DNA of 64,000 nucleotides from an uncultured Ramlibacter sp. (GTDB lineage: Bacteria; Pseudomonadota; Gammaproteobacteria; Burkholderiales; Burkholderiaceae_C). Shown here piece by piece: positions 1 through 64,000 of the stretch; within the stretch, counting starts at the first letter, position 1, and each line of letters starts with the position of its first letter. The stretch spans positions 124,001-188,000 of the forward strand of contig NZ_CAKZHQ010000003.1 in assembly GCF_936925435.1 (NCBI RefSeq). Reading direction: 5' to 3'. Under the pieces are notes generated by a model. It saw only the letters and a program-made list of their open reading frames with translations, ran no database searches and had not been told where the DNA came from. The translations under genes and the position numbers were made by a program.

Positions 1-1
1 G

Positions 2-157
2 GTGATGCTGGCGGCCCTGGGCGTGCTGGGCACGGGCAGCGCCTGGCCCGACCTGGCCGTGGCCGTGGTGATGGGCGCGCTGGCCATCAGCGGTGGCTGG
101 TCAGTGCTGCGGCAGGCGCGCGGCGAGCTCGCGCAGCCCGCCCACCACAGCCACTGA
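2..157 (+). CDS. Cation diffusion facilitator family transporter, C-terminal end (partial)
   Basis: Only the last 51 residues are in the window; the gene begins upstream. The reading frame ends at TGA 155-157. The residues spell the last membrane helix of CDF metal exporters: a GTGSAWPDL loop followed by a hydrophobic stretch and a VLRQARGEL end, then a His-rich tail (HHSH). Members of the family exchange Zn, Co, Cd or Ni for protons across the inner membrane. Its position beside cueR-copA fits a metal-resistance neighbourhood. The metal cannot be told from this fragment, and the frame could not be followed upstream. Confidence 0.7.
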   Translation: MMLAALGVLGTGSAWPDLAVAVVMGALAISGGWSVLRQARGELAQPAHHSH

Positions 158-176
158 AGGCGTTCAGCGCAGAGGC

Positions 177-440
177 TTAGCGCAAAAAGAGCTTGCTGAA
201 GATGACGCCGACGCCAAAGGCGGCGAGCACCGAGGTCAGGGGGTGGGCCTTGACGTGCTCGCGGCACATGTCGCCGTATTCCTGCTGGTACTGCATGACC
301 TTCTCGCTGCCGGTGCCGATGCTCTGCTCGAGCTTGTCGACGGCCTCGTGGGCCTTCTGGGCCACGCGGTGCACCTTGCCGTCGCCATTGAGGCCGGCGC
401 CGTTGGCGGATGAGAGGGTTTGGATTGTTTCGCTGTTCAT
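177..440 (-). CDS. DUF883 family protein (ElaB/YqjD-like)
   Basis: An 87-residue protein with a mostly hydrophilic helical body (HRVAQKAHEAVDKLEQSIG) and a single C-terminal hydrophobic segment ending in FSKLFLR. This is the usual shape of the DUF883/YqjD family, which are tail-anchored inner-membrane proteins, some reported to bind ribosomes in stationary phase. The frame stays open further upstream, but the ATG at 440 is chosen because an AGGAAG ribosome site lies just before it and the extra residues are low quality. It is separated from the cueR end by about 135 bases. Confidence 0.75.
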   Translation of the reverse strand: MNSETIQTLSSANGAGLNGDGKVHRVAQKAHEAVDKLEQSIGTGSEKVMQYQQEYGDMCREHVKAHPLTSVLAAFGVGVIFSKLFLR

Positions 441-575
441 GGTGCTTCCTCTTGGGCTGGTCGAAAAATCGCCGGCGGCTGCCGGCGGGGACAGCAACCA
501 CTGTAGGTAGCACAACGGTGGCGCACTGTCGTCCAAACAGCGGCAAGCGCTGTAGGAGCAGTCCTGCCCTGGCTT

Positions 576-1009
576 TCAGCCGGCGGCCTTGTGCGCGCTC
601 AGCTCGTCCAGGATGGGGCAGTCGGGCCGCTGGTCGCCATGGCAGCAGCTGGCCAGGTTCTGCAGCGTCGCGCGCATGGCGGCCATCTCCTGCATGCGCT
701 GGTCCAGGTCGGCGATGTGCCGCATGGCGATGTCGCGCACATGGGCGCTGGAGCGGCGCCGGTTCTGCCACAGCTTGAGCAGCTGGGCGATCTCGTCCAT
801 GCCAAAGCCCAGGTCGCGCGAGCGCTTGATGAAGCGCAGCGTGTGCACCTCGCGCCCGCTGTACTGGCGGTAGCCGGCATCGGTGCGCTCCACCGCCGGC
901 AGCAGGCCCAGCGACTCGTAGTGCCGCACCATCTTGGCCGACACGCCCGAGCGGCGCGCCGCCTCGCCGATGTTGAAGGGGCCGTCATCGACGGCTGTCG
1001 CGGTCTCGC

Positions 1010-1013
<4 letters not shown>
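576..1013 (-). CDS. cueR: MerR-family copper-responsive regulator CueR
   Basis: A 145-residue MerR-family activator. The N-terminal winged helix reads [20 protein letters not shown], followed by the [16 protein letters not shown] stretch typical of CueR. A long dimerisation helix comes next, then a C-terminal metal loop with cysteines in [13 protein letters not shown], matching the two-Cys Cu(I)/Ag(I) site of CueR. The ATG at 1013 overlaps the copA stop (ATGA) and has a GGAAAGG site before it, so it is co-transcribed with and translationally coupled to copA. It should act on the two divergent promoters near 3.2 kb. A longer GTG/ATG start at 1028 is possible but less likely. Confidence 0.92.
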
Positions 1014-3181
<2,168 letters not shown>

Positions 3182-3187
3182 GGATGC

Positions 3188-3218
3188 AGTCTCAAGCTTG
3201 CCATGATGGTAAGGTCAA
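3188..3218 (-). promoter_or_regulatory. CueR-type promoter of copA-cueR
   Basis: Read on the minus strand: -35 TTGACC (3213-3218), a 19-base spacer (3194-3212), and -10 GAGACT (3188-3193). An imperfect dyad ACCTTACC...GGCAAGCT occupies the spacer. The overlong spacer with a dyad is the hallmark of MerR-family activated promoters. Only six bases separate the -10 from the copA ATG. Confidence 0.8.
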
Positions 3219-3267
3219 GCGGCCGACCAAGCCCTTGCCACGGATGGGGACATCCGCCGGGCTGCGC

Positions 3268-3298
3268 TTGACCTTGCCACAGGGGCAAGGTTTACAGT
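3268..3298 (+). promoter_or_regulatory. CueR-type promoter of the copZ-like gene
   Basis: -35 TTGACC (3268-3273), a 19-base spacer, and -10 TACAGT (3293-3298). The perfect dyad ACCTTGCC...GGCAAGGT lies at 3271-3291. It has the same geometry as the copA promoter in the opposite direction, again with six bases between the -10 and the ATG. Confidence 0.85.
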
Positions 3299-3304
3299 GA
3301 GTCC

Positions 3305-3496
3305 ATGACCTACAAGTTCCAACTCGCCATGGCTTGCGGCGGCTGCGCCAAGACAGTGACCGACGCCGTGCTCGCCCTGGACCCGCAGGCCCAGGTGCGC
3401 ATCGACCTGCCAGCCAAGACCGCGCAGGTCGACAGCGGCAAGACCCGCGAGGAGCTCGCGCGCGCCCTGAGCGCCGCCGGCTACGCACCCGCCTGA
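3305..3496 (+). CDS. copZ: Cytosolic copper chaperone, heavy-metal-associated domain (CopZ-like)
   Basis: A 63-residue single HMA domain. The metal site reads MACGGC (Cys11, Cys14), a variant of GMxCxxC in which the usual Gly before Met is Ala. The rest follows the ferredoxin-like pattern and ends in LSAAGYAPA. Such proteins carry Cu(I) to CopA. The gene is divergent from copA and has its own CueR-type promoter with the ATG at or next to the predicted transcription start. No ribosome site is possible in the short leader, so it is a candidate leaderless message. Confidence 0.85.
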   Translation: MTYKFQLAMACGGCAKTVTDAVLALDPQAQVRIDLPAKTAQVDSGKTREELARALSAAGYAPA

Positions 3497-3509
3497 GACA
3501 CGCGTCGCC

Positions 3510-3929
3510 ATGCGCCACTGGCTCCTCGTCCTGCTGATCGCCCTGCTGCCGCTGCGCGGCTGGGCGGCCGAGGCGATGGCCGGCCGGATGTTGGCGCAGC
3601 AGCTGGATGCTATTGAATTTGTAGCTACCCAGCACCATTCCACGGGAGCTAGCGGCAATTCTGACTCCGGAATGGCCACGCAGGCCATGGCCGACTGCCC
3701 TGGCCATGCGGCGGCCGCCGCAGCCGCAAGCGCCGTCGCCGATGTCGCGGTCCAGGACAGCGATCCCTGCGCCTCCTGCCTGCAATGCCAGGCCTGCTCC
3801 ATCCTCGCCCTGCAGCCCGGCGCCACGCCGCTGGCCGGGCCCGTGCCCTCGCATCACGCTGCCGCCGCCGGGACGGCGCGCTTCGCCAGCGCCCTGAGCA
3901 CGCCGGCGCTCAAGCCGCCCATCGCCTGA
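3510..3929 (+). CDS. Secreted Cys/His-rich hypothetical protein of the copper cluster
   Basis: A 139-residue protein starting with a clear signal peptide (MRHWLLVLLIALLPLRGWAA). The mature part has a four-cysteine run CASCLQCQAC (Cys87, 90, 93, 96), another Cys at 63 and scattered His, plausible soft-metal ligands. It lies 13 bases after copZ. No family was recognised; small uncharacterised proteins with this layout occur beside copper genes in related bacteria. Residues about 34-52 are encoded by a stretch resembling a dispersed Comamonadaceae repeat (separate entry), so that segment may be an insertion without function. Confidence 0.7.
   Translation: MRHWLLVLLIALLPLRGWAAEAMAGRMLAQQLDAIEFVATQHHSTGASGNSDSGMATQAMADCPGHAAAAAAASAVADVAVQDSDPCASCLQCQACSILALQPGATPLAGPVPSHHAAAAGTARFASALSTPALKPPIA
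3609..3665 (+). repeat. Comamonadaceae-type short dispersed repeat inside a coding region
   Basis: The pattern GCTATTGAATTTGTAGCT, then a CATTCCA region and GAGCTAGCGGCAATT, follows a mosaic element I recall as frequent between genes in Acidovorax-like genomes. Its A+T-rich start stands out from the surrounding GC-rich coding sequence. It stays in frame. Confidence 0.5.
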
Positions 3930-4011
3930 GGCCTCCCACCCGAGGTGCGTCCGCATTCCCTGCGGGCGCTTGTCTGGCGGCCGCCTGTGGGCGGCCTTGC
4001 AGGAGATTCCA

Positions 4012-4296
4012 ATGAAAACAATGTTGTTGGTGCTGGCCATGCTGGCCGGCGCGCCCGCCTGGGCGCAGGCGCCCGAATGGGTGAAAGCCACGGTGGTGCG
4101 CAGCGAGCCGGCGCGCAAGCTGGTGACCCTGGACCACGAGGCGATCAAGAGCCTGCCCATGGAGGCCATGACCATGCCCTTCAAGGTCAAGGACGCGGCC
4201 CTGCTGGCCAAGGTCAAGGCCGGTGACAAGGTGCGCTTTCGCGTCGCCCTGCAGGACGGCGAGCCGGTGGTCACGGCCATCGAGGCCGCGCCATGA
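4012..4296 (+). CDS. Periplasmic copper-binding protein, CusF-like
   Basis: A 94-residue protein with a signal peptide (MKTMLLVLAMLAGAPAWAQA) and a small OB-fold domain of the CusF family. The ligand pattern is DHEAIKSLPMEAMTMPF: His42, Met53 and Met55 match the CusF His-Met-Met site. The Trp that caps copper in E. coli CusF is replaced by Met50. The ATG at 4012 is preceded by AGGAG. It overlaps the next gene by ATGA, so the two are coupled. It probably binds Cu(I) in the periplasm and passes it on; no CusA-type pump lies in the window. Confidence 0.85.
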   Translation: MKTMLLVLAMLAGAPAWAQAPEWVKATVVRSEPARKLVTLDHEAIKSLPMEAMTMPFKVKDAALLAKVKAGDKVRFRVALQDGEPVVTAIEAAP

Positions 4297-4937
4297 GGAG
4301 ACTGCTGGCGAACGCGGTGTGGGCGCTCTGGGCCGCGTGCACGCTGGCGCAGGCCGGGCCCATGGGCTTCAAGGACAGCACCATGGCCATGGGCGACTTC
4401 GGCCGCAACTGGCGCGAGGCCTGGGTCAACCACGCGGTGACGCCGCGCGATGCCTTCGGCCTGGGCGCGACCTGGATGCGCTCGGACCACGGCCAGCACA
4501 CGCGCGAGTACGCCGAGGCCACCTACACGCGCCTGGTCAAGCGCTGGAACGGCGAGCACTCGCAGGCCAACGTCTGGTTCGTTGCCGGCGCCGGCCCGGT
4601 GCGCGGCAACGACTTCGACGGCACGCGCACCATGCTCTCGCCCGGCGTTGCCTTCGACTGGGAAAGCACGCGCCTGTACTTCAGCAGCGCGGCGCGGCTG
4701 TACCGCGCCAGCGGCCTGCGCCACGACACGGCCTCGGTGCGCGCCGGCTTCTCGTTCTACGAGGTGGACTACGACGAGGTCCAGCCCTGGCTGGTGCTGG
4801 AGGCGCGGCGCATGCGCGGCCTGTCGGACGCCACCGAGATCACGCCCATGCTGCGGCTGATCCACAACCGCTACTTCGTCGAGGCCGGCGTCAACACCGA
4901 CGGCCAGGCCCGCTTCAATTTCATGTACGTCTTCTAG
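4293..4937 (+). CDS. Predicted outer-membrane or periplasmic protein of the copper cluster
   Basis: A 214-residue protein with an N-terminal signal (ALWAACTLAQA). The body is rich in alternating aromatic and charged residues and ends in RFNFMYVF, a terminal Phe strand typical of outer-membrane beta-barrels. The repeated strand-like segments (TRLYFSSAARLYR, VQPWLVLEARRM, NRYFVEAGVNT) support a small barrel. No named family was recognised. It overlaps the CusF-like gene by ATGA and is followed after 11 bases by the HMA gene, so it belongs to the copper operon. It could be a passive metal channel; that is inference. Confidence 0.7.
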   Translation: MRRLLANAVWALWAACTLAQAGPMGFKDSTMAMGDFGRNWREAWVNHAVTPRDAFGLGATWMRSDHGQHTREYAEATYTRLVKRWNGEHSQANVWFVAGAGPVRGNDFDGTRTMLSPGVAFDWESTRLYFSSAARLYRASGLRHDTASVRAGFSFYEVDYDEVQPWLVLEARRMRGLSDATEITPMLRLIHNRYFVEAGVNTDGQARFNFMYVF

Positions 4938-4948
4938 GAAACACCACC

Positions 4949-5275
4949 ATGAACAAAACCCTCATCGCCTTCGTGCTGGCCGCAGCCGCCCTGCCGGCCC
5001 TCGCCGCCGAGTCTGTCCAGGCCACCGTCAACGGCATGGTCTGCGCCTTCTGCGCCCAGGGCATCGAAAAGCGCCTGAGCAAGCTGCCGGCCACCCAGGC
5101 GGTCTTTGTCGACCTCAAGCGCAAGATCGTCGCCGTCGAGGCCAGGGACGGCCAGAAGATCGACGGCAAACTGGTCACGGCCGAGATCACGGACGCCGGC
5201 TACGACGTGGTCAAGCTCGAGACCGTGGCCAAGAGCGTGGCCCAGATCAAGGCCGAAACCAAGGCGGCCAAATGA
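4949..5275 (+). CDS. Periplasmic heavy-metal-associated protein (MerP-like)
   Basis: A 108-residue protein with signal peptide MNKTLIAFVLAAAALPALAA, then one HMA domain with GMVCAFC (Cys32, Cys35). A lysine-rich C-terminal extension follows (VAKSVAQIKAETKAAK). Layout and export resemble MerP, which hands Hg(II) to MerT. Here the copper setting suggests Cu(I), but mercury is not excluded. The start is at ATG 4949, with AGGAA upstream. It overlaps the following MerT-like gene by ATGA, mirroring the merP/merT pairing. Confidence 0.82.
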   Translation: MNKTLIAFVLAAAALPALAAESVQATVNGMVCAFCAQGIEKRLSKLPATQAVFVDLKRKIVAVEARDGQKIDGKLVTAEITDAGYDVVKLETVAKSVAQIKAETKAAK

Positions 5276-5679
5276 GCAGCGAGACGATCAACGACGGCAC
5301 GGTGCAGGCGCGCAGCGGCCTGTGGGCCAGCGTGGCCACGCTGTTCGCCAGCTCGGGCACCCTGGTGTGCTGCGCCCTGCCGGCCCTGCTGGTGGCGCTG
5401 GGCGCCGGCGCCGCACTGTCCTCGCTGGTGGCGGCCGTGCCGCAACTGGTGTGGCTGAGCGAGCACAAGGAGGCGCTCTTCATCGCCGCCGGACTGATGC
5501 TGGCAGCCAGCGGCGCCCTGCAATGGGCCAACCGCGGCGCACCCTGCCCGGTGGATCCGCGCCTGCGCGATGCCTGCCTGCGCACGCGCAAGCTCTCGCT
5601 ACGGCTGTACTGGCTCAGCCTGGGCGTCTATGCCGTGGGCGGCTGGTTCGCCTTCGTCCAGCCCCTGCTGGCAGGCTGA
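5272..5679 (+). CDS. MerT-like inner-membrane metal transport protein
   Basis: A 135-residue protein with about three hydrophobic segments. A vicinal Cys pair lies in the first (SSGTLVCCALPALL, Cys33-Cys34), as in MerT/MerC-type uptake proteins. Further cysteines are at 92 and 102 between the later helices. It is coupled by ATGA to the periplasmic HMA gene, a plausible periplasmic donor. In mercury systems such a pair imports the ion for reduction, but there is no merA here. A copper or general soft-metal role is inferred. This is the last gene of the series. Confidence 0.6.
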   Translation: MSSETINDGTVQARSGLWASVATLFASSGTLVCCALPALLVALGAGAALSSLVAAVPQLVWLSEHKEALFIAAGLMLAASGALQWANRGAPCPVDPRLRDACLRTRKLSLRLYWLSLGVYAVGGWFAFVQPLLAG

Positions 5680-5711
5680 GGCGCGCGGTCGGCGTGGATA
5701 ATGAATTCACG

Positions 5712-6704
5712 ATGACCCAGCATTCCCCGGACTCCTGCATCACCGACGTCGCCGGCATCGAGGTCGGCCATTTCACCGAGACCCGCCGGCCCACAGGCTG
5801 CACCGTGGTCATCACCCGCGCCGGCGCTGTGGCCGGGGTGGACGTGCGCGGCGCAGCGCCGGGCACGCGCGAGACCGACCTGCTGTCGCCCACCAACCTG
5901 GTCGACAAGGTGCACGCCGTGCTGCTGGCCGGCGGTAGCGCCTGGGGCCTGGACGCCGCCGCCGGCGTGATGCGCTGGCTGGAGGAGCAGGGCATCGGCC
6001 TGGAGGTGGGGCCGGGGCGCATCCCCATCGTGCCGGCCGCCGTGCTGTTCGACCTCTACCTGGGCGACACCCGCATCCGCCCCGACGCCCAGGCCGGCTA
6101 CGCGGCCTGCGCCGCCGCCTCGCGCAGCAAGGCCGCGCAAGGCAATGTGGGCGCCGGCGCCGGCGCCGTCATCGGCAAGATTTTCGGCGCCGAGCGCGCC
6201 ATGAAGGGCGGCATCGGCAGCGCATCGCTGAGCGTTAACGGCATCACCATGGGCGCGCTGATCGCCTGCAACGCGCTGGGTGACGTGGTCGACCCCTTCA
6301 CGCAAAAAATCATCGCCGGCGCCCGCACGCCGGACGGCCGCAGCTTTCTCGACTCGCGCCGCGCCCTGCTGGCCGGCGAGCCGCCCAAGCGCCTGGTGCC
6401 CGGCACCAACACCACCATCGGCATCATCGCCACCGACGCGGTGCTGACCAAGGCCCAGGCTACGCGGCTGGCGACGGTGGGCCACGACGGCTATGCGCGC
6501 AGCATCAACCCGGCCCACACCATGCTCGACGGCGACGCCCTGTTCGCCCTGGGCACGGGCGCCAGCGGGCGCAGCGGCGACATGATGGTGCTGGCCACCA
6601 TGGCAGCCGAGGTGGTGGCCATCGCGGTGGCGCGCGCGGCCCGCGCGGCGCGCGCCGTGACCGAAGGCGGCCTGCACCTGCCGGCGGCCGGCGACATGCA
6701 GTGA
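5712..6704 (+). CDS. P1/S58-family peptidase (DmpA/NylC-like N-terminal nucleophile hydrolase)
   Basis: A 330-residue Ntn-hydrolase of the S58 family, which cleaves itself into two chains and then acts as an aminopeptidase, D-esterase or 6-aminohexanoate-oligomer hydrolase. It shows the family's opening ITDVAGIEVGHFTE and NLVDKVHAVLLAGGSAWGLDAA. The likely cleavage point is GTN-TTIGIIATDA (Asn233/Thr234), with Thr as the new N-terminal nucleophile as in NylC. The ATG at 5712 is chosen over the long upstream frame, which only continues antisense to real genes. It overlaps the next gene. Confidence 0.85.
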   Translation: MTQHSPDSCITDVAGIEVGHFTETRRPTGCTVVITRAGAVAGVDVRGAAPGTRETDLLSPTNLVDKVHAVLLAGGSAWGLDAAAGVMRWLEEQGIGLEVGPGRIPIVPAAVLFDLYLGDTRIRPDAQAGYAACAAASRSKAAQGNVGAGAGAVIGKIFGAERAMKGGIGSASLSVNGITMGALIACNALGDVVDPFTQKIIAGARTPDGRSFLDSRRALLAGEPPKRLVPGTNTTIGIIATDAVLTKAQATRLATVGHDGYARSINPAHTMLDGDALFALGTGASGRSGDMMVLATMAAEVVAIAVARAARAARAVTEGGLHLPAAGDMQ

Positions 6705-8038
6705 GGCAGCACATGCCCCAGGCGCTGCGCAACACCCTGCTGTCGATCCGCGATCTGCTGATCTCGGCCGGGCCCTTCGCCGTGCTGGCCGTGGGACTGC
6801 TGGTGCTGGCCTACCTGTGGCTGGACCCGGCGCCGCCGCGGCGCGTGACCCTGGCCACCGGCCCGGCGCAAAGCGCCTACGACGCCTTCGGCCAGCGCTA
6901 CAAGAAGGCGCTGGCGGCCGACGGCATCGAGGTCGTTCTGCTGGCCACCGAGGGCTCCTCGGCCAACCTGCAATTGCTGCGCGATGGCAAGGCCGACCTG
7001 GGCTTTGTGCAGGGCGGGGCCAGCGAGGCCTCGGCCACCGAGGTCGAGGGCATCGAGTCGCTGGGCAGCCTGTTCGTCGAGCCGGTCTGGCTGTTCTACC
7101 GCGAGAGCGCGGCCAAAAAGCTCACGGCCACGGGCGTGCTGTCCTCGCTGCCGCAGCTGCAGCAGCTGCGCCTGAACGTGGGCACGCCCGGCAGCGGTGT
7201 GCCCAGCCTGGTCGACAAGCTGGTCGAGGCCAACCGGGTCGATCCCAGGACGCTGCAGCTGGCGCGGCTGGAGCAGACACCGGCCACCGTGGCCTTCCTG
7301 GGCGGCGAACTGGATGCGCTGGTGTTCGCCTCGGCGCCGGAGTCGCTGATGGTGCAGATGCTGCTGCAGACGCCGGGCGTCAAGCTGATGGACTTCGCCC
7401 AGAGCGAGGCCTATTCGCGGCGCTTTCCCTTCCTCACGCCTGTGCTGCTGCCGCGCGGCGTGGTCGACCTGGCCGGCGACCAGCCGTCGCAGGACGTTCG
7501 CCTGGTGGCCACCACCACCGCCTTGCTGGCACGCGACAGCACCCACCCGGCCCTGGTGCAGCTGTTCGCCCAGGAGGCGCGCGAGCTGCACGGGCCGGCC
7601 GGCTGGTTCAACAAGGCCGGCAGCTTTCCCAGCATCGAGCACAGCGAGTACCCGATTTCCAAGGAAGCCAGCCGCGCCATCGCCAGCGGGCCGCCCTTCC
7701 TGCAGCGCTACCTGCCGTTCTGGCTGGCCAACCTGGTCGAGCGCATGTGGCTGGTGCTGGGCATCATCATCGCGGTGATGCTGCCGCTGTCGCGCATCGT
7801 GCCACCGCTCTACCAGTTCCGCATCCGCTCGCGGGTGTTTCGCGGCTACGGCAAGCTGCGCGACATCGAGCAGCGCCTGCAGACCGATTCGGCCAGCGCG
7901 GCGCAGCTGGCGCGGGAGCTGGACGCGCTGGAAGCCAAGACGCACGACATCAACGTGCCCTTGTCGTATGCCGACGAGCTCTATGCGCTGAGGAACAACA
8001 TCGCCCTGGTGCGCGCCAAGCTGCCGCCCGCGGCCTGA
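6701..8038 (+). CDS. TAXI-family TRAP transporter solute-binding protein, membrane-anchored
   Basis: A 445-residue protein. An N-terminal hydrophobic segment (about 20-44) anchors a periplasmic TAXI-type domain (RVTLATGPAQSAYDAFGQRY, DLGFVQGG). A second transmembrane segment near residue 350 (MWLVLGIIIAVMLPLS) leads to a cytoplasmic tail with a coiled-coil-like end. This architecture is common for orphan TAXI proteins that have no linked permease. The start is a GTG overlapping the previous stop; ATG 6713 is an alternative. The ligand is unknown. The gene converges on the DUF1631 gene with one base between stops. Confidence 0.8.
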   Translation: MRQHMPQALRNTLLSIRDLLISAGPFAVLAVGLLVLAYLWLDPAPPRRVTLATGPAQSAYDAFGQRYKKALAADGIEVVLLATEGSSANLQLLRDGKADLGFVQGGASEASATEVEGIESLGSLFVEPVWLFYRESAAKKLTATGVLSSLPQLQQLRLNVGTPGSGVPSLVDKLVEANRVDPRTLQLARLEQTPATVAFLGGELDALVFASAPESLMVQMLLQTPGVKLMDFAQSEAYSRRFPFLTPVLLPRGVVDLAGDQPSQDVRLVATTTALLARDSTHPALVQLFAQEARELHGPAGWFNKAGSFPSIEHSEYPISKEASRAIASGPPFLQRYLPFWLANLVERMWLVLGIIIAVMLPLSRIVPPLYQFRIRSRVFRGYGKLRDIEQRLQTDSASAAQLARELDALEAKTHDINVPLSYADELYALRNNIALVRAKLPPAA

Positions 8039-8039
8039 G

Positions 8040-10271
8040 CTACAGCTTGGCGAAGGCGCTGTTGCGCAGCGCGGTGTGGGCCACCGCATCGAGCGCGCCG
8101 TCCACCACGGCCTGGCCCGACACCACGCGCAGCGTGCTGTTCTCCAGCATCTTGTCCAGCAGGCGCCGCGTCATCGACTGCGACTTGCCGGCGGCATTGG
8201 TGAACATGAACAGCGTGCCGTGCGGGCTGGCCCAGGTCAGCTGGAAGCGCGCCCAGCCGCTGTCGACCAGCAGTTCGACCCAGGCACCGGGCTGGATGGC
8301 CGCCGGCGGCAGGGCCGGCGTGATGCCCGCTGGCGCCTCCTCGTCCTCCCCCGGCCGGGTGGCATCGAACAACGGCTGCGGCAGGCCACCCTGGTCGGTG
8401 TCCATGAAGCCCGAATGCATGGCCTCGCGCGGTGCCAGCCAGGCGCTGCCGGCTCCGCTGTCCTGGCCGAACTGGGCCTCGAGTTCCTCGCGCGACAGCG
8501 TGGTCGACAGGGGCACCGGCCGCCCGCTCTCGCCCGGCGGCTTCATGGCCTGCTCGTGCAGCAGGGCCAGTTGGTTGAGGAAGCGCTGGGTCTGCGCCAC
8601 CGGGTAGTCGATGGTGGCCAGGCCCTCGCGCAGCTTGCCCAGCAGCGGCGGCACCAGCCGCGCCAGCCGCGCCGCGTTGCCCGGCCCCAGGTGCAGCTGC
8701 GCGCTGGAGAGCAGGTCGGTGACGACGTCACCGAAGCCGCCCGGATCGGCCGTGCCGTCCTGGTCGGCCAGGCGGGCCTGCGCCATCACCTGGGCCCAGG
8801 GCCCGGAGATGAACTGGATGATCTCGCGCGGGGCGGCGGCGACATCGGGACGGGCCCGCAGCTCCTTGCCGAACTTGTCGGCCAGCAGGTTGCGCTGCTC
8901 GGCCTGCAGCAGGGCGCGCACCGCCTTCTCGCGGTAACGCCGGTCGCGCCGCTGCTGCTCGCCCCAGGCCTCCTCCAGCGTCTTGACGGCAAAGGCAAAG
9001 GGCTCGGCGCCGGCGATGCGGGTGGACAGCAGGGCATCGACCGCCTGCTGCAGCGGATCGAGGAAGGCGGCGAAGCCGGGCGCGTCGACCGACTCCCAGG
9101 CCAGGCTGCGCTGCGTCATCTGATCGAGCAGCTGGCGCGCCGGATGCTTTTTGTCGCTGAAAAAGCGCGGATCGGCCATCGCCAGGCGCAGCAGCGCAGG
9201 CTCGAGCTCGCGCACAGTCTGCTGCACCGGCGCCAGCAGGCGCGGGTCGCTGGCGATGTTCTCCACCATCAGGTTGACCACTTCCAGGCCCAACGCCTGG
9301 CCGGTGCCGCGCGACTTCTTGCGCAGCTCCTCGCGCAGCGCCGCCGGGCCGGTGACGGCGTCAACCGCCCCCACAGCCTGACGCTGCTGCAGGCGCTGCA
9401 TCACCTGGTCGACCTGGCGCATCTCCTGCAGCGCCTCGAAAGCGGCCGGCATGGTCATGGCAAAGTCGGTCGGCCGCTCGGGCCTGGCGGCGTTGTCCTG
9501 CGCGTCGAAATCGCCCGCCAGCAGGCGGCGCAGTTCCTGCACATTGAGCAGCGCACGCGCGGCCTGCGCCGGCTCGCCGGCAGGCGCGCCAGCGCGCGGC
9601 GGCGCCGGCGCCAGGCTCTCCTGGTTCTGCGCCAGCTTGAAACCGGCCTCGGTCACCCCTTGCCCGCGCAGCATCTGCGACAGCTCGCGGTAGACACGGG
9701 CCAGTTCCGGCCCCATGGCTTCGCCAAGATCGAGCATCCAGCGTGTGCGTACGGCCTGCGACACCGGGCTTTCCAGCGCCACCGTGCGCAGGCTGCGCAC
9801 ATAGACCTCGGGGCGCAGCGGGTTGCGCTCGACCTGCACGGTCTTGAGGCCCTGGGCGGCGCAGACCAGGGCATTGAGCTCGGTCAGCTCGGCCTCGACC
9901 ACCCGCAGCACGGCCTGCTGGATGCGCACCAGCTCGACGCCCTCCTCGACCTGGTCGTCGCCCATCAGCTCCAGCGAATCGAAGCTCAGGGCGCCGGCCT
10001 TGCGGGTGTCGCCGGCGATGGCCTGGGCGAACTCGGCCAGCAGGGCCTGCGGGTAGGCCTCGCACAGCTGGGCCTCGTGCTTCATCAGGGTGCGCGCCGC
10101 CTCCGTCAGCAGGTTGCGCTCGATCGCATCGGGCATCATCTTGGCCCGCTCGGGCATGGTGATGCGGGCACGCACCACCAGCCGCTGCATCAAGGTCCTG
10201 CCCTGGGCCGCCGCTTCCTTCATGACGGAGCGGTACAAGGCTTGGTAGGGCGTGGTCTGCGGCATGGGCAT
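8040..10271 (-). CDS. DUF1631 family protein (first paralogue)
   Basis: A 743-residue soluble protein of the DUF1631 family, found in beta- and gammaproteobacteria and of unknown function. It is mostly helical, with a conserved C-terminal block (WVELLVDSGWARFQLTWASP, then TLFMFTNAAGKSQSM) that is shared with the paralogue at 12148-14316. It follows ettA after 27 bases and may be read with it. ATG 10265 is an alternative start. No catalytic motif was seen. Confidence 0.85.
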   Translation of the reverse strand: MPMPQTTPYQALYRSVMKEAAAQGRTLMQRLVVRARITMPERAKMMPDAIERNLLTEAARTLMKHEAQLCEAYPQALLAEFAQAIAGDTRKAGALSFDSLELMGDDQVEEGVELVRIQQAVLRVVEAELTELNALVCAAQGLKTVQVERNPLRPEVYVRSLRTVALESPVSQAVRTRWMLDLGEAMGPELARVYRELSQMLRGQGVTEAGFKLAQNQESLAPAPPRAGAPAGEPAQAARALLNVQELRRLLAGDFDAQDNAARPERPTDFAMTMPAAFEALQEMRQVDQVMQRLQQRQAVGAVDAVTGPAALREELRKKSRGTGQALGLEVVNLMVENIASDPRLLAPVQQTVRELEPALLRLAMADPRFFSDKKHPARQLLDQMTQRSLAWESVDAPGFAAFLDPLQQAVDALLSTRIAGAEPFAFAVKTLEEAWGEQQRRDRRYREKAVRALLQAEQRNLLADKFGKELRARPDVAAAPREIIQFISGPWAQVMAQARLADQDGTADPGGFGDVVTDLLSSAQLHLGPGNAARLARLVPPLLGKLREGLATIDYPVAQTQRFLNQLALLHEQAMKPPGESGRPVPLSTTLSREELEAQFGQDSGAGSAWLAPREAMHSGFMDTDQGGLPQPLFDATRPGEDEEAPAGITPALPPAAIQPGAWVELLVDSGWARFQLTWASPHGTLFMFTNAAGKSQSMTRRLLDKMLENSTLRVVSGQAVVDGALDAVAHTALRNSAFAKL

Positions 10272-10298
10272 CGGGCCGCTGGGGCCCCTGGTGTGTTG

Positions 10299-11960
<1,662 letters not shown>

Positions 11961-12017
11961 GGTGCTTTTCTAACTGGAAAACGCCAATTATCCTTGACAG
12001 CCGCGCCTCAGGCGGGA

Positions 12018-12147
12018 CACAGGGCCTTGAGCGGCGACGGGCCGCCCCTAGCCGCCAGGCCCCCTCGGGGGGCAGCGAGCCACACGCAGTGGGCGAGCGT
12101 GGGGGCCTTTTGCCCGGCGACAGGCCGCCCCTGGCCGCGAGGGGCGG
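12018..12147. repeat. Comamonadaceae dispersed repeat filling the ettA upstream gap
   Basis: The gap between ettA and the upstream DUF1631 gene contains GGCCCCCTCGGGGGGCAG followed by CACACGCAGTGGGCGAGCG and TGGGGGCC. The GCCCCC/GGGGGC arms form a tight hairpin. A second, shorter GC-rich unit follows at 12112-12147. The core recurs at 34801-34873. Confidence 0.75.
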
Positions 12148-14316
12148 TCATTTCCCGTCCAGGCTGTTGCGCAGGGCCGCCTTGGCCACCTGGTCGAGCG
12201 CTTCGTCCACCACGTTGCGCCCGGCCACCACCTTGATCATGCCCTGCGAGCGCAGCCGCTCCAGCGTGCGCTTGGACATGGAGTGGGCGGTGCCGGCCAA
12301 CGATGTGAACATGAACAGGGTGTGGTGCGGGCTGGCCCAGGTCAGCTGCACGCGCAGCCACTGCCCCTGGACCATCAGCTCCACCCAGGTGCCCGTACGC
12401 AGCTCGCCGGCGGGCGCCGCCTCCTGCGGCTCGCCCGCTTCGGCCGGCAGCTGCGGCACCAGGGCCTGCTCGGGCGCCAGGTAGCCGGCCTCCGAGGCCT
12501 CCTGCTCGGCCAGCCAGATCTGGGCGGCGTCGAAGATGCTCTCGCCAAAGTCCGAGGTCTGGGCCTCGGCGGCCTCGGCGGCGGCGCGCGCCACCTCGTC
12601 GCGGCCCTCCTGCAGGGCCGACTGGTGGATCGCCACCAGGTTGGCGAAAAAGCGCTCGGTCAGCTCGCTCGGGTAGTCGATGCTGCGCAGGCCATCGCGC
12701 AGCCGGCCCAGCAGGCCCGGCACCATCTGCGCCAGGCGCTGGGCCCGGCCGCGCTGGGCCGTGCTCTTTTGCACGCTCCAGACCAGGTCGTCGGCCACAT
12801 GCCGGTAGCCGTGCGGGTCGTCGGAGCCGTCGGTGCAGGCCAGCTGCGCCTGCGCCACCACCTGGGCCCAGGAGTTGCGCAGGAAGTCGCCGACGAACTC
12901 CGCCACGTCCAGCCCGTGCATCGCCATGGTGAAGTCCGCCGCCAGCTTCTGCGCCAGCAGGTTGCGCTGCTCGGCGTGCAGCAGGGCGCGCGCCGCCTCG
13001 CCCCTGCGCTGCAGCATGGCCTGGTCGTGCGCCGTCCATTGGGTGTGCAGGTGGTCCAGCAGCTCGCCGACGGTGTCGCCGTCGATCACCTTGCTGTCCA
13101 GCCAGAGCACCGCGTCCTCCAGCGTGGCCACGAAACGCGGCCAGCCCTCGTCCTGCTCGCTGCTGAAGGCCAGGCTGCGCTGGGTGACGCGGTCCAGGAA
13201 CAGGCGGGCCGGGTGGCTGCGGTCGCTGAAAAAGCGCGAGTCCTGGCTGGCCAGCAGCAGCACGGCCGGCTCGAAGCCGCGCAACTGCCGCTTGTAGGCC
13301 GGCAGCAGACGAGCGTCCTGGGTGAGGTTGTCGAACATCAGGCGCACCACCTCTTCGCCCAGCTGGTGGCCCAGGCGCACCCGGGCCGGGTCTTCGTGGG
13401 CGGCCACCGGCTGCGCCGGCGCTGGCGCTGGCGCCGGCTTGGGCCGGCTCTCCAGGCGCTTGACCAGCACGTCCAGCTGCTTCATGTCCTGCAGCAGGTG
13501 CATCGAGGCCGGCACGGTGTGCAGGAACTCCGCCTTGGGCGGGCCCTGGTCGAAGTCGCCGGCCAGCAGCTTGCGCAGCTTGTCCAGGGTGAGCAGGGTC
13601 TTGGCCATCGAGTCCGGCACCGCTGCGACGCCGCCCTTGGGGCCCCGCCCGCCCAGCGGCACGGCCGGCTCCACGCCGGACGACATCAGCCAGTCCGTCA
13701 GTTCGCGGTACAGCGTGCGCAGGGTGGAACCCAGCAGGCCGCCGGCCGGTGTGATCAGCGCCTCGCGCACTGGCGCGTCGGGCACGTGCAGCGCCAGGGT
13801 GCTTTGCAGCGCGCGCACGAAAGCCTCCGGCCGCAGCGGGTTCAGGCCCGGCTGGATGGTGCGCCAGCCCAGCAAGGTGCTGATCAGGGCGTCCAGGGCC
13901 GGCAGCACGTCGTCCACCGCATGCGAGACCTCCTGCTGGGCCCGCGCCACCTCGATGCTGGTGTCCAGCTCCGCGTCGCCGAACAGCTGCAGGTCCTCGA
14001 AGCGCAGCAACTCCGCCGGCGCCTGCTCCCTGCCGCCACCCTCGTAGACCACCCGGCTCAGCTCGCCCTTGTAGGAAGCGCAGACCAGGTTGGCGCGGGC
14101 CGACAGGGCGTCGATGGCGTCGCGGATTTCGGGCTTGTTGAAGCTGGGGATGCGGCGCGGGCCGGTTGGCAGCGCGCCGAGCACCAGGCCGTTGATGACA
14201 TGCGTCATCAACGCTTCCGCCTGCTGCAGCATGGTCCCAAGACAGTCGTTGAGCGTGGGCTGCAGGGCAGTCGGGTCGTCGGAAACGCCCAGTCGAAGTT
14301 TGAGCAGCTTGGCCAT
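12148..14316 (-). CDS. DUF1631 family protein (second paralogue)
   Basis: A 722-residue DUF1631 protein, paralogous to 8040-10271. It shares the block TWVELMVQGQWLRVQLTWAS plus HHTLFMFTSLAGTAHSM, and the same tail LRNS. The centre includes an Ala/Pro linker (KPAPAPAPAQPVAAHED), suggesting two helical domains. The start is set at ATG 14316 (MAKLLKLRLGVSDD). The open frame runs 92 codons further, but that part overlaps the promoter region of the helicase gene. Function is unknown. The two copies lie either side of ettA, suggesting an old tandem duplication. Confidence 0.85.
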   Translation of the reverse strand: MAKLLKLRLGVSDDPTALQPTLNDCLGTMLQQAEALMTHVINGLVLGALPTGPRRIPSFNKPEIRDAIDALSARANLVCASYKGELSRVVYEGGGREQAPAELLRFEDLQLFGDAELDTSIEVARAQQEVSHAVDDVLPALDALISTLLGWRTIQPGLNPLRPEAFVRALQSTLALHVPDAPVREALITPAGGLLGSTLRTLYRELTDWLMSSGVEPAVPLGGRGPKGGVAAVPDSMAKTLLTLDKLRKLLAGDFDQGPPKAEFLHTVPASMHLLQDMKQLDVLVKRLESRPKPAPAPAPAQPVAAHEDPARVRLGHQLGEEVVRLMFDNLTQDARLLPAYKRQLRGFEPAVLLLASQDSRFFSDRSHPARLFLDRVTQRSLAFSSEQDEGWPRFVATLEDAVLWLDSKVIDGDTVGELLDHLHTQWTAHDQAMLQRRGEAARALLHAEQRNLLAQKLAADFTMAMHGLDVAEFVGDFLRNSWAQVVAQAQLACTDGSDDPHGYRHVADDLVWSVQKSTAQRGRAQRLAQMVPGLLGRLRDGLRSIDYPSELTERFFANLVAIHQSALQEGRDEVARAAAEAAEAQTSDFGESIFDAAQIWLAEQEASEAGYLAPEQALVPQLPAEAGEPQEAAPAGELRTGTWVELMVQGQWLRVQLTWASPHHTLFMFTSLAGTAHSMSKRTLERLRSQGMIKVVAGRNVVDEALDQVAKAALRNSLDGK

Positions 14317-14597
14317 GGAAGAGATGAGTTGAAATCGATTATCTAGAAGCCGCCTGCCCTCTCCAAGGCCAGCTGTAAGAAGCGGTAAATCCGTGGCCGC
14401 GGCACGACAGGGCAGGACGTGCGACAATAGGGCTCTCGCGGACTCCAGTTGCCCGCGAGCCCAGCGATCCGCTGGGGACGAAGCAAGGCCCACCCAGGCT
14501 GCGCCGGCTCCCACCCCCCAAATCATCTGCCTTTGACTGGCTCGGTGCCATGCACCGTACAGGCCGATTCCCAAGCGCCACGGATGGCGCACATTTC
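14317..14597. other. Divergent intergenic region, leader of the DEAD-box helicase gene
   Basis: No gene was supported here. It lies between the divergent DUF1631 and helicase genes and contains a GC-rich hairpin (CTCGCGG ... CCGCGAG, about 14434-14459). A long leader is common for cold-shock helicase genes. No promoter hexamers could be picked with confidence. Confidence 0.4.
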
Positions 14598-16436
14598 ATG
14601 ACTTTTGACGAACTGAATCTGGCACCCGCCATTCTCAAGGCCGTGGCCGAACAAGGCTACGACACCCCCACCCCCATCCAGGCCCAGGCGATCCCCGCCG
14701 TGCTCGCAGGCCACGACCTGCTGGGCGGCGCCCAGACCGGCACCGGCAAGACCGCTGCCTTCACCCTGCCCATGCTGCACAAGCTGAGCGCGGGCACCAG
14801 CAAGACCAACAAGTTCGGCAAGGACGGCGTCGCCGCCCTCGTGCTCACGCCCACGCGTGAACTGGCCGCGCAGGTGGAGGAATCCATCCGCACGTACGGC
14901 AAGTACCTGCAACTGACCTCGACCGTCATCTTCGGCGGCGTGGGCATGAACCCGCAGGTCGCCAAGATCAAGGCCGGCGTCGATATCCTGGTGGCCACGC
15001 CGGGCCGCCTGCTCGACCTGCAGCAGCAAGGCAACCTCGACCTGTCGACCGTGGAAATCCTCGTGCTCGACGAAGCCGACCGCATGCTGGACATGGGCTT
15101 CCTGCCCGACGTGAAGAAGATCCTGGCGCTGATGCCCAAGGACAAGCAGAGCCTGCTGTTCTCGGCCACCTTCAGCGATGAGATCCGCGATCTGGCCAAT
15201 GGCCTGCTGAAGAACCCGCAGAGCATCCAGGTGACGCCGCGCAACACCACGGTGCAGCGCATCACCCAGACCATCCACCCGGTGGGCCGCGGCAAGAAGA
15301 AGGCCATCCTGGCCCACATCATCAATGAGCACAACTGGAGCCAGGTGCTGGTGTTCACCCGCACCAAGTTCGGCGCCAACAGCGTGGCCGAGTTCCTGAC
15401 CAAGAACGGCATCCAGGCGATGGCCCTGCACGGCAACAAGAGCCAGGCCGCCCGCACCCAGGCCCTGTCCGGCTTCAAGAGCGGCGACATCCGCGCCCTG
15501 GTGGCCACCGACATCGCCGCGCGCGGCATCGACATCGACGAGCTGCCGCACGTCGTCAACTACGAAATCCCCAACGTCAGCGAAGACTACGTCCACCGCA
15601 TCGGCCGCACCGGCCGTGCCGGCAACAGCGGCGAAGCCGTCAGCCTGGTCTGCCTGGACGAAGAAGGCTTCATGCAGGAGATCGAGCGCTTCACCAAGCA
15701 GCAGATCCCGGTCAAGGTGATCGAGGGCTTCGGTCCCGAAGCCGGCGAGCGCGCCGAACCCATCGCCATGGGCCGCCAGACCATCTGGGGCGGCGCAGGC
15801 CGTCCGCCCAGCCGTGAAGTCATGCAGGCCGCCGCCAAGGCAGCGCGCCAGGAAATGATGGAACGCGTCCGCGAGAACAAGGCCACGCAAGGCGGCGGCG
15901 GCGGCGGCGGTGGTGGCGGCAATGGCCGCGGCGGCCAGCGCAGCGCCGGTGGCGGCAATGGCAACGGTGCCGGCCGCGGTAATGGCGGTGGCAACGGTGG
16001 CAATGGCAACAGCGCCGGTCGTGGCAACGGCGGCGGCAACGGCGGTGGCCGTGGCGGCCGCTCCAACGGCAATGGCAATGGCCAGCGCCCGCCGCAGAAC
16101 GTCCAGGCGCTGCAAGCGCGCGAGCCACGCGCACCGCGTCCGGACACGGACGGGGACGACCACGAAGAGCGCATGCCGCGCAATGTGGATCCCTTGCGCA
16201 CCAACATGCCCGGCCGTCGTGAGATGACCGGCGTGCAGCGCGTCAACACCAACGGCCAACCCGATCCGACGCGCACCAGCATCGACAGCATGGGCGCCGG
16301 CAACCGCCGCGGTGGTGGCGGCGGTGGTGGCCGTGGCCGCTCCGGTGGTGGTGGTGGTGGTGGTGGTGGTGGCTACGGCGGTGGTGGCGGCGGTGGCCGC
16401 AGCGGCGGTAACCGCACCGGCGGCTACGGCCGCTAA
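14598..16436 (+). CDS. rhlE: DEAD-box RNA helicase, RhlE type with long glycine-rich tail
   Basis: A 612-residue ATP-dependent RNA helicase. Motifs in order: Q motif ([14 protein letters not shown]), Walker [21 protein letters not shown] box [16 protein letters not shown] (LLFSATFS), then ARGIDI and [10 protein letters not shown] in the second domain. After residue about 420 the tail is low-complexity Gly/Asn/Arg (GGGNGRGG repeats in two blocks), an RGG-like RNA-binding, disorder-prone region that is much longer than usual. The start is ATG 14598 (MTFDELNLA); an in-frame ATG at 14550 is also possible. It ends just before a strong terminator. Confidence 0.92.
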
Positions 16437-16475
16437 GCCGCGAACATGGAGTCCGATCGGGCTCCAGAGCGCACC

Positions 16476-16522
16476 AAAAGGGCGCGAGATGCTACGAAAA
16501 CCGTAGCACCTCGCGCCCTTTT
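16476..16522 (+). terminator. Rho-independent terminator of the helicase gene
   Basis: Two 21-base arms, AAAAGGGCGCGAG.TGCTACG and its complement, pair with a single A/C mismatch around a 5-base loop (AAAAC). The stem is followed by T's (CCTTTTCAC). It lies 40 bases after the stop codon. Confidence 0.88.
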
Positions 16523-16546
16523 CACTTTGCCAGCACAATCGCCGGC

Positions 16547-17218
16547 ATGACAGACAGCCCCGCTTCCCGCACCGTGCTGCTCGCCGGCGCCTCCGGCCTG
16601 GTCGGCCGCGAGATCCTCAAGGGCCTGCTGGCCGATGCCACGGTGAGCGAGGTCCACACGCTGGGAAGGCGCAAGCTGCAGCTGGAACATCCCAAACTCA
16701 CGCAGCACATGGTCGACTTCGCCGCCCTGCCCGCCCTGCCGCCGGCGCAGGAGGTCTACCTGGCGCTGGGCACGACCATCAAGGTGGCCGGCAGCCAGGC
16801 GGCCTTCCGCGCCGTGGACTACGAAGCGAATCTGGCCGTGGCCCAAGCGGCGATGGCAGCCGGCGCGATGAAAGCAGGACTTGTCAGCGCAATGGGGGCG
16901 AGCGCCAGTTCGTCCATCTTTTACAACCGCACCAAGGGCGAACTGGAAGACGCGCTGGGCGGCCTGGGCCTGGCCACCCTGGTCATCGCCCGCCCCTCCT
17001 TCCTGGCCGGCGACCGTGAGGCCCTGGGACAGCCGCTGCGCGGCGGCGAGAAGCTGGCCCTGAACGTCTCACGCTGGCTGGCGCCGCTGATTCCCGACAA
17101 CTTCAAGTCGGTTCCGGCGGCAGCGGTGGCCAATGCATTGCTGCAGAACCTGCCGACGGCAACCGGCAAGAAGGTGGTGGTGTCGGGGGAGATGCAGAAG
17201 CAGCCGGCGCACGGCTGA
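16547..17218 (+). CDS. NAD(P)-binding Rossmann-fold protein (HTATIP2/NmrA-like short-chain oxidoreductase)
   Basis: A 223-residue protein with an N-terminal dinucleotide motif LLAGASGLVGREI, a second-strand Arg pair (LGRRKLQ) that favours NADP, and YNRTKGELE carrying the Tyr-x3-Lys pattern of extended SDRs. Its size matches the atypical SDR group around HTATIP2, seen as 'NAD-dependent epimerase' or 'oxidoreductase' in proteobacteria. The substrate is unknown. It sits alone between the helicase terminator and the convergent LysE gene. Confidence 0.75.
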   Translation: MTDSPASRTVLLAGASGLVGREILKGLLADATVSEVHTLGRRKLQLEHPKLTQHMVDFAALPALPPAQEVYLALGTTIKVAGSQAAFRAVDYEANLAVAQAAMAAGAMKAGLVSAMGASASSSIFYNRTKGELEDALGGLGLATLVIARPSFLAGDREALGQPLRGGEKLALNVSRWLAPLIPDNFKSVPAAAVANALLQNLPTATGKKVVVSGEMQKQPAHG

Positions 17219-17227
17219 GGCCCGCGT

Positions 17228-17854
17228 TCAGCGCGCGCGCAACTCCTGGACGGCGGTGGCGATCAGGCGCAGGCCGAACGCACCGACCAGCAAAGCCGAG
17301 CAACGCGTCAGCAGGCGGCAGTGGCGCAGGTAGGCGCGCTGCACGCCGGCCTGCGACAGCGCGAAGGCCAGGAAGCCGTGCCAGAGCCAGGAGTTCGCAT
17401 AGACCATCGCCACCGCTGCGGCCACATGCCAGGCCGAGGGCTGGGCCGGCAATGCGGTGGCGAACACGCTGCCGTAGAACAGTGCGATCTTGGGATTGAG
17501 CGCGCTGGTCACGAAGCCGGCGCGCAAGGCCTGACGGGCACCCATGCTGGCGCTGTCCGCCACCGGGACAGCACCGCTGCCGCGCAGCAGCTCCCATGCC
17601 AGGTAGAGCAGGTAGAGCCCGCCCGCGACCTGGGCCGCCTGGCGCAATGCAGGATGGGCGGTGAAGACGGCGCCCACGCCCGCCACCGCCAGCAGGGCCC
17701 AGGCCAGCGTCCCCGTCGTCATGCCGACCACCGCCGCCAGCGCCGCGCGGCGCGAGCCCCCAGCGGCCAGCTGGCCGATCAGCACGAAGTTGAAGCCTGG
17801 GATGAGCAGGATGGCCCAGTGCAGGGCCGCGATGGTGAGAAGAGAGGAAAGCAT
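17228..17854 (-). CDS. LysE/RhtB family amino-acid exporter
   Basis: A 208-residue inner-membrane protein with about six hydrophobic segments. It carries the family signature near the start (LIPGFNFVLIGQLAAGGSRR, the PGPN-like motif here PGFN), a GLYLLYLAWELLRG segment, and SALNPKIALFYGSVF. The family exports amino acids or homoserine-type compounds using the proton gradient. The frame begins at ATG 17854. It is probably the last backbone gene before the integron-like cassettes to its right. Confidence 0.85.
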   Translation of the reverse strand: MLSSLLTIAALHWAILLIPGFNFVLIGQLAAGGSRRAALAAVVGMTTGTLAWALLAVAGVGAVFTAHPALRQAAQVAGGLYLLYLAWELLRGSGAVPVADSASMGARQALRAGFVTSALNPKIALFYGSVFATALPAQPSAWHVAAAVAMVYANSWLWHGFLAFALSQAGVQRAYLRHCRLLTRCSALLVGAFGLRLIATAVQELRAR

Positions 17855-17910
17855 GTGGAACGCTCAGGCTGGCTGGCCGTGTCAAAGGAGAGCTTCGACG
17901 AACTGCATGG

Positions 17911-18336
17911 CTATTGCGTTCGGAACACGGAAATCGGTGTGGCCGGACTCGTGGTCAAGACCACCACAACGTAGCCGAAGCGGGATGGCTCGGCCTTCAA
18001 GTTGTACCGGCAAAATGCCTGGGCGATGTTCTGGATACACGCGATCGTCAGGTTCTGCCGTTCGGCAACAGGCAGATAGCTTTCAGCTTCAGCGTGAGTG
18101 GACACTCGATACTCGCATCCCGCGCCGCAGGAAATGTTTCGCCAAGGCTCAGCGCCGATCCGGCCCTCGACCACCCATTGATTGCCAGCCGACGAAAGCC
18201 GGTATGCGGCCGTTGGCGCGCCATCCTTCACGAGGACTGTGTAGGTTCCGGCATCCAAGTTGGAGATGGGTTGCGAAAACGCAGATGGAGACCAACAGGC
18301 GATCGATGCAAGAAACAACCATGCCGCGCGAACCAT
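17911..18336 (-). CDS. Secreted hypothetical protein, integron-cassette gene
   Basis: A 141-residue protein with a signal peptide (LFLASIACWSPSAFSQ) and a small mature domain with a probable disulfide (NISCGAGCEYR) and two further cysteines. No family was recognised. Base composition is visibly lower in G+C than the neighbours. Its ATG lies nine bases after a GTTAGAA attC end (18345-18351), as expected for the first codon region of a gene cassette. No attC site could be found after its stop, so this may be the truncated last cassette. Confidence 0.65.
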   Translation of the reverse strand: MVRAAWLFLASIACWSPSAFSQPISNLDAGTYTVLVKDGAPTAAYRLSSAGNQWVVEGRIGAEPWRNISCGAGCEYRVSTHAEAESYLPVAERQNLTIACIQNIAQAFCRYNLKAEPSRFGYVVVVLTTSPATPISVFRTQ

Positions 18337-18344
18337 TGCTTGCC

Positions 18345-18398
18345 TTCTAACGTTTGAACTAAGCCGCGCCGCGACGTCGCGTGAGTGAACTGTCAGGA
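18345..18398 (-). other. attC integron recombination site, short type (attC-b)
   Basis: On the minus strand it runs from TCCTGAC (R'') through CGCGACGTCGCG to GGCGCGGCTTAGTTC and GTTAGAA (R'). The 3' half closely resembles the attC of class 1 integron cassettes such as aadA (GCGCGGCTTAA..CAAGCGTTAG, from memory). The two halves fold on each other with an apical CGCGACGTCGCG palindrome. The upstream gene's stop codon lies inside R''. Confidence 0.7.
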
Positions 18399-18707
18399 CT
18401 CGTTGACGGGAAGGGCGGAATAGGGGTGAACCGCAATACGCATGGGCTGTTCGGCCAACAAATTGATGATCTCATCGCGAAGTTCGTCAGCAAGCGAGCT
18501 GTTCTCATAAGCGGCCTTCGCTTCGTCGGATCTGAAGACCTCAATGTTCCAGAGGGTGTCCGGATCTCCGTCCTCGCGAGCGATGATGAATCTGTCGGAG
18601 GCGCCAGACTTCGTCATTCCGATAGTGGCCAGTTCAAACAACTTGTCGCCCAGTCCTGCCTTGGCGCGCATCTTGATGATGTATGCGGGCTGATCTTGAA
18701 GTGCCAT
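18393..18707 (-). CDS. Antibiotic-biosynthesis-monooxygenase-like (ABM fold) small protein, cassette gene
   Basis: A 104-residue single-domain protein with the ferredoxin-like ABM pattern: YIIKMRAKAGLGDKLFELA, FIIAREDGDPDTLWNIEVF, then AAYENSSLADELRDEI. Members are cofactor-free quinol monooxygenases or stress proteins such as YgiN, and many are uncharacterised. The gene lies between two attC sites (18345-18398 and 18724-18813) on the same strand, so it is a single-gene cassette. Its stop codon is part of the downstream attC. A GGAAAC site precedes the ATG. Confidence 0.75.
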   Translation of the reverse strand: MALQDQPAYIIKMRAKAGLGDKLFELATIGMTKSGASDRFIIAREDGDPDTLWNIEVFRSDEAKAAYENSSLADELRDEIINLLAEQPMRIAVHPYSALPVNES

Positions 18708-18723
18708 GATGTTTCCTTTCGAG

Positions 18724-18813
18724 TCCTAGCGTGCATGTAACCGGCGACTTGCGCCAGGAGGGAGCGGAGCGACCGGACGCCGCAAGGCGTCCGTGTTGAC
18801 TGGCTTGTTAGAG
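18724..18813 (-). other. attC integron recombination site, 90 bases (attC-a)
   Basis: On the minus strand: CTCTAAC (R''), GTCAACACGGACGCC, a variable hairpin region, GTCGCCGGTTAC, and a degenerate GCTAGGAC end (R'). It is the same length and framework as attC-e at 42797-42886. The HNH gene's TAA stop lies in R''. Confidence 0.75.
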
Positions 18814-19311
18814 CTCACGCTTCCTCCTTTGCTCCGCGGCGTCCCGCAACCTTCGGGCAGTCTCAAGGAATCTCTCCCATTCAGACAGCAGTTCTGAGTA
18901 TGCGACTTGCTCCTCGATGGAGAGGGCGGTCTCCAACCTTATTGCTTCGTACCCATGCGCTTGGACATGCGCTTCCACCAGTGCAATCTGGGCCTCTGCG
19001 TCGCCAGGATATCTGCTGCGGAGGAAGGGGCGCCAGTCCTTCTCGCCTCGCGAGTCATTGCACGTCTGACATGCTGGGACAACATTGCCAGGCACGAGTT
19101 CACCGAACTTCGTGACGGGCACCAGGTGGTCAGGCACTATGCCTCGGTTCTCCCGAGTCGGCTCGCCGCCGCAAAAGGTGCAGCACTCGCCGAACTCCTT
19201 GAGCACTCGGGCCCATTGCTCGCGGGTCATCGTCTGCCGAGGGGCAACGATTTCGCGAAGGCCGCGAGCGACGTTGTACTGCATGCGTCCGAAGTGCTTC
19301 GTGCCCGGCAT
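18808..19311 (-). CDS. HNH endonuclease-type protein, cassette gene
   Basis: A 167-residue protein with a four-Cys zinc frame (CTFCGG and CQTCNDSRG) around the HNH core: VPDHLVPVTKFGEL supplies the first His and GNVVPACQTCN the Asn. This is the compact HNH layout of free-standing or mobile nucleases. The C-terminal half is helical with no recognised domain. The ATG lies eight bases after a GTTAGAG core site, and the stop lies in attC-a. The order fits the first cassette of a small array. It could be a restriction or defence nuclease; that is inference. Confidence 0.75.
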   Translation of the reverse strand: MPGTKHFGRMQYNVARGLREIVAPRQTMTREQWARVLKEFGECCTFCGGEPTRENRGIVPDHLVPVTKFGELVPGNVVPACQTCNDSRGEKDWRPFLRSRYPGDAEAQIALVEAHVQAHGYEAIRLETALSIEEQVAYSELLSEWERFLETARRLRDAAEQRRKREL

Positions 19312-19312
19312 G

Positions 19313-19490
19313 TGAGCTCTAACGTAATTTAGACCGCAGCCAGAAAAGCGTTATCCCGCACGTGCGGGATAACAGGTCTCGCTTCGGTGACGTAAGTGCA
19401 TGTGGTGACATGGTTTTTTTTCTGCGATGCGGGATATTAGCTTCAATAAATCCAGACCACAAAGCCCGCAAGGGAGCGGCGCAGCGAAGT
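19313..19490 (-). other. Conserved cassette-array leader, copy A (attI-like)
   Basis: This is homologous to 43133-43310. Shared blocks include GCGGTCTAAATTACGTTAG at the recombination point and paired CCCGCA/TGCGGG arms (here a perfect 12+12-base palindrome at 19350-19373). A T-rich tract, AATAAATC and a second CCCGCAA also recur. It lies upstream of the first cassette, where attI would be. No integrase gene follows. No backbone gene was seen between it and 19609. Confidence 0.6.
19319..19411 (-). CDS. Short leader ORF ending in the integron core site (copy A)
   Basis: A 30-codon frame, ATG at 19411 to TAG at 19319-19321; the TAG is part of the GTTAG recombination core just before the HNH cassette. 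Its C-terminal half shares LSR(S/T)CG(V/I) and LRS(T/K)LR with the equivalent frame at 43136-43231. There is no ribosome site in this copy (A-rich instead). It may be an attI-type leader peptide that feeds ribosomes to the first cassette, or a by-product of DNA-level conservation. Confidence 0.3.
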   Translation of the reverse strand: MSPHALTSPKRDLLSRTCGITLFWLRSKLR

Positions 19491-19519
19491 CAGGCACGAT
19501 GCCAACCAACCACCCGCCA

Positions 19520-19584
19520 AACCGCATGCGGCTTGGCTCGCGCGAGGGGGAGTCCTGGATCCCGGATCAAGTCCGGGATGACAG
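19520..19584. repeat. Fragment of element A plus GATCCCGG palindromic repeat
   Basis: CCGCATGCGGCTTGGC (19522-19537) is the end of the 244-base element seen at 27.8 and 28.9 kb. It is followed by TGGATCCCGGATCAAG and TCCGGGATGACAG, a dispersed palindromic repeat with at least seven other copies here. The hairpin could act as a terminator. Confidence 0.7.
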
Positions 19585-19608
19585 CCAGGAGGCCGGGATC
19601 ACTGAAAG

Positions 19609-20799
19609 CTAAGACTCCCGAACGATGGCATCCTTGCGCTTGTGCAGGTCGGGCAGCAGCTCGATGCCCAGACCGGGTTTGTCGTTCAGCGAAATCATGC
19701 CGTTCTTCACCGTGGGCAGCTCGGTCACCAGCTCCTTGTACCAGCCGGTGTAGAAGGCGCGCACGCTTTCCTGGATCAGCGCGTTGGGCGCGTGCAGGGA
19801 GAGGTGGGTGGACGCGGCCCAGACCACCGGGCCGGTGCAGTCGTGCGGAGCGACGGGCAGCTGCCAGGCGTCGGCCATGGCGGCGATCTTGCGTGCTTCG
19901 GTCAGGCCGCCGCACCACGAGAGGTCCAGCATCGCCACGCCCGCCACACCGGTCTGCAGGTAGTCCTTGAAGCCCCACTTGTAGCTCAGGGTCTCGCTGG
20001 CGCAGATCAGGGCCTCGCAGTCCCTGGCGTACTGCTTGAGCAGGTCCAGCGAATCCATGCGGATCGCGTCCTCGTGCCAGAAGGTGTTGAAGGGCTTCAG
20101 GGCGCGGGCGATCTTCTGCGCCATGGGCAGGCGCCACAGGCTGTGGAACTCCACCATGATGTCCATCTTGTCGCCTACCGCGCTGCGGATCTTGCGGAAA
20201 GGCTCCAGCGCCAGGTCCAGGTCGGCGTTGCTGATGTACTGACCGTGGCTGGCCTCGGCCGCCGGGTCGAAAGGCCAGATCTTCATGGCCGTCACGCCCT
20301 CGGACAGCAGGGACAGCGCCAGTTCGTCGGCGTGGTGCAGGAAGCCCTGCAGGTCTTCGTAAGGGCCGTTGTTGTTTGCCAGCCCCCAGTTGGACGAGGT
20401 CTGGTTCTGGTTGCCGCGGATGTACTGGTAGCCAGCGCAGGTGTTGTAGATGCGGATGGCGTCGCGACTCTTGCCGCCCAGCGCGGTGTGGACCGGCATG
20501 TTGGCGGCCTTGCCGAAGATGTCCCACAGGGCGATGTCGACGGCGGAGTTGCCGCGCGTCTCCACGCCCGATCCACGCCAGCCCAGGTAGCCGGTCAGGT
20601 CGCGGTTGCGCGCCTCGATGGCCAGTGGGTCGCTGCCCACCAGGCGCGGCGCCGCCCATTCGTGCAGGTAGGCCTCCACCGCCTCGGCGCCCATGAAGGT
20701 CTCGCCCAGGCCGACCAGACCCTCGTCCGTATGCAGACGCACCCACAGGATGTTGGGAAATTCGCCAAGCCGGATGGTTTCGAGGCGGGTGATCTTCAT
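19609..20799 (-). CDS. Enolase-superfamily sugar-acid dehydratase (mandelate racemase/muconate lactonizing family)
   Basis: A 396-residue enolase-superfamily enzyme. The N-terminal capping domain carries LGETFMGAEAVEA. The barrel shows the metal-ligand and catalytic series MKIWPF, VEFHSLWRL, HEDAIRMD, CASETLS and a late APHDCTGP with the His-Asp type pair. This arrangement suits acid-sugar dehydratases, which remove the alpha proton and beta hydroxyl to give 2-keto-3-deoxy acids. It is last in an operon behind a TRAP importer and a FadR-type regulator and faces an IlvD/Edd dehydratase, so a C5-C6 sugar acid is the likely substrate. The exact sugar is not determinable. Confidence 0.85.
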   Translation of the reverse strand: MKITRLETIRLGEFPNILWVRLHTDEGLVGLGETFMGAEAVEAYLHEWAAPRLVGSDPLAIEARNRDLTGYLGWRGSGVETRGNSAVDIALWDIFGKAANMPVHTALGGKSRDAIRIYNTCAGYQYIRGNQNQTSSNWGLANNNGPYEDLQGFLHHADELALSLLSEGVTAMKIWPFDPAAEASHGQYISNADLDLALEPFRKIRSAVGDKMDIMVEFHSLWRLPMAQKIARALKPFNTFWHEDAIRMDSLDLLKQYARDCEALICASETLSYKWGFKDYLQTGVAGVAMLDLSWCGGLTEARKIAAMADAWQLPVAPHDCTGPVVWAASTHLSLHAPNALIQESVRAFYTGWYKELVTELPTVKNGMISLNDKPGLGIELLPDLHKRKDAIVRES

Positions 20800-20836
20800 G
20801 GCAAGCCTTGTGTCGAAGGCGCGCTCTTGGCGCCGC

Positions 20837-21724
20837 TCAGGAGAGTTTGCCCGTGCCGCGGTCGGTGCTCGGCGGCCGTTCGGCGCGCAGGTCGCGGATG
20901 GCCAGGCCCACCGTGGGCACGAGGATGTTCAGGTGCACCGCCCGCGAGAAGCGCGGGTGCATCTGGCTGTAGATGGCGGATTCGACAAAATGCTGCGGGT
21001 CGTGGAACACGCCCAGATCGCGCACCACCATCGGGTCTTCTGCCGTGGACTTGCCGCCCAGGAAGGCGTCGTCCATGCCGTTCCAGACCGACTGGCCGTT
21101 ACGGTGGATGCCGTAGCCCCACTCCCAGTCACGGTCCTTCAGGCGCTGGCGCGCCGCCGCCATGTAGGCAGCATCAACAATGTAGGTGTCCACGCTGACC
21201 CAGCGGTCGCCCAGCCAGATCTCGGCCAGCGGGCGCGAGATGTTGCTCATGGTGGAGGTCAGGCCGCGCAGGATCTCGCCGCGCAACTCGATGTAGCGCA
21301 AACGCGCCGGGATGCCGGCCGAGCGCATCAGCGCCACCAGCAAGGTGGCCTTGTCGGGCGCGTCGGCCTGGCTGGCGTCGAACACCTGGCGGGCCGTGCG
21401 CAGACGCAGCTTGAAGGGCCTGCCGTAGAGGATGCGTTTGACGAAGTTGTAGATCGCCAGCGCCTTGTCGCGCTCGCTGGTGCACAGCTGCGTCAGCGCA
21501 TGGCTGCGCAGGCGCAGCCTGGAGTCTTCCAGGTCGAGCAGCGCGGACGCGCTCAGCCAGCGCTCCGGCGCATCGAGCGCGCCGGCTTGTTCATCGGCCA
21601 GGTCTTGCACGGGTTTTTTCCAACGACGACTGGACGCCCGGCTGGTGCCGGGCTGTTCCTGTCTGCGGTCCTGACGGCGAAGCGCCGTGGCTGCAGATCT
21701 TGTAGAAACAATTCTAGCGGCCAC
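20837..21724 (-). CDS. Transglutaminase-like protein lacking catalytic residues
   Basis: Up to 295 residues. The middle matches a transglutaminase-like core: ERDKALAIYNFVKRILYG, then DAPDKATLLVALMRSAGIPARL, then RPLAEIWLGDRWVSVDTY. In active relatives the nucleophilic Cys stands two residues before the D/E-K-A of this second motif and a His precedes A-x-E in the third. Here the positions are Ala and Arg/Pro, so catalysis by the usual triad looks impossible. It sits inside the TRAP/dehydratase operon. The start is uncertain: GTG 21724 opens the frame, but GTG 21611 is equally possible. Confidence 0.65.
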   Translation of the reverse strand: MAARIVSTRSAATALRRQDRRQEQPGTSRASSRRWKKPVQDLADEQAGALDAPERWLSASALLDLEDSRLRLRSHALTQLCTSERDKALAIYNFVKRILYGRPFKLRLRTARQVFDASQADAPDKATLLVALMRSAGIPARLRYIELRGEILRGLTSTMSNISRPLAEIWLGDRWVSVDTYIVDAAYMAAARQRLKDRDWEWGYGIHRNGQSVWNGMDDAFLGGKSTAEDPMVVRDLGVFHDPQHFVESAIYSQMHPRFSRAVHLNILVPTVGLAIRDLRAERPPSTDRGTGKLS

Positions 21725-21754
21725 GGCGCAAAAACCACGTGCTTTACTGGCGGA

Positions 21755-22762
21755 TCAACCGCCGCGCGACTTCTTCAGTGCTTCCAACACCACATTGACG
21801 GCTTCGGCGCCGATGGTCGGCACGTTCTTTTCGTAGACCGGCTTGACCTTCTCGAACATGCGCTTCTGTTCGGCCGGCGTCACCTCGTTGACCGTCATGC
21901 CCTTGGTCTTGAGCGTGACCAGCGACTTCTCGTTGAGGCTGCGGTTGGCGGCGCGCTGCACCTTCTGGCCCTCGATGGCGGCTTCACGCAACACGGCCTG
22001 CTCCTGCGGGTTGAGCGTGTCCCACAGCTTCTTGCTATAGAGAATCAGGAAAGGCGTGTAGGCGTGGCGCGTCACCGACAGGTACTTCTGGACCTCGTTG
22101 AACTTGGAGGTCTCGATGGTGACGAAGGGGTTCTCCTGGCCGTCGATGGTCTTGGTCTCCAGCGCGGTGAAAACTTCGCCGAAGGCCATCGGCACGGCGT
22201 TGGTGCCCAGGGTCTTGAAGGTGTCCAGGAAGATGTTGTTCTGCATCACGCGCAGCTTGACGCCGTCGAAGTCCTCGACCTTGGCGACCGGGCGCTTGCT
22301 GTTGGTCAGGTTGCGAAAACCGTTCTCCCAGTAAGCCAGGTTGACCAGGCCGGCTTCTTCCAGCTTCTTGTTGAAGTACGCGCCGGCCGGGCCGTCGAGC
22401 ACCGCGTCGGCTTCCTTCTCGCTGGCGAACAGGAAGGGCAGGTCGAACGCGCCCAGTTCCTTGACGATGCCCACCAGCGGCGAGCTGGAGGTGCAGACCA
22501 TCTCCTGGGTGCCGGCGCGCAGTGCCTGCGTGGCAGGCAGGTCGCCGCCGGCGGCGCCGCCCCAGAAGGCGACGATCTTCATCTTGCCGCCGGTCTTGGC
22601 CGCCAGGATCTCCTGCATCTTCTTGACGCCGACGCCCACCGGGTGGTCCTCGTTGACACCGTTGGTGAACTTGATGGTCCGGTCGGCGAACTGGGCGAAA
22701 GCCGGCGCGGCGGCCAGCAGAGCGGTAGCGGCCAGGGCCACCAGGGTGCGACGCTTGAACAT
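21755..22762 (-). CDS. dctP: TRAP transporter substrate-binding protein DctP
   Basis: A 335-residue periplasmic binding protein of the DctP type. It has a signal peptide (ALAATALLAAAPAFAQ), the opening RTIKFTNGVNEDHPVGVGVKKM, and the conserved region FDGVKLRVMQNNIFLDTFKTLG with the ligand-binding Arg. A central NPFVTIETSKFNEVQKYL segment follows. Such proteins bind carboxylates (sugar acids, C4 acids) through a salt bridge to that Arg. It lies after dctM and before the transglutaminase-like gene in the same direction. Its ATG has GGAGAC upstream. Confidence 0.9.
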   Translation of the reverse strand: MFKRRTLVALAATALLAAAPAFAQFADRTIKFTNGVNEDHPVGVGVKKMQEILAAKTGGKMKIVAFWGGAAGGDLPATQALRAGTQEMVCTSSSPLVGIVKELGAFDLPFLFASEKEADAVLDGPAGAYFNKKLEEAGLVNLAYWENGFRNLTNSKRPVAKVEDFDGVKLRVMQNNIFLDTFKTLGTNAVPMAFGEVFTALETKTIDGQENPFVTIETSKFNEVQKYLSVTRHAYTPFLILYSKKLWDTLNPQEQAVLREAAIEGQKVQRAANRSLNEKSLVTLKTKGMTVNEVTPAEQKRMFEKVKPVYEKNVPTIGAEAVNVVLEALKKSRGG

Positions 22763-22803
22763 GGATGTCTCCTTTGGAATGGTTGGGGTCGGTCGGGGAA
22801 AAA

Positions 22804-24102
22804 CTAGCGCATGAAAAACTTGAGCGGCACCAGGACCAGGTCCGGGAAGGCCACCAGCGAGAACAGCACGATCAGCTGGGCGATGAAGAACGGCATCACG
22901 CCCTTGAAGGCATCGTCCATGGTGATGCGGGCCACGCCGCTGACCACGTTGAGCACCGTGCCCACCGGCGGGGTGATCAGGCCGATGGCGTTGTTCATGA
23001 TGAACAGCACGCCGAAGTAGACCGGGTCAATGCCGGCCTTGAGCACCACCGGCATCAGCACCGGGGTGAGGATCAGCACCGTGGGCGTGAAGTCCAGCGC
23101 CGTGCCGATGAGCACGATGAGGATCATCATGATGAACATCAGCAGCATCTTGTTGCCCATGAAGGGCTCAAGCAGGGTCGCCACTTCGGCCGGGATGTTG
23201 GCCACCGTGATCAGCCAGGCGCTGACCATGGCGGCGGCCACCAGGAACATCACCACCGCGGTGGTCTTGCCGGCCGCCAGCGTCAGCTTGTAGAGCATGT
23301 TCAGCTTGAGCTCGCCGTAGACGAACATGCCGACCACCAGTGAGTACACGGCCGCCACCACGGCCGCCTCGGTGGGCGTGAAGATGCCGAACTTCATGCC
23401 GCCGATGATGATGACGGGCAGGAACAGGGCCAGGCTGCCGCGCCAGGTCTCCTTCAGGCGCTCGCCCATGGGCACGCGCGGCGCCGACTTGACGTTTTCT
23501 TTCTTGGCGACGAAGAACCAGGCGATGCCGATGGCCAGGCCCATCAGGATGCCCGGGAAGATGCCGGCCAGGAACAACTTGGTGATGGACACGTTGCCGG
23601 CCACGCCAAAGATGATGAAGCCGATCGAGGGCGGAATGATGGGCGCGATGATGCCGCCCGAGGCGATCAGGCCGGCCGAGCGCTTCACGTCGTAGCCGGC
23701 CGCCTTCATCATGGGGATGAGCAGGGCCGCCAGGGCCGCCGTGTCGGCGACGGCGGAACCGGAGATCGAGGCCATGATGATGGCAGCCACCACCGCCACG
23801 TAGCCCAGGCCACCCCGCAGGTGGCCGACCCAGGCCAGGGCCAGGTTGACGATGCGCCGCGACAGGCCGCCGGCGGTCATGAACTCGCCGGCCAGCAGGA
23901 AAAAGGGCACGGCCAGCAGCGGGAAGTTGTCGGCACCGTCGACAAAGCGCTGGGCGATGATCTGGCTGTCGAAGGCCGGCAGGCCGCCGATGGCCGCCAG
24001 GTAGCCCATGATGGCGACACCGCAGACCAGCAGGGCGTAGGCAATCGGCATGCCCAGCGCCATGGCGCCCAGCAGCGAGAAGATGAAGACCGAAACCGTC
24101 AT
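22804..24102 (-). CDS. dctM: TRAP transporter large permease DctM
   Basis: A 432-residue, roughly 12-helix membrane protein of the DctM/ion-transporter superfamily. Motifs include GMPIAYALLVCGVAIMGYL, FFLLAGEFMTAGGLSRRIV, ASISGSAVADTAALAALLIP and PPSIGFIIFGVAGNVSI. It carries substrate inward using the sodium gradient together with DctQ and DctP. The ATG at 24102 overlaps the dctQ stop (ATGA), which fixes the start. The frame's long upstream extension reads through dctQ in the wrong frame and is discarded. Confidence 0.92.
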   Translation of the reverse strand: MTVSVFIFSLLGAMALGMPIAYALLVCGVAIMGYLAAIGGLPAFDSQIIAQRFVDGADNFPLLAVPFFLLAGEFMTAGGLSRRIVNLALAWVGHLRGGLGYVAVVAAIIMASISGSAVADTAALAALLIPMMKAAGYDVKRSAGLIASGGIIAPIIPPSIGFIIFGVAGNVSITKLFLAGIFPGILMGLAIGIAWFFVAKKENVKSAPRVPMGERLKETWRGSLALFLPVIIIGGMKFGIFTPTEAAVVAAVYSLVVGMFVYGELKLNMLYKLTLAAGKTTAVVMFLVAAAMVSAWLITVANIPAEVATLLEPFMGNKMLLMFIMMILIVLIGTALDFTPTVLILTPVLMPVVLKAGIDPVYFGVLFIMNNAIGLITPPVGTVLNVVSGVARITMDDAFKGVMPFFIAQLIVLFSLVAFPDLVLVPLKFFMR

Positions 24103-24653
24103 GCTGCGGTCCTCGCTTCGGGCGATGCACCAGCAACAGGCGGCGCCACGTCCTCCGACTCCATCACCTGGACCAGCTCGTCTTCGGAGACGCGGCCCAT
24201 GGCCAGGCGGATCAGCTTGCTGACGTTGAAGACACCCATGACGACAGACACCACATAGCCGATGCCATAGACCCAGATCATGGAGATGCCCACCACCGGC
24301 GAGATGTTGGTCACCTGCAGGTTGTGCATCTGGTAGGTGCCCATCAGGAACAGCACATTGCAAAACAGCATCAGGCCCTGGCTGAGCGCGAAGCAGATCT
24401 TCTTGCCGGCCAGCGGCAGCTTGCGGATCAGCGTGTCCACGCCCAGGTGGGCGCCGTCGCGCATGGCGACCATGGCGCCGATGTACGTCAGCCAGATGAA
24501 GCAGTAGCGCGACATCTCTTCCGAGATGGTTATGCCGGAGTTGAAGCCGTAGCGCAGCACGACGTTGCCGAAAACCATGATGACCATGGCCACCATGCAG
24601 GCGACGACGAGCAGCTCCAGCAGCTTGAAGAATGAATCGATGGCTTTTTTCAT
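24099..24653 (-). CDS. dctQ: TRAP transporter small permease DctQ
   Basis: A 184-residue membrane protein with four hydrophobic segments. It carries the DctQ pattern ISEEMSRYCFIWLTYIGAMVAMRDGAHLG in two contiguous pieces (SEEMSRYCFIWL and AMRDGAHLG), and a hydrophilic tail follows. It forms the small membrane half of the TRAP importer. Its ATG overlaps the regulator's stop and its stop overlaps dctM (both ATGA), so regulator-dctQ-dctM are translationally coupled. Confidence 0.9.
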   Translation of the reverse strand: MKKAIDSFFKLLELLVVACMVAMVIMVFGNVVLRYGFNSGITISEEMSRYCFIWLTYIGAMVAMRDGAHLGVDTLIRKLPLAGKKICFALSQGLMLFCNVLFLMGTYQMHNLQVTNISPVVGISMIWVYGIGYVVSVVMGVFNVSKLIRLAMGRVSEDELVQVMESEDVAPPVAGASPEARTAA

Positions 24654-25417
24654 GGAGTTATGGATGCCGGGTTCAGGGCCGCTTTGAGATGCGGTGCGGG
24701 GAGATTGAGCTGGGGCAGGCGCTTGCGCGTGGCAAGCACCTCCTCGATGTCTTCGCGGGCGCCGTCGATCAGCACCAGCACGGCCTTCTCGGCCTTGGCT
24801 GGCTGGCGCGCGGCCACCGCGTCCAGCACGGCGCGGTGCAGCGGCAGCGAGGCCCTGGGACCGTCCTTGCGGGTGGTGGAGATCTCGAAGCTGGTGCGCA
24901 GCAGGGCGCCCAGCGCCTTGCTCATTTGCACGATCATGCGGTTGTGGCAGGCACGCAGCAGGCCCTGGTGGAAGCGCAGGTCGTGCGTCACGTAGTCGCC
25001 GCCCTCCTCCACTGCCTTGCGCATGCCTTCGTAAGCAGCCTCGATGCCGGCGATGTCTTGCGGAGTGGCGCGCTCGGCCGCCATGCGCACGGCGGCCGGC
25101 TCGACCACACGGCGCAGTTCCTGCAGGTCGCGCAGGAACTCGCGCGTCAGGCCGGCCTTGGACTGCCAGATGACCACATCGGGGTCGAACCAGTTCCAGT
25201 GCTCGGAGGTCAGCACACGCGTACCGACCTTGGGGCCGGTGCTGACCAGGCCCTTGGCCACCAGCGACTTGACCGCCTCACGCACCACGGTGCGGCTGAC
25301 GCCGAGCTCCACGCCCAGCAGCGGCTCCGGCGGGATCGACGCGCCTGGCCCGTAGCGGCCTGCGACGATGGCCTCGCCCAGGTGGTCCACCGTATTGCCG
25401 TGCACGTTCTTGATCAT
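24650..25417 (-). CDS. FadR-subfamily GntR regulator (FCD domain) of the sugar-acid operon
   Basis: About 255 residues. An N-terminal winged helix-turn-helix (LGEAIVAGRYGPGASIPPEP, then LGVSRTVVREAVKSLVAKGL) leads to an all-helical FCD ligand domain. The acidic and His residues of the metal site are seen (EPAAVRMAAERA, HDLRFHQGLL, LHRAVLDAVAARQ). Family members are usually repressors released by an acidic sugar intermediate. It is the first gene of the TRAP operon and is divergent from the IlvD/Edd gene; a palindrome in the gap is a candidate operator. ATG 25417 is chosen; a GTG at 25426 is also in frame. Confidence 0.88.
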   Translation of the reverse strand: MIKNVHGNTVDHLGEAIVAGRYGPGASIPPEPLLGVELGVSRTVVREAVKSLVAKGLVSTGPKVGTRVLTSEHWNWFDPDVVIWQSKAGLTREFLRDLQELRRVVEPAAVRMAAERATPQDIAGIEAAYEGMRKAVEEGGDYVTHDLRFHQGLLRACHNRMIVQMSKALGALLRTSFEISTTRKDGPRASLPLHRAVLDAVAARQPAKAEKAVLVLIDGAREDIEEVLATRKRLPQLNLPAPHLKAALNPASITP

Positions 25418-25446
25418 GGTTTCCACTACATCCGAATCGGCAATCG

Positions 25447-25456
25447 TATGACCATA
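25447..25456. promoter_or_regulatory. Candidate FadR-type operator
   Basis: TATG-AC-CATA, a perfect inverted repeat in the 68-base gap between the divergent regulator and dehydratase genes. It lies 30 bases before each start, so one bound dimer could control both sides. Confidence 0.5.
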
Positions 25457-25485
25457 ATATGTTTACCAATTCAGGACTAACCCGA

Positions 25486-27228
<1,743 letters not shown>

Positions 27229-27238
27229 ACGGCCAGGC

Positions 27239-27748
27239 ATGCAGATTCGCCAGGGCCATGCAGGAGACGAAGCCCTCGTCGCGCAGGTGCTGGAAGCAGC
27301 CGCCGCCTCGCTGCGCGCCAAAGGCCGCCTGATCTGGGGCCCGTCCGAGATCAACGAAGCCGCGGTGCGCGACCAGGTCAAGGCCGGCATGTACCACATC
27401 GGTTTCGACGGCGAAGGCCTGGCCGGTGTCTTTCGCATCCAGTGGGAAGACCAGGACTTCTGGCCGGAGATGACGCAGGCCGACGCCGCCTACGTCCACA
27501 AGCTCGCAGTCCCGCCGCACCGCCAGGGCCGCGGCATTCCGCAAGTCCTGCTGGCCCATGCCTGCACCCTGGCCCGCAAACAGGGCCGCCGCTACCTGCG
27601 CCTGGACTGCATGGGCGGGCAACCGGGCCTGCGCAATGTGTACGAGAGCTTCGGCTTCCAGCACCACAGCGAGAAGCAGATGGGCGAGCACGTGTTCGAC
27701 CGCTTCGAGCTCGATCTCGCTGCCCCTGCCCTGTCATCCCGGGCTTGA
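27239..27748 (+). CDS. GNAT-family acetyltransferase
   Basis: A 169-residue protein with the GNAT core: AYVHKLAVPPHRQGRGIPQVLL is split into the beta-4 strand (YVHKLAV) and the acetyl-CoA loop (RQGRGIPQ), and the last strands include NVYESFGFQHHSEK. It begins 11 bases after the dehydratase stop and is probably co-transcribed. The last five residues (LSSRA) and the stop codon are supplied by a copy of the TCATCCCGGGCTTGACCCGG repeat, so the native C-terminus may have been replaced. The substrate is unknown. Confidence 0.8.
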   Translation: MQIRQGHAGDEALVAQVLEAAAASLRAKGRLIWGPSEINEAAVRDQVKAGMYHIGFDGEGLAGVFRIQWEDQDFWPEMTQADAAYVHKLAVPPHRQGRGIPQVLLAHACTLARKQGRRYLRLDCMGGQPGLRNVYESFGFQHHSEKQMGEHVFDRFELDLAAPALSSRA

Positions 27749-28017
27749 CCCGGGATCCATCGTGGCGTGCGAGCCAAGCCGCATGCGGGCGGGCTGCGGG
27801 GCGCTGGTGTGGCGGCCGTTTACTCGCTGCGCTCGGTGCACGGCTTCCCTGGGCTGGCACGGTTGTCCGACCGCACGGCGCAACTCACAGAGCGCCTAAG
27901 GCCGCTCTGTTCGAGCAAGCGCCGTAAGTCAGAGCACGAAGCGCTACGCGCCGGCCGGACAACCGGCCAGCCCAGGCGCCCCACAAGCGCCCCGCAGCCC
28001 GCCCGCATGCGGCTTGG
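27731..28017 (+). repeat. Element A, left copy, with attached palindromic repeat
   Basis: 27731-27760 is the GTCATCCCGGG...CCCGGGATCC palindrome. 27774-28017 (244 bases) begins CCAAGCCGCATGCGGGCGGG and ends with the exact complement, giving 32-base terminal inverted repeats. The whole block is repeated in inverted orientation at 28858-29144. No protein-coding sense was seen; internal tracts such as ACTCACAGAGCGCCTAAGGC are shared by both copies. Confidence 0.85.
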
Positions 28018-28163
28018 CGGACCCGGGTTTGCGACAGCCCGAGGACGGGCACACCAGAGCTTGCTGCTATAAATCAGACACTTGAACAAGACAGCGGAGG
28101 GCCCTCGATGAATCGTCAGCCATGTGATGCCGCGTCTCTGCGGCCTGTATCAGGTTAGAGCTC

Positions 28164-28700
28164 ATGACGCACACCTCACGCGCAGCAGCCACATTTGAAT
28201 CCTCTATTGAGGACGCGTCCGTACTCCTGGACAGCGCGCTGCAGCAACCGCAGGAGAAAGCGGACGTACTGAAGCGGGCCGGCCTGGTCATGGCGCTTAC
28301 CGCGTGGGAGACCTACGTCGAGGATCGAATCCTCGAGGCAGTTCAATCGCGCCTGCGAGCGTTGAATGGAAGTCCTGTGGGGACCTTCGTCATGAGCAAG
28401 CTGCAGGAGGAGCTCAAGAGGTTTCACAACCCGTCTTCAGAGAAGACGAGACGGATCTTCCTGGAGTACTTGGAAGTGGACGTGACCTCTGCTTGGAAAT
28501 GGCAAAATTTCGAGCCTCTGACGGCCCGAAAGACGTTGGATGACCTTGTCTCGAAACGAGGAGACGCGGTTCACCGCTCCCGTCCATCCTCCGAGAATGG
28601 CAATCCCGGACACCTGGTGAAACGCGAAGAACTTGAGAAGGCCATTCGCTTTCTCAAGGGCTTGGTGAGTGCAACCGAAAAGGCACTGATCGAGCAATGA
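28164..28700 (+). CDS. HEPN-domain protein (RiboL-PSP-HEPN / MAE_28990-like), cassette gene
   Basis: A 178-residue helical protein. The HEPN ribonuclease signature R-x4-H is present as RGDAVH (Arg132, His137). The N-terminal part has the family's AWETYVEDRILEAV stretch. HEPN proteins of this group are usually stress- or phage-linked RNases. There is no clear antitoxin gene next to it. The ATG follows a GTTAGAGCTC sequence identical to that before the HNH cassette, and an attC-like sequence begins at the stop. The gene is bracketed by inverted 287-base repeats. Codon use is far less GC-biased than the backbone, which suggests it was acquired. Confidence 0.75.
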   Translation: MTHTSRAAATFESSIEDASVLLDSALQQPQEKADVLKRAGLVMALTAWETYVEDRILEAVQSRLRALNGSPVGTFVMSKLQEELKRFHNPSSEKTRRIFLEYLEVDVTSAWKWQNFEPLTARKTLDDLVSKRGDAVHRSRPSSENGNPGHLVKREELEKAIRFLKGLVSATEKALIEQ

Positions 28701-28740
28701 GCTCTACATAACAATCGACACGGACGTGGTGCTTGCTCAG
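28700..28740 (+). other. Truncated attC-like site after the HEPN gene (attC-c)
   Basis: CTACATAACAATCGACACGG then ACGTGGTGCTTGC. It shares AATCGACACGGACGTGG and GCTTGC with attC-d at 42442-42478. No matching R' end could be found, so it is probably a broken site. From 28741 to 28857 nothing else was recognised. Confidence 0.5.
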
Positions 28741-28857
28741 GTTTGATTGACACCCTGCGCCGACAGGCCGTGCGCTTACGAATTCACAGCAAGAAGTTAC
28801 AGACCCGCTTGGGTGACATGCCAAGTCCGCACTGAAGCGGCGGCCGGCCACCTTCCG

Positions 28858-29144
28858 CCAAGCCGCATGCGGGCGGGCTGCGGGGCGCTTGTGAGGCGCC
28901 TGGACTGGCCGGTTGTCCGGCCGGCGCGTAGCGCTTCGTGCTCTGACTCACGGGACTTGCTCGAACAGAGCGGCCTTAGGCGCTCTGTGAGTTGTGCCGT
29001 GCGGCCGGTCAACCGTGCCAGCCCAGGGGAGCCGGGAACGGAGCGCAGCGAGTGAGTGGCCGCCACACCAGCGCCCCGCAGCCCGCCCGCATGCGGCTTG
29101 GCGAGCGCGCCACGATGGATCCCGGATCAAGTCCGGGATGACAG
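28858..29144 (-). repeat. Element A, right (inverted) copy, with attached palindromic repeat
   Basis: 28858-29101 is 244 bases with the same 32-base termini as the left copy but in opposite orientation. 29115-29144 is the GATCCCGGATCAAG palindrome. Together with 27731-28017 it forms a long, widely spaced inverted repeat around the HEPN gene. Confidence 0.85.
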
Positions 29145-29148
29145 CGAC

Positions 29149-30606
29149 CTAGCCGCGCCGCAGGAAGCGCCCCGCCCTGTCACCAGTTGCTCGCCCTTCA
29201 GCGGTGTAGCTCAAGACGCCGTTGACCCAGACCTTCTCTATGCCTTCGCTGAACTGCACCGGCGCCTCGAAGGTGGCCGCATCGCGCACGCTCTTCGGAT
29301 CGAAGAGCACGACGTCGGCGGCGTAGCCGGCCTTCAGCTCACCCCGGCCTTGCAGGCGGAAGCGCATGGCCGAGAGGCCGGACATCTTGTGGATGGCTTG
29401 TTCGAGCCGCAGCAGGCCCTTCTCGCGCCAGTAGCAGGCCAGCACCCTGGGGAAGGCCCCCCACAGGCGCGGATGGGGGCGCTCGTCGTGCGGCAGGCCG
29501 TCGGAGCCGATCATGGACAGGGGGTGGGTGATGACGCGCTCCACGTCGTCTTCGCGCATCTGGAAGTAGCAGGCGCCGCCGGGCATCAGGCGGCGGCAGG
29601 CGTCCTGTTGGCTCACGCTCCACTCACGCGCAATGTCGGCGATGTACCGCCCGACCATTTCCGGGTGCGGCTGGCTGCCTGTGATCAGCACATCGATGAT
29701 GCCGTCCACCAAGTCTTCGCGCAGCACGGTGGAACCGGCGGTGTAGGGATAGACGTCCAGCGAGATGTCCTGCTCTTTCGCCATCTTCTCGATCAGCGGC
29801 AGGGTCTCCTGGGTACGGCCCCAGTTGGCGGGACCGGCGCACTTGTGGTGCGACAGCACGAGTGGCAGGCCGGACTGTTTGGCCGTCTGCGCCGCCTCTT
29901 GCAAAGCAGGCAAGATGCCGGCCAGCTCGTCGCGGATGTGGGTGGCATAGACGCCGCCATTGCGCGCCGCCACCGTCGCCACCGCCACCAGTTCTTCCAT
30001 GTCGGCGGCGTAGGCCTCGGCATAGAACACGCCGGACGACAGGCCCAGGGCGCCTGCGTCCATGGCTTCCTGCATGGCGGCGGCCATGGCCTCGCGCTCG
30101 CCGGCGTTGGCGGGCTGGCTCAGATCGCTCATGTGGCGCATGCGCAGGGCCGTGTGGCCCAGCAAGGCCGCGACGTTGACGCCGGGCTGGGCCGCATTGA
30201 CCGCCTGCGCATAGGCCGCCATGGTGGCGTGACGGAACTGGCGCGCGCCCAGCAGGGACAGCGGCGCGGCGGGCGCATCGGTCACCACTGGTGCCAGCGA
30301 AATGCCGCAGTTGCCAACCACCACCGTGGTCACGCCCTGCGACAGCTTGGGCAGCATGTCGGGCTTGTCCAATGCCGCGGCGTCGTCGTGGGTGTGGACG
30401 TCGATGAAACCCGGCGCGGCGACCAGGCCTGTGCAGTCGATGGCTTGCGGATTGCCGTGCTCTTGCAGCAGGCGCTGGTCAATCTCGCCCGGTAGCGCCA
30501 GGGCAATGATGGTGTCGCCCGCCAGCAGCAGGTCCCCGGTCCAGGCCGGCGCGCCCGTGCCATCGACGATGCTCGCGTTCTTCAGCAAAGTGGCTTTAGC
30601 GCTCAT
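29149..30606 (-). CDS. N-acyl-D-amino-acid deacylase (D-aminoacylase family)
   Basis: A 485-residue zinc amidohydrolase. The HxH motif is in GFIDVHTHDDAAAL, the bridging Cys in VVVGNCGISLAP, further ligands in ATHIRDE and SHHKCAGPANWG, and the catalytic Asp in MIGSDGLPHDERPHPRLWG, all typical of D-aminoacylases. The enzyme frees D-amino acids from N-acyl derivatives in the cytoplasm. It is last in the operon with a dipeptide-type ABC importer and a PLP deaminase. Its start overlaps the end of the RpiR gene. The stop is five bases from the repeat at 29144. Confidence 0.88.
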   Translation of the reverse strand: MSAKATLLKNASIVDGTGAPAWTGDLLLAGDTIIALALPGEIDQRLLQEHGNPQAIDCTGLVAAPGFIDVHTHDDAAALDKPDMLPKLSQGVTTVVVGNCGISLAPVVTDAPAAPLSLLGARQFRHATMAAYAQAVNAAQPGVNVAALLGHTALRMRHMSDLSQPANAGEREAMAAAMQEAMDAGALGLSSGVFYAEAYAADMEELVAVATVAARNGGVYATHIRDELAGILPALQEAAQTAKQSGLPLVLSHHKCAGPANWGRTQETLPLIEKMAKEQDISLDVYPYTAGSTVLREDLVDGIIDVLITGSQPHPEMVGRYIADIAREWSVSQQDACRRLMPGGACYFQMREDDVERVITHPLSMIGSDGLPHDERPHPRLWGAFPRVLACYWREKGLLRLEQAIHKMSGLSAMRFRLQGRGELKAGYAADVVLFDPKSVRDAATFEAPVQFSEGIEKVWVNGVLSYTAEGRATGDRAGRFLRRG

Positions 30607-31510
30607 CGCCCTCGCCCTCCTCGTTGCTGTCGCGCACGCCCGAGTATTCGGCGCTGTCGAAGCCGTGGCGGTGCAGCAGCTGCTTGAACTGCGCCAGGCC
30701 ATGCGCCACCTGCGGGTCCAGCTTTTGCGCCAGGCGCACCATCAGGATCTCGATCACCACCAGATGCGCCAGGTAGGCTTCCGTGCCCACGCGCATCACC
30801 GCGTCCTGTGGCACGGACACGGGCAGCAGCAGATCGGCGATCTGCGCCAGCGGCGTGTCGGGCTGGGTCAGGGCGACCACGGTCGCACCTTGCGCTCTGG
30901 CGAAGCGCGCCGCTTCCAGCGTGTAAGGCATGCGGCCCACATGCGAGACCACGAAGGCCACGCCCTGCGGGCCCAGGGTGCTGGCCGAGACCAGTTGCTG
31001 GTGGGCGTCGAAAATCGCGTTGGAGTTCTTGCCCAGGCGGAACAAGCGGCTTTGCAGCTCGCTGGCCATGAAGGTCGAGGCGGCGCCCACCGAGTAGCAG
31101 TCGATGCGCTGGGCCTGGGCCAGCTTGTCGGCCACCTGGTCAATCACGGCCGGGTCGATGCGCCGGCCCAGTTCGGCCAGCGAGGACACTGCCGCCTGGA
31201 TGATCTTGCTACTCACCTCGCTGGCGCCGTCATCGGCCAGCACGCTGCGGTGCAGGTGGGAGCCCGAGACGGCCAGGTCCTGCGCCAGGGCCAGCATGAA
31301 TTCGCGCACAGACTCGTGGCCGAAGCTGCGGCAGGTGCGCACGATAGTCGGCATGGAGACGCCGGCCTGGCGGGCCAGCTGCTCCACCGTCGCGCCGACC
31401 GCCGCGCGCGGGTCCTCCAGCACCGCCCGCACCACGCTGCGCTGGGCTTCCGGCAATTCATCCAGCCGCTCGTGCAGCTGCCGCAGCAGGCCGTGGGAAG
31501 AAGCGTTCAT
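30596..31510 (-). CDS. RpiR/MurR-family transcriptional regulator with SIS domain
   Basis: A 304-residue regulator: an N-terminal helix-turn-helix (ATVEQLARQAGVSMPTIVRT) followed by a SIS phosphosugar-binding domain (DCYSVGAASTFMASELQSRL, FVVSHVGRMPYTLEAARFA). SIS domains usually sense sugar phosphates such as MurNAc-6-P. It lies within the operon between the deaminase (15 bases away) and the D-aminoacylase, and probably controls the divergent dpp-like/ridA promoters. A link to peptidoglycan-derived compounds is inference. Confidence 0.87.
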   Translation of the reverse strand: MNASSHGLLRQLHERLDELPEAQRSVVRAVLEDPRAAVGATVEQLARQAGVSMPTIVRTCRSFGHESVREFMLALAQDLAVSGSHLHRSVLADDGASEVSSKIIQAAVSSLAELGRRIDPAVIDQVADKLAQAQRIDCYSVGAASTFMASELQSRLFRLGKNSNAIFDAHQQLVSASTLGPQGVAFVVSHVGRMPYTLEAARFARAQGATVVALTQPDTPLAQIADLLLPVSVPQDAVMRVGTEAYLAHLVVIEILMVRLAQKLDPQVAHGLAQFKQLLHRHGFDSAEYSGVRDSNEEGEGDER

Positions 31511-31525
31511 TCTTGCGCCCTGCCC

Positions 31526-32800
31526 TCAGAACCGGGTATGGACCGCGCCGGTGATGGCGCCGTCGTCTTCGATCACCGGCATCCAGCGCCACTTGTCGAA
31601 GGTGGTGCAGGGGTGGGAGATGCCCAGGCCCACGCGGTCGCCCACCTGGGGCGCCGTGCCCGCCGGGTCATAGCGCAGGTAGGCATGCTGGTCATTGAGC
31701 GCGCTGATGGTCCAGCCCGCCGGTGAATCGGTGGCGCTGCGCGCACCACGCGGCGCATGGGCGATGGGGATGGGCATCTCCAGATCGTAGGAGACGTCAC
31801 GCCGGCCGCAGGTCAGCAAGGCCAGGCCGGGCTCGGGCACGGACTGCACCATGGCCCAGACTTCCAGGGCCGGCTGCAGAGACTCCTTCAAACCCTCGCG
31901 CTGCTCGACATTCTTCAAAAAGCGCGCGTAGTTGCCGTGGTCGTGCGTCACATAGCAGCCCGAGCGCAGCACGCCGCGCACCGGCTTGGACAGGTTCTGG
32001 GCGCGCAGCAGCGGGACCACCAGGTCGAACACCGCCGAGCCGCCGGCCGTCAGCAGGATCTCTTCATCGGCGAACAGTTTCTGGTCGTCGCAGGCCTTGG
32101 CCGCATCGAGCACGCGGCGCACCAGGGCCGTGACCTCGCGGGCATCGTGCTCGCTCTCGCACTTGGCCACGCCGCCCTCGTAGGTTTCGATGCCGCCCAG
32201 TCGCGCCACGCTGGACTTCGCGATGGCCTGGGCCAGGCTGACAGCCTCTTCCAATGTGCGGCAGCCTGTGCGCTGGCCGGGCACGCCCATCTCCAGCAGC
32301 ACGTCAAAGCAGCGCGCGTTGCCACGGCGTTGCGCCCAGTCCTGCATCAGCTGCAGCTGGGCCAGCGAATCGACCAGGAACCAGACGCGCAAGCCCTCGT
32401 GGCGTTGCAGCAAGGCGTCCAGGCCGTCCAGGTCCGCATCGCAGACCACCTGGTTGGCGATGATGATCTTGCGCGCGCCGGCTTCGGCGCCCACCGACAC
32501 CTGGTAGACGGTGGCAAAGGTCAGGCCCCAGGCACCAGCTTGCAGTTGCAGAGCGAACAGTTCGGGCGACATGGTGGTCTTGCCGTGCGGCGCCAGCTCC
32601 ACGCCCTTGCGATGCGCAAAGTCCTGCATCCACTGCAGGTTGTGCTCCACGGCCGGACGCCGCAGCACGGCCAGCGGGTAGGCCAGGTCGTCGGCCAGCA
32701 GATGCCAGCCGCGCGCGGCGATGCCGCTTGCCGTCACAGGCGATGCCGTCAGCGGAAAGCTCTTGTGGTGGCGGTCAATGAGGGTGTCGCTTCGCATCAT
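31526..32800 (-). CDS. PLP-dependent D-amino-acid deaminase/aldolase (fold type III, D-serine dehydratase-like)
   Basis: A 424-residue protein of the alanine-racemase-like fold used by D-threonine aldolase and eukaryotic-type D-serine dehydratase. The Schiff-base Lys is in ELAPHGKTTMSPELF. The C-terminal domain has the Zn-type His-x-Cys pattern GISHPCTTFDKW. It probably deaminates a D-hydroxy or D-amino acid released by the neighbouring D-aminoacylase. The start is ATG 32800, overlapping the ATPase stop. A RidA gene 5.6 kb away across the divergent promoter would deal with the reactive enamine made by such an enzyme. Confidence 0.82.
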   Translation of the reverse strand: MMRSDTLIDRHHKSFPLTASPVTASGIAARGWHLLADDLAYPLAVLRRPAVEHNLQWMQDFAHRKGVELAPHGKTTMSPELFALQLQAGAWGLTFATVYQVSVGAEAGARKIIIANQVVCDADLDGLDALLQRHEGLRVWFLVDSLAQLQLMQDWAQRRGNARCFDVLLEMGVPGQRTGCRTLEEAVSLAQAIAKSSVARLGGIETYEGGVAKCESEHDAREVTALVRRVLDAAKACDDQKLFADEEILLTAGGSAVFDLVVPLLRAQNLSKPVRGVLRSGCYVTHDHGNYARFLKNVEQREGLKESLQPALEVWAMVQSVPEPGLALLTCGRRDVSYDLEMPIPIAHAPRGARSATDSPAGWTISALNDQHAYLRYDPAGTAPQVGDRVGLGISHPCTTFDKWRWMPVIEDDGAITGAVHTRF

Positions 32801-33777
32801 GGTGGTGTGGGCAGGTCGGTGCGCCAGCAGGCGGTCCAGCGGCCGTCGCCCAGATCGCGCAGCGGCGTGGCGTTCTCGGCGCAGGCCGCAATCGCATGCG
32901 GGCAGCGGGTGCGAAAGACGCAACCCGAGGGTGGATGGGCCGGGCTGGGCAGATCGCCTTGCAGCAGCGGGATGGTCCGGCGGCGTGCCGGGTCGGGAAT
33001 GGGGGCCGCGGCCAGCAAGGCCTGGGTGTAAGGATGCAGGGGCTGGGCGTAGAGCGCCTCGGTGGGCGCGATCTCCATCACCCGGCCCAGGTAGAGAACG
33101 ACAACGCGGTCGCAGATGTACTCCACCACGTCCAGGTCGTGCGAGATGAACAGCAGGGTCAGGCCCAGCTCCTCCTTCAACTCGCCCAACAGGTTGACAA
33201 CCTGGGCCTGGATGGACACATCCAGCGCCGACAGCGGCTCGTCGGCGACGATGAACTTGGGCTGCACGGCCAGGGCACGGGCGATGCCGATGCGCTGGCG
33301 TTGCCCGCCACTGAATTCATGCGGGAAGCGCTCTGCATGCTCGGGGCGCAGACCCACCTGCTGCAGCAGCTCGTGGATGCGCGGCGTGCGCGCCTCGCCC
33401 TTGGCCAGGCCATGGGTGTCCAGCGCCTCGGCCAGCACCTGGCGGATGCGCATGCGCGGGTTCAGGCTGGCGTACGGATCCTGGAAAATGATCTGGATGT
33501 CCGAGCGCAGCGGCCTGTACTGCGACTGCGACAGGCCTGCCAGGTCGCGCGTGACGCCATCGGCGTGGTAGAGCATCTGGCCGGCCGTGGGGTCGACCAG
33601 GCGCGTCAGCAAACGGCCGATCGTGCTCTTGCCCGAGCCCGATTCGCCGACCAAGCCCAGGGTCTCGCCGGTGTGGATGGTGAAGCTCACGTCGTCCACA
33701 GCGCGCACCGGGTGCGCACCGCCGCCGAAATGTTTGCGCAGGCCACGCACTTCGACCAGGTCTTGCACGTCGCTCAT
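32797..33777 (-). CDS. Dipeptide/oligopeptide ABC transporter ATP-binding protein (DppF type)
   Basis: A 326-residue ABC ATPase: Walker [11 protein letters not shown]-loop [12 protein letters not shown], signature [15 protein letters not shown], Walker [14 protein letters not shown]-loop ISHDL. The C-terminal oligopeptide-transporter extension has its Cys-rich motif ([14 protein letters not shown]). It pairs with the adjacent DppD-type ATPase to power import. It is joined to both neighbours by stop/start overlaps. The cluster suggests peptides or N-acyl amino acids as substrate. Confidence 0.92.
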
Positions 33778-34886
33778 GCGGCCACCTCTTCCCGCACGGC
33801 AATGCAGCGCACCTGGCGCTGCGTGTCCAACGGCGCCAGCACTGGCATGGCGGCGTCGCAGTCCTCGCTGTGCAGCGGGCAGCGCGGGCCAAAGGCGCAG
33901 CCCGGCGGCGGCGCCAGCGGGCTGGAGACCTGGCCGGCAATCGCCACCAGCTTGCGCCGGCCCGGCCCGGCCTGCCCCTGCTTCTGGCGCGCCACGCCCG
34001 GCAGGCAGGCCAGCAGGCCGCGGGTGTAGGGATGGGCCGGGCTGGCGAACAGCTGGTGCACAGGCGCCGACTCCACGATGCGGCCGGCATACATCACGGC
34101 CACGGCGTCGGCGTACTGCGCCACCACGCCCAGGTTGTGGGTGACGAAGAGCATGCTCATGCCGGTCTCTTTCTGCAGCCGGCCCATCAAGGCCAGGATC
34201 TGGGCCTGGATGGTCACGTCCAGCGCGGTCGTCGGTTCGTCGGCGATCAGCAGCGTGGGATTGCAGGCCATGGCCATGGCGATCATCACACGCTGGCGCA
34301 TGCCGCCGGACAGTTGGTGCGGGTACTCGTGCAGGCGGCGCGCGGCGGCCGGAATCTCCACCAGTTCCAGCATGCGCAGCGCATGGGCCAGGGCAGCGCG
34401 CGTGTCCAGCCCCAGGTGCAGGCGCACGCTCTCGGCGATCTGCTCGCCGATGGCCAGCACCGGGTTCAGGCTGGTCATGGGCTCCTGGAAGATCATGGCC
34501 AGCTCGTTGCCACGCAGGGCGCGTTTCTCGGCTTCGTTCAGGGCCAGCAGGTTGACGCGCCGGCCGTCGCGGCGCACGAACCAGGCTTCGCCCTCTACCC
34601 TGGCCTGTGAGGTCTTGGCATGCAGGCCCATCAGCGACAGGCTGGTGACCGACTTGCCCGAGCCCGACTCGCCCACCAGGGCAAGCGTCTGGCCCGGCGC
34701 GATGGCAAAGGAGACATCGGCCACGCTCTGGATGCGGCCGGCGTCGGTGGCAAACGAGGTGGACAGGCCGCTGACTTCGAGGCGGTTCGCCGCCTGAGCG
34801 CTGGGCCGCCCCAAGCCAGGCGCGGCCCCCTCGGGGGGCAGCTGCCACACGGAGTGGGCAAGCGTGGGGGCCTTATTCGTGCTCAT
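33774..34886 (-). CDS. Dipeptide/oligopeptide ABC transporter ATP-binding protein (DppD type) with repeat-encoded N-terminus
   Basis: A 370-residue ABC ATPase: [53 protein letters not shown], and the [14 protein letters not shown] tail. The start at ATG 34886 overlaps the permease stop (ATGA). Residues about 4-32 are not part of the family domain: they are the translation of the dispersed repeat also found at 12018-12147. The true domain begins at RLEVSGLS. The insertion kept the frame, so the protein is probably functional with an extra N-terminal arm. Confidence 0.92.
34801..34873. repeat. Comamonadaceae dispersed repeat inside the DppD-type gene
   Basis: GCGGCCCCCTCGGGGGGCAG, then CCACACGGAGTGGGCAAGCG, then TGGGGGCC: the same order and orientation as at 12018-12111. 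In this copy it is translated as part of the ATPase N-terminus. Confidence 0.8.
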
Positions 34887-35728
34887 GTGGCCTTCTTCAG
34901 TTTGGGGTCCAGCAGGTCGCGCACGCCGTCGCCCAGCATCTGCAGCGACAGCGCCGTCAGCACGATGGCCAGTCCAGGGCTGAGGATGGTCCAGAAGGCC
35001 TTGTCGGCATACTCCAGGCTGCCGGCGATCATGGTGCCCCAGGTCGGGATGTCGGGCGGCACGCCCACACCCAGGAAGGACAGGCCGGCTTCGGCCAGGA
35101 TGGCATAGGCGAAGATGAAGGTCACCTGCACCAGCACCGGCGACATCAGATTGGGCAGGATGTGCGACCACAGGATGCGCGGCGTGCGCACACCCAGGGC
35201 CCGTGCCGCGTCGACGAAGAGCAGCTCGCGCAGCACCAGGGTGGCGGCGCGCACCACGCGGGCCACGCGCGGTGTGTAGACGATGACCAGGGCCAGCATC
35301 ACGTTCCACAGCGACACGCCCAGGATGGCGACCAGGGCGATGCCCAGCAGGATGTCGGGGAAGGCCATCATGGCGTCCACCAGCCGCATGATGGGCGCGT
35401 CCAGCCGGCGGAAGAACCCAGCCAGCATGCCCAGCAAGGTGCCGAACAACACGGCACCGGCAGCGGTCACACCGCCGATGAGGAGCGAGTAGCGCGCGCC
35501 GTGGATGATGCGCAGCATCACGTCGCGTCCCAGTTCGTCGGTGCCGGCCCAGTGCTCGCCAGACGGTGCGTGCAGGCGCTGGCTGACCGTGATTTCGTTG
35601 GGATCGGCGCCGCTGACCCAGGGATAGACGATGGCCGTGGTCACCACCAGGAACAGGGCGATGGCCGCGGCCAGCACGATGCGGCGCGCAAACAAGCGGC
35701 GCAGGGTTGAAGCGAAACGGCCGTTCAT
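34883..35728 (-). CDS. Dipeptide/oligopeptide ABC transporter permease (DppC type)
   Basis: A 281-residue membrane protein with an N-terminal helix, a periplasmic loop (EHWAGTDELGRDVMLRIIHG, the OppC/DppC hallmark) and five further helices. The EAA-loop region is VVRAATLVLRELLFVDAARALG. It forms the membrane channel with the DppB-type protein. Its start overlaps the DppB stop and its stop overlaps the DppD-type start. Confidence 0.92.
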   Translation of the reverse strand: MNGRFASTLRRLFARRIVLAAAIALFLVVTTAIVYPWVSGADPNEITVSQRLHAPSGEHWAGTDELGRDVMLRIIHGARYSLLIGGVTAAGAVLFGTLLGMLAGFFRRLDAPIMRLVDAMMAFPDILLGIALVAILGVSLWNVMLALVIVYTPRVARVVRAATLVLRELLFVDAARALGVRTPRILWSHILPNLMSPVLVQVTFIFAYAILAEAGLSFLGVGVPPDIPTWGTMIAGSLEYADKAFWTILSPGLAIVLTALSLQMLGDGVRDLLDPKLKKAT

Positions 35729-36675
35729 TGGGCTTCCAGCCGGATGCGCGGATCGACCAGGGTGTAGAGCAGGTCGATCAGCAGGTTGATGAAGACATAG
35801 ATGGCGGCGATCACCAGCAGCGTGCCCTGTATGACGGGGTAGTCGCGCCGCAGCACGGCGCGCACCACCAGGTTGCCGACGCCGGGCAGGTTGAACACCG
35901 TCTCGGTCACCACCGTGCCGCCGATCATCAAGGCCACCGTCAAACCGATGACGGTGATGATGGGCACCAGGGCGTTGCGCAGCACATGCTTGACCATGAC
36001 AACGCGCTCGGGCAGGCCCTTGGCGCGCGCCGTGCGCACATAGTCTTCACCCAGGATGTCGAGCATGGAGGCGCGGGTGAAACGGATGATGAGCGCCGAA
36101 TTGAGCAGGCCCAGCACCGTAGCCGGCAGGGCCAGGTGGTACAGGCGCGCTCCCAGGCCCATGCCGGGGTCGCCATAGCCCGAGGCCGGAAACCAGCCCA
36201 GGTGCACGGCAAACAGCTGGATCAGGATCAGCCCCAGCCAGAAGCTGGGCACGCTGGCACCCAGCATGGCAACACTGCTCACCGCCTGGTCGGCGGCACT
36301 GCCGCGCCAGATGGCGGCGGCCATGCCGCAGGGGATGCCGATCAGGGCCGCGATGCCCACCGCGAACAGGGCGAGGAAGAGCGTGGGCTCGGCCCGCTCC
36401 AGCAAGGCCTGGGCGACGGGCCGCTGCAGGAAGATGGACTGGCCCAGGTTGCCGTGGGCCAGCTCACCCAGCCAGAGCGTGAACTGCGTCAACAGCGGCT
36501 TGTCCAGGCCGTACTGCACGCGCGCCTGGGCGATGTCGGCAGCCGTCGCCTGGTCGCCCAAGAGCAAGGCCATGGGATCGCCCGAGGCCAGGCGGGTGAG
36601 CGCAAACACCAGGACGGCGACCAGGGCCAACACCACCGCCGCACCCGCCAGGCGGCCGACTAGAAAACGCAGCAT
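35725..36675 (-). CDS. Dipeptide/oligopeptide ABC transporter permease (DppB type)
   Basis: A 316-residue, six-helix permease. The N-terminal MLRFLVGRLAGAAVVLALVA pattern and the EAA-loop (RFTRASMLDILGEDYVRTAR) identify the DppB/OppB family. It follows the binding-protein gene after 22 bases and is coupled to the DppC-type gene by a four-base overlap. Confidence 0.92.
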   Translation of the reverse strand: MLRFLVGRLAGAAVVLALVAVLVFALTRLASGDPMALLLGDQATAADIAQARVQYGLDKPLLTQFTLWLGELAHGNLGQSIFLQRPVAQALLERAEPTLFLALFAVGIAALIGIPCGMAAAIWRGSAADQAVSSVAMLGASVPSFWLGLILIQLFAVHLGWFPASGYGDPGMGLGARLYHLALPATVLGLLNSALIIRFTRASMLDILGEDYVRTARAKGLPERVVMVKHVLRNALVPIITVIGLTVALMIGGTVVTETVFNLPGVGNLVVRAVLRRDYPVIQGTLLVIAAIYVFINLLIDLLYTLVDPRIRLEAQ

Positions 36676-36697
36676 GGAAGAACCGCCTCTGTGCTTT

Positions 36698-38251
36698 TTA
36701 CTTGGCTAAGCCCGTGTTCCAGAAGAACGGCCAGATCGCGGGTGTGTAGCCCTCCAGCTTGGCCGAGCGGGCCGACAGGCTGTTGAACTTGCCCACCTCG
36801 ATGAAAGGCACTTCGTCGTAGACCACCTGCTGCACCTTGGTCCACAGGGGACCGCGCTTGGCGATGTTGGCTTCCTGGTTGAAGGCCGAGAGGGCTTCCT
36901 TCTTGGCCGGCGTGTCCCACCAGCCAGGTGCGCCGTCGCCCAGTTGCGGCGGCGACAGCATGGGTTCGGGGAACAGGCCCGAGTGGGTGAAGTACACGTC
37001 CCAGAGCTTGGCGTCGTTGCGGCGCTGCACCAGGGTCGCCCAGTCGACCACCTGCAGCTCGGTCTTGAAGCCGGCCTTCTTGAGCTGCTCGGCCATCACC
37101 AGGGCCATGTTGTAGTGGAACTCGTACTGGCGGCTGGCCATGATGCGCACCGGCTGGCCGTTGTAGCCGGCCTTGGCGGCGGCCTCCTTGGCGGCCTGCG
37201 GGTTGCGCTCGTTGTACTGCTTCTCGCCGGCGCTCGAGTAGTACGGCGTGCCCTTGGGGAAGAAGTTGGACTCGACCACGAAGAAGCGGTTGTCGCCAAA
37301 GCCCGCGGCCAGCATCTCGCCAGAGCCCGTTGCCGTCTGCACCGCGCGGCGCAGCGCCTGCGAGGCCAGCACGCCTTCCTTGGTGTTGAAGACGATGTAG
37401 GGGAAGCCGAAGTTCTTGGTCATGATGGGCACGACGCCGGCGCCGGCCTTCTCGACGCGGCCGATGGCCTCCACCGGCAGCAGGTCGGCGTAGTGGAACT
37501 GGCCGGACAGCGAACCTTCGACACGGGTGTTGGCGTTGGGCACGGGCACGAAGCGCAGTTCATCCAGCAATGCTTCACGCTTGCCGGCGTAACCACTGGC
37601 CGGCTCCTTGCGCGCGCTGTAGCCGTCATGGCGCACCAGCACGGTGTACTGGTCGGGGCGGCGCTCCTTGAACTTGTAAGGGCCGGTGCCGATGAAGTCC
37701 TTGAGCTGGGGCGCGATGCTTTCCTTGGCCATGATGGCGGCCATGCCGCTGGGCAGGGCCAGCTGGGCCAGCAGCGGCGCGTAGATGTTTTTGAGCTTGA
37801 TCTCGACGGCGTTCGGGCCCTTGGCCGTCAGCGAGGCGATCTCCTTGCCCACCGACTTGCCGCGCGGCGACAGTTCCATCCAGCGCTGCAGGGAGGCGAC
37901 CACATCGTCCGACGTCAGGTCGCGGCCGTTGTGCAACTTGACGCCCTTGCGCAGCGCGATGCTGTAAGTCAGGCCGTCCTTGGACACCGTGGGCAGGGAC
38001 TCGGCCAGCATGGGTGCGATGTTCCAGTTGGCGTCGAAGGTGAACAGCGGCTCGTAGACGTGCTGCATGATCGTGCCGACCAGGTCGGCCGTGGTGACCA
38101 TGGGGTCCAGGCCCTGCGGCTCGGCGATCATCGCCAGGTTGGCGGCGCCGCCCTTGGCGGGCGCGGCCTGCGCTCCTCCAGGAACCGTTGCGAGACAGGC
38201 AGCCGCGGCAAGCGCAGCGAGGAAGGGACGCCGGGTCGGGAGGAATTGCAT
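36698..38251 (-). CDS. Dipeptide-type ABC transporter substrate-binding protein (SBP family 5)
   Basis: A 517-residue periplasmic protein with signal peptide (LAALAAAACLATVPGGAQA). It shows the family-5 pattern ANLAMIAEPQGLDPMVTTAD, SIALRKGVKLHNGRDLTSDD, and GTGPYKFKERRP. Such proteins bind peptides, opines, glutathione or other N-acyl compounds. It is the first gene of the operon, facing ridA across a 113-base regulatory gap. Confidence 0.9.
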   Translation of the reverse strand: MQFLPTRRPFLAALAAAACLATVPGGAQAAPAKGGAANLAMIAEPQGLDPMVTTADLVGTIMQHVYEPLFTFDANWNIAPMLAESLPTVSKDGLTYSIALRKGVKLHNGRDLTSDDVVASLQRWMELSPRGKSVGKEIASLTAKGPNAVEIKLKNIYAPLLAQLALPSGMAAIMAKESIAPQLKDFIGTGPYKFKERRPDQYTVLVRHDGYSARKEPASGYAGKREALLDELRFVPVPNANTRVEGSLSGQFHYADLLPVEAIGRVEKAGAGVVPIMTKNFGFPYIVFNTKEGVLASQALRRAVQTATGSGEMLAAGFGDNRFFVVESNFFPKGTPYYSSAGEKQYNERNPQAAKEAAAKAGYNGQPVRIMASRQYEFHYNMALVMAEQLKKAGFKTELQVVDWATLVQRRNDAKLWDVYFTHSGLFPEPMLSPPQLGDGAPGWWDTPAKKEALSAFNQEANIAKRGPLWTKVQQVVYDEVPFIEVGKFNSLSARSAKLEGYTPAIWPFFWNTGLAK

Positions 38252-38282
38252 CGTGGCTCCTGAAGTAATAACATTACACGAA

Positions 38283-38296
38283 TGAATCCTAATTCA
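38283..38296. promoter_or_regulatory. Candidate operator between the peptide operon and ridA
   Basis: TGAAT-CCTA-ATTCA, a perfect 5-base inverted repeat in the A+T-rich divergent gap (38252-38364). The RpiR-family regulator of the operon is the obvious candidate to bind it. A related GATTCAT lies at 38319-38325. Confidence 0.45.
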
Positions 38297-38364
38297 CGCT
38301 TTTTCAAAAGTCAAACGGGATTCATACCGATTTATCTGTAAATCTCTTACACCAAGGAAGCTCC

Positions 38365-38754
38365 ATGTCCCAAGTTGAAATGCTCGGCCAATCGCCCCTG
38401 GCCTCCGACCGCCAGGCCCGCCCGCTGTCGCCCGCCACCCGCGCCGGCGACTTCGTTTTTGTCTCCGGCCAGGTGCCCACGGACGACCAGGGCCAGGTCA
38501 TCGTCGGCGGCATCGAAGCCCAGACCCGCCGCGTCTTCCAGCGCGTGGAAGAAGCCCTGGCCCTGGCCGGCTGCACCCTGGCCGACGTGGCCAAGGTCAG
38601 CGTCTGGCTCAACGACGCGCGCGACTTCGGCAGCTTCAACCGGGTCTACATGGAATGCTTTGGCGACCATCGACCGGCCCGCTCCACGGTAGAGTCACGC
38701 CTGATGATCGATGCCAAGGTGGAAATCGACGTCACAGCCTACAAACCACGCTAG
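38365..38754 (+). CDS. RidA family reactive-intermediate deaminase
   Basis: A 129-residue RidA protein. The catalytic Arg is kept (HRPARSTVESRL, Arg106), with the GDFVFVSGQVP opening and a C-terminal EIDVTAYK. RidA proteins hydrolyse 2-aminoacrylate and similar enamine/imines made by PLP dehydratases. The divergent operon encodes such a PLP enzyme, which gives this copy a clear job. It begins the plus-strand operon with GGAAG before the ATG and is eight bases from the kinase gene. Confidence 0.9.
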   Translation: MSQVEMLGQSPLASDRQARPLSPATRAGDFVFVSGQVPTDDQGQVIVGGIEAQTRRVFQRVEEALALAGCTLADVAKVSVWLNDARDFGSFNRVYMECFGDHRPARSTVESRLMIDAKVEIDVTAYKPR

Positions 38755-38761
38755 AACACGG

Positions 38762-39688
38762 ATGACAACTGCCTTCGATGTGAGCGCTCTCGGCGAGGGC
38801 ATGCTGGAATTCAACCAGACCCGGGCCGGCGAGCCCAATTACCTGCAGGGCTTTGGTGGCGACACCAGCAACGCCGCCATCGCCGCCGCCCGTGCCGGCG
38901 CGCGCACCGCCTACCTCAGCCGCGTGGGCAACGACAGCTTCGGCCGCGCCCTGTTGGAACTGTGGCAGCGCGAAGGCGTGAACACCCAGGCCGTGCAACA
39001 GGATGCGGCGGCGCACACCGGCATCTACTTCGTCACCCATGGCGCTAACGGCCACGAGTTCAGCTACATGCGCGCCGGCTCGGCCGCCAGCCGCATGACG
39101 CCGCAGTGGCTGGATGGCGAGGCCGCGCAAACCATCCGCGCCAGCCGCATCCTGCATGTCTCGGGCATTTCGCTGGCGATCTCGCCCACGGCATTGGCGA
39201 CGGCATTGGCCGCGATGCAGATGGCGCGCGAGGCCGGCGTGCTGGTGTCCTTCGACTCCAATCTGCGGCTCAAGCTGTGGACGCTGGAGGCCGCGCGCGC
39301 CGGCACCGCCGCGGCCATGGCCGCATGCGACATCTTCCTGCCCAGCCTGGAAGACATCACGGCCCTCAACGGCATGACCGATCCCGACGCCGTGGTGGAC
39401 TGGGGCCATGCCGCCGGTGCCAAGACCGTGGTGCTCAAGCTGGGCGGTGACGGCGCGCTGGTGAGCGATGGCAGCAAGCGCGAGCGCATCGCTCCGCGCC
39501 GCGTGCAGCTGGTGGACGCCACTGGCGCCGGCGACTGCTTTGCCGGCAACCTGCTGGCCCGCATGGCCGCGGGTGACGACGTGTTCACAGCCGCCCGCTA
39601 CGCCAACGCCGCTGCATCACTCGCGGTGCAAGGCTATGGCGCTGTGGCGCCGCTGCCGCGGCCCGGCGACGTGAAGGCCGTGCTGTGA
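38762..39688 (+). CDS. kdgK: PfkB-family sugar kinase, 2-keto-3-deoxygluconate kinase type
   Basis: A 308-residue ribokinase-family kinase. The N-terminal GEGMLEFNQ and GGDTSNAAIAAARAG and the C-terminal PfkB signature DATGAGDCFAGNLLARM (catalytic Asp in GAGD) are all present. LSRVGNDSFGRALLELWQREG is the usual KdgK region. It should phosphorylate a 2-keto-3-deoxy sugar acid. The ATG at 38762 sits eight bases after ridA. It overlaps dgoK (GTGA). Confidence 0.82.
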   Translation: MTTAFDVSALGEGMLEFNQTRAGEPNYLQGFGGDTSNAAIAAARAGARTAYLSRVGNDSFGRALLELWQREGVNTQAVQQDAAAHTGIYFVTHGANGHEFSYMRAGSAASRMTPQWLDGEAAQTIRASRILHVSGISLAISPTALATALAAMQMAREAGVLVSFDSNLRLKLWTLEAARAGTAAAMAACDIFLPSLEDITALNGMTDPDAVVDWGHAAGAKTVVLKLGGDGALVSDGSKRERIAPRRVQLVDATGAGDCFAGNLLARMAAGDDVFTAARYANAAASLAVQGYGAVAPLPRPGDVKAVL

Positions 39689-40593
39689 GCGAGCCGCTGG
39701 TCGCCGTTGACTGGGGCACGACCTCGCTGCGCGCCGCGCTGCTGGATGGCGATGGCCGCGTGCTGGCCGAACACGCTTCGGCGCAAGGCATCCTGGCCGT
39801 GCCGCCCGGCCAGTTTGCTTCTGTTTTGGCAGCAGCCTGCGCACAGTGGGAGCGCCCTGCAGGCCAGTTGGTCCTGATGTCGGGGATGGTGGGCAGCCGC
39901 CAGGGCTGGCAGGAGGCGCCCTACTGCCCCTGCCCCGCCGGCTTTGCCGAAGTGGCAGCGCAGCTGGCCTGGGTGCAGGACGCGCCGCCAAGCTTGCGGG
40001 TGGCCATAGCTCCGGGCCTGAGCTGCGAACAAGACGGCGTGCCCGACGTGATGCGCGGTGAAGAAGTGCAGGTCTTCGGCGCGCTGGACCTGCTGGGCCT
40101 GGACGGCGGCCTCTTCGTCCTGCCCGGCACGCACAGCAAATGGGTGCGGGTGCAAGGCCGCCGCATCGCGCACTTCGCCACCTTCATGACCGGCGAGGTC
40201 TATGCGCTGCTGCGCAAGCACTCCATCCTGGCGCGCACCATGGCGCAGGCCGACGGCGCGCTGGACACGCAGGCCTTCACCCGCGGCGTGGAGCATGCGC
40301 GCGCGGCCGGCAACCTGCTGCACGCCGCCTTCAGCGCACGCACCCTGTCGCTGTTCGGCCGCATCCAGGAGGCCGCCCTGCCCAGCTACCTGTCGGGCCT
40401 GGTGATCGGCGAAGAGCTGCGCTCTCAATCGCTGGACGCAGCCCAGGGCCCGGTGGTGGTGATCGGCTCCGACGCATTGACGGCGCGCTACGAACTGGCC
40501 TTGCAGTGCCTGGGCGTGCGCGCGCAGACCGTGGGCCCGCAAGCCACCTGGCGGGGCCTGTGGTCCATCGCCCAAACATTGGAACAAGCATGA
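39685..40593 (+). CDS. dgoK: 2-Dehydro-3-deoxygalactonokinase DgoK
   Basis: A 302-residue kinase of the DgoK family: N-terminal phosphate motif VAVDWGTTSLRAALLDGDGR, MSGMVGSRQGWQEAPYCPCP, and LFVLPGTHSKWVRVQGRRI with FATFMTGEVYALL. It phosphorylates 2-keto-3-deoxygalactonate at C6. Start is GTG 39685, overlapping the kdgK stop. Coupled to dgoA by an ATGA overlap. Confidence 0.93.
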   Translation: MSEPLVAVDWGTTSLRAALLDGDGRVLAEHASAQGILAVPPGQFASVLAAACAQWERPAGQLVLMSGMVGSRQGWQEAPYCPCPAGFAEVAAQLAWVQDAPPSLRVAIAPGLSCEQDGVPDVMRGEEVQVFGALDLLGLDGGLFVLPGTHSKWVRVQGRRIAHFATFMTGEVYALLRKHSILARTMAQADGALDTQAFTRGVEHARAAGNLLHAAFSARTLSLFGRIQEAALPSYLSGLVIGEELRSQSLDAAQGPVVVIGSDALTARYELALQCLGVRAQTVGPQATWRGLWSIAQTLEQA

Positions 40594-41228
40594 GCCCCAT
40601 CGAACAACTCCACACGGCCATGGCCAGCTGCCCGCTGGTCGCCATCCTGCGCGGCCTGCGCCCGGACGAGGCCCTGCCCGTGGGCCAGGCCCTGGTCGAC
40701 CAGTGTTGGAGCCTGATCGAGGTGCCGCTGAACTCACCCGATCCGCTGGCCAGCATCGCCGCCCTGGCCAAGGCCTTTCCCCAGGCCCTGGTAGGCGCCG
40801 GCACGGTGCTGACGGTGCAGCAGGTGCGCGAGGTGCATGCCGCCGGCGGCCGCATGGTGGTCTCGCCCAACTTCAACGCCGAGGTGGTTCGCGAAAGTGT
40901 GAAGCTGGGCATGGCAAGCCTGCCCGGCGTGATGACGGCCAGCGAGGCCTTTGGCGCATTGGAAGCCGGCGCCAGCGGCCTGAAGATCTTCCCGGCCGAG
41001 ATGGCCTCGCCGGCCGTTGTGAAGGCCTTGCGCGCCGTGCTGCCGCCCGAGGCCCTGGTGCTGCCTGTTGGCGGCATCAGCACGGCCAACATGGCTGCCT
41101 ACACGGCCGCCGGCGCCAATGGTTTCGGCATAGGCTCGGCCCTGTTCAAGCCGGGCATGACGGCGGCGCAGGTGGGCGAAGCGGCAGCAGCATTCCGCTC
41201 TGCCCACGCGGGTACGATGCGCGTATGA
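40590..41228 (+). CDS. dgoA: 2-Dehydro-3-deoxy-6-phosphogalactonate aldolase DgoA
   Basis: A 212-residue KDPG/KDPGal aldolase. The active-site residues appear in order: Glu in LIEVPLNSP, Arg/Thr region VGAGTVLTVQQV, and the Schiff-base Lys in GLKIFPAEM. It splits KDPGal to pyruvate and glyceraldehyde-3-phosphate, completing the De Ley-Doudoroff route together with DgoK. The ATG at 40590 overlaps the dgoK stop; the long upstream frame is spurious. Confidence 0.93.
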   Translation: MSPIEQLHTAMASCPLVAILRGLRPDEALPVGQALVDQCWSLIEVPLNSPDPLASIAALAKAFPQALVGAGTVLTVQQVREVHAAGGRMVVSPNFNAEVVRESVKLGMASLPGVMTASEAFGALEAGASGLKIFPAEMASPAVVKALRAVLPPEALVLPVGGISTANMAAYTAAGANGFGIGSALFKPGMTAAQVGEAAAAFRSAHAGTMRV

Positions 41229-42007
41229 ACAGCAGCAACACCAGCATTTCCTTCGGCCTGGGCGGCCGCGTCTGCATCGTCACCGGCGGCGCGCAAGGCA
41301 TAGGCGAAGCCTGCGCCCGCCGCTTTGCGGGCGAAGGCGCCAAGACCGTGATCGCCGACCTGGACGACACGCGCGGCCAGGCCCTGGCCAGCGAACTGGG
41401 CGCGCTCTATGTGCGCTGCGACGTGGGCGACAAGGCCCAGGTCGATGCCCTGGTCGCCAAGACCATCGCCACGCACGGCCGCATCGACGTGCTGGTGAAC
41501 AACGCCGGCATCTTCAAGGCGGCGGATTTCCTGGAAGTGAGCGAGGAAGATTTCGACGCCGTGCTGCGCGTCAACCTCAAGGGCTCGTTCCTGGTGGGCC
41601 AGGCCGTGGCGCGCGAGATGGCCAAGGCAGGCAAGGGCAGCATCGTCAACATGAGCTCGGTCAACGGCACGCTGACCATCCCCACCATCGCCAGCTACAA
41701 CGTCAGCAAGGGCGGCATCAACCAGCTGACGCGGGTGATGGCCCTGTCCCTGGCCGACAAGGGCATCCGCGTCAACGCCGTGGCGCCCGGCACCATCGCC
41801 ACCGAGCTGGCCGCCAAGGCCGTGCTCACCAGCGAGGAAGCCAAGCAGCGCATCATGATGCGCACCCCCATGAAGCGCCTGGGCGAGCCCTCCGAGATCG
41901 CCGACGCCGTCGCCTACCTGGCCAGCGACGCCGCCAGCTACATCACCGGCGAGATCGTGGTGGTCGATGGCGGGCGCATGACGCTGAATTACACCGTTCC
42001 GGTTTAA
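41225..42007 (+). CDS. Short-chain dehydrogenase/reductase (sugar or sugar-acid dehydrogenase)
   Basis: A 260-residue classical SDR: cofactor motif VTGGAQGIGEACA, Asp at the end of strand 2 (VIADLDD) favouring NAD, NNAG, catalytic Ser in NMSSVNG and YNVSKGG (Tyr-x3-Lys), and the SDR C-terminal GEIVVVDGG. As last gene of the kdgK-dgoK-dgoA operon it could be an aldose 1-dehydrogenase (galactose or arabinose) or a keto-deoxy-acid dehydrogenase. The substrate is inferred from context only. Confidence 0.85.
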   Translation: MNSSNTSISFGLGGRVCIVTGGAQGIGEACARRFAGEGAKTVIADLDDTRGQALASELGALYVRCDVGDKAQVDALVAKTIATHGRIDVLVNNAGIFKAADFLEVSEEDFDAVLRVNLKGSFLVGQAVAREMAKAGKGSIVNMSSVNGTLTIPTIASYNVSKGGINQLTRVMALSLADKGIRVNAVAPGTIATELAAKAVLTSEEAKQRIMMRTPMKRLGEPSEIADAVAYLASDAASYITGEIVVVDGGRMTLNYTVPV

Positions 42008-42013
42008 AAACGC

Positions 42014-42086
42014 TTGTCATTGCGGGCTTGACCCGCAATCCATGGCGCCCTGCCCACATCCCCGTTCGGGCTGAGCCTGTCGAGCC
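42014..42086. repeat. Palindromic repeat followed by the CGTTCGGGCTGAGCC repeat
   Basis: 42014-42043: GTCATTGCGGGCTTGACCCG then CAATCC, a hairpin soon after the SDR stop that may also end transcription. 42062-42086: CCGTTCGGGCTGAGCCTGTC, then GAGCC, a second dispersed family (also at 43821, 49141 and 49608). Confidence 0.8.
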
Positions 42087-42108
42087 CCTACGTGTCCTTG
42101 CCCTGGCC

Positions 42109-42269
42109 CGCGCCGGCCGGCATCCGGGCTGCGGCCTGACGGTCATCGTGCCGCCTGATCGGCGGCATTCCCTGTGACGCCCGGGAAACGCGTTTTCATT
42201 CTCTGGATGACCCGGTGCCGGTCGCCGGCGCATGCCCAACAGGCCGCAGCCCGGATGCCGGCCGGCGCG
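42109..42269 (+). repeat. Element B, left copy
   Basis: 161 bases with terminal inverted repeats: begins CGCGCCGGCCGGCATCCGGG and ends with CCCGGATGCCGGCCGGCGCG. The interior (ACGGTCATCGTGCCGCC, GATCGGCGGCATTCCCTGTG) matches the right copy at 43642-43801 in inverted orientation. Non-coding. The next ~170 bases (42270-42441) hold nothing recognisable. Confidence 0.85.
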
Positions 42270-42441
42270 ACATTGATGCTGGCGGCAGGCTTGCGGTGAT
42301 TTGCAAGCTCTGTTGGTCTTGCTCGAGGTTCAAGACTCAATTTCAGTGCGAAATCGGCCTCTAGCCCCCGTGGAATGGACGCATCACGCTATGGATTTGG
42401 AAGCGATCAGTCTGCCGGGTGAACATGTCAACGAAAGCGAT

Positions 42442-42478
42442 GCAAGCTCCACGTCCGTGTCGATTGACCTGTTAGACC
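42442..42478 (-). other. Truncated attC-like site (attC-d)
   Basis: On the minus strand: GGTCTAAC (a good R'', GTCTAAC) AGGTCAATCGACACGGACGT then GGAGCTTGC. It shares AATCGACACGGACGTGG with attC-c. The stop of the membrane-protein gene lies in R''. No R' end was found downstream. Confidence 0.6.
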
Positions 42479-42795
42479 GGGTTGGCACGTTGCTGGCTCC
42501 CACACAGGTATTTGGCCACGGCAGCGCCGAGGGGGCCATTGAGCTCCCAAACCATAAGCACATAGAACACGCCGCCATACAGCAGCGCAACTGCGCTCCC
42601 AGACCATGTCGGCAACCCAAGAGATACAGGCAGGAAGTTCACCACAGCAGTCGACGCGAGCATCAGGACAAAGACCATGCCGATGCGCACGAAAATCCAA
42701 GGATTGTGGGCACGCGCGGCCGCCAGAAGAATGCGAACGCGCGCCAAATAGCTCACTGACGAGAGCTGCGGAAGTTGAGAGGCTCGGAGGTACAC
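42472..42795 (-). CDS. Small membrane protein, cassette gene
   Basis: Up to 107 residues with two hydrophobic segments (IGMVFVLMLASTAVVNFLPV and a following one, VALLYGGVFYVLMVWEL). It looks like a two-helix inner-membrane protein with no recognised family. The frame opens with a GTG one base from the GTTAGAC core of attC-e; GTG 42756 is an alternative start. TAA is within attC-d. Position between two attC sites marks it as a gene cassette. Base composition is less GC-rich than the backbone. Confidence 0.55.
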   Translation of the reverse strand: MYLRASQLPQLSSVSYLARVRILLAAARAHNPWIFVRIGMVFVLMLASTAVVNFLPVSLGLPTWSGSAVALLYGGVFYVLMVWELNGPLGAAVAKYLCGSQQRANPV

Positions 42796-42796
42796 G

Positions 42797-42886
42797 GTCT
42801 AACGTCGGACGTAACCGGCGACCAAGGAAAGGCGCGGCGCAGCCGCGGAACGGCTTTGGGCGTCCGCGTTGACGGACCTGTTAGGT
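42797..42886 (-). other. attC integron recombination site, 90 bases (attC-e)
   Basis: On the minus strand: ACCTAAC (R'', RYYYAAC) ... GTCAACGCGGACGCC ... GTCGCCGGTTAC ... GTTAGAC (R', exact GTTRRRY). The inner part folds (CCGCGGCTGCGCCGCGC). It is the clearest attC in the window and the same size as attC-a. Confidence 0.85.
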
Positions 42887-43135
42887 GTCTTGCTCACGTT
42901 TGGCCTCGTGTGAAGGGCCTGAGACGGCGGTGGTGAAGTGATGATTTCCCCACCAAAAGGGGGGCATGGCGAAACCGCCGGCGAGGAGGAGAACTACGGC
43001 GAGCCCCGATAGCGAAACTACGATCCACCACGAGACAGAGCTGGCAAGGAAGACCGCAACCGCTCCGACAAGTCCGGCGGCCAGCGGCAGAACGAAGGCG
43101 AGATCTTTGCGCGCACTGGTCTTCACAGCTGACAC
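42881..43135 (-). CDS. Small membrane protein, cassette gene
   Basis: An 84-residue protein with two hydrophobic helices (FVLPLAAGLVGAVAVFLAS and WWIVVSLSGLAVVLLLAGG) and a polar His-containing tail. No family was recognised. The GTG start at 43135 directly follows the TAG of the leader ORF inside the core site GTTAGGT; a second GTG at 43126 is in frame. TAA lies in R'' of attC-e. It occupies the first-cassette position after the array leader. Confidence 0.6.
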   Translation of the reverse strand: MSAVKTSARKDLAFVLPLAAGLVGAVAVFLASSVSWWIVVSLSGLAVVLLLAGGFAMPPFWWGNHHFTTAVSGPSHEAKREQDT

Positions 43136-43310
43136 CTAACGTAATGTAGACCGCAGCCCAAGACCTGAAACCCCGCAACTGCGGGATAAAACTGGGAGCC
43201 TGCTTGGCCTAACTGGTTGTCGCATTTGCATTTTTTTCCTCCCCTCCAAAAACCAGGTCCAATAAATCTGGACTTGAAACCCCGCAATTCCGAAGCTGAC
43301 AGCCTGCGGG
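43133..43310 (-). other. Conserved cassette-array leader, copy B (attI-like)
   Basis: Homologous to 19313-19490: the same GCGGTCTACATTACGTTAG end, CCCGCA/TGCGGG arms, T-rich tract, AATAAATC and a second CCCGCAA. It lies upstream of the first cassette. 43311-43641 holds no supported gene; only the hairpin at 43442 was noticed there. Confidence 0.6.
43136..43231 (-). CDS. Short leader ORF ending in the integron core site (copy B)
   Basis: A 31-codon frame from ATG 43231 to TAG 43136-43138. A strong ribosome site, GGAGGGGAGG, lies seven bases before the ATG. The stop lies in the GTTAG core and the next cassette's GTG follows with no gap, which would allow termination-reinitiation. The second half shares LSR(S/T)CG(V/I) and LRS(T/K)LR with copy A at 19319-19411. 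Confidence 0.4.
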   Translation of the reverse strand: MQMRQPVRPSRLPVLSRSCGVSGLGLRSTLR

Positions 43311-43441
43311 ACAAATCACCCGATCAAGCCGCTGCTTTGGCTGCGTTCGCTCGGCCATGAGTCTGCCAGCCATGGTGGCAGCGGGCAAGCCGTTGGTGAC
43401 TGCTGCTGGCCGGAAGCGAGCGTCGGGTCTACGCACATTCG

Positions 43442-43479
43442 ATGCGGCTTGCAGGCCGTTTTTGGCCTGCAAGCCGCAT
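43442..43479. repeat. Perfect 16-base stem-loop
   Basis: ATGCGGCTTGCAGGCC, loop GTTTTT, then the exact complement. It stands alone in a stretch without a gene. It could be a bidirectional terminator or a folded recombination end; nothing else identifies it. Confidence 0.6.
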
Positions 43480-43641
43480 GGGGTCTGCGTGACGGCATGG
43501 GGCTCACCCTATCCATCGCCAAGTCAGACACCGTTCTCCTCACGCAAAAGCCTGGCTGCTGAAACTTTGCGCCGAAGACGGCTTGCGCAATCAATGACGC
43601 CAGTAGACCGACCACTGCATGCACGCCAACAGCGTCCATCC

Positions 43642-43845
43642 CGCGCCGGCCGGCATCCGGGCTGCGGCCTGTTGGGCATGCGCCGGCGACCGGCACCGGT
43701 GGATCCGGAGCGCGAGGAATGTTTCCCGGGCGTCACAGGGAATGCCGCCGATCAGGCGGCACGATGACCGTCAGGCCGTAGCCCGGATGCCGGCCGGCGC
43801 GGGCCAGGGTGCATGCAAGGGCTTCGACAGGCTCAGCCCGAACGG
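43642..43845 (-). repeat. Element B, right (inverted) copy, plus CGACAGGCTCAGCCCG repeat
   Basis: 43642-43801 (160 bases) is the inverted copy of 42109-42269. It is followed at 43821-43845 by GCTTCGACAGGCTCAGCCCG then AACGG, the same outer repeat that precedes the left copy, so the whole composite is inverted. Confidence 0.85.
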
Positions 43846-43913
43846 GTGTGTGGGCAGGCCCAAAAAAAGCCGCCGACCTCACGGCCAGCGGCTCTTGCAG
43901 GAGCAGCTGAAGA

Positions 43914-45353
43914 TCAGACGTTCATGATGCTCACGGCGCGGGCGTTCAGGTAGGCGTCCATGGCTTCCGGGCCGCCTTCCGAGCCGTAGCCGGAATCCTT
44001 GACGCCGCCGAAGGGCATTTCGGCCGAGGGCATGGCGGGCATGTTGACCCACAGCATGCCCACTTCCACCTTGCGCGCCAGCAAGTCGGCGTTCTTGAGC
44101 GAGCTGGTGAATGCGTAGCCGGCCAGGCCGAAGGGCAGGCGGTTGGCTTCGGCGATCGCGTCCTCGATGGTGTTGAAGCCGCGGATGGCGGCCATGGGGC
44201 CGAAGGGCTCGTCGTTGAAGACCTTGGCGTCCAGCGGCACGTCCGTCAGGATGGTGGGCTGCCAGAAGTTGCCTTCGCTGCCGATGCGGTTACCGCCGGC
44301 GGCCACAGTGGCGCCATGCTTGACGGCGTCTTCGGTGAACTCCGCCATCGCGGTCACGCGGCGCGGGTTGGCCAGCGGGCCCATGGTCGTGCCATCGACA
44401 TCGCCGGCGCCGACCTTCAGGCCTTCGGTGTACTTGACCAGGGCGGCGGCGAAGTCCTTCTTGATGCTCTCGTGCACCAGGAAGCGCGTGGGCGAGATGC
44501 AGACCTGGCCGGCATTGCGGAACTTGGCGGCGCCGGCCGACTTGACGGCCAGGGCGATGTCGGCGTCTTCGGCGACGATCACCGGTGCGTGGCCGCCCAG
44601 CTCCATGGTCACGCGCTTCATGTACTTGCCGGCCAGGGCCGCCAGCTGCTTGCCCACCGGGGTCGAGCCGGTGAAGGTCACCTTGCGGATCACAGGGTGC
44701 GGGATCAGGTAGTTGGAGATGTCGGCGGGGTTGCCGTACACCAGGCCCAGCACGCCGGCGGGCAGGCCTGCGTCGGCAAAGGCGCGGATCAGTTCAGCCG
44801 GCGATGCCGGGGTTTCTTCCGGCGCCTTGACGATCATCGAGCAGCCGGCCGACAGGGCCGCGGCCATCTTGCGCACCACCTGGTTGATCGGGAAGTTCCA
44901 GGGCGTGAAAGCCGCCACCGGGCCGACCGGGTCCTTCAGAACCATCTGGCGCACGGACAGGCTGAAGCGCGAGGGCACGATGCGGCCATAGACGCGCAGG
45001 CCTTCATCGGCAAACCATTCGATGATGTCGGCGGCGGCCAAGGCTTCGCCCTTGGCTTCGACCAGGGGCTTGCCCTGCTCTTGCGTCAGCAGGGCGCCGA
45101 TGGCACCGGCGCGCTCACGCATCAGGCCGGCGGCCTTGCGCATGATCTTGTTGCGCTCGATGGCCGTCATGTCGCGCCATTTTTCAAAACCCTTTTGCGC
45201 TGCTTCCAGGGCGCGGTCCAGGTCCACCGTGCTGGCGTGGGCCACGCGGCCGATTTCCTTGCCGGTGGCCGGATTGAAGACGGCCAGGCTCTTGCCGTCG
45301 GCAGCGTCTTGCCATTCGCCGTTGATGAAAAGTTGGGTGTTGGGGTAGCTCAT
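43914..45353 (-). CDS. NAD(P)-dependent aldehyde dehydrogenase, succinate/alpha-ketoglutarate semialdehyde type
   Basis: A 479-residue ALDH. Motifs: [49 protein letters not shown] (catalytic Glu), and [18 protein letters not shown] (catalytic Cys). The sequence is of the GabD-like group. Given the sugar-acid genes nearby, it could oxidise alpha-ketoglutarate semialdehyde from pentonates or succinate semialdehyde. Motifs alone do not settle which. It is monocistronic on the minus strand with a palindrome 60 bases upstream. Confidence 0.85.
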
Positions 45354-45413
45354 GGTCGGTCTTCCTTCAGTGCAATGCGTGTTTCGATGCGTTGTTCGGG
45401 GCCCAGCCCGCTA

Positions 45414-45424
45414 TTGTCCGACAA
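45414..45424. promoter_or_regulatory. Candidate GntR/FadR-type operator upstream of the aldehyde dehydrogenase
   Basis: TTGTC-C-GACAA, a perfect 5-1-5 palindrome about 60 bases before the start codon, resembling TTGTxxxACAA-type GntR sites. No regulator gene is adjacent. Confidence 0.4.
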
Positions 45425-45442
45425 ATTGACGACTAGGCTATT

Positions 45443-46840
45443 TCAGCGGGCGGCAAGGGCCGCCGGCCCACGCGGCCATCCCAGCGGGCCGAACCAGGCG
45501 CCACCGGCCACGGCCCAGGCGTTGATGAGCCCGTACAGCACCAGGGCCGCGGCCTGGGCCGCAAAAATCCAGTCCAGACCGCCGCCAAAGCGCAGGGCCA
45601 GCCAACCGCCGCCCGCCCCCACTGCCAGCCGCACCACGTTGCCCAGCAACGGCCAGGCCAGCTTGCCCGCGCCCTGCGAGGCAAAGTACAGGGCCAGGCC
45701 GAAGCCGAAAAAACCATAGGCCGGGCCGACGATCTGCAGATAGCGAACACCCGCATCCAGCATGGCCGGGTCGGCGCCGAACAGGCGCAGCCAGGCCTGC
45801 GGGAACAGGGCAGCCGCCAGGCCCACTGCCTCGCACAGCAGACCGGCGATGGCGGCGCCGATCCAGGTGGCGCGAAGCGCTCTTTCCTTCTGCCCCGCGC
45901 CAATGCTGGTGCCCACCATGGCCACCAGGGGCGCGCCCAGGCCGAAGACCATGGGCACCAGCAGGTACTCCAGACGCGATGCCGTGCCGTAGCCGGCAAT
46001 GGCAGCCGGCCCCAGGTGGCCGACCAGGGCGGTGCAGATGCCGATGGTCAGGTTGGTGGCCAGGGCCGAGACCGTGGCCACCAGGCCCACGCGCAGGATG
46101 TCGCGAAACAGCGGCCAGCGCAGGCCCAGGCCACCCAGCACCGGCCGCAGCAAACTCCTGGGCGAGCGCAGGTAGGCGGCCAGGGCCAGCGTGCCCAGCG
46201 CGTAGTACACCAGCAGGGCGACGGCGCCGCCGGCGATGCCCAAGGCCGGCACAGGGCCCCAGCCGAAGATCAGCAGCGGCGACAGCGGCAGCAACACCAG
46301 CAGGCCGCCGCAAGTCACGTAGGCGGGCAGCGCCATGTTGCCGGTGCCGCGCACCACGGCCGCCAGCGAGTTGAACAGCCAGACCACGGCAGCGCCGGCG
46401 AAGACCCAGTTGGAATACACCAGCGCCGCCTGCAGCGAAGCGCCCTCGCCGCCCATCTGCCGGTACAGCGGCGCGCCCCACCACAGCAGGCCCAGGGTGA
46501 ACAGGGCCGCAAAGCCCAGCGCCAGCACGATGGCGTGCACGGCCAGCGCGTTGGCGTCCTCGCGCTTGCGCGCGCCCAGGGCCCGCGCGATGGCCGAGGC
46601 GATGCCGCCGCCCATGGCGCCGGCCGACATCATCTGCATCATCATCAGCACCGGAAAGACCAGGGCCACGCCGGCCAGCGCATCCGTGCCCAGCTTGCCG
46701 ATGAACCAGGTCTCGATCAGGCCGGCACTGGCCTGGGCCACCATCACCAGCACATTGGGCACGGCCATGCGCAGCAAGGTGGGCGCGATCGGCGCCTCCA
46801 GCAGCGCGCGCGTGCGCGGGTCGACAGCGGCAGCGTTCAC
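45443..46840 (-). CDS. MATE-family multidrug efflux transporter
   Basis: A 465-residue, 12-helix MATE protein. It carries the family's symmetric motifs, LIETWFIGKLGTDALAGVAL in the first half and GICTALVGHLGPAAIAGYGT in the second, plus GTSIGAGQKERA. It exports cationic drugs or toxins using Na+ or H+. Start is GTG 46840 overlapping the MFS stop (GTGA); the much longer frame upstream is an artefact. It is third in the marR-MFS-MATE operon. Confidence 0.9.
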   Translation of the reverse strand: MNAAAVDPRTRALLEAPIAPTLLRMAVPNVLVMVAQASAGLIETWFIGKLGTDALAGVALVFPVLMMMQMMSAGAMGGGIASAIARALGARKREDANALAVHAIVLALGFAALFTLGLLWWGAPLYRQMGGEGASLQAALVYSNWVFAGAAVVWLFNSLAAVVRGTGNMALPAYVTCGGLLVLLPLSPLLIFGWGPVPALGIAGGAVALLVYYALGTLALAAYLRSPRSLLRPVLGGLGLRWPLFRDILRVGLVATVSALATNLTIGICTALVGHLGPAAIAGYGTASRLEYLLVPMVFGLGAPLVAMVGTSIGAGQKERALRATWIGAAIAGLLCEAVGLAAALFPQAWLRLFGADPAMLDAGVRYLQIVGPAYGFFGFGLALYFASQGAGKLAWPLLGNVVRLAVGAGGGWLALRFGGGLDWIFAAQAAALVLYGLINAWAVAGGAWFGPLGWPRGPAALAAR

Positions 46841-48060
46841 GCGACCGCCGCTGCGGCCCGTGGCGGCAAGGCCGCCTCGCGGATCGGCAGATGCACCAGG
46901 GCGGCGCCCACAGCCAACACGATGTCGATGTACCAGACCCAGTCGTAGTTGCCTGTGGCCTCGAAGACCTTGCCGCCCAGGTACGCGCCCAGGAAACCGC
47001 CCAGCTGGTGGGTGAGCATGACGATGCCGAACAGCGTCGCCATGTTGGCCGGGCCGAAGAACTTGGCGACCAGGCCTGCCGTGGGCGGCACGGTGGACAG
47101 GAAGCTCAGGCCCATCACGGCCGCGAAGACCAGCACCACCGGCCCGGTCTTGGGCGCGAACAGGAAGACGGTGATGGCGATGGCGCGCACGGCATAGACC
47201 AGGGACAGCAGGGTCTTCATGCGCCAGCGGCCCACGGCCCAGCCCATGGCGACGCTGCCGATGATGTTGAACAGGCCGATCATGGCCAGCGACCAGCCCG
47301 CCCATTGCGTGGGCAGGCCGCAGGAGGCGATCACGCCCGGCAGGTGCGTGGCCAGAAACGCCACGTGGAAGCCGCAGACGAAAAAGCCCGCGCCCAGCAT
47401 CAGGTAGCTGGGGTTGCGCAGCGCGGTGCGGATGGCTTCGCGCGTGCCCACCACCTTCTGGCCGGCGGGCGCCGACTGCAGCGAGTTGCCCTTGAGCAGG
47501 AAGGCTGCCGGCAAGGCCAACAGCACCAGCAGGCCCATGACCTGCATGGCGCTGGCCCAGCCTATGCCCACCATCAGCGCGGCGGCGATCGGCGCCATGA
47601 TGAACTGGCCGAAGGATCCGCCCGCGTTGACGATGCCGGTGGCCAGGCCGCGCTTGTGCGCCGGCACCAGGCGCGTGGTCGCCGCCATCAGCACGGCCGG
47701 TCCCGCCATGCCGGCGCCGCCGGCCGACAACACGCCGATGGCCAGGATCAGGCCCAGGGTGGTGGTCATCAGCGGCGTGATGACCGTGCCGATGACGATC
47801 AGAACGACACCGGCAAACAGCACGCGGCCGGCGCCGATCTTGTCGGCCATGGCGCCGGCGAACGGCTGCGTGAGGCCCCACCAGAGCTGGCCAAAGGCAA
47901 AGGCCAGGCTGATGCTGCCCAGCCCCAGGCCGGTGGCCGTGTTCAGTGGCGACAGGAACAGGCCCATGGTCTGGCGCGTGCCCATGGTCAGGGCGAAGGT
48001 GCCGGCTGCGGCCAGCAGGACCAGCCACAAGGCCGTGGTTTTCTTGTTGGCGTCAGTCAT
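46837..48060 (-). CDS. Major facilitator superfamily transporter
   Basis: A 407-residue, 12-helix MFS protein (LALTMGTRQTMGLFLSPLNT is read in the start as FALTMGTRQTMGLFLSPL; PFAGAMADKIGAGRVLF is the loop 2-3 motif). It resembles the oxalate/formate antiporter or NarK-like branch of MFS that is often paired with MarR regulators. The substrate is unknown. Start ATG 48060 overlaps the marR stop; it is coupled to the MATE gene. Confidence 0.87.
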   Translation of the reverse strand: MTDANKKTTALWLVLLAAAGTFALTMGTRQTMGLFLSPLNTATGLGLGSISLAFAFGQLWWGLTQPFAGAMADKIGAGRVLFAGVVLIVIGTVITPLMTTTLGLILAIGVLSAGGAGMAGPAVLMAATTRLVPAHKRGLATGIVNAGGSFGQFIMAPIAAALMVGIGWASAMQVMGLLVLLALPAAFLLKGNSLQSAPAGQKVVGTREAIRTALRNPSYLMLGAGFFVCGFHVAFLATHLPGVIASCGLPTQWAGWSLAMIGLFNIIGSVAMGWAVGRWRMKTLLSLVYAVRAIAITVFLFAPKTGPVVLVFAAVMGLSFLSTVPPTAGLVAKFFGPANMATLFGIVMLTHQLGGFLGAYLGGKVFEATGNYDWVWYIDIVLAVGAALVHLPIREAALPPRAAAAVA

Positions 48061-48509
48061 TCAAATTCTTCCTCATCAACGGGCGAGAGCAGCCCCATGC
48101 ATTCGTCGATCAGCGCGTGCAGTTGCACCACGCGCTGCGGCTCCAGGACGGTATTGATCTGTTCTTGCGCGACCCGCCAGCGGCGTTGCGCCTCCTGACG
48201 TTTTTCACGGCCCGCATCGGTGATATTGACCAGGCGGCTGCGGCCATCGGCACCGGCGTCCAGCGTCAGCCAGCCGGCGGCGATCAGGGGCTTGAGGTTG
48301 CGCGTGAGGGTGGAGGCCTCGATCTTCATCGCACGGGCCAGGTCGACGGGGCGGATGGGGCCCAGCTTGAAGACATGGGACAGCAGCGAGTACTGCGTGT
48401 TCTTCAGCCCGGTCTTGCCGACCTCGGCCTCGTAATAGCGCGCCACCCGCCGCGTCAGCTGGCGCAGCTTGATGTTGGTGCAGCCCTGGGGCTTGACGGT
48501 GGTGTCCAT
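48057..48509 (-). CDS. MarR-family transcriptional regulator
   Basis: A 150-residue winged-helix regulator: QYSLLSHVFKLGPIRPVDLA, then MKIEASTLTRNLKPLIAAGW (recognition helix) and LDAGADGRSRLVNITDAGRE (wing). It probably represses its own operon of two exporters and the divergent thioesterase gene through the palindromes at 48525-48544, released by a small aromatic or toxic ligand. Start ATG 48509; the open frame upstream overlaps the divergent gene and is ignored. Confidence 0.9.
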   Translation of the reverse strand: MDTTVKPQGCTNIKLRQLTRRVARYYEAEVGKTGLKNTQYSLLSHVFKLGPIRPVDLARAMKIEASTLTRNLKPLIAAGWLTLDAGADGRSRLVNITDAGREKRQEAQRRWRVAQEQINTVLEPQRVVQLHALIDECMGLLSPVDEEEFE

Positions 48510-48524
48510 CTCGATTATTGTACA

Positions 48525-48544
48525 TGCAACTGTTGCATATGCAA
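48525..48544. promoter_or_regulatory. Overlapping MarR-type operators
   Basis: TGCAAC-T-GTTGCA (48525-48537) and TTGCATATGCAA (48533-48544) are both perfect and share TTGCA. They lie 16 bases from each of the divergent start codons (48509 and 48561). Confidence 0.7.
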
Positions 48545-48560
48545 GTGTAGGAGGATTCAG

Positions 48561-49103
48561 ATGGCGCAGGACAATCAACTGGAAGCCTGGCTGGCGCAGG
48601 AAAGCGAGGTGGTGGCCCGCATCCATGCAGGCGTGGGCGCAGGCGTGGCCACGCCGCAGATGGTGGCCGGCAAGAGCGGCATGGAGACCATGCAGGCCAT
48701 GCTGCGCGGCGAGCTGCCCTACCCGCCGATCGCCAAGACATTGGACTTCCAGCTGCTGGAAGTGGACGAAGGCCGCGCGCTGTTCCAGGGCATTCCCGGC
48801 CCGGCGCACCTGAACCCCATGGGCGGCGTGCACGGCGGCTGGTACGCCACCCTGCTCGACTCCGCCCTGGGCTGCGCCGTCCACACCATGATGCCGCCGG
48901 GCCGCGGCTACACCACGGCCGAACTGGGCGTGAACCTGGTCAAGGCCATCAACATCGCCAAGACCACGCGCGTGCGCGCCGAAGGCAAGATCATCCACTG
49001 CGGCCGCCAGCTCGCCACCGCCGAGGCGCGCCTCTACGGCCCCGACGGCACGCTGTACGCGCATGCGACGACGACTTGTCTGGTGTTCGAGCTGCCCAAG
49101 TAG
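48561..49103 (+). CDS. PaaI-family acyl-CoA thioesterase (hotdog fold)
   Basis: A 180-residue protein with the PaaI thioesterase core NPMGGVHGGWYATLLDSALG (Asn, His-Gly-Gly and Asp of the hotdog active site), followed by GYTTAELGVNLVKAI. The family hydrolyses phenylacetyl- or other aryl-CoA esters. It has GGAGG before ATG 48561 and is divergent from marR, so it is probably part of the same regulon, perhaps releasing CoA from toxic acyl groups. Confidence 0.87.
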   Translation: MAQDNQLEAWLAQESEVVARIHAGVGAGVATPQMVAGKSGMETMQAMLRGELPYPPIAKTLDFQLLEVDEGRALFQGIPGPAHLNPMGGVHGGWYATLLDSALGCAVHTMMPPGRGYTTAELGVNLVKAINIAKTTRVRAEGKIIHCGRQLATAEARLYGPDGTLYAHATTTCLVFELPK

Positions 49104-49104
49104 T

Positions 49105-49209
49105 TGTCATCCCGGACTTGATCCGGGATCCAGGCCCCTCCCCGTTCGGGCTGAACCTGTCGAAGCCCCCTGCATGCGCACTGGCCTGCGCCGGCCGGCA
49201 TCCGGATGC
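49105..49209. repeat. Composite of three dispersed repeats
   Basis: 49105-49133: GTCATCCCGGACTTGATCCG then GGATCC. 49141-49167: CCCGTTCGGGCTGAACCTGT then CGAAGCC. 49188-49209: GCGCCGGCCGGCATCCGG, the end of element B. They are in the same order as at 42014-42130, showing that the three units travel together. Confidence 0.75.
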
Positions 49210-49250
49210 ATCGCTCTGGCAAACTCCGGAAACCACTTTCCCTGACTTTC

Positions 49251-49556
49251 ATGATCACGTGCCACGTCAGATACGTCATTGATCCGTACAAGCTTGCGCA
49301 ATTCGAGCACTACGCCAAGCTCTGGATTCCGTTGGTCGAACGCCTCGGTGGCAAGCACCATGGCTACTTTCTCCCGTCGGAAGGGGCAAACAACATCGCA
49401 CTGTGCCTGTTCAGCTTCCCGAGCCTGACTGCGTACGAGGCCTACCGGACGGCGTCGAAAGAGGATGCAGGCTGCCAAGCCGCAGTCAAGTACGCTGAAG
49501 CGACACGGTGCTTTGTCTCGTCGGAACGAAGTTTCTTCCGGCCCGTATTCGATTGA
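49251..49556 (+). CDS. NIPSNAP-family protein
   Basis: A 101-residue single-domain protein of the NIPSNAP/ABM-like ferredoxin fold: MITCHVRYVIDPYKLAQFEH, WIPLVERLGGKHHGYFLPSE, and FPSLTAYEAYRTASKEDAG. Bacterial members have no settled function. Start ATG 49251 is chosen for its match to the family N-terminus. The composition is less GC-rich than the neighbours, and it lies between repeat clusters, so it may be acquired. Confidence 0.8.
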   Translation: MITCHVRYVIDPYKLAQFEHYAKLWIPLVERLGGKHHGYFLPSEGANNIALCLFSFPSLTAYEAYRTASKEDAGCQAAVKYAEATRCFVSSERSFFRPVFD

Positions 49557-49607
49557 AGGATGATCCTCGCTCTTGCTTCAAGCAGGAAAAAGCGCGGCGC
49601 ATGAAGG

Positions 49608-49679
49608 GGTTCGGACACGCTCAGCCCGAACGGAAGTTGGCGTGCGGCGATGGATTGCGGGTCAAGCCCGGGATGACAG
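49608..49679. repeat. Two dispersed repeats between convergent genes
   Basis: 49608-49633: GTTCGGACACGCTCAGCCCG then AACGG. 49651-49679: TGGATTGCGGGTCAAGCCCG then GGATGACAG. They fill the gap between the convergent NIPSNAP and MFS genes, where a two-way terminator would be useful. Confidence 0.75.
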
Positions 49680-49684
49680 GCCGG

Positions 49685-50914
49685 TCAGGCCGCAGCCATC
49701 GGCAACGTTCTTAACTCCCGCAGCCGCGACGCAAAGATGATCGCGGCCTGGATGATGAAGCCGAGCAAGGCCAGCCACAAGCACGCTGCCTCACCGAGGC
49801 TCGCGCCAACCACACCACCGATCGCGGCGCCCACAGGCCGCGAGCCGGCATTCACCGTGAGGAAGATCGCCGACACGCGGCCCAGCATGGCGCCGGGGGT
49901 CAATGTCTGGCGCAAGGTGGTGGAGGTGATGGTCCAGATGATGGGGCCGGCGCCGAAGAAGAAGAATGCCAGGCCGGCCAGGGCGCCGTGCGGGACCGCC
50001 AGTGTGGCGACCATGGTGGACATCGCCACCACCGACACGGCGGGGCCGAACTGGATGGCGCGGCCGAAGGGCATCGCCGCCACCAGACGCGGCGCCAGCA
50101 GCGCGCCCACCACCATGCCGCCGCCGTAGCAGGCCAGGGTGAAGCCGATGGCGCTGGCGCTCAGGCCGAGGGCGCGCACCGCGTAGGACACATAGGCGGC
50201 CTGCAGCACGAACCAGGCGATGTTCCAGGCCACGCCCGTCAACAGCATGGGCCGCAGCATGGTATTGCGCCAGACGAAGCCGGCGCCCTCTTTCAGGTCC
50301 GCCAGCGGATGACGCGCCGCCGGCTGCGCGCGCTGGGGCTCGGCGATGCGCCAGAGCAGCACGACGGCTGCCACCGACAGCATGGCCGCCAGCACGAAGG
50401 CGCTTGCGCCGCCGGCCCAGGCGACCAGTGCGCCCGCCAGGGCTGGGCCACCGGCAAAGGCGGCGCTGCGCGCCAGTTCCAGCCGCCCATTGGCCTGGGC
50501 CAGGGCCTCGCGCGGCACCAGGGAGGGCACGAGGGCCGGCGCCGTCACCGTGAAGCCCACCGTGCCCACCGCGCCGAGGAAGCCCAGCACCGCCAGCAAC
50601 GGCACCGACAAAGCACCCAGGGCCGTGGCCGCCAGCAGCGCCAGCAAGGTGATCGCCCGCACCACTTCCGACAACACAAGCAGGCGCTTGCGCGAGCTGC
50701 GGTCGGCCAGCAGGCCGATGGGGATGGACAGCAAGAGAAACGGCAAGGTCTGGGCCACGCCCAGGAAGCCGATCTGGCCGGGGCCGGCGCCCAGGGCCAG
50801 CACAGCGACGATGGGAACGGCGGCCAGGCTCAGTTGCTCGGCCGACTGCGCCGCCAGATTGGCCCAGGCCAGGCCGGCAAAGGAGCGGGGCAAGGCTGTT
50901 GTTGTTGTCGTCAT
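49685..50914 (-). CDS. Major facilitator superfamily exporter (EntS-like, MFS_3)
   Basis: A 409-residue, 12-helix MFS protein: LAWANLAAQSAEQLSLAAVP, then LLADRSSRKRLLVLSEVVRA (loop 2-3 motif), and the later GPIIWTITSTTLRQTLTPGA with MLGRVSAIF, typical of the EntS/MefA-like exporters. Substrate unknown. The stop lies six bases from the repeat at 49679, so transcription probably ends there. Confidence 0.85.
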   Translation of the reverse strand: MTTTTTALPRSFAGLAWANLAAQSAEQLSLAAVPIVAVLALGAGPGQIGFLGVAQTLPFLLLSIPIGLLADRSSRKRLLVLSEVVRAITLLALLAATALGALSVPLLAVLGFLGAVGTVGFTVTAPALVPSLVPREALAQANGRLELARSAAFAGGPALAGALVAWAGGASAFVLAAMLSVAAVVLLWRIAEPQRAQPAARHPLADLKEGAGFVWRNTMLRPMLLTGVAWNIAWFVLQAAYVSYAVRALGLSASAIGFTLACYGGGMVVGALLAPRLVAAMPFGRAIQFGPAVSVVAMSTMVATLAVPHGALAGLAFFFFGAGPIIWTITSTTLRQTLTPGAMLGRVSAIFLTVNAGSRPVGAAIGGVVGASLGEAACLWLALLGFIIQAAIIFASRLRELRTLPMAAA

Positions 50915-50990
50915 GGCTGCATCATCGCCTGCGCGCCTGCAGCGGCTGGCCGTTTCCGGACCTGCATTCCACGCACCGGTCGCCTCCGGC

Positions 50991-51938
50991 TCACGCCGTC
51001 TGGAAGCGCCAGGGGTTCTGCCGCTGGTCCACGTCCAGCTGGCGGAATGCCTTGGGCGACAGGCCCACGGTGCGCTTGAACACCTTGGAAAAACTGAAGG
51101 CGTCCTGGTAACCCACGGCCGCGGCCACCGCCTCCAGGTTGCGGCTGCTCTCGGCCAGCAGCTTGACGGCGCGCTGCATGCGCAGCGTGCGCAGGTGGTT
51201 CAGCGGCGTGTCGCCCATGGCCGCGCGGAAGCGCTCCGCCAGCGCCGTGCGCGACAGGCCGGCGCTCTTGGCCAGTTCGTCCAGCGTCCAGGCATGGGCC
51301 GGGTCCCCGTGCATCAGGGCCACGGCCCGCCCCACCTGCGGGTCGCGCACCGCCTGGCTCCAGCCCGCCTGGGCCTGGGCGCAGCCCGTCATGACCTGGC
51401 GCAGCGCATAGGTGAAGACCACGTCGAACAGGCCATGGGTGACGATGTCGGCGCCCGGCGCCCCATCGCGGACCTCTTCGGCCAGCAGACTGGCCACCAG
51501 GGCCGTCGGGCCCAGGCGCGGCATCTCGGCGGCGCGCAGCACCGACCAGGCCGGCATCTCGGCAAAGAAGGGGTGCAGGGGCGTGTGCCAGAGTTGGTAG
51601 GCGCCGCTGAGCACGCGGGCCTGGGGCGGCAGCGCGGCATCGGCCGCCGGCTCGTAGACCCGGATGGTCTCGAGCTTCTGGCCGGCCAGGCTGGGGCGCG
51701 TGCTCAGCACGTGGTCGCAGCCGCGCGCCATCACCGCGATGTCGCCGCTTTGCAGTTCCAGCGGTTCGGGCAGCTGCGGCGCGTGCAGATAAACCGGCCC
51801 GCGCAGCACCAGGTGCAGGCCGATGCTGCGCTCGCAGGGGAAACGCAGGGCGCGCCTGTCCGTCAGCTCGCTCAGGTCGAGCAGGCGCCGCGACAGGCCG
51901 GCGTCGCCGAGGACGGAGCTGAGCAGGTCGGTGGCCAT
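50991..51938 (-). CDS. AraC-family regulator with N-terminal cupin (AraC_binding_2)
   Basis: A 315-residue regulator. The N-terminal cupin-like half is GLHLVLRGPVYLHAPQLPEP. The C-terminal has two helix-turn-helix motifs (WTLDELAKSAGLSRTALAER and LEAVAAAVGYQDAFSFSKVF, then FKRTVGLSPKAFR). This group typically controls an adjacent divergent oxidoreductase gene, here the NmrA-like gene at 52048. The intergenic 109 bases include GGACTTTTATCC-like repeats, but no operator was assigned. Confidence 0.9.
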   Translation of the reverse strand: MATDLLSSVLGDAGLSRRLLDLSELTDRRALRFPCERSIGLHLVLRGPVYLHAPQLPEPLELQSGDIAVMARGCDHVLSTRPSLAGQKLETIRVYEPAADAALPPQARVLSGAYQLWHTPLHPFFAEMPAWSVLRAAEMPRLGPTALVASLLAEEVRDGAPGADIVTHGLFDVVFTYALRQVMTGCAQAQAGWSQAVRDPQVGRAVALMHGDPAHAWTLDELAKSAGLSRTALAERFRAAMGDTPLNHLRTLRMQRAVKLLAESSRNLEAVAAAVGYQDAFSFSKVFKRTVGLSPKAFRQLDVDQRQNPWRFQTA

Positions 51939-52047
51939 GGGAATCTGGATTTCAGGGACGATCAGACATGGATTTTGGACTTTTATCCATTTTACGTCCA
52001 GCCATTCGGACGCACCATGGACGCTTCACCCATTCGAAAGCAAGAAC

Positions 52048-52905
52048 ATGATCGTCGTCACCGGTGCCACAGGCCAGCTCGGCCAGCTCGTCATTTCCCA
52101 ACTGCTGGCGCGCGGGGTGCCGCCCGCGGCCATCGTCGCCGCCGTGCGCAAGCCCGCCAAGGCCAGCGCCCTGGCCGCCCAGGGCATCACGGTGCGCGAA
52201 GCCGACTACACGCGGCCGGACACGCTGGGCCCGGCCTTCGCCGGTGCTGAACGTGTGCTGCTCATCTCGTCCAGCGAGGTCGGCCAGCGCCTGCCGCAGC
52301 ACCGCGCCGTGATCGATGCCGCCCGCGCCGCCGGCGTGGCCCAGCTCGTCTACACCAGCATCCTGCGCGCCGACAGCTCGCCCCTGGGCCTGGCGCAGGA
52401 GCACCGCGAGACCGAGGCGCTGATCGCCGCTTCCGGCCTGCCGCACGCCTTGCTGCGCAACGGCTGGTACACAGAGAACTACCTGGCCAGCGTACCGGCC
52501 GCGCGCCAGCACGGCGTCTTCATCGGCGCGGCCGGCGAGGGCCGCATCGCCTCGGCCACGCGCGCTGACTACGCCGCTGCCGCAGCCGCCGTGCTGACCC
52601 AGCCCATCGCCGCCAAGCGCGTGCTGGAGCTGGCGGGCGACACGGCCTACACCTTGAGCGAACTGGTGGTGGAGCTGAACCGCCAGACCGGCGCCAGCGT
52701 GCGCTACCAGGACTTGCCGCAGAAGGACTTCGCCGCCGCATTGGAAGGCGCAGGCCTGCCGCCCGCCTTCGCCGGCCTGCTGGCGGATTCCGATGCGGGC
52801 GCGGCCCAGGGCGCGCTGTTCGACGGCAGCGGCACGCTCGGCGCGCTGATCGGCCGGCCGACCACGCCCTTGGCCGAGGCGCTCCAGCAAGCCCTGGCGG
52901 TTTGA
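52048..52905 (+). CDS. NmrA-like NAD(P)H:quinone oxidoreductase (QorB type)
   Basis: A 285-residue Rossmann protein: IVVTGATGQLGQLVISQLLA dinucleotide motif, VAAVRKPAKASALA (Arg favouring NADPH), and LLRNGWYTENYLASVPAARQ, a QorB-family hallmark. It probably reduces quinones or acts as a redox sensor. It is divergent from the AraC regulator and ends one base from the convergent fghA stop. ATG 52048. Confidence 0.88.
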   Translation: MIVVTGATGQLGQLVISQLLARGVPPAAIVAAVRKPAKASALAAQGITVREADYTRPDTLGPAFAGAERVLLISSSEVGQRLPQHRAVIDAARAAGVAQLVYTSILRADSSPLGLAQEHRETEALIAASGLPHALLRNGWYTENYLASVPAARQHGVFIGAAGEGRIASATRADYAAAAAAVLTQPIAAKRVLELAGDTAYTLSELVVELNRQTGASVRYQDLPQKDFAAALEGAGLPPAFAGLLADSDAGAAQGALFDGSGTLGALIGRPTTPLAEALQQALAV

Positions 52906-52906
52906 G

Positions 52907-53779
52907 CTACTTGAAGCCCAGGCCCGCCAGGATGCGGGCGTGGTGGGCGATGTGGTCGGCCAGGAAGCTCTGGACGAAGTAGTAGCCGTGGTCGTAGCCG
53001 GCGTGGCGGCGCAGCTCCAGCGGCTGGCCTACCTGGGCGCAGGCCTGCTCGAAGAATTCGGGCTTGAGCTGCTCGTCCAAAAATTTGTCGTTCAGCCCCT
53101 GGTCGATGAGGATGCCCTCGGGATACGGCGCACTGCTGCTTGCCGCCATCAAGAGGCTGGCATCGTGCTTGGCCCATTCGTTCTTGTCCTCACCGAGGTA
53201 GCCGCTGAAGGCCTTGACGCCCCAGGGGCAGCGCGTCGGCGATGCAATCGGCGCGAAGGCCGAGACCGAACGGAAGACATCCGGATGGCGCAGGGCCAAG
53301 GTCAGCGCGCCGTGGCCGCCCATGGAATGGCCGCTGATGCCGATGCGGTCATCGGCGATGGGCAACTCCTTGACCAGCAGCGGCAGCAGCTCGCGCACGA
53401 TCCAGCTTTCCATGCGCCAGTGTTTGGCCCAGGGCTGCTGCGTGGCATCGAGGTAGAAGCCGGCGCCGACGCCGAAGTCCCAGTCGGCGGACTCACCGGG
53501 TGCGTTGGCGCCGCGCGGGCTGGTGTCAGGCGCGATGAGGATGATGCCGGCATCGACCGCCAGCCGCTGCGCGCCGGCCTTCATCGCAAAGGTTTCTTCG
53601 GTGCAAGTCAGGCCGGCCAGGTAGACCAGGGCCGGCACCTTGCCCAGGGCCTTGATGCGCGGCTGGGGCGGCAGGAAAACCGAGAAGCGCATCGGCAAGC
53701 CCACCTCGTTCGAGGCATGGCTGTAGAAGCGCTGCTCGCCGCCAAAGCAGGCGTGGGCGCTGAGGAGTTCCATCGCCAT
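52907..53779 (-). CDS. fghA: S-formylglutathione hydrolase
   Basis: A 290-residue serine hydrolase of the esterase D family. The nucleophile Ser is in GISGHSMGGHGALTLALR. The oxyanion region is LVYLAGLTCTEETFAMKAGA, and the acid and His lie in LIDQGLNDKFL and HAGYDHGYYF. It hydrolyses S-formylglutathione to formate and glutathione, the second step after AdhC. Start ATG 53779 overlaps the adhC stop; ATG 53773 is an alternative. Confidence 0.94.
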   Translation of the reverse strand: MAMELLSAHACFGGEQRFYSHASNEVGLPMRFSVFLPPQPRIKALGKVPALVYLAGLTCTEETFAMKAGAQRLAVDAGIILIAPDTSPRGANAPGESADWDFGVGAGFYLDATQQPWAKHWRMESWIVRELLPLLVKELPIADDRIGISGHSMGGHGALTLALRHPDVFRSVSAFAPIASPTRCPWGVKAFSGYLGEDKNEWAKHDASLLMAASSSAPYPEGILIDQGLNDKFLDEQLKPEFFEQACAQVGQPLELRRHAGYDHGYYFVQSFLADHIAHHARILAGLGFK

Positions 53780-54885
53780 CAGTACAGCACCACCGAACGG
53801 ATGGACTCGCCCTTGCGCATCAGCTCGAAACCCTTGTTGATGTCGGCCAGCGGCATGGTGTGGGTGATCAGCGGATCGATCGTGATCTTGCCTTCCATGT
53901 ACCAGTCGACGATTTTGGGCACGTCGGTGCGGCCGCGCGCGCCGCCAAAGGCCGAGCCTTCCCACTTGCGGCCCGTCACCAGCTGAAAGGGCCGCGTGCT
54001 GATCTCAGCGCCGGCCGGGGCCACGCCGATGATGATGCTGCGACCCCAGCCCTTGTGCGTGCACTCCAGGGCCTGGCGCATCACCTGGGTGTTGCCAATG
54101 CACTCGAAGCTGTAGTCGGCACCGCCGTCGGTCAGTTGCACGATGGCATCGACCACGTTGGGCACATCCTTCGGGTTGATGAAGTCGGTCATGCCGAACT
54201 GGCGCGCCATGGCTTCGCGGGCCGGGTTGAGGTCCACGCCGATGATCTTGCCGGCGCCCACCATCTTGGCGCCCTGGATCACGTTCAGGCCGATGCCGCC
54301 CAGGCCGAAGACCACCACGTTGGCGCCCGCCTCCACCTTGGCGGTGAACAGCACGGCACCGATGCCGGTGGTGACGCCGCAGCCGATGTAGCAGACCTTG
54401 TCGAAGGGCGCGTCCTCGCGGATCTTGGCCAGCGAGATCTCCGGCGCCACCGTGTAGTTGCTGAAGGTGGAGGTGCCCATGTAATGGAAGATGGGCTTGC
54501 CGCCAATGGAAAATCGGCTGGTGGCATCGGGCATCAGGCCTTTGCCCTGGGTGCCGCGAATCAGCTGGCACAGATTGGTCTTGCGCGACAGGCAGAACTT
54601 GCACTGACGGCATTCCGGCGTGTACAGGGGAATGACGTGGTCGCCCTTTTTCAGCGTGGTCACGCCCGGGCCCACATCGACGACGATGCCCGCGCCCTCG
54701 TGGCCCAGGATGGCCGGGAAGATGCCTTCGGGGTCGGCGCCCGACAACGTGAAGTCGTCCGTGTGGCAGATGCCCGTGGCCTTGATCTCCACCAGCACCT
54801 CGCCGGCGCGCGGGCCGTCCAGGTCCACGGTTTCGATGGAAAGGGGCTGGCCTGCTTGCCAGGCGACGGCGGCTTGGGTCTTCAT
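53779..54885 (-). CDS. adhC: S-(hydroxymethyl)glutathione dehydrogenase, class III alcohol dehydrogenase
   Basis: A 368-residue zinc dehydrogenase. Catalytic zinc ligands lie in [14 protein letters not shown] and [12 protein letters not shown]. The structural zinc loop is [18 protein letters not shown] binding is [20 protein letters not shown]. Length and motifs are typical of FrmA/AdhC, which oxidises the formaldehyde-glutathione adduct. It forms a two-gene operon with fghA. No frmR-type regulator is adjacent; the divergent TetR gene could be involved but seems to belong to the next cluster. Confidence 0.95.
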
Positions 54886-54967
54886 GGGATGTCCTCGGGT
54901 CGTACGATCAGGCAGCTATTGTGTGCGAGCACGGGGTTTGGGAACCTTCTGCTAGCATTCCCTTCCC

Positions 54968-55597
54968 TTGAACACCACCCCCGTCCGCAAGCCGCGTGAG
55001 AACCGCGAGCGCATCATGGCCGCCATCCGCGAAGCAGCCATCGCCGAATTCAGCGAGAACGGCCTCAAGGGCACGTCCACCCAGGCCATCGCCGCCCGCG
55101 CCGGCCTGACCAAGCCCCAGCTGCACTACTACATCAAGGGCAAGGAAGAACTCTACGAAGAGCTCTTGATGTCGGTGATGTCCGACTGGAAGGGCATGTT
55201 CGACGCCGGCTCCACCGACCCAGGCAAGGTGTTGGGCGACTACATCCGCTCCAAGCTCGACCAGGCTTTCGACAAGCCCGAGATCTCGCGCATCTTCACC
55301 CGCGAGGTGCTCGATGGCGGCAAGAACCTGGCCAAGTTCTGGCCCGATTCGCGCGCCCGCACCCGCGAGAAGGCCAACATCATCAACAGCTGGATCGCCC
55401 GCGGCCTGATGCAGCCGGTCGACCCCTATGTGCTGCTCATGAGCATCTGGTCCATGACCCAGTTCTACGCCGACTCGGCCGTCCAGGTCCAGCAGCTGGT
55501 CAACCCGGGCCAGCCCGGCTTCCAGCCCGACCGCGAAGCCCTGGTGAAAGAACTCACCGCGCTGGTGTTGCGCGGCTGCGGGATTCCCACCGCCTGA
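54968..55597 (+). CDS. TetR-family regulator, RutR-like
   Basis: A 209-residue repressor. The N-terminal helix-turn-helix is GTSTQAIAARAGLTKPQLHY. The C-terminal domain follows RutR/YcdC closely in pattern (DYIRSKLDQAFDKPEISRIF, then WIARGLMQPVDPYVL, then IWSMTQFYADSAVQVQQL). RutR binds uracil and represses pyrimidine use. The start is a TTG at 54968; an ATG at 55016 would cut into the DNA-binding domain. A RutR-like half-palindrome lies 100 bases after the gene, over the predicted start of the next operon. Confidence 0.87.
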   Translation: MNTTPVRKPRENRERIMAAIREAAIAEFSENGLKGTSTQAIAARAGLTKPQLHYYIKGKEELYEELLMSVMSDWKGMFDAGSTDPGKVLGDYIRSKLDQAFDKPEISRIFTREVLDGGKNLAKFWPDSRARTREKANIINSWIARGLMQPVDPYVLLMSIWSMTQFYADSAVQVQQLVNPGQPGFQPDREALVKELTALVLRGCGIPTA

Positions 55598-55598
55598 C

Positions 55599-55664
55599 CG
55601 TCATTCCCGCGTCGGCGGGAATCCAGCGCGTCCAGAGGGATCCCGAGCAAGCCCCGGATGACAG
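55599..55664. repeat. Two palindromic repeats after the TetR gene
   Basis: 55599-55626: CGTCATTCCCGCGTCGGCGG then GAATCC. 55635-55664: AGGGATCCCGAGCAAGCCCC then GGATGACA. Hairpins at the end of the regulator gene, probably serving as terminator. Confidence 0.7.
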
Positions 55665-55677
55665 GCCAACCGGGTTC

Positions 55678-55692
55678 TGGCACGCTCTATGC
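55678..55692 (+). promoter_or_regulatory. Sigma-54 (-24/-12) promoter of the nitrogen-compound operon
   Basis: TGGCACG-CTCT-ATGC. GG and GC are exactly 10 bases apart, and the -24 box is a perfect TGGCACG; the -12 box differs from TTGC in one base. The predicted start is near 55703, 125 bases before the first gene. Confidence 0.65.
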
Positions 55693-55698
55693 GTAAGT

Positions 55699-55727
55699 TT
55701 GACCAATCGATCAGATTAAACGGTCAA
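55699..55727. promoter_or_regulatory. RutR-like operator
   Basis: TTGACCA-AT-CGATCAG (55699-55714): the left half is the exact RutR half-site, and the right half matches 4 of 7. A further GGTCAA at 55722-55727 makes a wider TTGACC...GGTCAA dyad. It covers the predicted sigma-54 start point. Confidence 0.55.
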
Positions 55728-55827
55728 GAAATGCAGCCCGCCTCTCACGCCAGCCTCCTGCCCGCCGCCGCAACGCACGGCGCGGGTGCATTCCTCCCAT
55801 TTGCGGTGCATTCCGCCTAGGCCCACC

Positions 55828-56415
55828 ATGCACGTCCTGGTCGTCTACTGCCACCCCGTCGAAACCAGTTTCGCTGCTGCACTGCACCAGGAAGTGGTTG
55901 CCAATCTCCAGGCCGCCGGCCACACGGTCGATGACCTGGACCTGTATGCCGAGGGTTTCAACCCGGTTCTCTCGCGCGAGGAGCGCCTGGGCTACCACGA
56001 CGTGCCGGCCAACCAGCTGCCGCTGGCGCCCTATGTGCAGCGCCTGCGCAAGGCCGAGGCCATCGTCTTTTGTTTCCCCACCTGGTGCTTCGGCCTGCCG
56101 GCCATGCTCAAGGGCTACTTCGACAGGCTCTTCATGCCCGGCGTGGCCTTCGACATCAGCGACCCGGCCAATGTCAAGCCCATGCTCACCCACATCAAGC
56201 GCATCTCCGCCGTCGTCACCTATGGCCGGCCGCGCTGGGTGGCCTGGTACATGGGCGACCCCCCGCGCAAGATCATCACCCGCTACATGAAGCGCCTGAC
56301 CGGCGACACGGCCAAGGTCGACTTCCACGCTTACTACCACATGAACATTGCGACCGAGCCCCGGCTGGCCGCGTTCAAGCGCCGGGTCGGCGAAGCGATG
56401 GCGAAGTTCGCATGA
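55828..56415 (+). CDS. NAD(P)H-dependent flavodoxin-fold oxidoreductase (NQO/KefF type)
   Basis: A 195-residue protein with the flavodoxin_2 fold: HVLVVYCHPVETSFAAALHQ at the FMN/FAD phosphate site, and CFPTWCFGLPAMLKGYFDRL, the classic family signature (x-W-x-x-G-x-P-A-x-L-K-G). It transfers electrons from NAD(P)H to quinone-like or ring substrates. It is the first gene of the operon and is coupled by ATGA to the amidohydrolase. Start ATG 55828. Confidence 0.85.
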   Translation: MHVLVVYCHPVETSFAAALHQEVVANLQAAGHTVDDLDLYAEGFNPVLSREERLGYHDVPANQLPLAPYVQRLRKAEAIVFCFPTWCFGLPAMLKGYFDRLFMPGVAFDISDPANVKPMLTHIKRISAVVTYGRPRWVAWYMGDPPRKIITRYMKRLTGDTAKVDFHAYYHMNIATEPRLAAFKRRVGEAMAKFA

Positions 56416-57665
56416 ACTCTATCACCGCCATCGCCAACGCCCGCTTGCCGCGCTGGCTGCTGGGCGATGCCTGGCCCTCGCAGGCCGGCCAGCCGGCGCT
56501 GGCTGCACTGACGATCGCGGAGGGCAAGGTGACATCGGTCACGCCCATGGGTGCAGCCGTGGCTGGCGCCTGGGATGTGAAGGGCGCCCCTGTGCTGCCG
56601 GGCTTCGTTGACGCCCACACCCATCTGGACAAGACCTTCACCCTGCCGCGCATGCGCCATGTGCAGCCCGGCCTGCTGGGCGCCATCGACGCCATGATGA
56701 CGGACAGGCTGGACTGGACCGAGGCCGATGTGCGCGAGCGCGCCGGCAAGGCGCTGCAATGGGCTTACGAAGCCGGCTGCGTTCATCTGCGCAGCCATGT
56801 GGACTGGTGGGAGCCCGAGGGCACGCCGCTCGCCTGGAATGTGCTTGCCTCGCTGGCCGATGAATGGCAGGGCCGCATTCGCCTGCAGCAGGTCGGCCTG
56901 ATCAAGCTCACCCTGTTCCAGGAACTGGCCCAGGCCCGCAAATTCGCGCAGCAGGTCAAGGCCACCGGCCCCCACGCCTTGCTGGGCGGCTTCGTGCACT
57001 CGGTCAACTGGGACGAGGGCGCGCTGCGCAACCTCTTCACCGCCGCTGGCGAGGCCGGCCTGGACGTGGACCTGCACGTCGATGAAGAACTCAACGCCGA
57101 CGCCAAGGGCCTGGCCGCGACGGCCCGCATCCTGCGCGAGACCGGTTTCAACGGCCGGGTGGTTTGCGGCCACACCTGTTCGCTGGCGGCCCAGCCTGAA
57201 ACGCAGGCCCTGGCCACGCTGGACGCAGTGGCGCAGGCGCCCATCACCCTGGTCTCGCTGCCCATCACCAACCTCTTGCTGCAGGACGCGCAGACCGGCC
57301 GCACGCCGCGCCAGCGCGGCCTGACCCTGGTCAAGGAAGCGCGCGAGCGCGGCATCCCGCTGCTGATCGCCAGCGACAACGTGCAAGACCCCTTCTGCCG
57401 CGTCGGCAGCTACGACCCGGTCGAGGCCCTGGCCGCAGGCGCTCTGGCGGCGCAGCTGCCCGAGCCGTTCGACACCTGGTCCGAAAGCCTGTGCCGCAGC
57501 GACTGGCTGGAGCGCAAGCCGCTGGCCACACCGTCCCTCGTTGGCGCATCCGCCGACCTGGTTGTCTTCCATGACGCCGACGCCTGGGGCTGGCCCTCGC
57601 GCGCCGCGCGCCGCACCGTGCTGCGCAACGGCATCCCGCTCACCCCTGTCGCCTCTTTCGCCTGA
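56412..57665 (+). CDS. Cytosine-deaminase-like amidohydrolase
   Basis: A 417-residue metal-dependent hydrolase. Metal ligands: PGFVDAHTHLDKT (His69, His71), DVDLHVDEELNADAK (His and the Glu-type proton carrier region), VCGHTCSLA (His) and ASDNVQDPF (Asp). The order and spacing match CodA and related deaminases/ring hydrolases. It probably deaminates or opens a nitrogen heterocycle. Overlaps the preceding gene by ATGA and is 12 bases from the creatininase gene. Confidence 0.85.
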   Translation: MNSITAIANARLPRWLLGDAWPSQAGQPALAALTIAEGKVTSVTPMGAAVAGAWDVKGAPVLPGFVDAHTHLDKTFTLPRMRHVQPGLLGAIDAMMTDRLDWTEADVRERAGKALQWAYEAGCVHLRSHVDWWEPEGTPLAWNVLASLADEWQGRIRLQQVGLIKLTLFQELAQARKFAQQVKATGPHALLGGFVHSVNWDEGALRNLFTAAGEAGLDVDLHVDEELNADAKGLAATARILRETGFNGRVVCGHTCSLAAQPETQALATLDAVAQAPITLVSLPITNLLLQDAQTGRTPRQRGLTLVKEARERGIPLLIASDNVQDPFCRVGSYDPVEALAAGALAAQLPEPFDTWSESLCRSDWLERKPLATPSLVGASADLVVFHDADAWGWPSRAARRTVLRNGIPLTPVASFA

Positions 57666-57677
57666 AAGGTCCACGCC

Positions 57678-58532
57678 ATGATCCACGGCTACATCCCCCC
57701 GCACCGCTTCCTGCCCTACCTGAGCTGGACCGAAATCAGTGCCCTGCCCGACCGCGAGAACACCGTCGTCGTGCTGCCTGTCGGCGCCATCGAGCAGCAT
57801 GGGCCGCACCTGCCCTGCTCGGTCGACAGCGTCATCTCCTCCGGCGTGATCGGCAAGGCGCTGGAAAAGCTGCCCGCCGAGATCCGCGCCTTCGGCATGG
57901 CCCCCATCACCTACGGCAAGTCGGACGAGCACCTGCACTTCCCCGGCACCATGACGCTGACCGGCCCCACCCTGCTGGCCACCATCATCGAGCTGGGCGA
58001 GTCGGTCTACCGCGCGGGCTTTCGCAAGTTCCTCATGCCCAATGGCCACGGCGGCCAGCCCCAGGTGCTGGAGATGGCGGCGCGCGAGATGCGCCTGCGC
58101 CATGGCGACTTCCTGGTCATTCCCTACCATGTGTCGCGCCTGCCCAATGCCTCGGGCAAGTACGTGTCGGACGAGGAAAAGCGCCTGGCCATGCACGCCG
58201 GCCATTCGGAAACGGCGTTGATGATGGCGCTGGCGCCCGACACGGTGCACATGGAGCGCGCGGTGGCCAACATCCCGCCGCCCTTCCCCTCCAAGATCCT
58301 GTCAGCCGACGGCCGGCCGGCCTGCGCCTGGACGGCGCGCGACTTCGGCCCCAGCGGCATCATCGGCGACCCCTTGGGCGCCACCCGCGAGCAGGGCCTG
58401 CACATCCTGGACACCTTGTCCGACAGCTGGGTCACGGCCATCACCGACATCTTCCGCATGCAGTGGCTGGTGCGCGAAGAACAGAGCTGGGGCTACGGCC
58501 ACCAGACCGGCCATATCCAGGCCGCCCTGTAG
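57678..58532 (+). CDS. Creatininase-family amidohydrolase
   Basis: A 284-residue protein of the creatininase superfamily: VLPVGAIEQHGPHLPCSVDS gives the Glu, His and Asp metal ligands, MPNGHGGQPQVLEMA the next His, and HAGHSETALMM the Glu. Members hydrolyse cyclic amides such as creatinine or the formamidopyrimidine intermediate of riboflavin/deazaflavin synthesis. Here it follows a deaminase in a transport-linked operon, so ring opening of an imported cyclic amide is likely. Its TAG abuts the second sigma-54-like site. Confidence 0.87.
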   Translation: MIHGYIPPHRFLPYLSWTEISALPDRENTVVVLPVGAIEQHGPHLPCSVDSVISSGVIGKALEKLPAEIRAFGMAPITYGKSDEHLHFPGTMTLTGPTLLATIIELGESVYRAGFRKFLMPNGHGGQPQVLEMAAREMRLRHGDFLVIPYHVSRLPNASGKYVSDEEKRLAMHAGHSETALMMALAPDTVHMERAVANIPPPFPSKILSADGRPACAWTARDFGPSGIIGDPLGATREQGLHILDTLSDSWVTAITDIFRMQWLVREEQSWGYGHQTGHIQAAL

Positions 58533-58546
58533 GCGCACTCCTTGCA
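58531..58546 (+). promoter_or_regulatory. Sigma-54-like promoter before the ABC importer genes
   Basis: AGGCGCA-CTCC-TTGCA. GG and GC are 10 bases apart, the -12 box is perfect, and the -24 box is weaker (4 of 7). It starts at the creatininase stop, the same position relative to a stop as the site at 63031, and both are followed by TC. Confidence 0.45.
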
Positions 58547-58592
58547 TCGACCCGCTTTCCTTTTCACCCCCACTTCACTTCAAGAGGTCACC

Positions 58593-59579
58593 ATGAAAGC
58601 TTTCTCCGCACGCACCCTCCTGGCCGCCTCGCTCGGTCTGGCCTTTGCCGCCGGCGCCCAGGCCCAGGAAAAGCTCACCTACATGACCAACTGGTATGCC
58701 CAGGCCGAGCACGGCGGCTTCTACCAGGCGGTGGCCACCGGCATCTACAAGAAGTACGGCCTGGACGTGACCATCAAGATGGGCGGCCCGCAGGTCAACA
58801 TCATGCAGATGCTGGGCGCGGGACAGGCAGACTGCATCATGGGTTCGAGCGACCTGCAGATCATCCGGGCGCGCAGCAACGGCCTGCCCATCGTGACCCT
58901 GGCCGCCAGCTTCCAGAAAGACCCGCAGGTCCTGATCGCCCACGAGGACGTGAAGAAGTTCGAGGACATGAAGGGCAAGACCATCCTCATCGCCTCGTCG
59001 GCGCGCGAGGGCTACTGGCTTTGGCTGAAGAACAAGTACGGTTTCTCCGACGACCAGACCAAGCCCTACACCTTCAACATCCAGCCCTTTGTCGCCGACA
59101 AGAACACGGTGCAGCAGGGCTACCTGACCAGCGAGCCCTTCGCGGTGCAAAAGGCTGGCGTCAAGGCCAACTCCTTCCTGTTTGCCGACCAGGGCTGGCC
59201 GGCCTACTCCACCACCATCTCCTGCCTGGAAGACACCATCAAGGCCAAGCCCAAGGCCATGGAAGCCTTCGTCAAGGGCACGATGGAAGGCTGGAAGAGC
59301 TTCCTGGCCGACCCGGCGCCCGCCTCGGCCCTGATCAAGAAGGACAACCCCAACATGACCGACGAGCAGCTCGCGTACAGCGTGGCCAAGCTCAAGGAAA
59401 TGGGCATCGTCACCGGCGGCGGCGCGGCCAAGAGCGGCATCGGCAGCATGGAAGAGTCGCGCCTCAAGGCCAACTACGACTTCCTGGTGAGCAACAAGCT
59501 GATCGACCCGGCCAAGGTGCCGTCGGCGACCGCGTCCTACAACTTCACGTACATCAAAGACCTGAAGGTGATGCCGTGA
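58593..59579 (+). CDS. ABC transporter substrate-binding protein (NMT1/THI5-like)
   Basis: A 328-residue periplasmic protein with signal peptide (LLAASLGLAFAAGAQAQ). The NMT1/THI5-type motif reads YMTNWYAQAEHGGFYQAVAT then GIYKKYGLDVTI. Proteins of this group bind pyrimidines (ThiY), riboflavin-like rings or sulfonates. AGAGG precedes ATG 58593. It is paralogous to the partial gene at 63172. Followed directly by its ATPase and permease genes. Confidence 0.9.
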   Translation: MKAFSARTLLAASLGLAFAAGAQAQEKLTYMTNWYAQAEHGGFYQAVATGIYKKYGLDVTIKMGGPQVNIMQMLGAGQADCIMGSSDLQIIRARSNGLPIVTLAASFQKDPQVLIAHEDVKKFEDMKGKTILIASSAREGYWLWLKNKYGFSDDQTKPYTFNIQPFVADKNTVQQGYLTSEPFAVQKAGVKANSFLFADQGWPAYSTTISCLEDTIKAKPKAMEAFVKGTMEGWKSFLADPAPASALIKKDNPNMTDEQLAYSVAKLKEMGIVTGGGAAKSGIGSMEESRLKANYDFLVSNKLIDPAKVPSATASYNFTYIKDLKVMP

Positions 59580-60397
59580 TGCGAGAGCCCCCTGCCGCCC
59601 TGGACGCGGCCGTCCCCGCCGTCGAAGTGCTGTCGGCGCACAAGACCTACCCCAACGGGACGGTCGCGCTGCAGCCTGTGGAACTGACGGTCCAGGAGGG
59701 TGAGTTCATCACCCTCCTGGGCCCCTCGGGCTGCGGCAAGAGCACCCTGCTCAAGATGGTGGCCGGCCTGCTCGACCCCACCGATGGCCGCCTGCTGCTG
59801 TGGCGCAAGCCGGTGGACCAGCTGGAGGCGTCGCAGCGCAAGCTGGCCTTCGTCTTCCAGGCGCCCACCCTCATGCCCTGGTCCAGCGTGGCCAGCAACG
59901 TGCGCCTGCCGCTGGACCTGGCCGGCTTGCCGCGCGCCGAGGCGGAGGCCCGCGTGGCCGACGCCCTGGCCCTGGTGGGCTTGACCAAGTTCGCCACCGC
60001 CTTGCCGCGCAACCTCTCGGGCGGCATGCAGATGCGCGTGTCCATCGCCCGCAGCCTGGTGGTGCAACCCAACCTGCTGCTGATGGACGAGCCCTTCGGC
60101 GCGCTGGACGAGATCACGCGCCACAAGCTCGATGCCGACCTCTTGCGCCTGTGGGCCGAGAAGAAGCTCACCGTCATCTTCGTCACCCACTCCATCCACG
60201 AAGCGGTCTTCCTGTCCAACCGCGTGGTGATGATGGCGGCCCGCCCGGGCCGCATCGTCGAAGAGGTGGTGATCGACGAGCCCTACCCGCGCACGTCCGA
60301 CTTCATGGTCAGCGCGCGCTTTGCCGAATATGCCAAGCGCCTGCAGGACAGCCTGCTGCGCGCCAGCCACGACACCGACGAGGACGCCACCGCATGA
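59579..60397 (+). CDS. ABC transporter ATP-binding protein (nitrate/sulfonate/taurine family)
   Basis: A 272-residue ATPase: GPSGCGKST, FVFQAPTLMPWSSVASNVRL (Q-loop typical of the SsuB/TauB/ThiZ group), LSGGMQMRVSIARSL, LLLMDEPFGALDEITR and VTHSIHEAV. It powers import with the adjacent permease. The start at 59579 overlaps the binding-protein stop (TGATG), and it is coupled to the permease by ATGA. Confidence 0.92.
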   Translation: MREPPAALDAAVPAVEVLSAHKTYPNGTVALQPVELTVQEGEFITLLGPSGCGKSTLLKMVAGLLDPTDGRLLLWRKPVDQLEASQRKLAFVFQAPTLMPWSSVASNVRLPLDLAGLPRAEAEARVADALALVGLTKFATALPRNLSGGMQMRVSIARSLVVQPNLLLMDEPFGALDEITRHKLDADLLRLWAEKKLTVIFVTHSIHEAVFLSNRVVMMAARPGRIVEEVVIDEPYPRTSDFMVSARFAEYAKRLQDSLLRASHDTDEDATA

Positions 60398-61197
60398 AAG
60401 CCGCCCCCCTGCTTGCCTCGCCGCGCGTGCAGCGCGTGCTGTATCCGTCCATCGTCGCCGTCGTGCTGCTGGGCGCCTGGCAGGCCCTGGTCAGCGGCCT
60501 GAAGCTGCCGCCCTACCTCGTGCCCTCGCCCATCCTGATGTTCCAGACCCTGGCCACCGAATGGCAGTCGCTGGGCGGCTCGCTGCTGGTGACGCTGAAG
60601 ATCACCCTGCTGTCGTTTGCCGTCGCCACCATCGTCGGCGTGCTGATCTCCTTCCTCTTCGTCCAAAGCCGGCGGATCGAGACGGCCTTGTTCCCCTACG
60701 CCGTGCTGCTGCAGGTCACGCCCATCGTCGCCGTGGCGCCGCTGATCATCATCTGGGTGAAGAACCCCACGGCCTCCCTGGTGGCCTGCGCCTCCCTGGT
60801 GGCGCTGTTTCCCATCATCTCCAACACCACGCTGGGCCTGCGCAGCATCGACCCCGACCTGCAAAGCTATTTCGCGATGAACCGCGCCAGCCGCCTGCAG
60901 ACCCTGGTGCGCCTGCGCATTCCGAGTGCGCTGCCCTACTTCTTCGGTGGCCTGCGCATCTCCAGCGGCCTGGCCCTGATCGGTGCCGTGGTGGCGGAGT
61001 TCGTCGCCGGCACCGGCGGCGCGGCCACCGGCCTGGCCTACCAGATCCTGATGGCCGGCTACCAGCTGAACATCCCGCGCATGTTCGCCGCCCTGCTGCT
61101 GATCTCGCTGGCCGGCGTAGGCCTGTTCGTGCTGATGGCCTGGCTGAGCAAACTCGCTCTCGGCAACTGGCACGCCAGCGAACTGTCCAGAGATTGA
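60394..61197 (+). CDS. ABC transporter permease (SsuC/ThiX-like)
   Basis: A 267-residue, six-helix permease of the BPD_transp_1 family: PPYLVPSPILMFQTLATEW at the N-terminal region and the EAA loop MNRASRLQTLVRLRIPSALP followed by YFFGGLRISSGLALIGAVVA. It completes the importer. ATG 60394 overlaps the ATPase stop. Followed after 13 bases by the FAD-linked oxidase. Confidence 0.92.
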   Translation: MKAAPLLASPRVQRVLYPSIVAVVLLGAWQALVSGLKLPPYLVPSPILMFQTLATEWQSLGGSLLVTLKITLLSFAVATIVGVLISFLFVQSRRIETALFPYAVLLQVTPIVAVAPLIIIWVKNPTASLVACASLVALFPIISNTTLGLRSIDPDLQSYFAMNRASRLQTLVRLRIPSALPYFFGGLRISSGLALIGAVVAEFVAGTGGAATGLAYQILMAGYQLNIPRMFAALLLISLAGVGLFVLMAWLSKLALGNWHASELSRD

Positions 61198-61210
61198 CAA
61201 GGTAAATGAA

Positions 61211-62575
61211 GTGAACGCACCCGCCCACCCCATCGAACAACTGACCGCCGAACTGGCGGACCTGGACTGGATCACCGACGAGGGCCGTGTCGGCCGCCTG
61301 TCGCAGGACTTCAACTGGTACAGCCCGGTGCTCAAGCGCCAGCTCGAAGGCAAGCGCGCCGCCGCCGCCGTGCGCCCGCGCAACGAGGACGAAATCAAGC
61401 GCCTGGTCAGCCTCTGCGCCCGCCTGCGCGTGCCCATCACGGTGCGCGGCAGCGGCACGGGCAACTACGGCCAAGCCGTGCCCTTGCAAGGCGGCGTGCT
61501 GCTGGACATGAGCGGCTACAACGCCTTTCTGTGGGCCAAAGGCGGCATCGCCCGGGCCCAGGCCGGGATCCGTCTGTGGGACCTGGAAAAGGAATGCAAG
61601 CCCCACGGCCTGGAGCTGCGCTGCATGCCGTCCACCTACCGCAGCGCCACCCTGGGCGGCCTGTTCGGCGGCGGCTTCGGCGGTGTCGGCTCGATCAACT
61701 ACGGCCCGCTGGGTTCGCGCGGCAACGTGCTGGGCATCCGTGCCATGAGCATCGAGGAAGAACCCCAGATCGTGGAGCTGCGCGGCCCCGACGCCCTGGC
61801 CATGCACCATGTCTGGGGCACGAACGGCCTGGTGCTGGAGCTGGAGTTCGCCATGGCGCCGGTGCACGACTGGATGGAGGCCATCGTCACCTTCGGCAGC
61901 TTCGATACGGCGCTGGACTTTTGCGATGCGCTGTCGCGCTCGGCCGGCATCCTCAAGAAAGAAGTGGCCATGCTGGCCGCGCCCATCCCCGACCACATCA
62001 AGCAGCTGGCCGACTACCTGCCCACCGGCTGCCACGCCAGCATCGTGCTGGTGGCTGAAGAAAGCGAAGCCGCCTTCCTGGAGCTGGTGACCCAGTTCGG
62101 CGGCACTGTCAGCTACCGCAAGACCGCGGCCGAAGTGGCGGCCAGCAACCGCACCTTGCTGGAATACACCTGGAACCACACGACGCTGCACGCCATGCGG
62201 GTCGACAAGAACCTGACCTATCTGCAAAGCGCCTTCACCGCCGGCCAGCACCTGGAGCAGGTGCGCACCATGGAAAAGCTGCTGGGCGGCGAGGTGATGA
62301 TGCACACCGAGTTCATCCGCAACATGGATGGCCTGATGACCTGCACCGCCTTGCAACTGGTGAAGTTCAGCACCGAGGAACGATTGAACGAGATCATGCA
62401 GATCCACCGCGACAACGGTGTGCGCATCAACGACCCACACGTCTTCATCGTGGAAGACGGCCGAGCCAACGGCGAGCTGCCCGCCGCCGTGCTGGCCACC
62501 AAGCGCCGCTTCGATCCACACAATCTGCTCAACCCCGGCAAGGTCCGGACCTGGGCGCGGGGCATCCCCCAATGA
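61211..62575 (+). CDS. FAD-binding oxidoreductase (GlcD/PCMH-type)
   Basis: A 454-residue flavoenzyme with the PCMH FAD domain: VRPRNEDEIKRLVSLCARLR, VRGSGTGNYGQAVPLQGGV and STYRSATLGGLFGGGFGGVG. The C-terminal substrate domain ends with AVLATKRRFDPHNLLNPGK. Family members oxidise hydroxy acids or ring CH/NH bonds. In this cluster it could oxidise the imported ring or its open product. The start is GTG 61211; there is no competing ATG in frame nearby. Coupled to the RidA-like gene by a four-base overlap. Confidence 0.85.
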   Translation: MNAPAHPIEQLTAELADLDWITDEGRVGRLSQDFNWYSPVLKRQLEGKRAAAAVRPRNEDEIKRLVSLCARLRVPITVRGSGTGNYGQAVPLQGGVLLDMSGYNAFLWAKGGIARAQAGIRLWDLEKECKPHGLELRCMPSTYRSATLGGLFGGGFGGVGSINYGPLGSRGNVLGIRAMSIEEEPQIVELRGPDALAMHHVWGTNGLVLELEFAMAPVHDWMEAIVTFGSFDTALDFCDALSRSAGILKKEVAMLAAPIPDHIKQLADYLPTGCHASIVLVAEESEAAFLELVTQFGGTVSYRKTAAEVAASNRTLLEYTWNHTTLHAMRVDKNLTYLQSAFTAGQHLEQVRTMEKLLGGEVMMHTEFIRNMDGLMTCTALQLVKFSTEERLNEIMQIHRDNGVRINDPHVFIVEDGRANGELPAAVLATKRRFDPHNLLNPGKVRTWARGIPQ

Positions 62576-63030
62576 GCACGATGGGCAAGCCGATGGCCAA
62601 CTACGCAGCCGCAAAGCGCGTGGGCGACTTCGTCTTCCTCAGCGGCGTGGTGGCCGTCGATCCCATGCGCAAGGCCGTGGTGCAGAGCTACGAAGAACTG
62701 CCGGCCGAAGCCATGGAGCAATTGAAGAGCCTGGGCTACGTCACGGGCCAGATGACGGTGGACATCTACGAGGCGCCGGCCGTCGCGCAGAGCTGGTTCG
62801 TGCTCGACCGCATCCGCCAGATCGCCAGAGAGCATGGCGGCGAGATGAAGGACGCGGTCAAGCTGGTCCAGTACTTCCGCGACCTGCGCCACTACCCGTT
62901 CTACAACCGCGTGCGCGGCCTGTTCTACCCCGGTGAACCACCGGTGAGCACGGTGGTCGAAGTGGCGCGCTTCATGCCCGGCGATGGTGCGTTGATCGAA
63001 GTGGAGGCAACGCTGTACCTGCCCAAGTAG
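62572..63030 (+). CDS. RidA-superfamily protein lacking the catalytic arginine
   Basis: A 152-residue protein with the RidA fold pattern (AKRVGDFVFLSGVVAVDPMR, and YPFYNRVRGLFYPGEPPVST). The position of the catalytic Arg of archetypal RidA is Val125 here (PPVSTVVEV rather than PARSTV), so imine hydrolysis by the usual mechanism is unlikely. It is larger than RidA by about 25 residues. RutC of the pyrimidine pathway is a RidA relative, which makes its place in a RutR-linked cluster notable. Its TAG is followed directly by the third sigma-54 site. Confidence 0.85.
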   Translation: MSTMGKPMANYAAAKRVGDFVFLSGVVAVDPMRKAVVQSYEELPAEAMEQLKSLGYVTGQMTVDIYEAPAVAQSWFVLDRIRQIAREHGGEMKDAVKLVQYFRDLRHYPFYNRVRGLFYPGEPPVSTVVEVARFMPGDGALIEVEATLYLPK

Positions 63031-63046
63031 TGGCACGCCACTTGCA
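63031..63046 (+). promoter_or_regulatory. Sigma-54 (-24/-12) promoter of the second binding-protein gene
   Basis: TGGCACG-CCAC-TTGCA: both boxes are perfect and GG/GC are 10 bases apart. It starts at the base after the RidA-like stop. The predicted transcription start is near 63057. Confidence 0.8.
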
Positions 63047-63171
63047 TCAAATTTGACGGAGTAGAAGCAGTCAACGGCGCCAGCGCCGTGGGTCATTGCT
63101 CTGGCGGTGGAAGAGCTCCACCGTGCGCCGATCTGGCGCTTTGTGTTCCACGACATGACCGGAGAAACTGC
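63047..63171 (+). other. Structured leader of the second binding-protein gene
   Basis: About 115 bases of 5' leader with two hairpins: CGGCGC-CA-GCGCCG (63075-63088, which would have to melt or fold as a cruciform) and CGGTGGA-AGAGC-TCCACCG (63105-63123). GGAGAA lies before the ATG. No match to a known riboswitch was recognised. Confidence 0.45.
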
Positions 63172-64000
63172 ATGAAACGCGTCCTCGCATCCTTTGCCCT
63201 TGCCGCAACCGCCCTCGCCTCCCAGGCGCAGGACAAAGTCACCTTCCTCACCTCCTGGTACGCCCAGGCCGAACACGGCGGCTACTACCAGGCCATCGCC
63301 ACCGGCATCTACAAAAAATACGGCCTCGACGTCACCGTCAAGATGGGCGGCCCCCAGGTCAATGCGATCCAGATCATCGCCGCCGGCCAGGCCGACTTCA
63401 TCATGGGCAAGGACTTCCAGACCCTGTCGGCCATCGAGAACGGCGTGCCCCTGACCACGGTGGCGGCTGTGTTCCAGATGGAGCCCCAGGGCATGGTGAC
63501 GCACACCGACGTCAAGGGCCTGGCCGACCTCAAGGGCAAGACCATCCTGCTGGCCACCAGCGGCCGCACCAGCTGGTGGCCCTGGCTGAAGATCAAGCAC
63601 GGCCTGAAAGACGACCAGACCCGTCCCTACACCTTCAGCATGGCGCCCTTCTTCGCCGACCCGAACATGGCACAGCAGGGCTACCCCGGCTCCGAGCCCT
63701 TCATCGCCGAGAAGGCCGGCCAGAAGGTCAAGTTCTTCCTGTTCGCCGACGAAGGCTATCCGCCGTATGGCAACACCATCGTCACCACGCGCCAGATGGT
63801 CAAGGACAAGCCCGAACTGGTGCAGCGCTTCGTCAAGGCCACGCTGGAAGGCTGGAAGAGCTACCTGGCCAACCCGGCGCCCGGCAACGCGCTGATCAAG
63901 CAGGACAACCCCAAGATGGAAGACGAGCTGATCGCCTATTCCGTCAAGACCATGAAGGAGATGAAGTTCATGGACGGCGGCGATGCTGCCAAACTGGGCG
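63172..64000 (+). CDS. ABC transporter substrate-binding protein (NMT1/THI5-like), 3' end outside window
   Basis: 276 residues are present and the frame is still open at the window end. Signal peptide LASFALAATALASQAQ, then FLTSWYAQAEHGGYYQAIAT and GIYKKYGLDVTV, a close paralogue of 58593-59579. Differences in the ligand-facing part (MGKDFQTLSAIENG against MGSSDLQIIRARSNG) suggest a related but different ligand. It has its own strong sigma-54 promoter. Further transport genes may follow outside the window. Confidence 0.9.
   Translation, partial: MKRVLASFALAATALASQAQDKVTFLTSWYAQAEHGGYYQAIATGIYKKYGLDVTVKMGGPQVNAIQIIAAGQADFIMGKDFQTLSAIENGVPLTTVAAVFQMEPQGMVTHTDVKGLADLKGKTILLATSGRTSWWPWLKIKHGLKDDQTRPYTFSMAPFFADPNMAQQGYPGSEPFIAEKAGQKVKFFLFADEGYPPYGNTIVTTRQMVKDKPELVQRFVKATLEGWKSYLANPAPGNALIKQDNPKMEDELIAYSVKTMKEMKFMDGGDAAKLG

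Follow-up and report, generated by a model that had tools for sequence, protein, structure and literature searches.

We take the PDB entry 2PAJ to be an isoxanthopterin deaminase, the enzyme reportedly described by Hall et al. in 2010. Folate and the pigments of insect wings are built on the pterin ring system, and a great many organisms produce pterins and folates. To our knowledge, the genes for their return to the nitrogen cycle have come to light mostly as isolated enzymes. The enzyme of Hall et al. is cited in PMC5270733 and PMC11121863, the former naming isoxanthopterin and pterin-6-carboxylate as its substrates. PMC9513972 describes a pterin deaminase of Variovorax sp. F1 and Arad3529. 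The flavin oxygenase with the PDB entry 6V42 bears the title "involved in folate catabolism", and no publication on 6V42/6V43 was found in the literature searched.

The xanthine riboswitches are a class of RNAs that bind xanthine, with a published value of about 3.7 uM, and urate. This class (NMT1, RF03054) is the subject of PMC7373994 and PMC8266621. In PMC7373994, the genes associated with it are taken as purine oxidation genes, and a puzzle is raised: the riboswitches accompany PRK12393 deaminases and dioxygenases, yet genes consuming oxidised purines are missing.

The operon presented here unites relatives of the orphan deaminase, the folate-catabolism flavin oxygenase, and the pterin deaminase with a transporter and switches. 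It lies at the end of the window, which is the whole analysed stretch of 64,000 nucleotides. The locus is probably a two-module, nitrogen-regulated operon for the use of pteridines (isoxanthopterin, 6-carboxypterin, folate fragments) as a nitrogen source. The original prediction had put the system forward as a candidate undescribed one. This is right in part: the single enzymes are known, but the operon as a whole was not found as a described system in the literature searched.

Layout and Extent of the Operon

All genes and sites of the operon are on the forward (+) strand. The TetR-family repressor gene (54968..55597, with a TTG start as called) ends just outside position 55599, where the region of the original prediction began. 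Its product belongs to the RutR-like fold family (TetR_C_3/YcdC-like; Pfam TetR_C_3, 102 bits) and is not RutR itself, since the RutR equivalog TIGR03613 scores 116 bits, far under its cut-off of 368. The divergent frmA gene next to it is retained by no loci other than L071, L042, and the duplicate of the latter, L072, and for this reason a role in formaldehyde removal is not argued.

The genes that follow encode a flavodoxin-fold NAD(P)H/FMN reductase (55828..56415; Pfam Flavodoxin_2, 98.9 bits), a CodA-like amidohydrolase (56412..57665), a creatininase-family hydrolase (57678..58532; Pfam Creatininase, 225.9 bits), a first NMT1/THI5-type substrate-binding protein (58593..59579; Pfam NMT1, 103.6 bits), an ABC transporter ATPase (59579..60397; Pfam ABC_tran) and permease (60394..61197; Pfam BPD_transp_1), an FAD-dependent oxygenase (61211..62575; FAD_binding_4) homologous to PDB 6V42, a RidA-family protein of the enamine/imine hydrolase type (62572..63030; Pfam Ribonuc_L-PSP), and a second NMT1/THI5-type binding protein recognised by a profile match (63172..64000, with the gene continuing to window-equivalent 64128). 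All gene families named in the original prediction are present as open frames with profile matches. Its description of them as nearly all overlapping is correct for four of the eight junctions in the series that opens with the flavodoxin gene and closes with that of the second binding protein (reductase/CodA-like, first binding protein/ATPase, ATPase/permease, FAD oxygenase/RidA) and fails for the rest, including the 141-nt gap 3' of the RidA gene, which contains a promoter and a riboswitch.

The operon is cut by the window edge, and three further genes on the same strand lie beyond it. In window-equivalent coordinates (position in L009 + 54499), these are Rieske oxygenase 1, 3' of the second binding protein gene (64144-65196), Rieske oxygenase 2 (about 65190-66245), and a 2PAJ-like deaminase (66242-67660). 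Neither these genes nor the riboswitch were mentioned in the original prediction.

The genes behind the first and second promoters are referred to as modules A and B. Both modules adjoin in records of Klebsiella and Rahnella. An FAD oxygenase with 56% identity or more is encoded in 27 genomes, 19 of which have no 2PAJ-type deaminase gene next to it; on a plasmid of Pantoea sp. SO10 that carries both genes, about 530 kb separates them. These observations count against the two-module reading: a neighbouring module B is dispensable for module A.

Promoters and Probable Nitrogen Control

The sigma-54-type promoter of module A (55678..55693; TGGCACGCTCTATGCG) has two mismatches to TGGCAC-N5-TTGCW, and the second sigma-54 promoter, that of module B (63031..63046; TGGCACGCCACTTGCA), has none. 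A palindromic operator, TGACC-N17-GGTCA (55700..55726), lies over the predicted transcription start of module A, and an NtrC-like site, GCAC-N7-GTGC (55775..55789), is located downstream of the same promoter. An exact module A promoter stands at the corresponding position in many relatives, and the GG and GC elements of the sigma-54 promoters, spaced by 10 nt, are conserved. Promoter and operator are found together in 29 distinct sequences, with the promoter exact in 21 of them and the operator 21-24 nt from the promoter start; the count takes in an operator if its promoter has no more than two mismatches, and closely related strains remain in it after the removal of exact duplicates. Most operators outside this count are matches by chance or on the reverse strand; the remainder includes the second cluster of L080, where the operator is present and no promoter was recognised. 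The pair is absent in 16 loci whose deaminase gene adjoins permease and FAD genes, several of which are short contigs. The footprint covers 20 chosen loci, some of them with a promoter and no operator (L081 and L084). Sigma-54 control, as originally proposed, is backed by this footprinting across relatives.

The palindrome is probably the site of the TetR protein. The NtrC-like motif was evaluated in 18 of the 20 footprint loci: it is exact in seven, with a mean of 0.61 mismatches versus 1.96 in shuffles, and the spacing controls gave mean best matches of 1.78 (N5) and 1.67 mismatches (N9) versus about 1.95 in shuffles. These values are suggestive of a candidate NtrC site. Both RpoN and NtrC are encoded in the genome.

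The Downstream Deaminase and the Xanthine Riboswitch

The deaminase is 66% identical to 2PAJ over 465 residues (18 paralogues, 35-39%) and scores 727 bits with PRK12393/NF009059, above the cut-off of 543. A Rieske oxygenase, FAD oxygenase, or NMT1 binding protein gene lies within 9 kb at 15 of 18 deaminase loci versus none of the 18 paralogue loci. An 8-oxoguanine deaminase is rejected on the identity to 2PAJ together with this contrast in neighbourhood. Rieske genes stand beside the deaminase at 18 of 31 loci (duplicates included) and molybdenum hydroxylase genes at 3, never together, a mutual exclusion that is not significant with three molybdenum loci. The genome encodes other molybdenum hydroxylases. 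A route through xanthine-8-carboxylate is known from old enzymology; it is not argued for this genome because the UbiD of L102 had no match there, in a search run without a positive control.

The xanthine (NMT1) riboswitch aptamer RF03054 (63054..63106) scores 53.3 bits (gathering threshold 36; E 4.9e-9 for the whole window). Its 5' end is about at the expected sigma-54 transcription start, and the conserved strands GAGUAGAAGC and AUUGCUC are present; folding of the leader (63050-63190) gave no structural signal (z -0.65). A riboswitch occurs within 4 kb of 8 of the 18 deaminase genes and, in L041, Klebsiella, and Rahnella, precedes the deaminase module, while L073 and L102-L106 have the deaminase without it. 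The locus-by-locus scan left out 14 further loci in which the deaminase and FAD genes are neighbours (L046, L048, L049, L053, L057, L059, L061-L063, L068, L085, L091, L093, and L096). The genome-wide search found no riboswitch in G009 and G101 and one on another contig in each of G001 and G115.

The aptamers compared were 12 linked to the deaminase and all 38 of 20 further loci, picked among the high-scoring ones of 95 riboswitch sites (G203, of the same genus as G106, was passed over). Among these 20, L165 has a deaminase gene 25.7 kb away on its contig, and L179 includes part of module A. In most copies examined, a sigma-54-like promoter is directly upstream of the riboswitch. After GAAGCN, G replaces U in 9 of the 12 deaminase-linked aptamers versus 1 of the 38 others, with C opposite in those nine. 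The change in sequence looks at least partly compensatory and not like a change of the pocket, so a new ligand is not shown by it.

A term search of PMC7373994 gave no mention of sigma-54. A purchase of isoxanthopterine is listed in its Methods, and the compound was probably tried as a ligand; for lumazines, a negative outcome would carry no weight, since isoxanthopterine has a 2-amino group. It can tentatively be proposed, as a joint idea with less than even chances, that the riboswitches on pteridine modules sense a pteridine-2,4-dione, e.g., 7-hydroxylumazine, the product of the controlled deaminase, instead of or besides xanthine, and that NMT1 riboswitches as a class make up a nitrogen-scavenging regulon under sigma-54, with the aptamer at the very start of the mRNAs. 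If true, this joint idea would answer the puzzle of the missing genes for oxidised purines.

The riboswitch also figures in the case for purine scavenging, which we consider unlikely. Guanine, 8-oxoguanine, or related purines would be deaminated and oxidised in an hpx-like manner, the riboswitch would sense the product xanthine or urate, and the flavin oxygenase and hydrolases would break the purine. The binding of xanthine and urate by the riboswitch class also fits such a pathway; 17 of the 20 other NMT1 riboswitch loci examined encode a small CDA-fold deaminase, alongside binding proteins of the NMT1 type and an oxygenase of the Rieske or 2OG kind; and a riboswitch is found in 23 of the 27 FAD-oxygenase genomes versus 33 of 272 others, uncorrected for kinship and, in 14 of those 23, only on other contigs. 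However, the deaminase is a relative of 2PAJ, which we take to be the isoxanthopterin and pterin-6-carboxylate enzyme described in PMC5270733. Furthermore, the 8-oxoguanine-deaminase-type paralogues of related genomes are found beside the urate oxidase PuuD in 13 of 18 cases and beside Rieske, FAD, or NMT1 genes in none, and the solved relative of the flavin oxygenase is titled for folate catabolism.

Enzymes of Module A and the Rieske Pair

The flavin oxygenase matches 6V42 over its full length in sequence and fold. In the Variovorax locus L137, a gene for a 399-aa deaminase is followed by RidA, and on the opposite strand are TetR, reductase, flavodoxin, binding protein, FAD oxygenase, ABC, and creatininase genes. 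The FAD oxygenase paralogue of this locus, beside the pterin-deaminase-type gene, is 36-38% identical to the window protein; 6V42 scores 380 bits against the latter and 357 bits against the paralogue, so that the window protein is not clearly its orthologue. The length and gene order of the 399-aa protein and RidA are those given for the F1 pterin deaminase in PMC9513972, and on these two features the L137 protein would be the orthologue of the F1 enzyme. In a tree built without the F1 sequence itself, the CodA-like protein shares a side with the pterin-deaminase-type proteins, apart from the cytosine deaminases, and forms a separate clade, about 40% identical to theirs, that may have another substrate.

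The original prediction favoured a monocyclic ring, i.e., a pyrimidine, creatinine, or hydantoin, which now appears very improbable. CodA-like, creatininase-like, RidA, and RutR-family members are indeed present, but all four are below their equivalog cut-offs. The CodA-like protein is not a true cytosine deaminase (PRK07583, 309.8 bits; cut-off 403), and the creatininase-family hydrolase, a member of the Pfam superfamily, is not a true creatininase (TIGR04448, 89; cut-off 235). The RidA protein reaches 40.5 bits with the RutC equivalog (cut-off 169.1). As predicted, there is no RutA at cut-off (best score in the whole genome 75.4 bits; cut-off 498.3), and, with RutR and RutC far below their cut-offs, membership in the rut operon is rejected. 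The operon contains relatives of bicyclic-ring enzymes, and the closest solved relatives of two of its enzymes, 6V42 and 2PAJ, point to a pteridine. Least credible is the demethylation of methylated (caffeine-type) purines by the Rieske pair followed by deamination: Rieske oxygenase 2 matches NdmA (126 bits), but it is nearer to SxtDIOX (140 bits) and SxtT (132 bits), no Rieske-type reductase gene is present in the operon, and the evidence from the flavin oxygenase and the deaminase leads in another direction.

Proposed Pathway and Its Significance

In the pteridine pathway that we favour, the NMT1/THI5-type ABC system with its two binding proteins would import pteridines, which the two Rieske oxygenases may hydroxylate or trim. 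The 2PAJ-type deaminase would convert the 2-amino group to a carbonyl, yielding a lumazine (pteridine-2,4-dione). The flavin oxygenase and flavodoxin-fold reductase could then oxidise the ring, and the cyclic amides, amidines, and imines produced could be opened and cleared by the two hydrolases and RidA, with release of ammonia. Both modules would start at the conserved sigma-54 promoters and so depend, when nitrogen is limiting, on an activator, NtrC for instance. Module A would be blocked by TetR on the conserved start-site operator until an inducer appears, and module B would be shut off by the riboswitch once a 2,4-dioxo purine or pteridine builds up.

The pathway becomes testable by knock-outs in laboratory strains of Variovorax. 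The xanthine riboswitch gains a new context, and the usual upstream sigma-54-like promoter allows for a direct test of its purpose.

Comparison with Known Systems

The view of the locus as a nitrogen-ring catabolic operon with an importer, a RutR-family TetR, and sigma-54 control, analogous to rut without being rut, has held up. The rut operon shares the logic of a RutR-family TetR, sigma-54, RidA, and a flavin oxygenase; it differs in having RutA, another flavoprotein family, and other hydrolases. The folate-catabolism flavin oxygenase 6V42 is about equally near to the window protein and the L137 paralogue. As for the F1/Arad3529 pterin deaminase, the paralogous Variovorax cluster has a similar gene set, whereas the CodA-like protein of the window belongs to another clade, at about 40% identity. 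2PAJ is an orphan from environmental DNA, and its relative in this operon comes with a full operon context. The riboswitch copy in the window passes the Rfam threshold for its class, but it differs in sitting on a pteridine-type deaminase module.

Gene Content and Extent of the Operon

Judged from its gene content, relatives, linkage and conserved sites, the cluster is probably a pteridine nitrogen-scavenging operon with two sigma-54 promoters, one gated by the TetR repressor and the other by a xanthine-class riboswitch; we infer its substrates, the order of its reactions and the ligands of the TetR protein and the riboswitch. The window covers positions 124001–188000 of contig 3 in its genome, and family profile searches recovered in it every gene type named in the original prediction. 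The source contig shows that the operon runs past 64000 on the same strand. There, the end of binding protein 2 is followed by two Rieske oxygenases (350 and about 351 residues, with Rieske and VanA_C domains) and a 472-residue amidohydrolase (window-equivalent 66242–67660; window numbering is the position in L009, the genome's own stretch, plus 54499), after which opposite-strand genes begin. The genes from the flavodoxin-fold reductase to RidA are called module A here, and those from binding protein 2 to the amidohydrolase module B. At 52907–54885 on the minus strand, divergent from the TetR gene, lie S-formylglutathione hydrolase-like and class III alcohol dehydrogenase-like (formaldehyde) genes, named by eye; the latter is kept beside TetR in only two related loci.

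Downstream Deaminase and Its Neighbours

The closest solved relative of the downstream amidohydrolase is 2PAJ (672 bits), which we take to be the isoxanthopterin/pterin-6-carboxylate deaminase of Hall et al. 2010; the second closest (264 bits) is filed as 8-oxoguanine deaminase/hydroxydechloroatrazine ethylaminohydrolase. The downstream amidohydrolase shares 66% identity with 2PAJ across 465 residues, whereas 18 paralogues of related genomes reach 35–39%. PMC5270733, citing Hall et al. 2010, describes deamination of both pterins by amidohydrolases from Sargasso Sea DNA. The protein scores 727 bits against NCBIfam PRK12393 (cut-off 543), and 18 of 299 genomes of the family encode a deaminase above that threshold, the scores dropping from 605 straight to 420 bits. 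Pterin-type deaminases may be masked by the automatic names of NCBIfam PRK12393 (amidohydrolase family protein) and PRK07583 (cytosine deaminase).

In 15 of the 18 deaminase loci, all but L104–L106, at least one of three gene types (Rieske oxygenase, FAD oxygenase, NMT1 binding protein) is found no more than 9 kb from the deaminase, versus 0/18 for the next-best paralogue (Fisher p 2.9e-7, a comparison in which several contigs are short in both sets and related genomes are not independent). The paralogue is instead adjoined by PuuD urate oxidase in 13/18 loci. The FAD oxygenase itself (61211–62575 in the window) is also present in eight of the deaminase loci. Records of Klebsiella pneumoniae and Rahnella victoriana place the two modules next to each other in divergent orientation. 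One arm holds the reductase, CodA-like, RidA, creatininase, binding protein, ATPase, permease and FAD oxygenase genes; the other holds LysR, binding protein, deaminase and 2OG-Fe(II) oxygenase genes. The deaminase-side oxygenase may therefore be of the Rieske or the 2OG type, and a xanthine dehydrogenase-type molybdenum hydroxylase takes its place at three further loci. Pantoea sp. SO10 carries both modules far apart on one plasmid.

In older enzymology, a route is reported from isoxanthopterin via tetraoxypteridine and xanthine-8-carboxylate to xanthine. The gene sets near the deaminase in L102, L103, L105 and L106 fit this route: UbiD decarboxylase with Amidohydro_2 or NCS2 permease genes in all four, molybdenum hydroxylase subunits in L102, L103 and L106, and UbiX, PuuD and HIU hydrolase in L103.

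CodA-like Protein

The CodA-like protein scores under the cytosine deaminase cut-off in a profile search. A 39-protein tree separates cytosine deaminases (100/100) from its clade and the clade of a second Variovorax homologue, which share a side but stand apart from each other, with long branches. A second CodA-like homologue (39–40% identity) lies beside the window-type copy in three of four Variovorax genomes searched and is absent from the fourth, ISL-81. In V. paradoxus NBRC 15149, the product of this second gene is exactly 399 residues long. A RidA gene comes next (75% identity to the window RidA), and opposite the pair lie genes for TetR, ferredoxin-reductase, flavodoxin, binding protein, FAD oxygenase, permease, ATPase and creatininase; this genome thus holds a paralogous version of the window cluster. 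The pterin deaminase of Variovorax sp. F1 is described in PMC9513972 as a 399-residue enzyme acting on folic and pteroic acid, with a conserved "endoribonuclease" gene downstream. By length and gene order only, the 399-residue protein of the Variovorax locus L137 is matched to it as a counterpart. Verticiella versions of the cluster (L065 and L058) carry an extra isochorismatase-fold protein next to a creatininase-type gene; the L065 copy has RutB as its top model at 139 bits (cut-off 378).

Two Control Regions

Upstream of the flavodoxin gene, a sigma-54-type promoter TGGCACGCTCTATGCG (55678–55693, plus strand) is followed by the palindrome TGACCAATCGATCAGATTAAACGGTCA (55700–55726, plus strand). 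Relatives repeat TGGCAC-N5-TTGCW and then TGACC-N17-GGTCA at a spacing of 21–24 nt in 29 distinct sequences, whose promoters have no mismatch (21), one (6) or two (2, including the window). The pair was not found in loci having the deaminase with permease and FAD genes. GCAC-N7-GTGC, which we take to resemble E. coli NtrC sites, is exact in 7/18 loci, with a mean best match of 0.61 mismatches versus 1.96 in shuffles; control spacings N5 and N9 give little excess over shuffles. The genome encodes RpoN and NtrC.

Between RidA and binding protein 2 lie a perfect sigma-54 promoter (63031–63046, plus strand) and a xanthine riboswitch (RF03054, 63054–63106, plus strand; Rfam, 53.3 bits, gathering 36). 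The aptamer recurs in the deaminase module of L041, L042, L071, L099, L100, L101, L107 and L108 (two in each of the last two) and of the Klebsiella and Rahnella records, and it precedes the Rieske gene of L047; scans of L073, L102–L106, L142, L144 and L055 did not find it. It is 1.3–3.9 kb from the deaminase gene in 8/18 cases (299 genomes). A sigma-54-like site (at most two mismatches) occurs in the 80 nt upstream of 11/12 deaminase-linked aptamers and 30/38 aptamers from 20 other loci, against 0.2 and 0.8 in shuffled sequences; apart from the Klebsiella and Rahnella records and a few named contigs, the sample comes from a single bacterial family rather than spanning the riboswitch class. L146 and L047 have such sites with two mismatches each. 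Since the site begins 22–27 nt before the aptamer in all 41, the aptamer begins about where a sigma-54 transcript would begin. Of the deaminase-linked aptamers, 9/12 have G directly after GAAGCN, facing C; in 37/38 others this base is U, which mostly faces A but in six cases C. The two positions partly covary, and the Rfam structure does not draw them as a pair.

Riboswitch Ligand and the Purine Alternative

PMC7373994 describes an OFF switch with KD values of about 3.7 uM (xanthine) and 25 uM (urate); it names PRK12393 among the associated genes and remarks that oxidised-purine breakdown genes are missing, and a term search of it finds "sigma" only as a supplier name. The riboswitch reads the C2 urea edge and O6 of its ligand and leaves C8 solvent-exposed, according to PMC8266621, so there is room to ask whether a pteridine-2,4-dione fits; "lumazine" is absent from the main texts of both papers.

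Alternatively, the operon might deaminate and oxidise guanine, 8-oxoguanine or related purines, with the riboswitch sensing the xanthine or urate product. This is best supported by co-occurrence, the riboswitch being present in 23/27 genomes that carry a FAD oxygenase of at least 56% identity versus 33/272 others (p 2.4e-15, kinship ignored), 7 of the 23 having the two within 10 kb and 14 only on other contigs. It is also supported by 20 other riboswitch loci with NMT1 binding proteins and Rieske or 2OG oxygenases, 17 of which encode a small CDA-fold deaminase and are perhaps a guanine-type branch. Both observations fit a shared purine/pteridine scavenging regulon equally well. The NMT1 riboswitches of L165–L184 form divergent pairs in 18/20 loci, and in most loci a binding protein gene flanks them on one side and a Rieske or 2OG oxygenase gene on the other. 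A UreD-type urease accessory gene near the riboswitch in 8/20 loci (the L167 copy tested in Pfam) suggests urea as an end product.

Comparison with Known Systems

In the open-access literature searched, no description was found of the whole operon or of a xanthine riboswitch paired with pteridine genes. Separate pieces of it are already known, namely the families of the deaminase and the flavin oxygenase, a pterin deaminase related to the CodA-like protein, and the riboswitch class.
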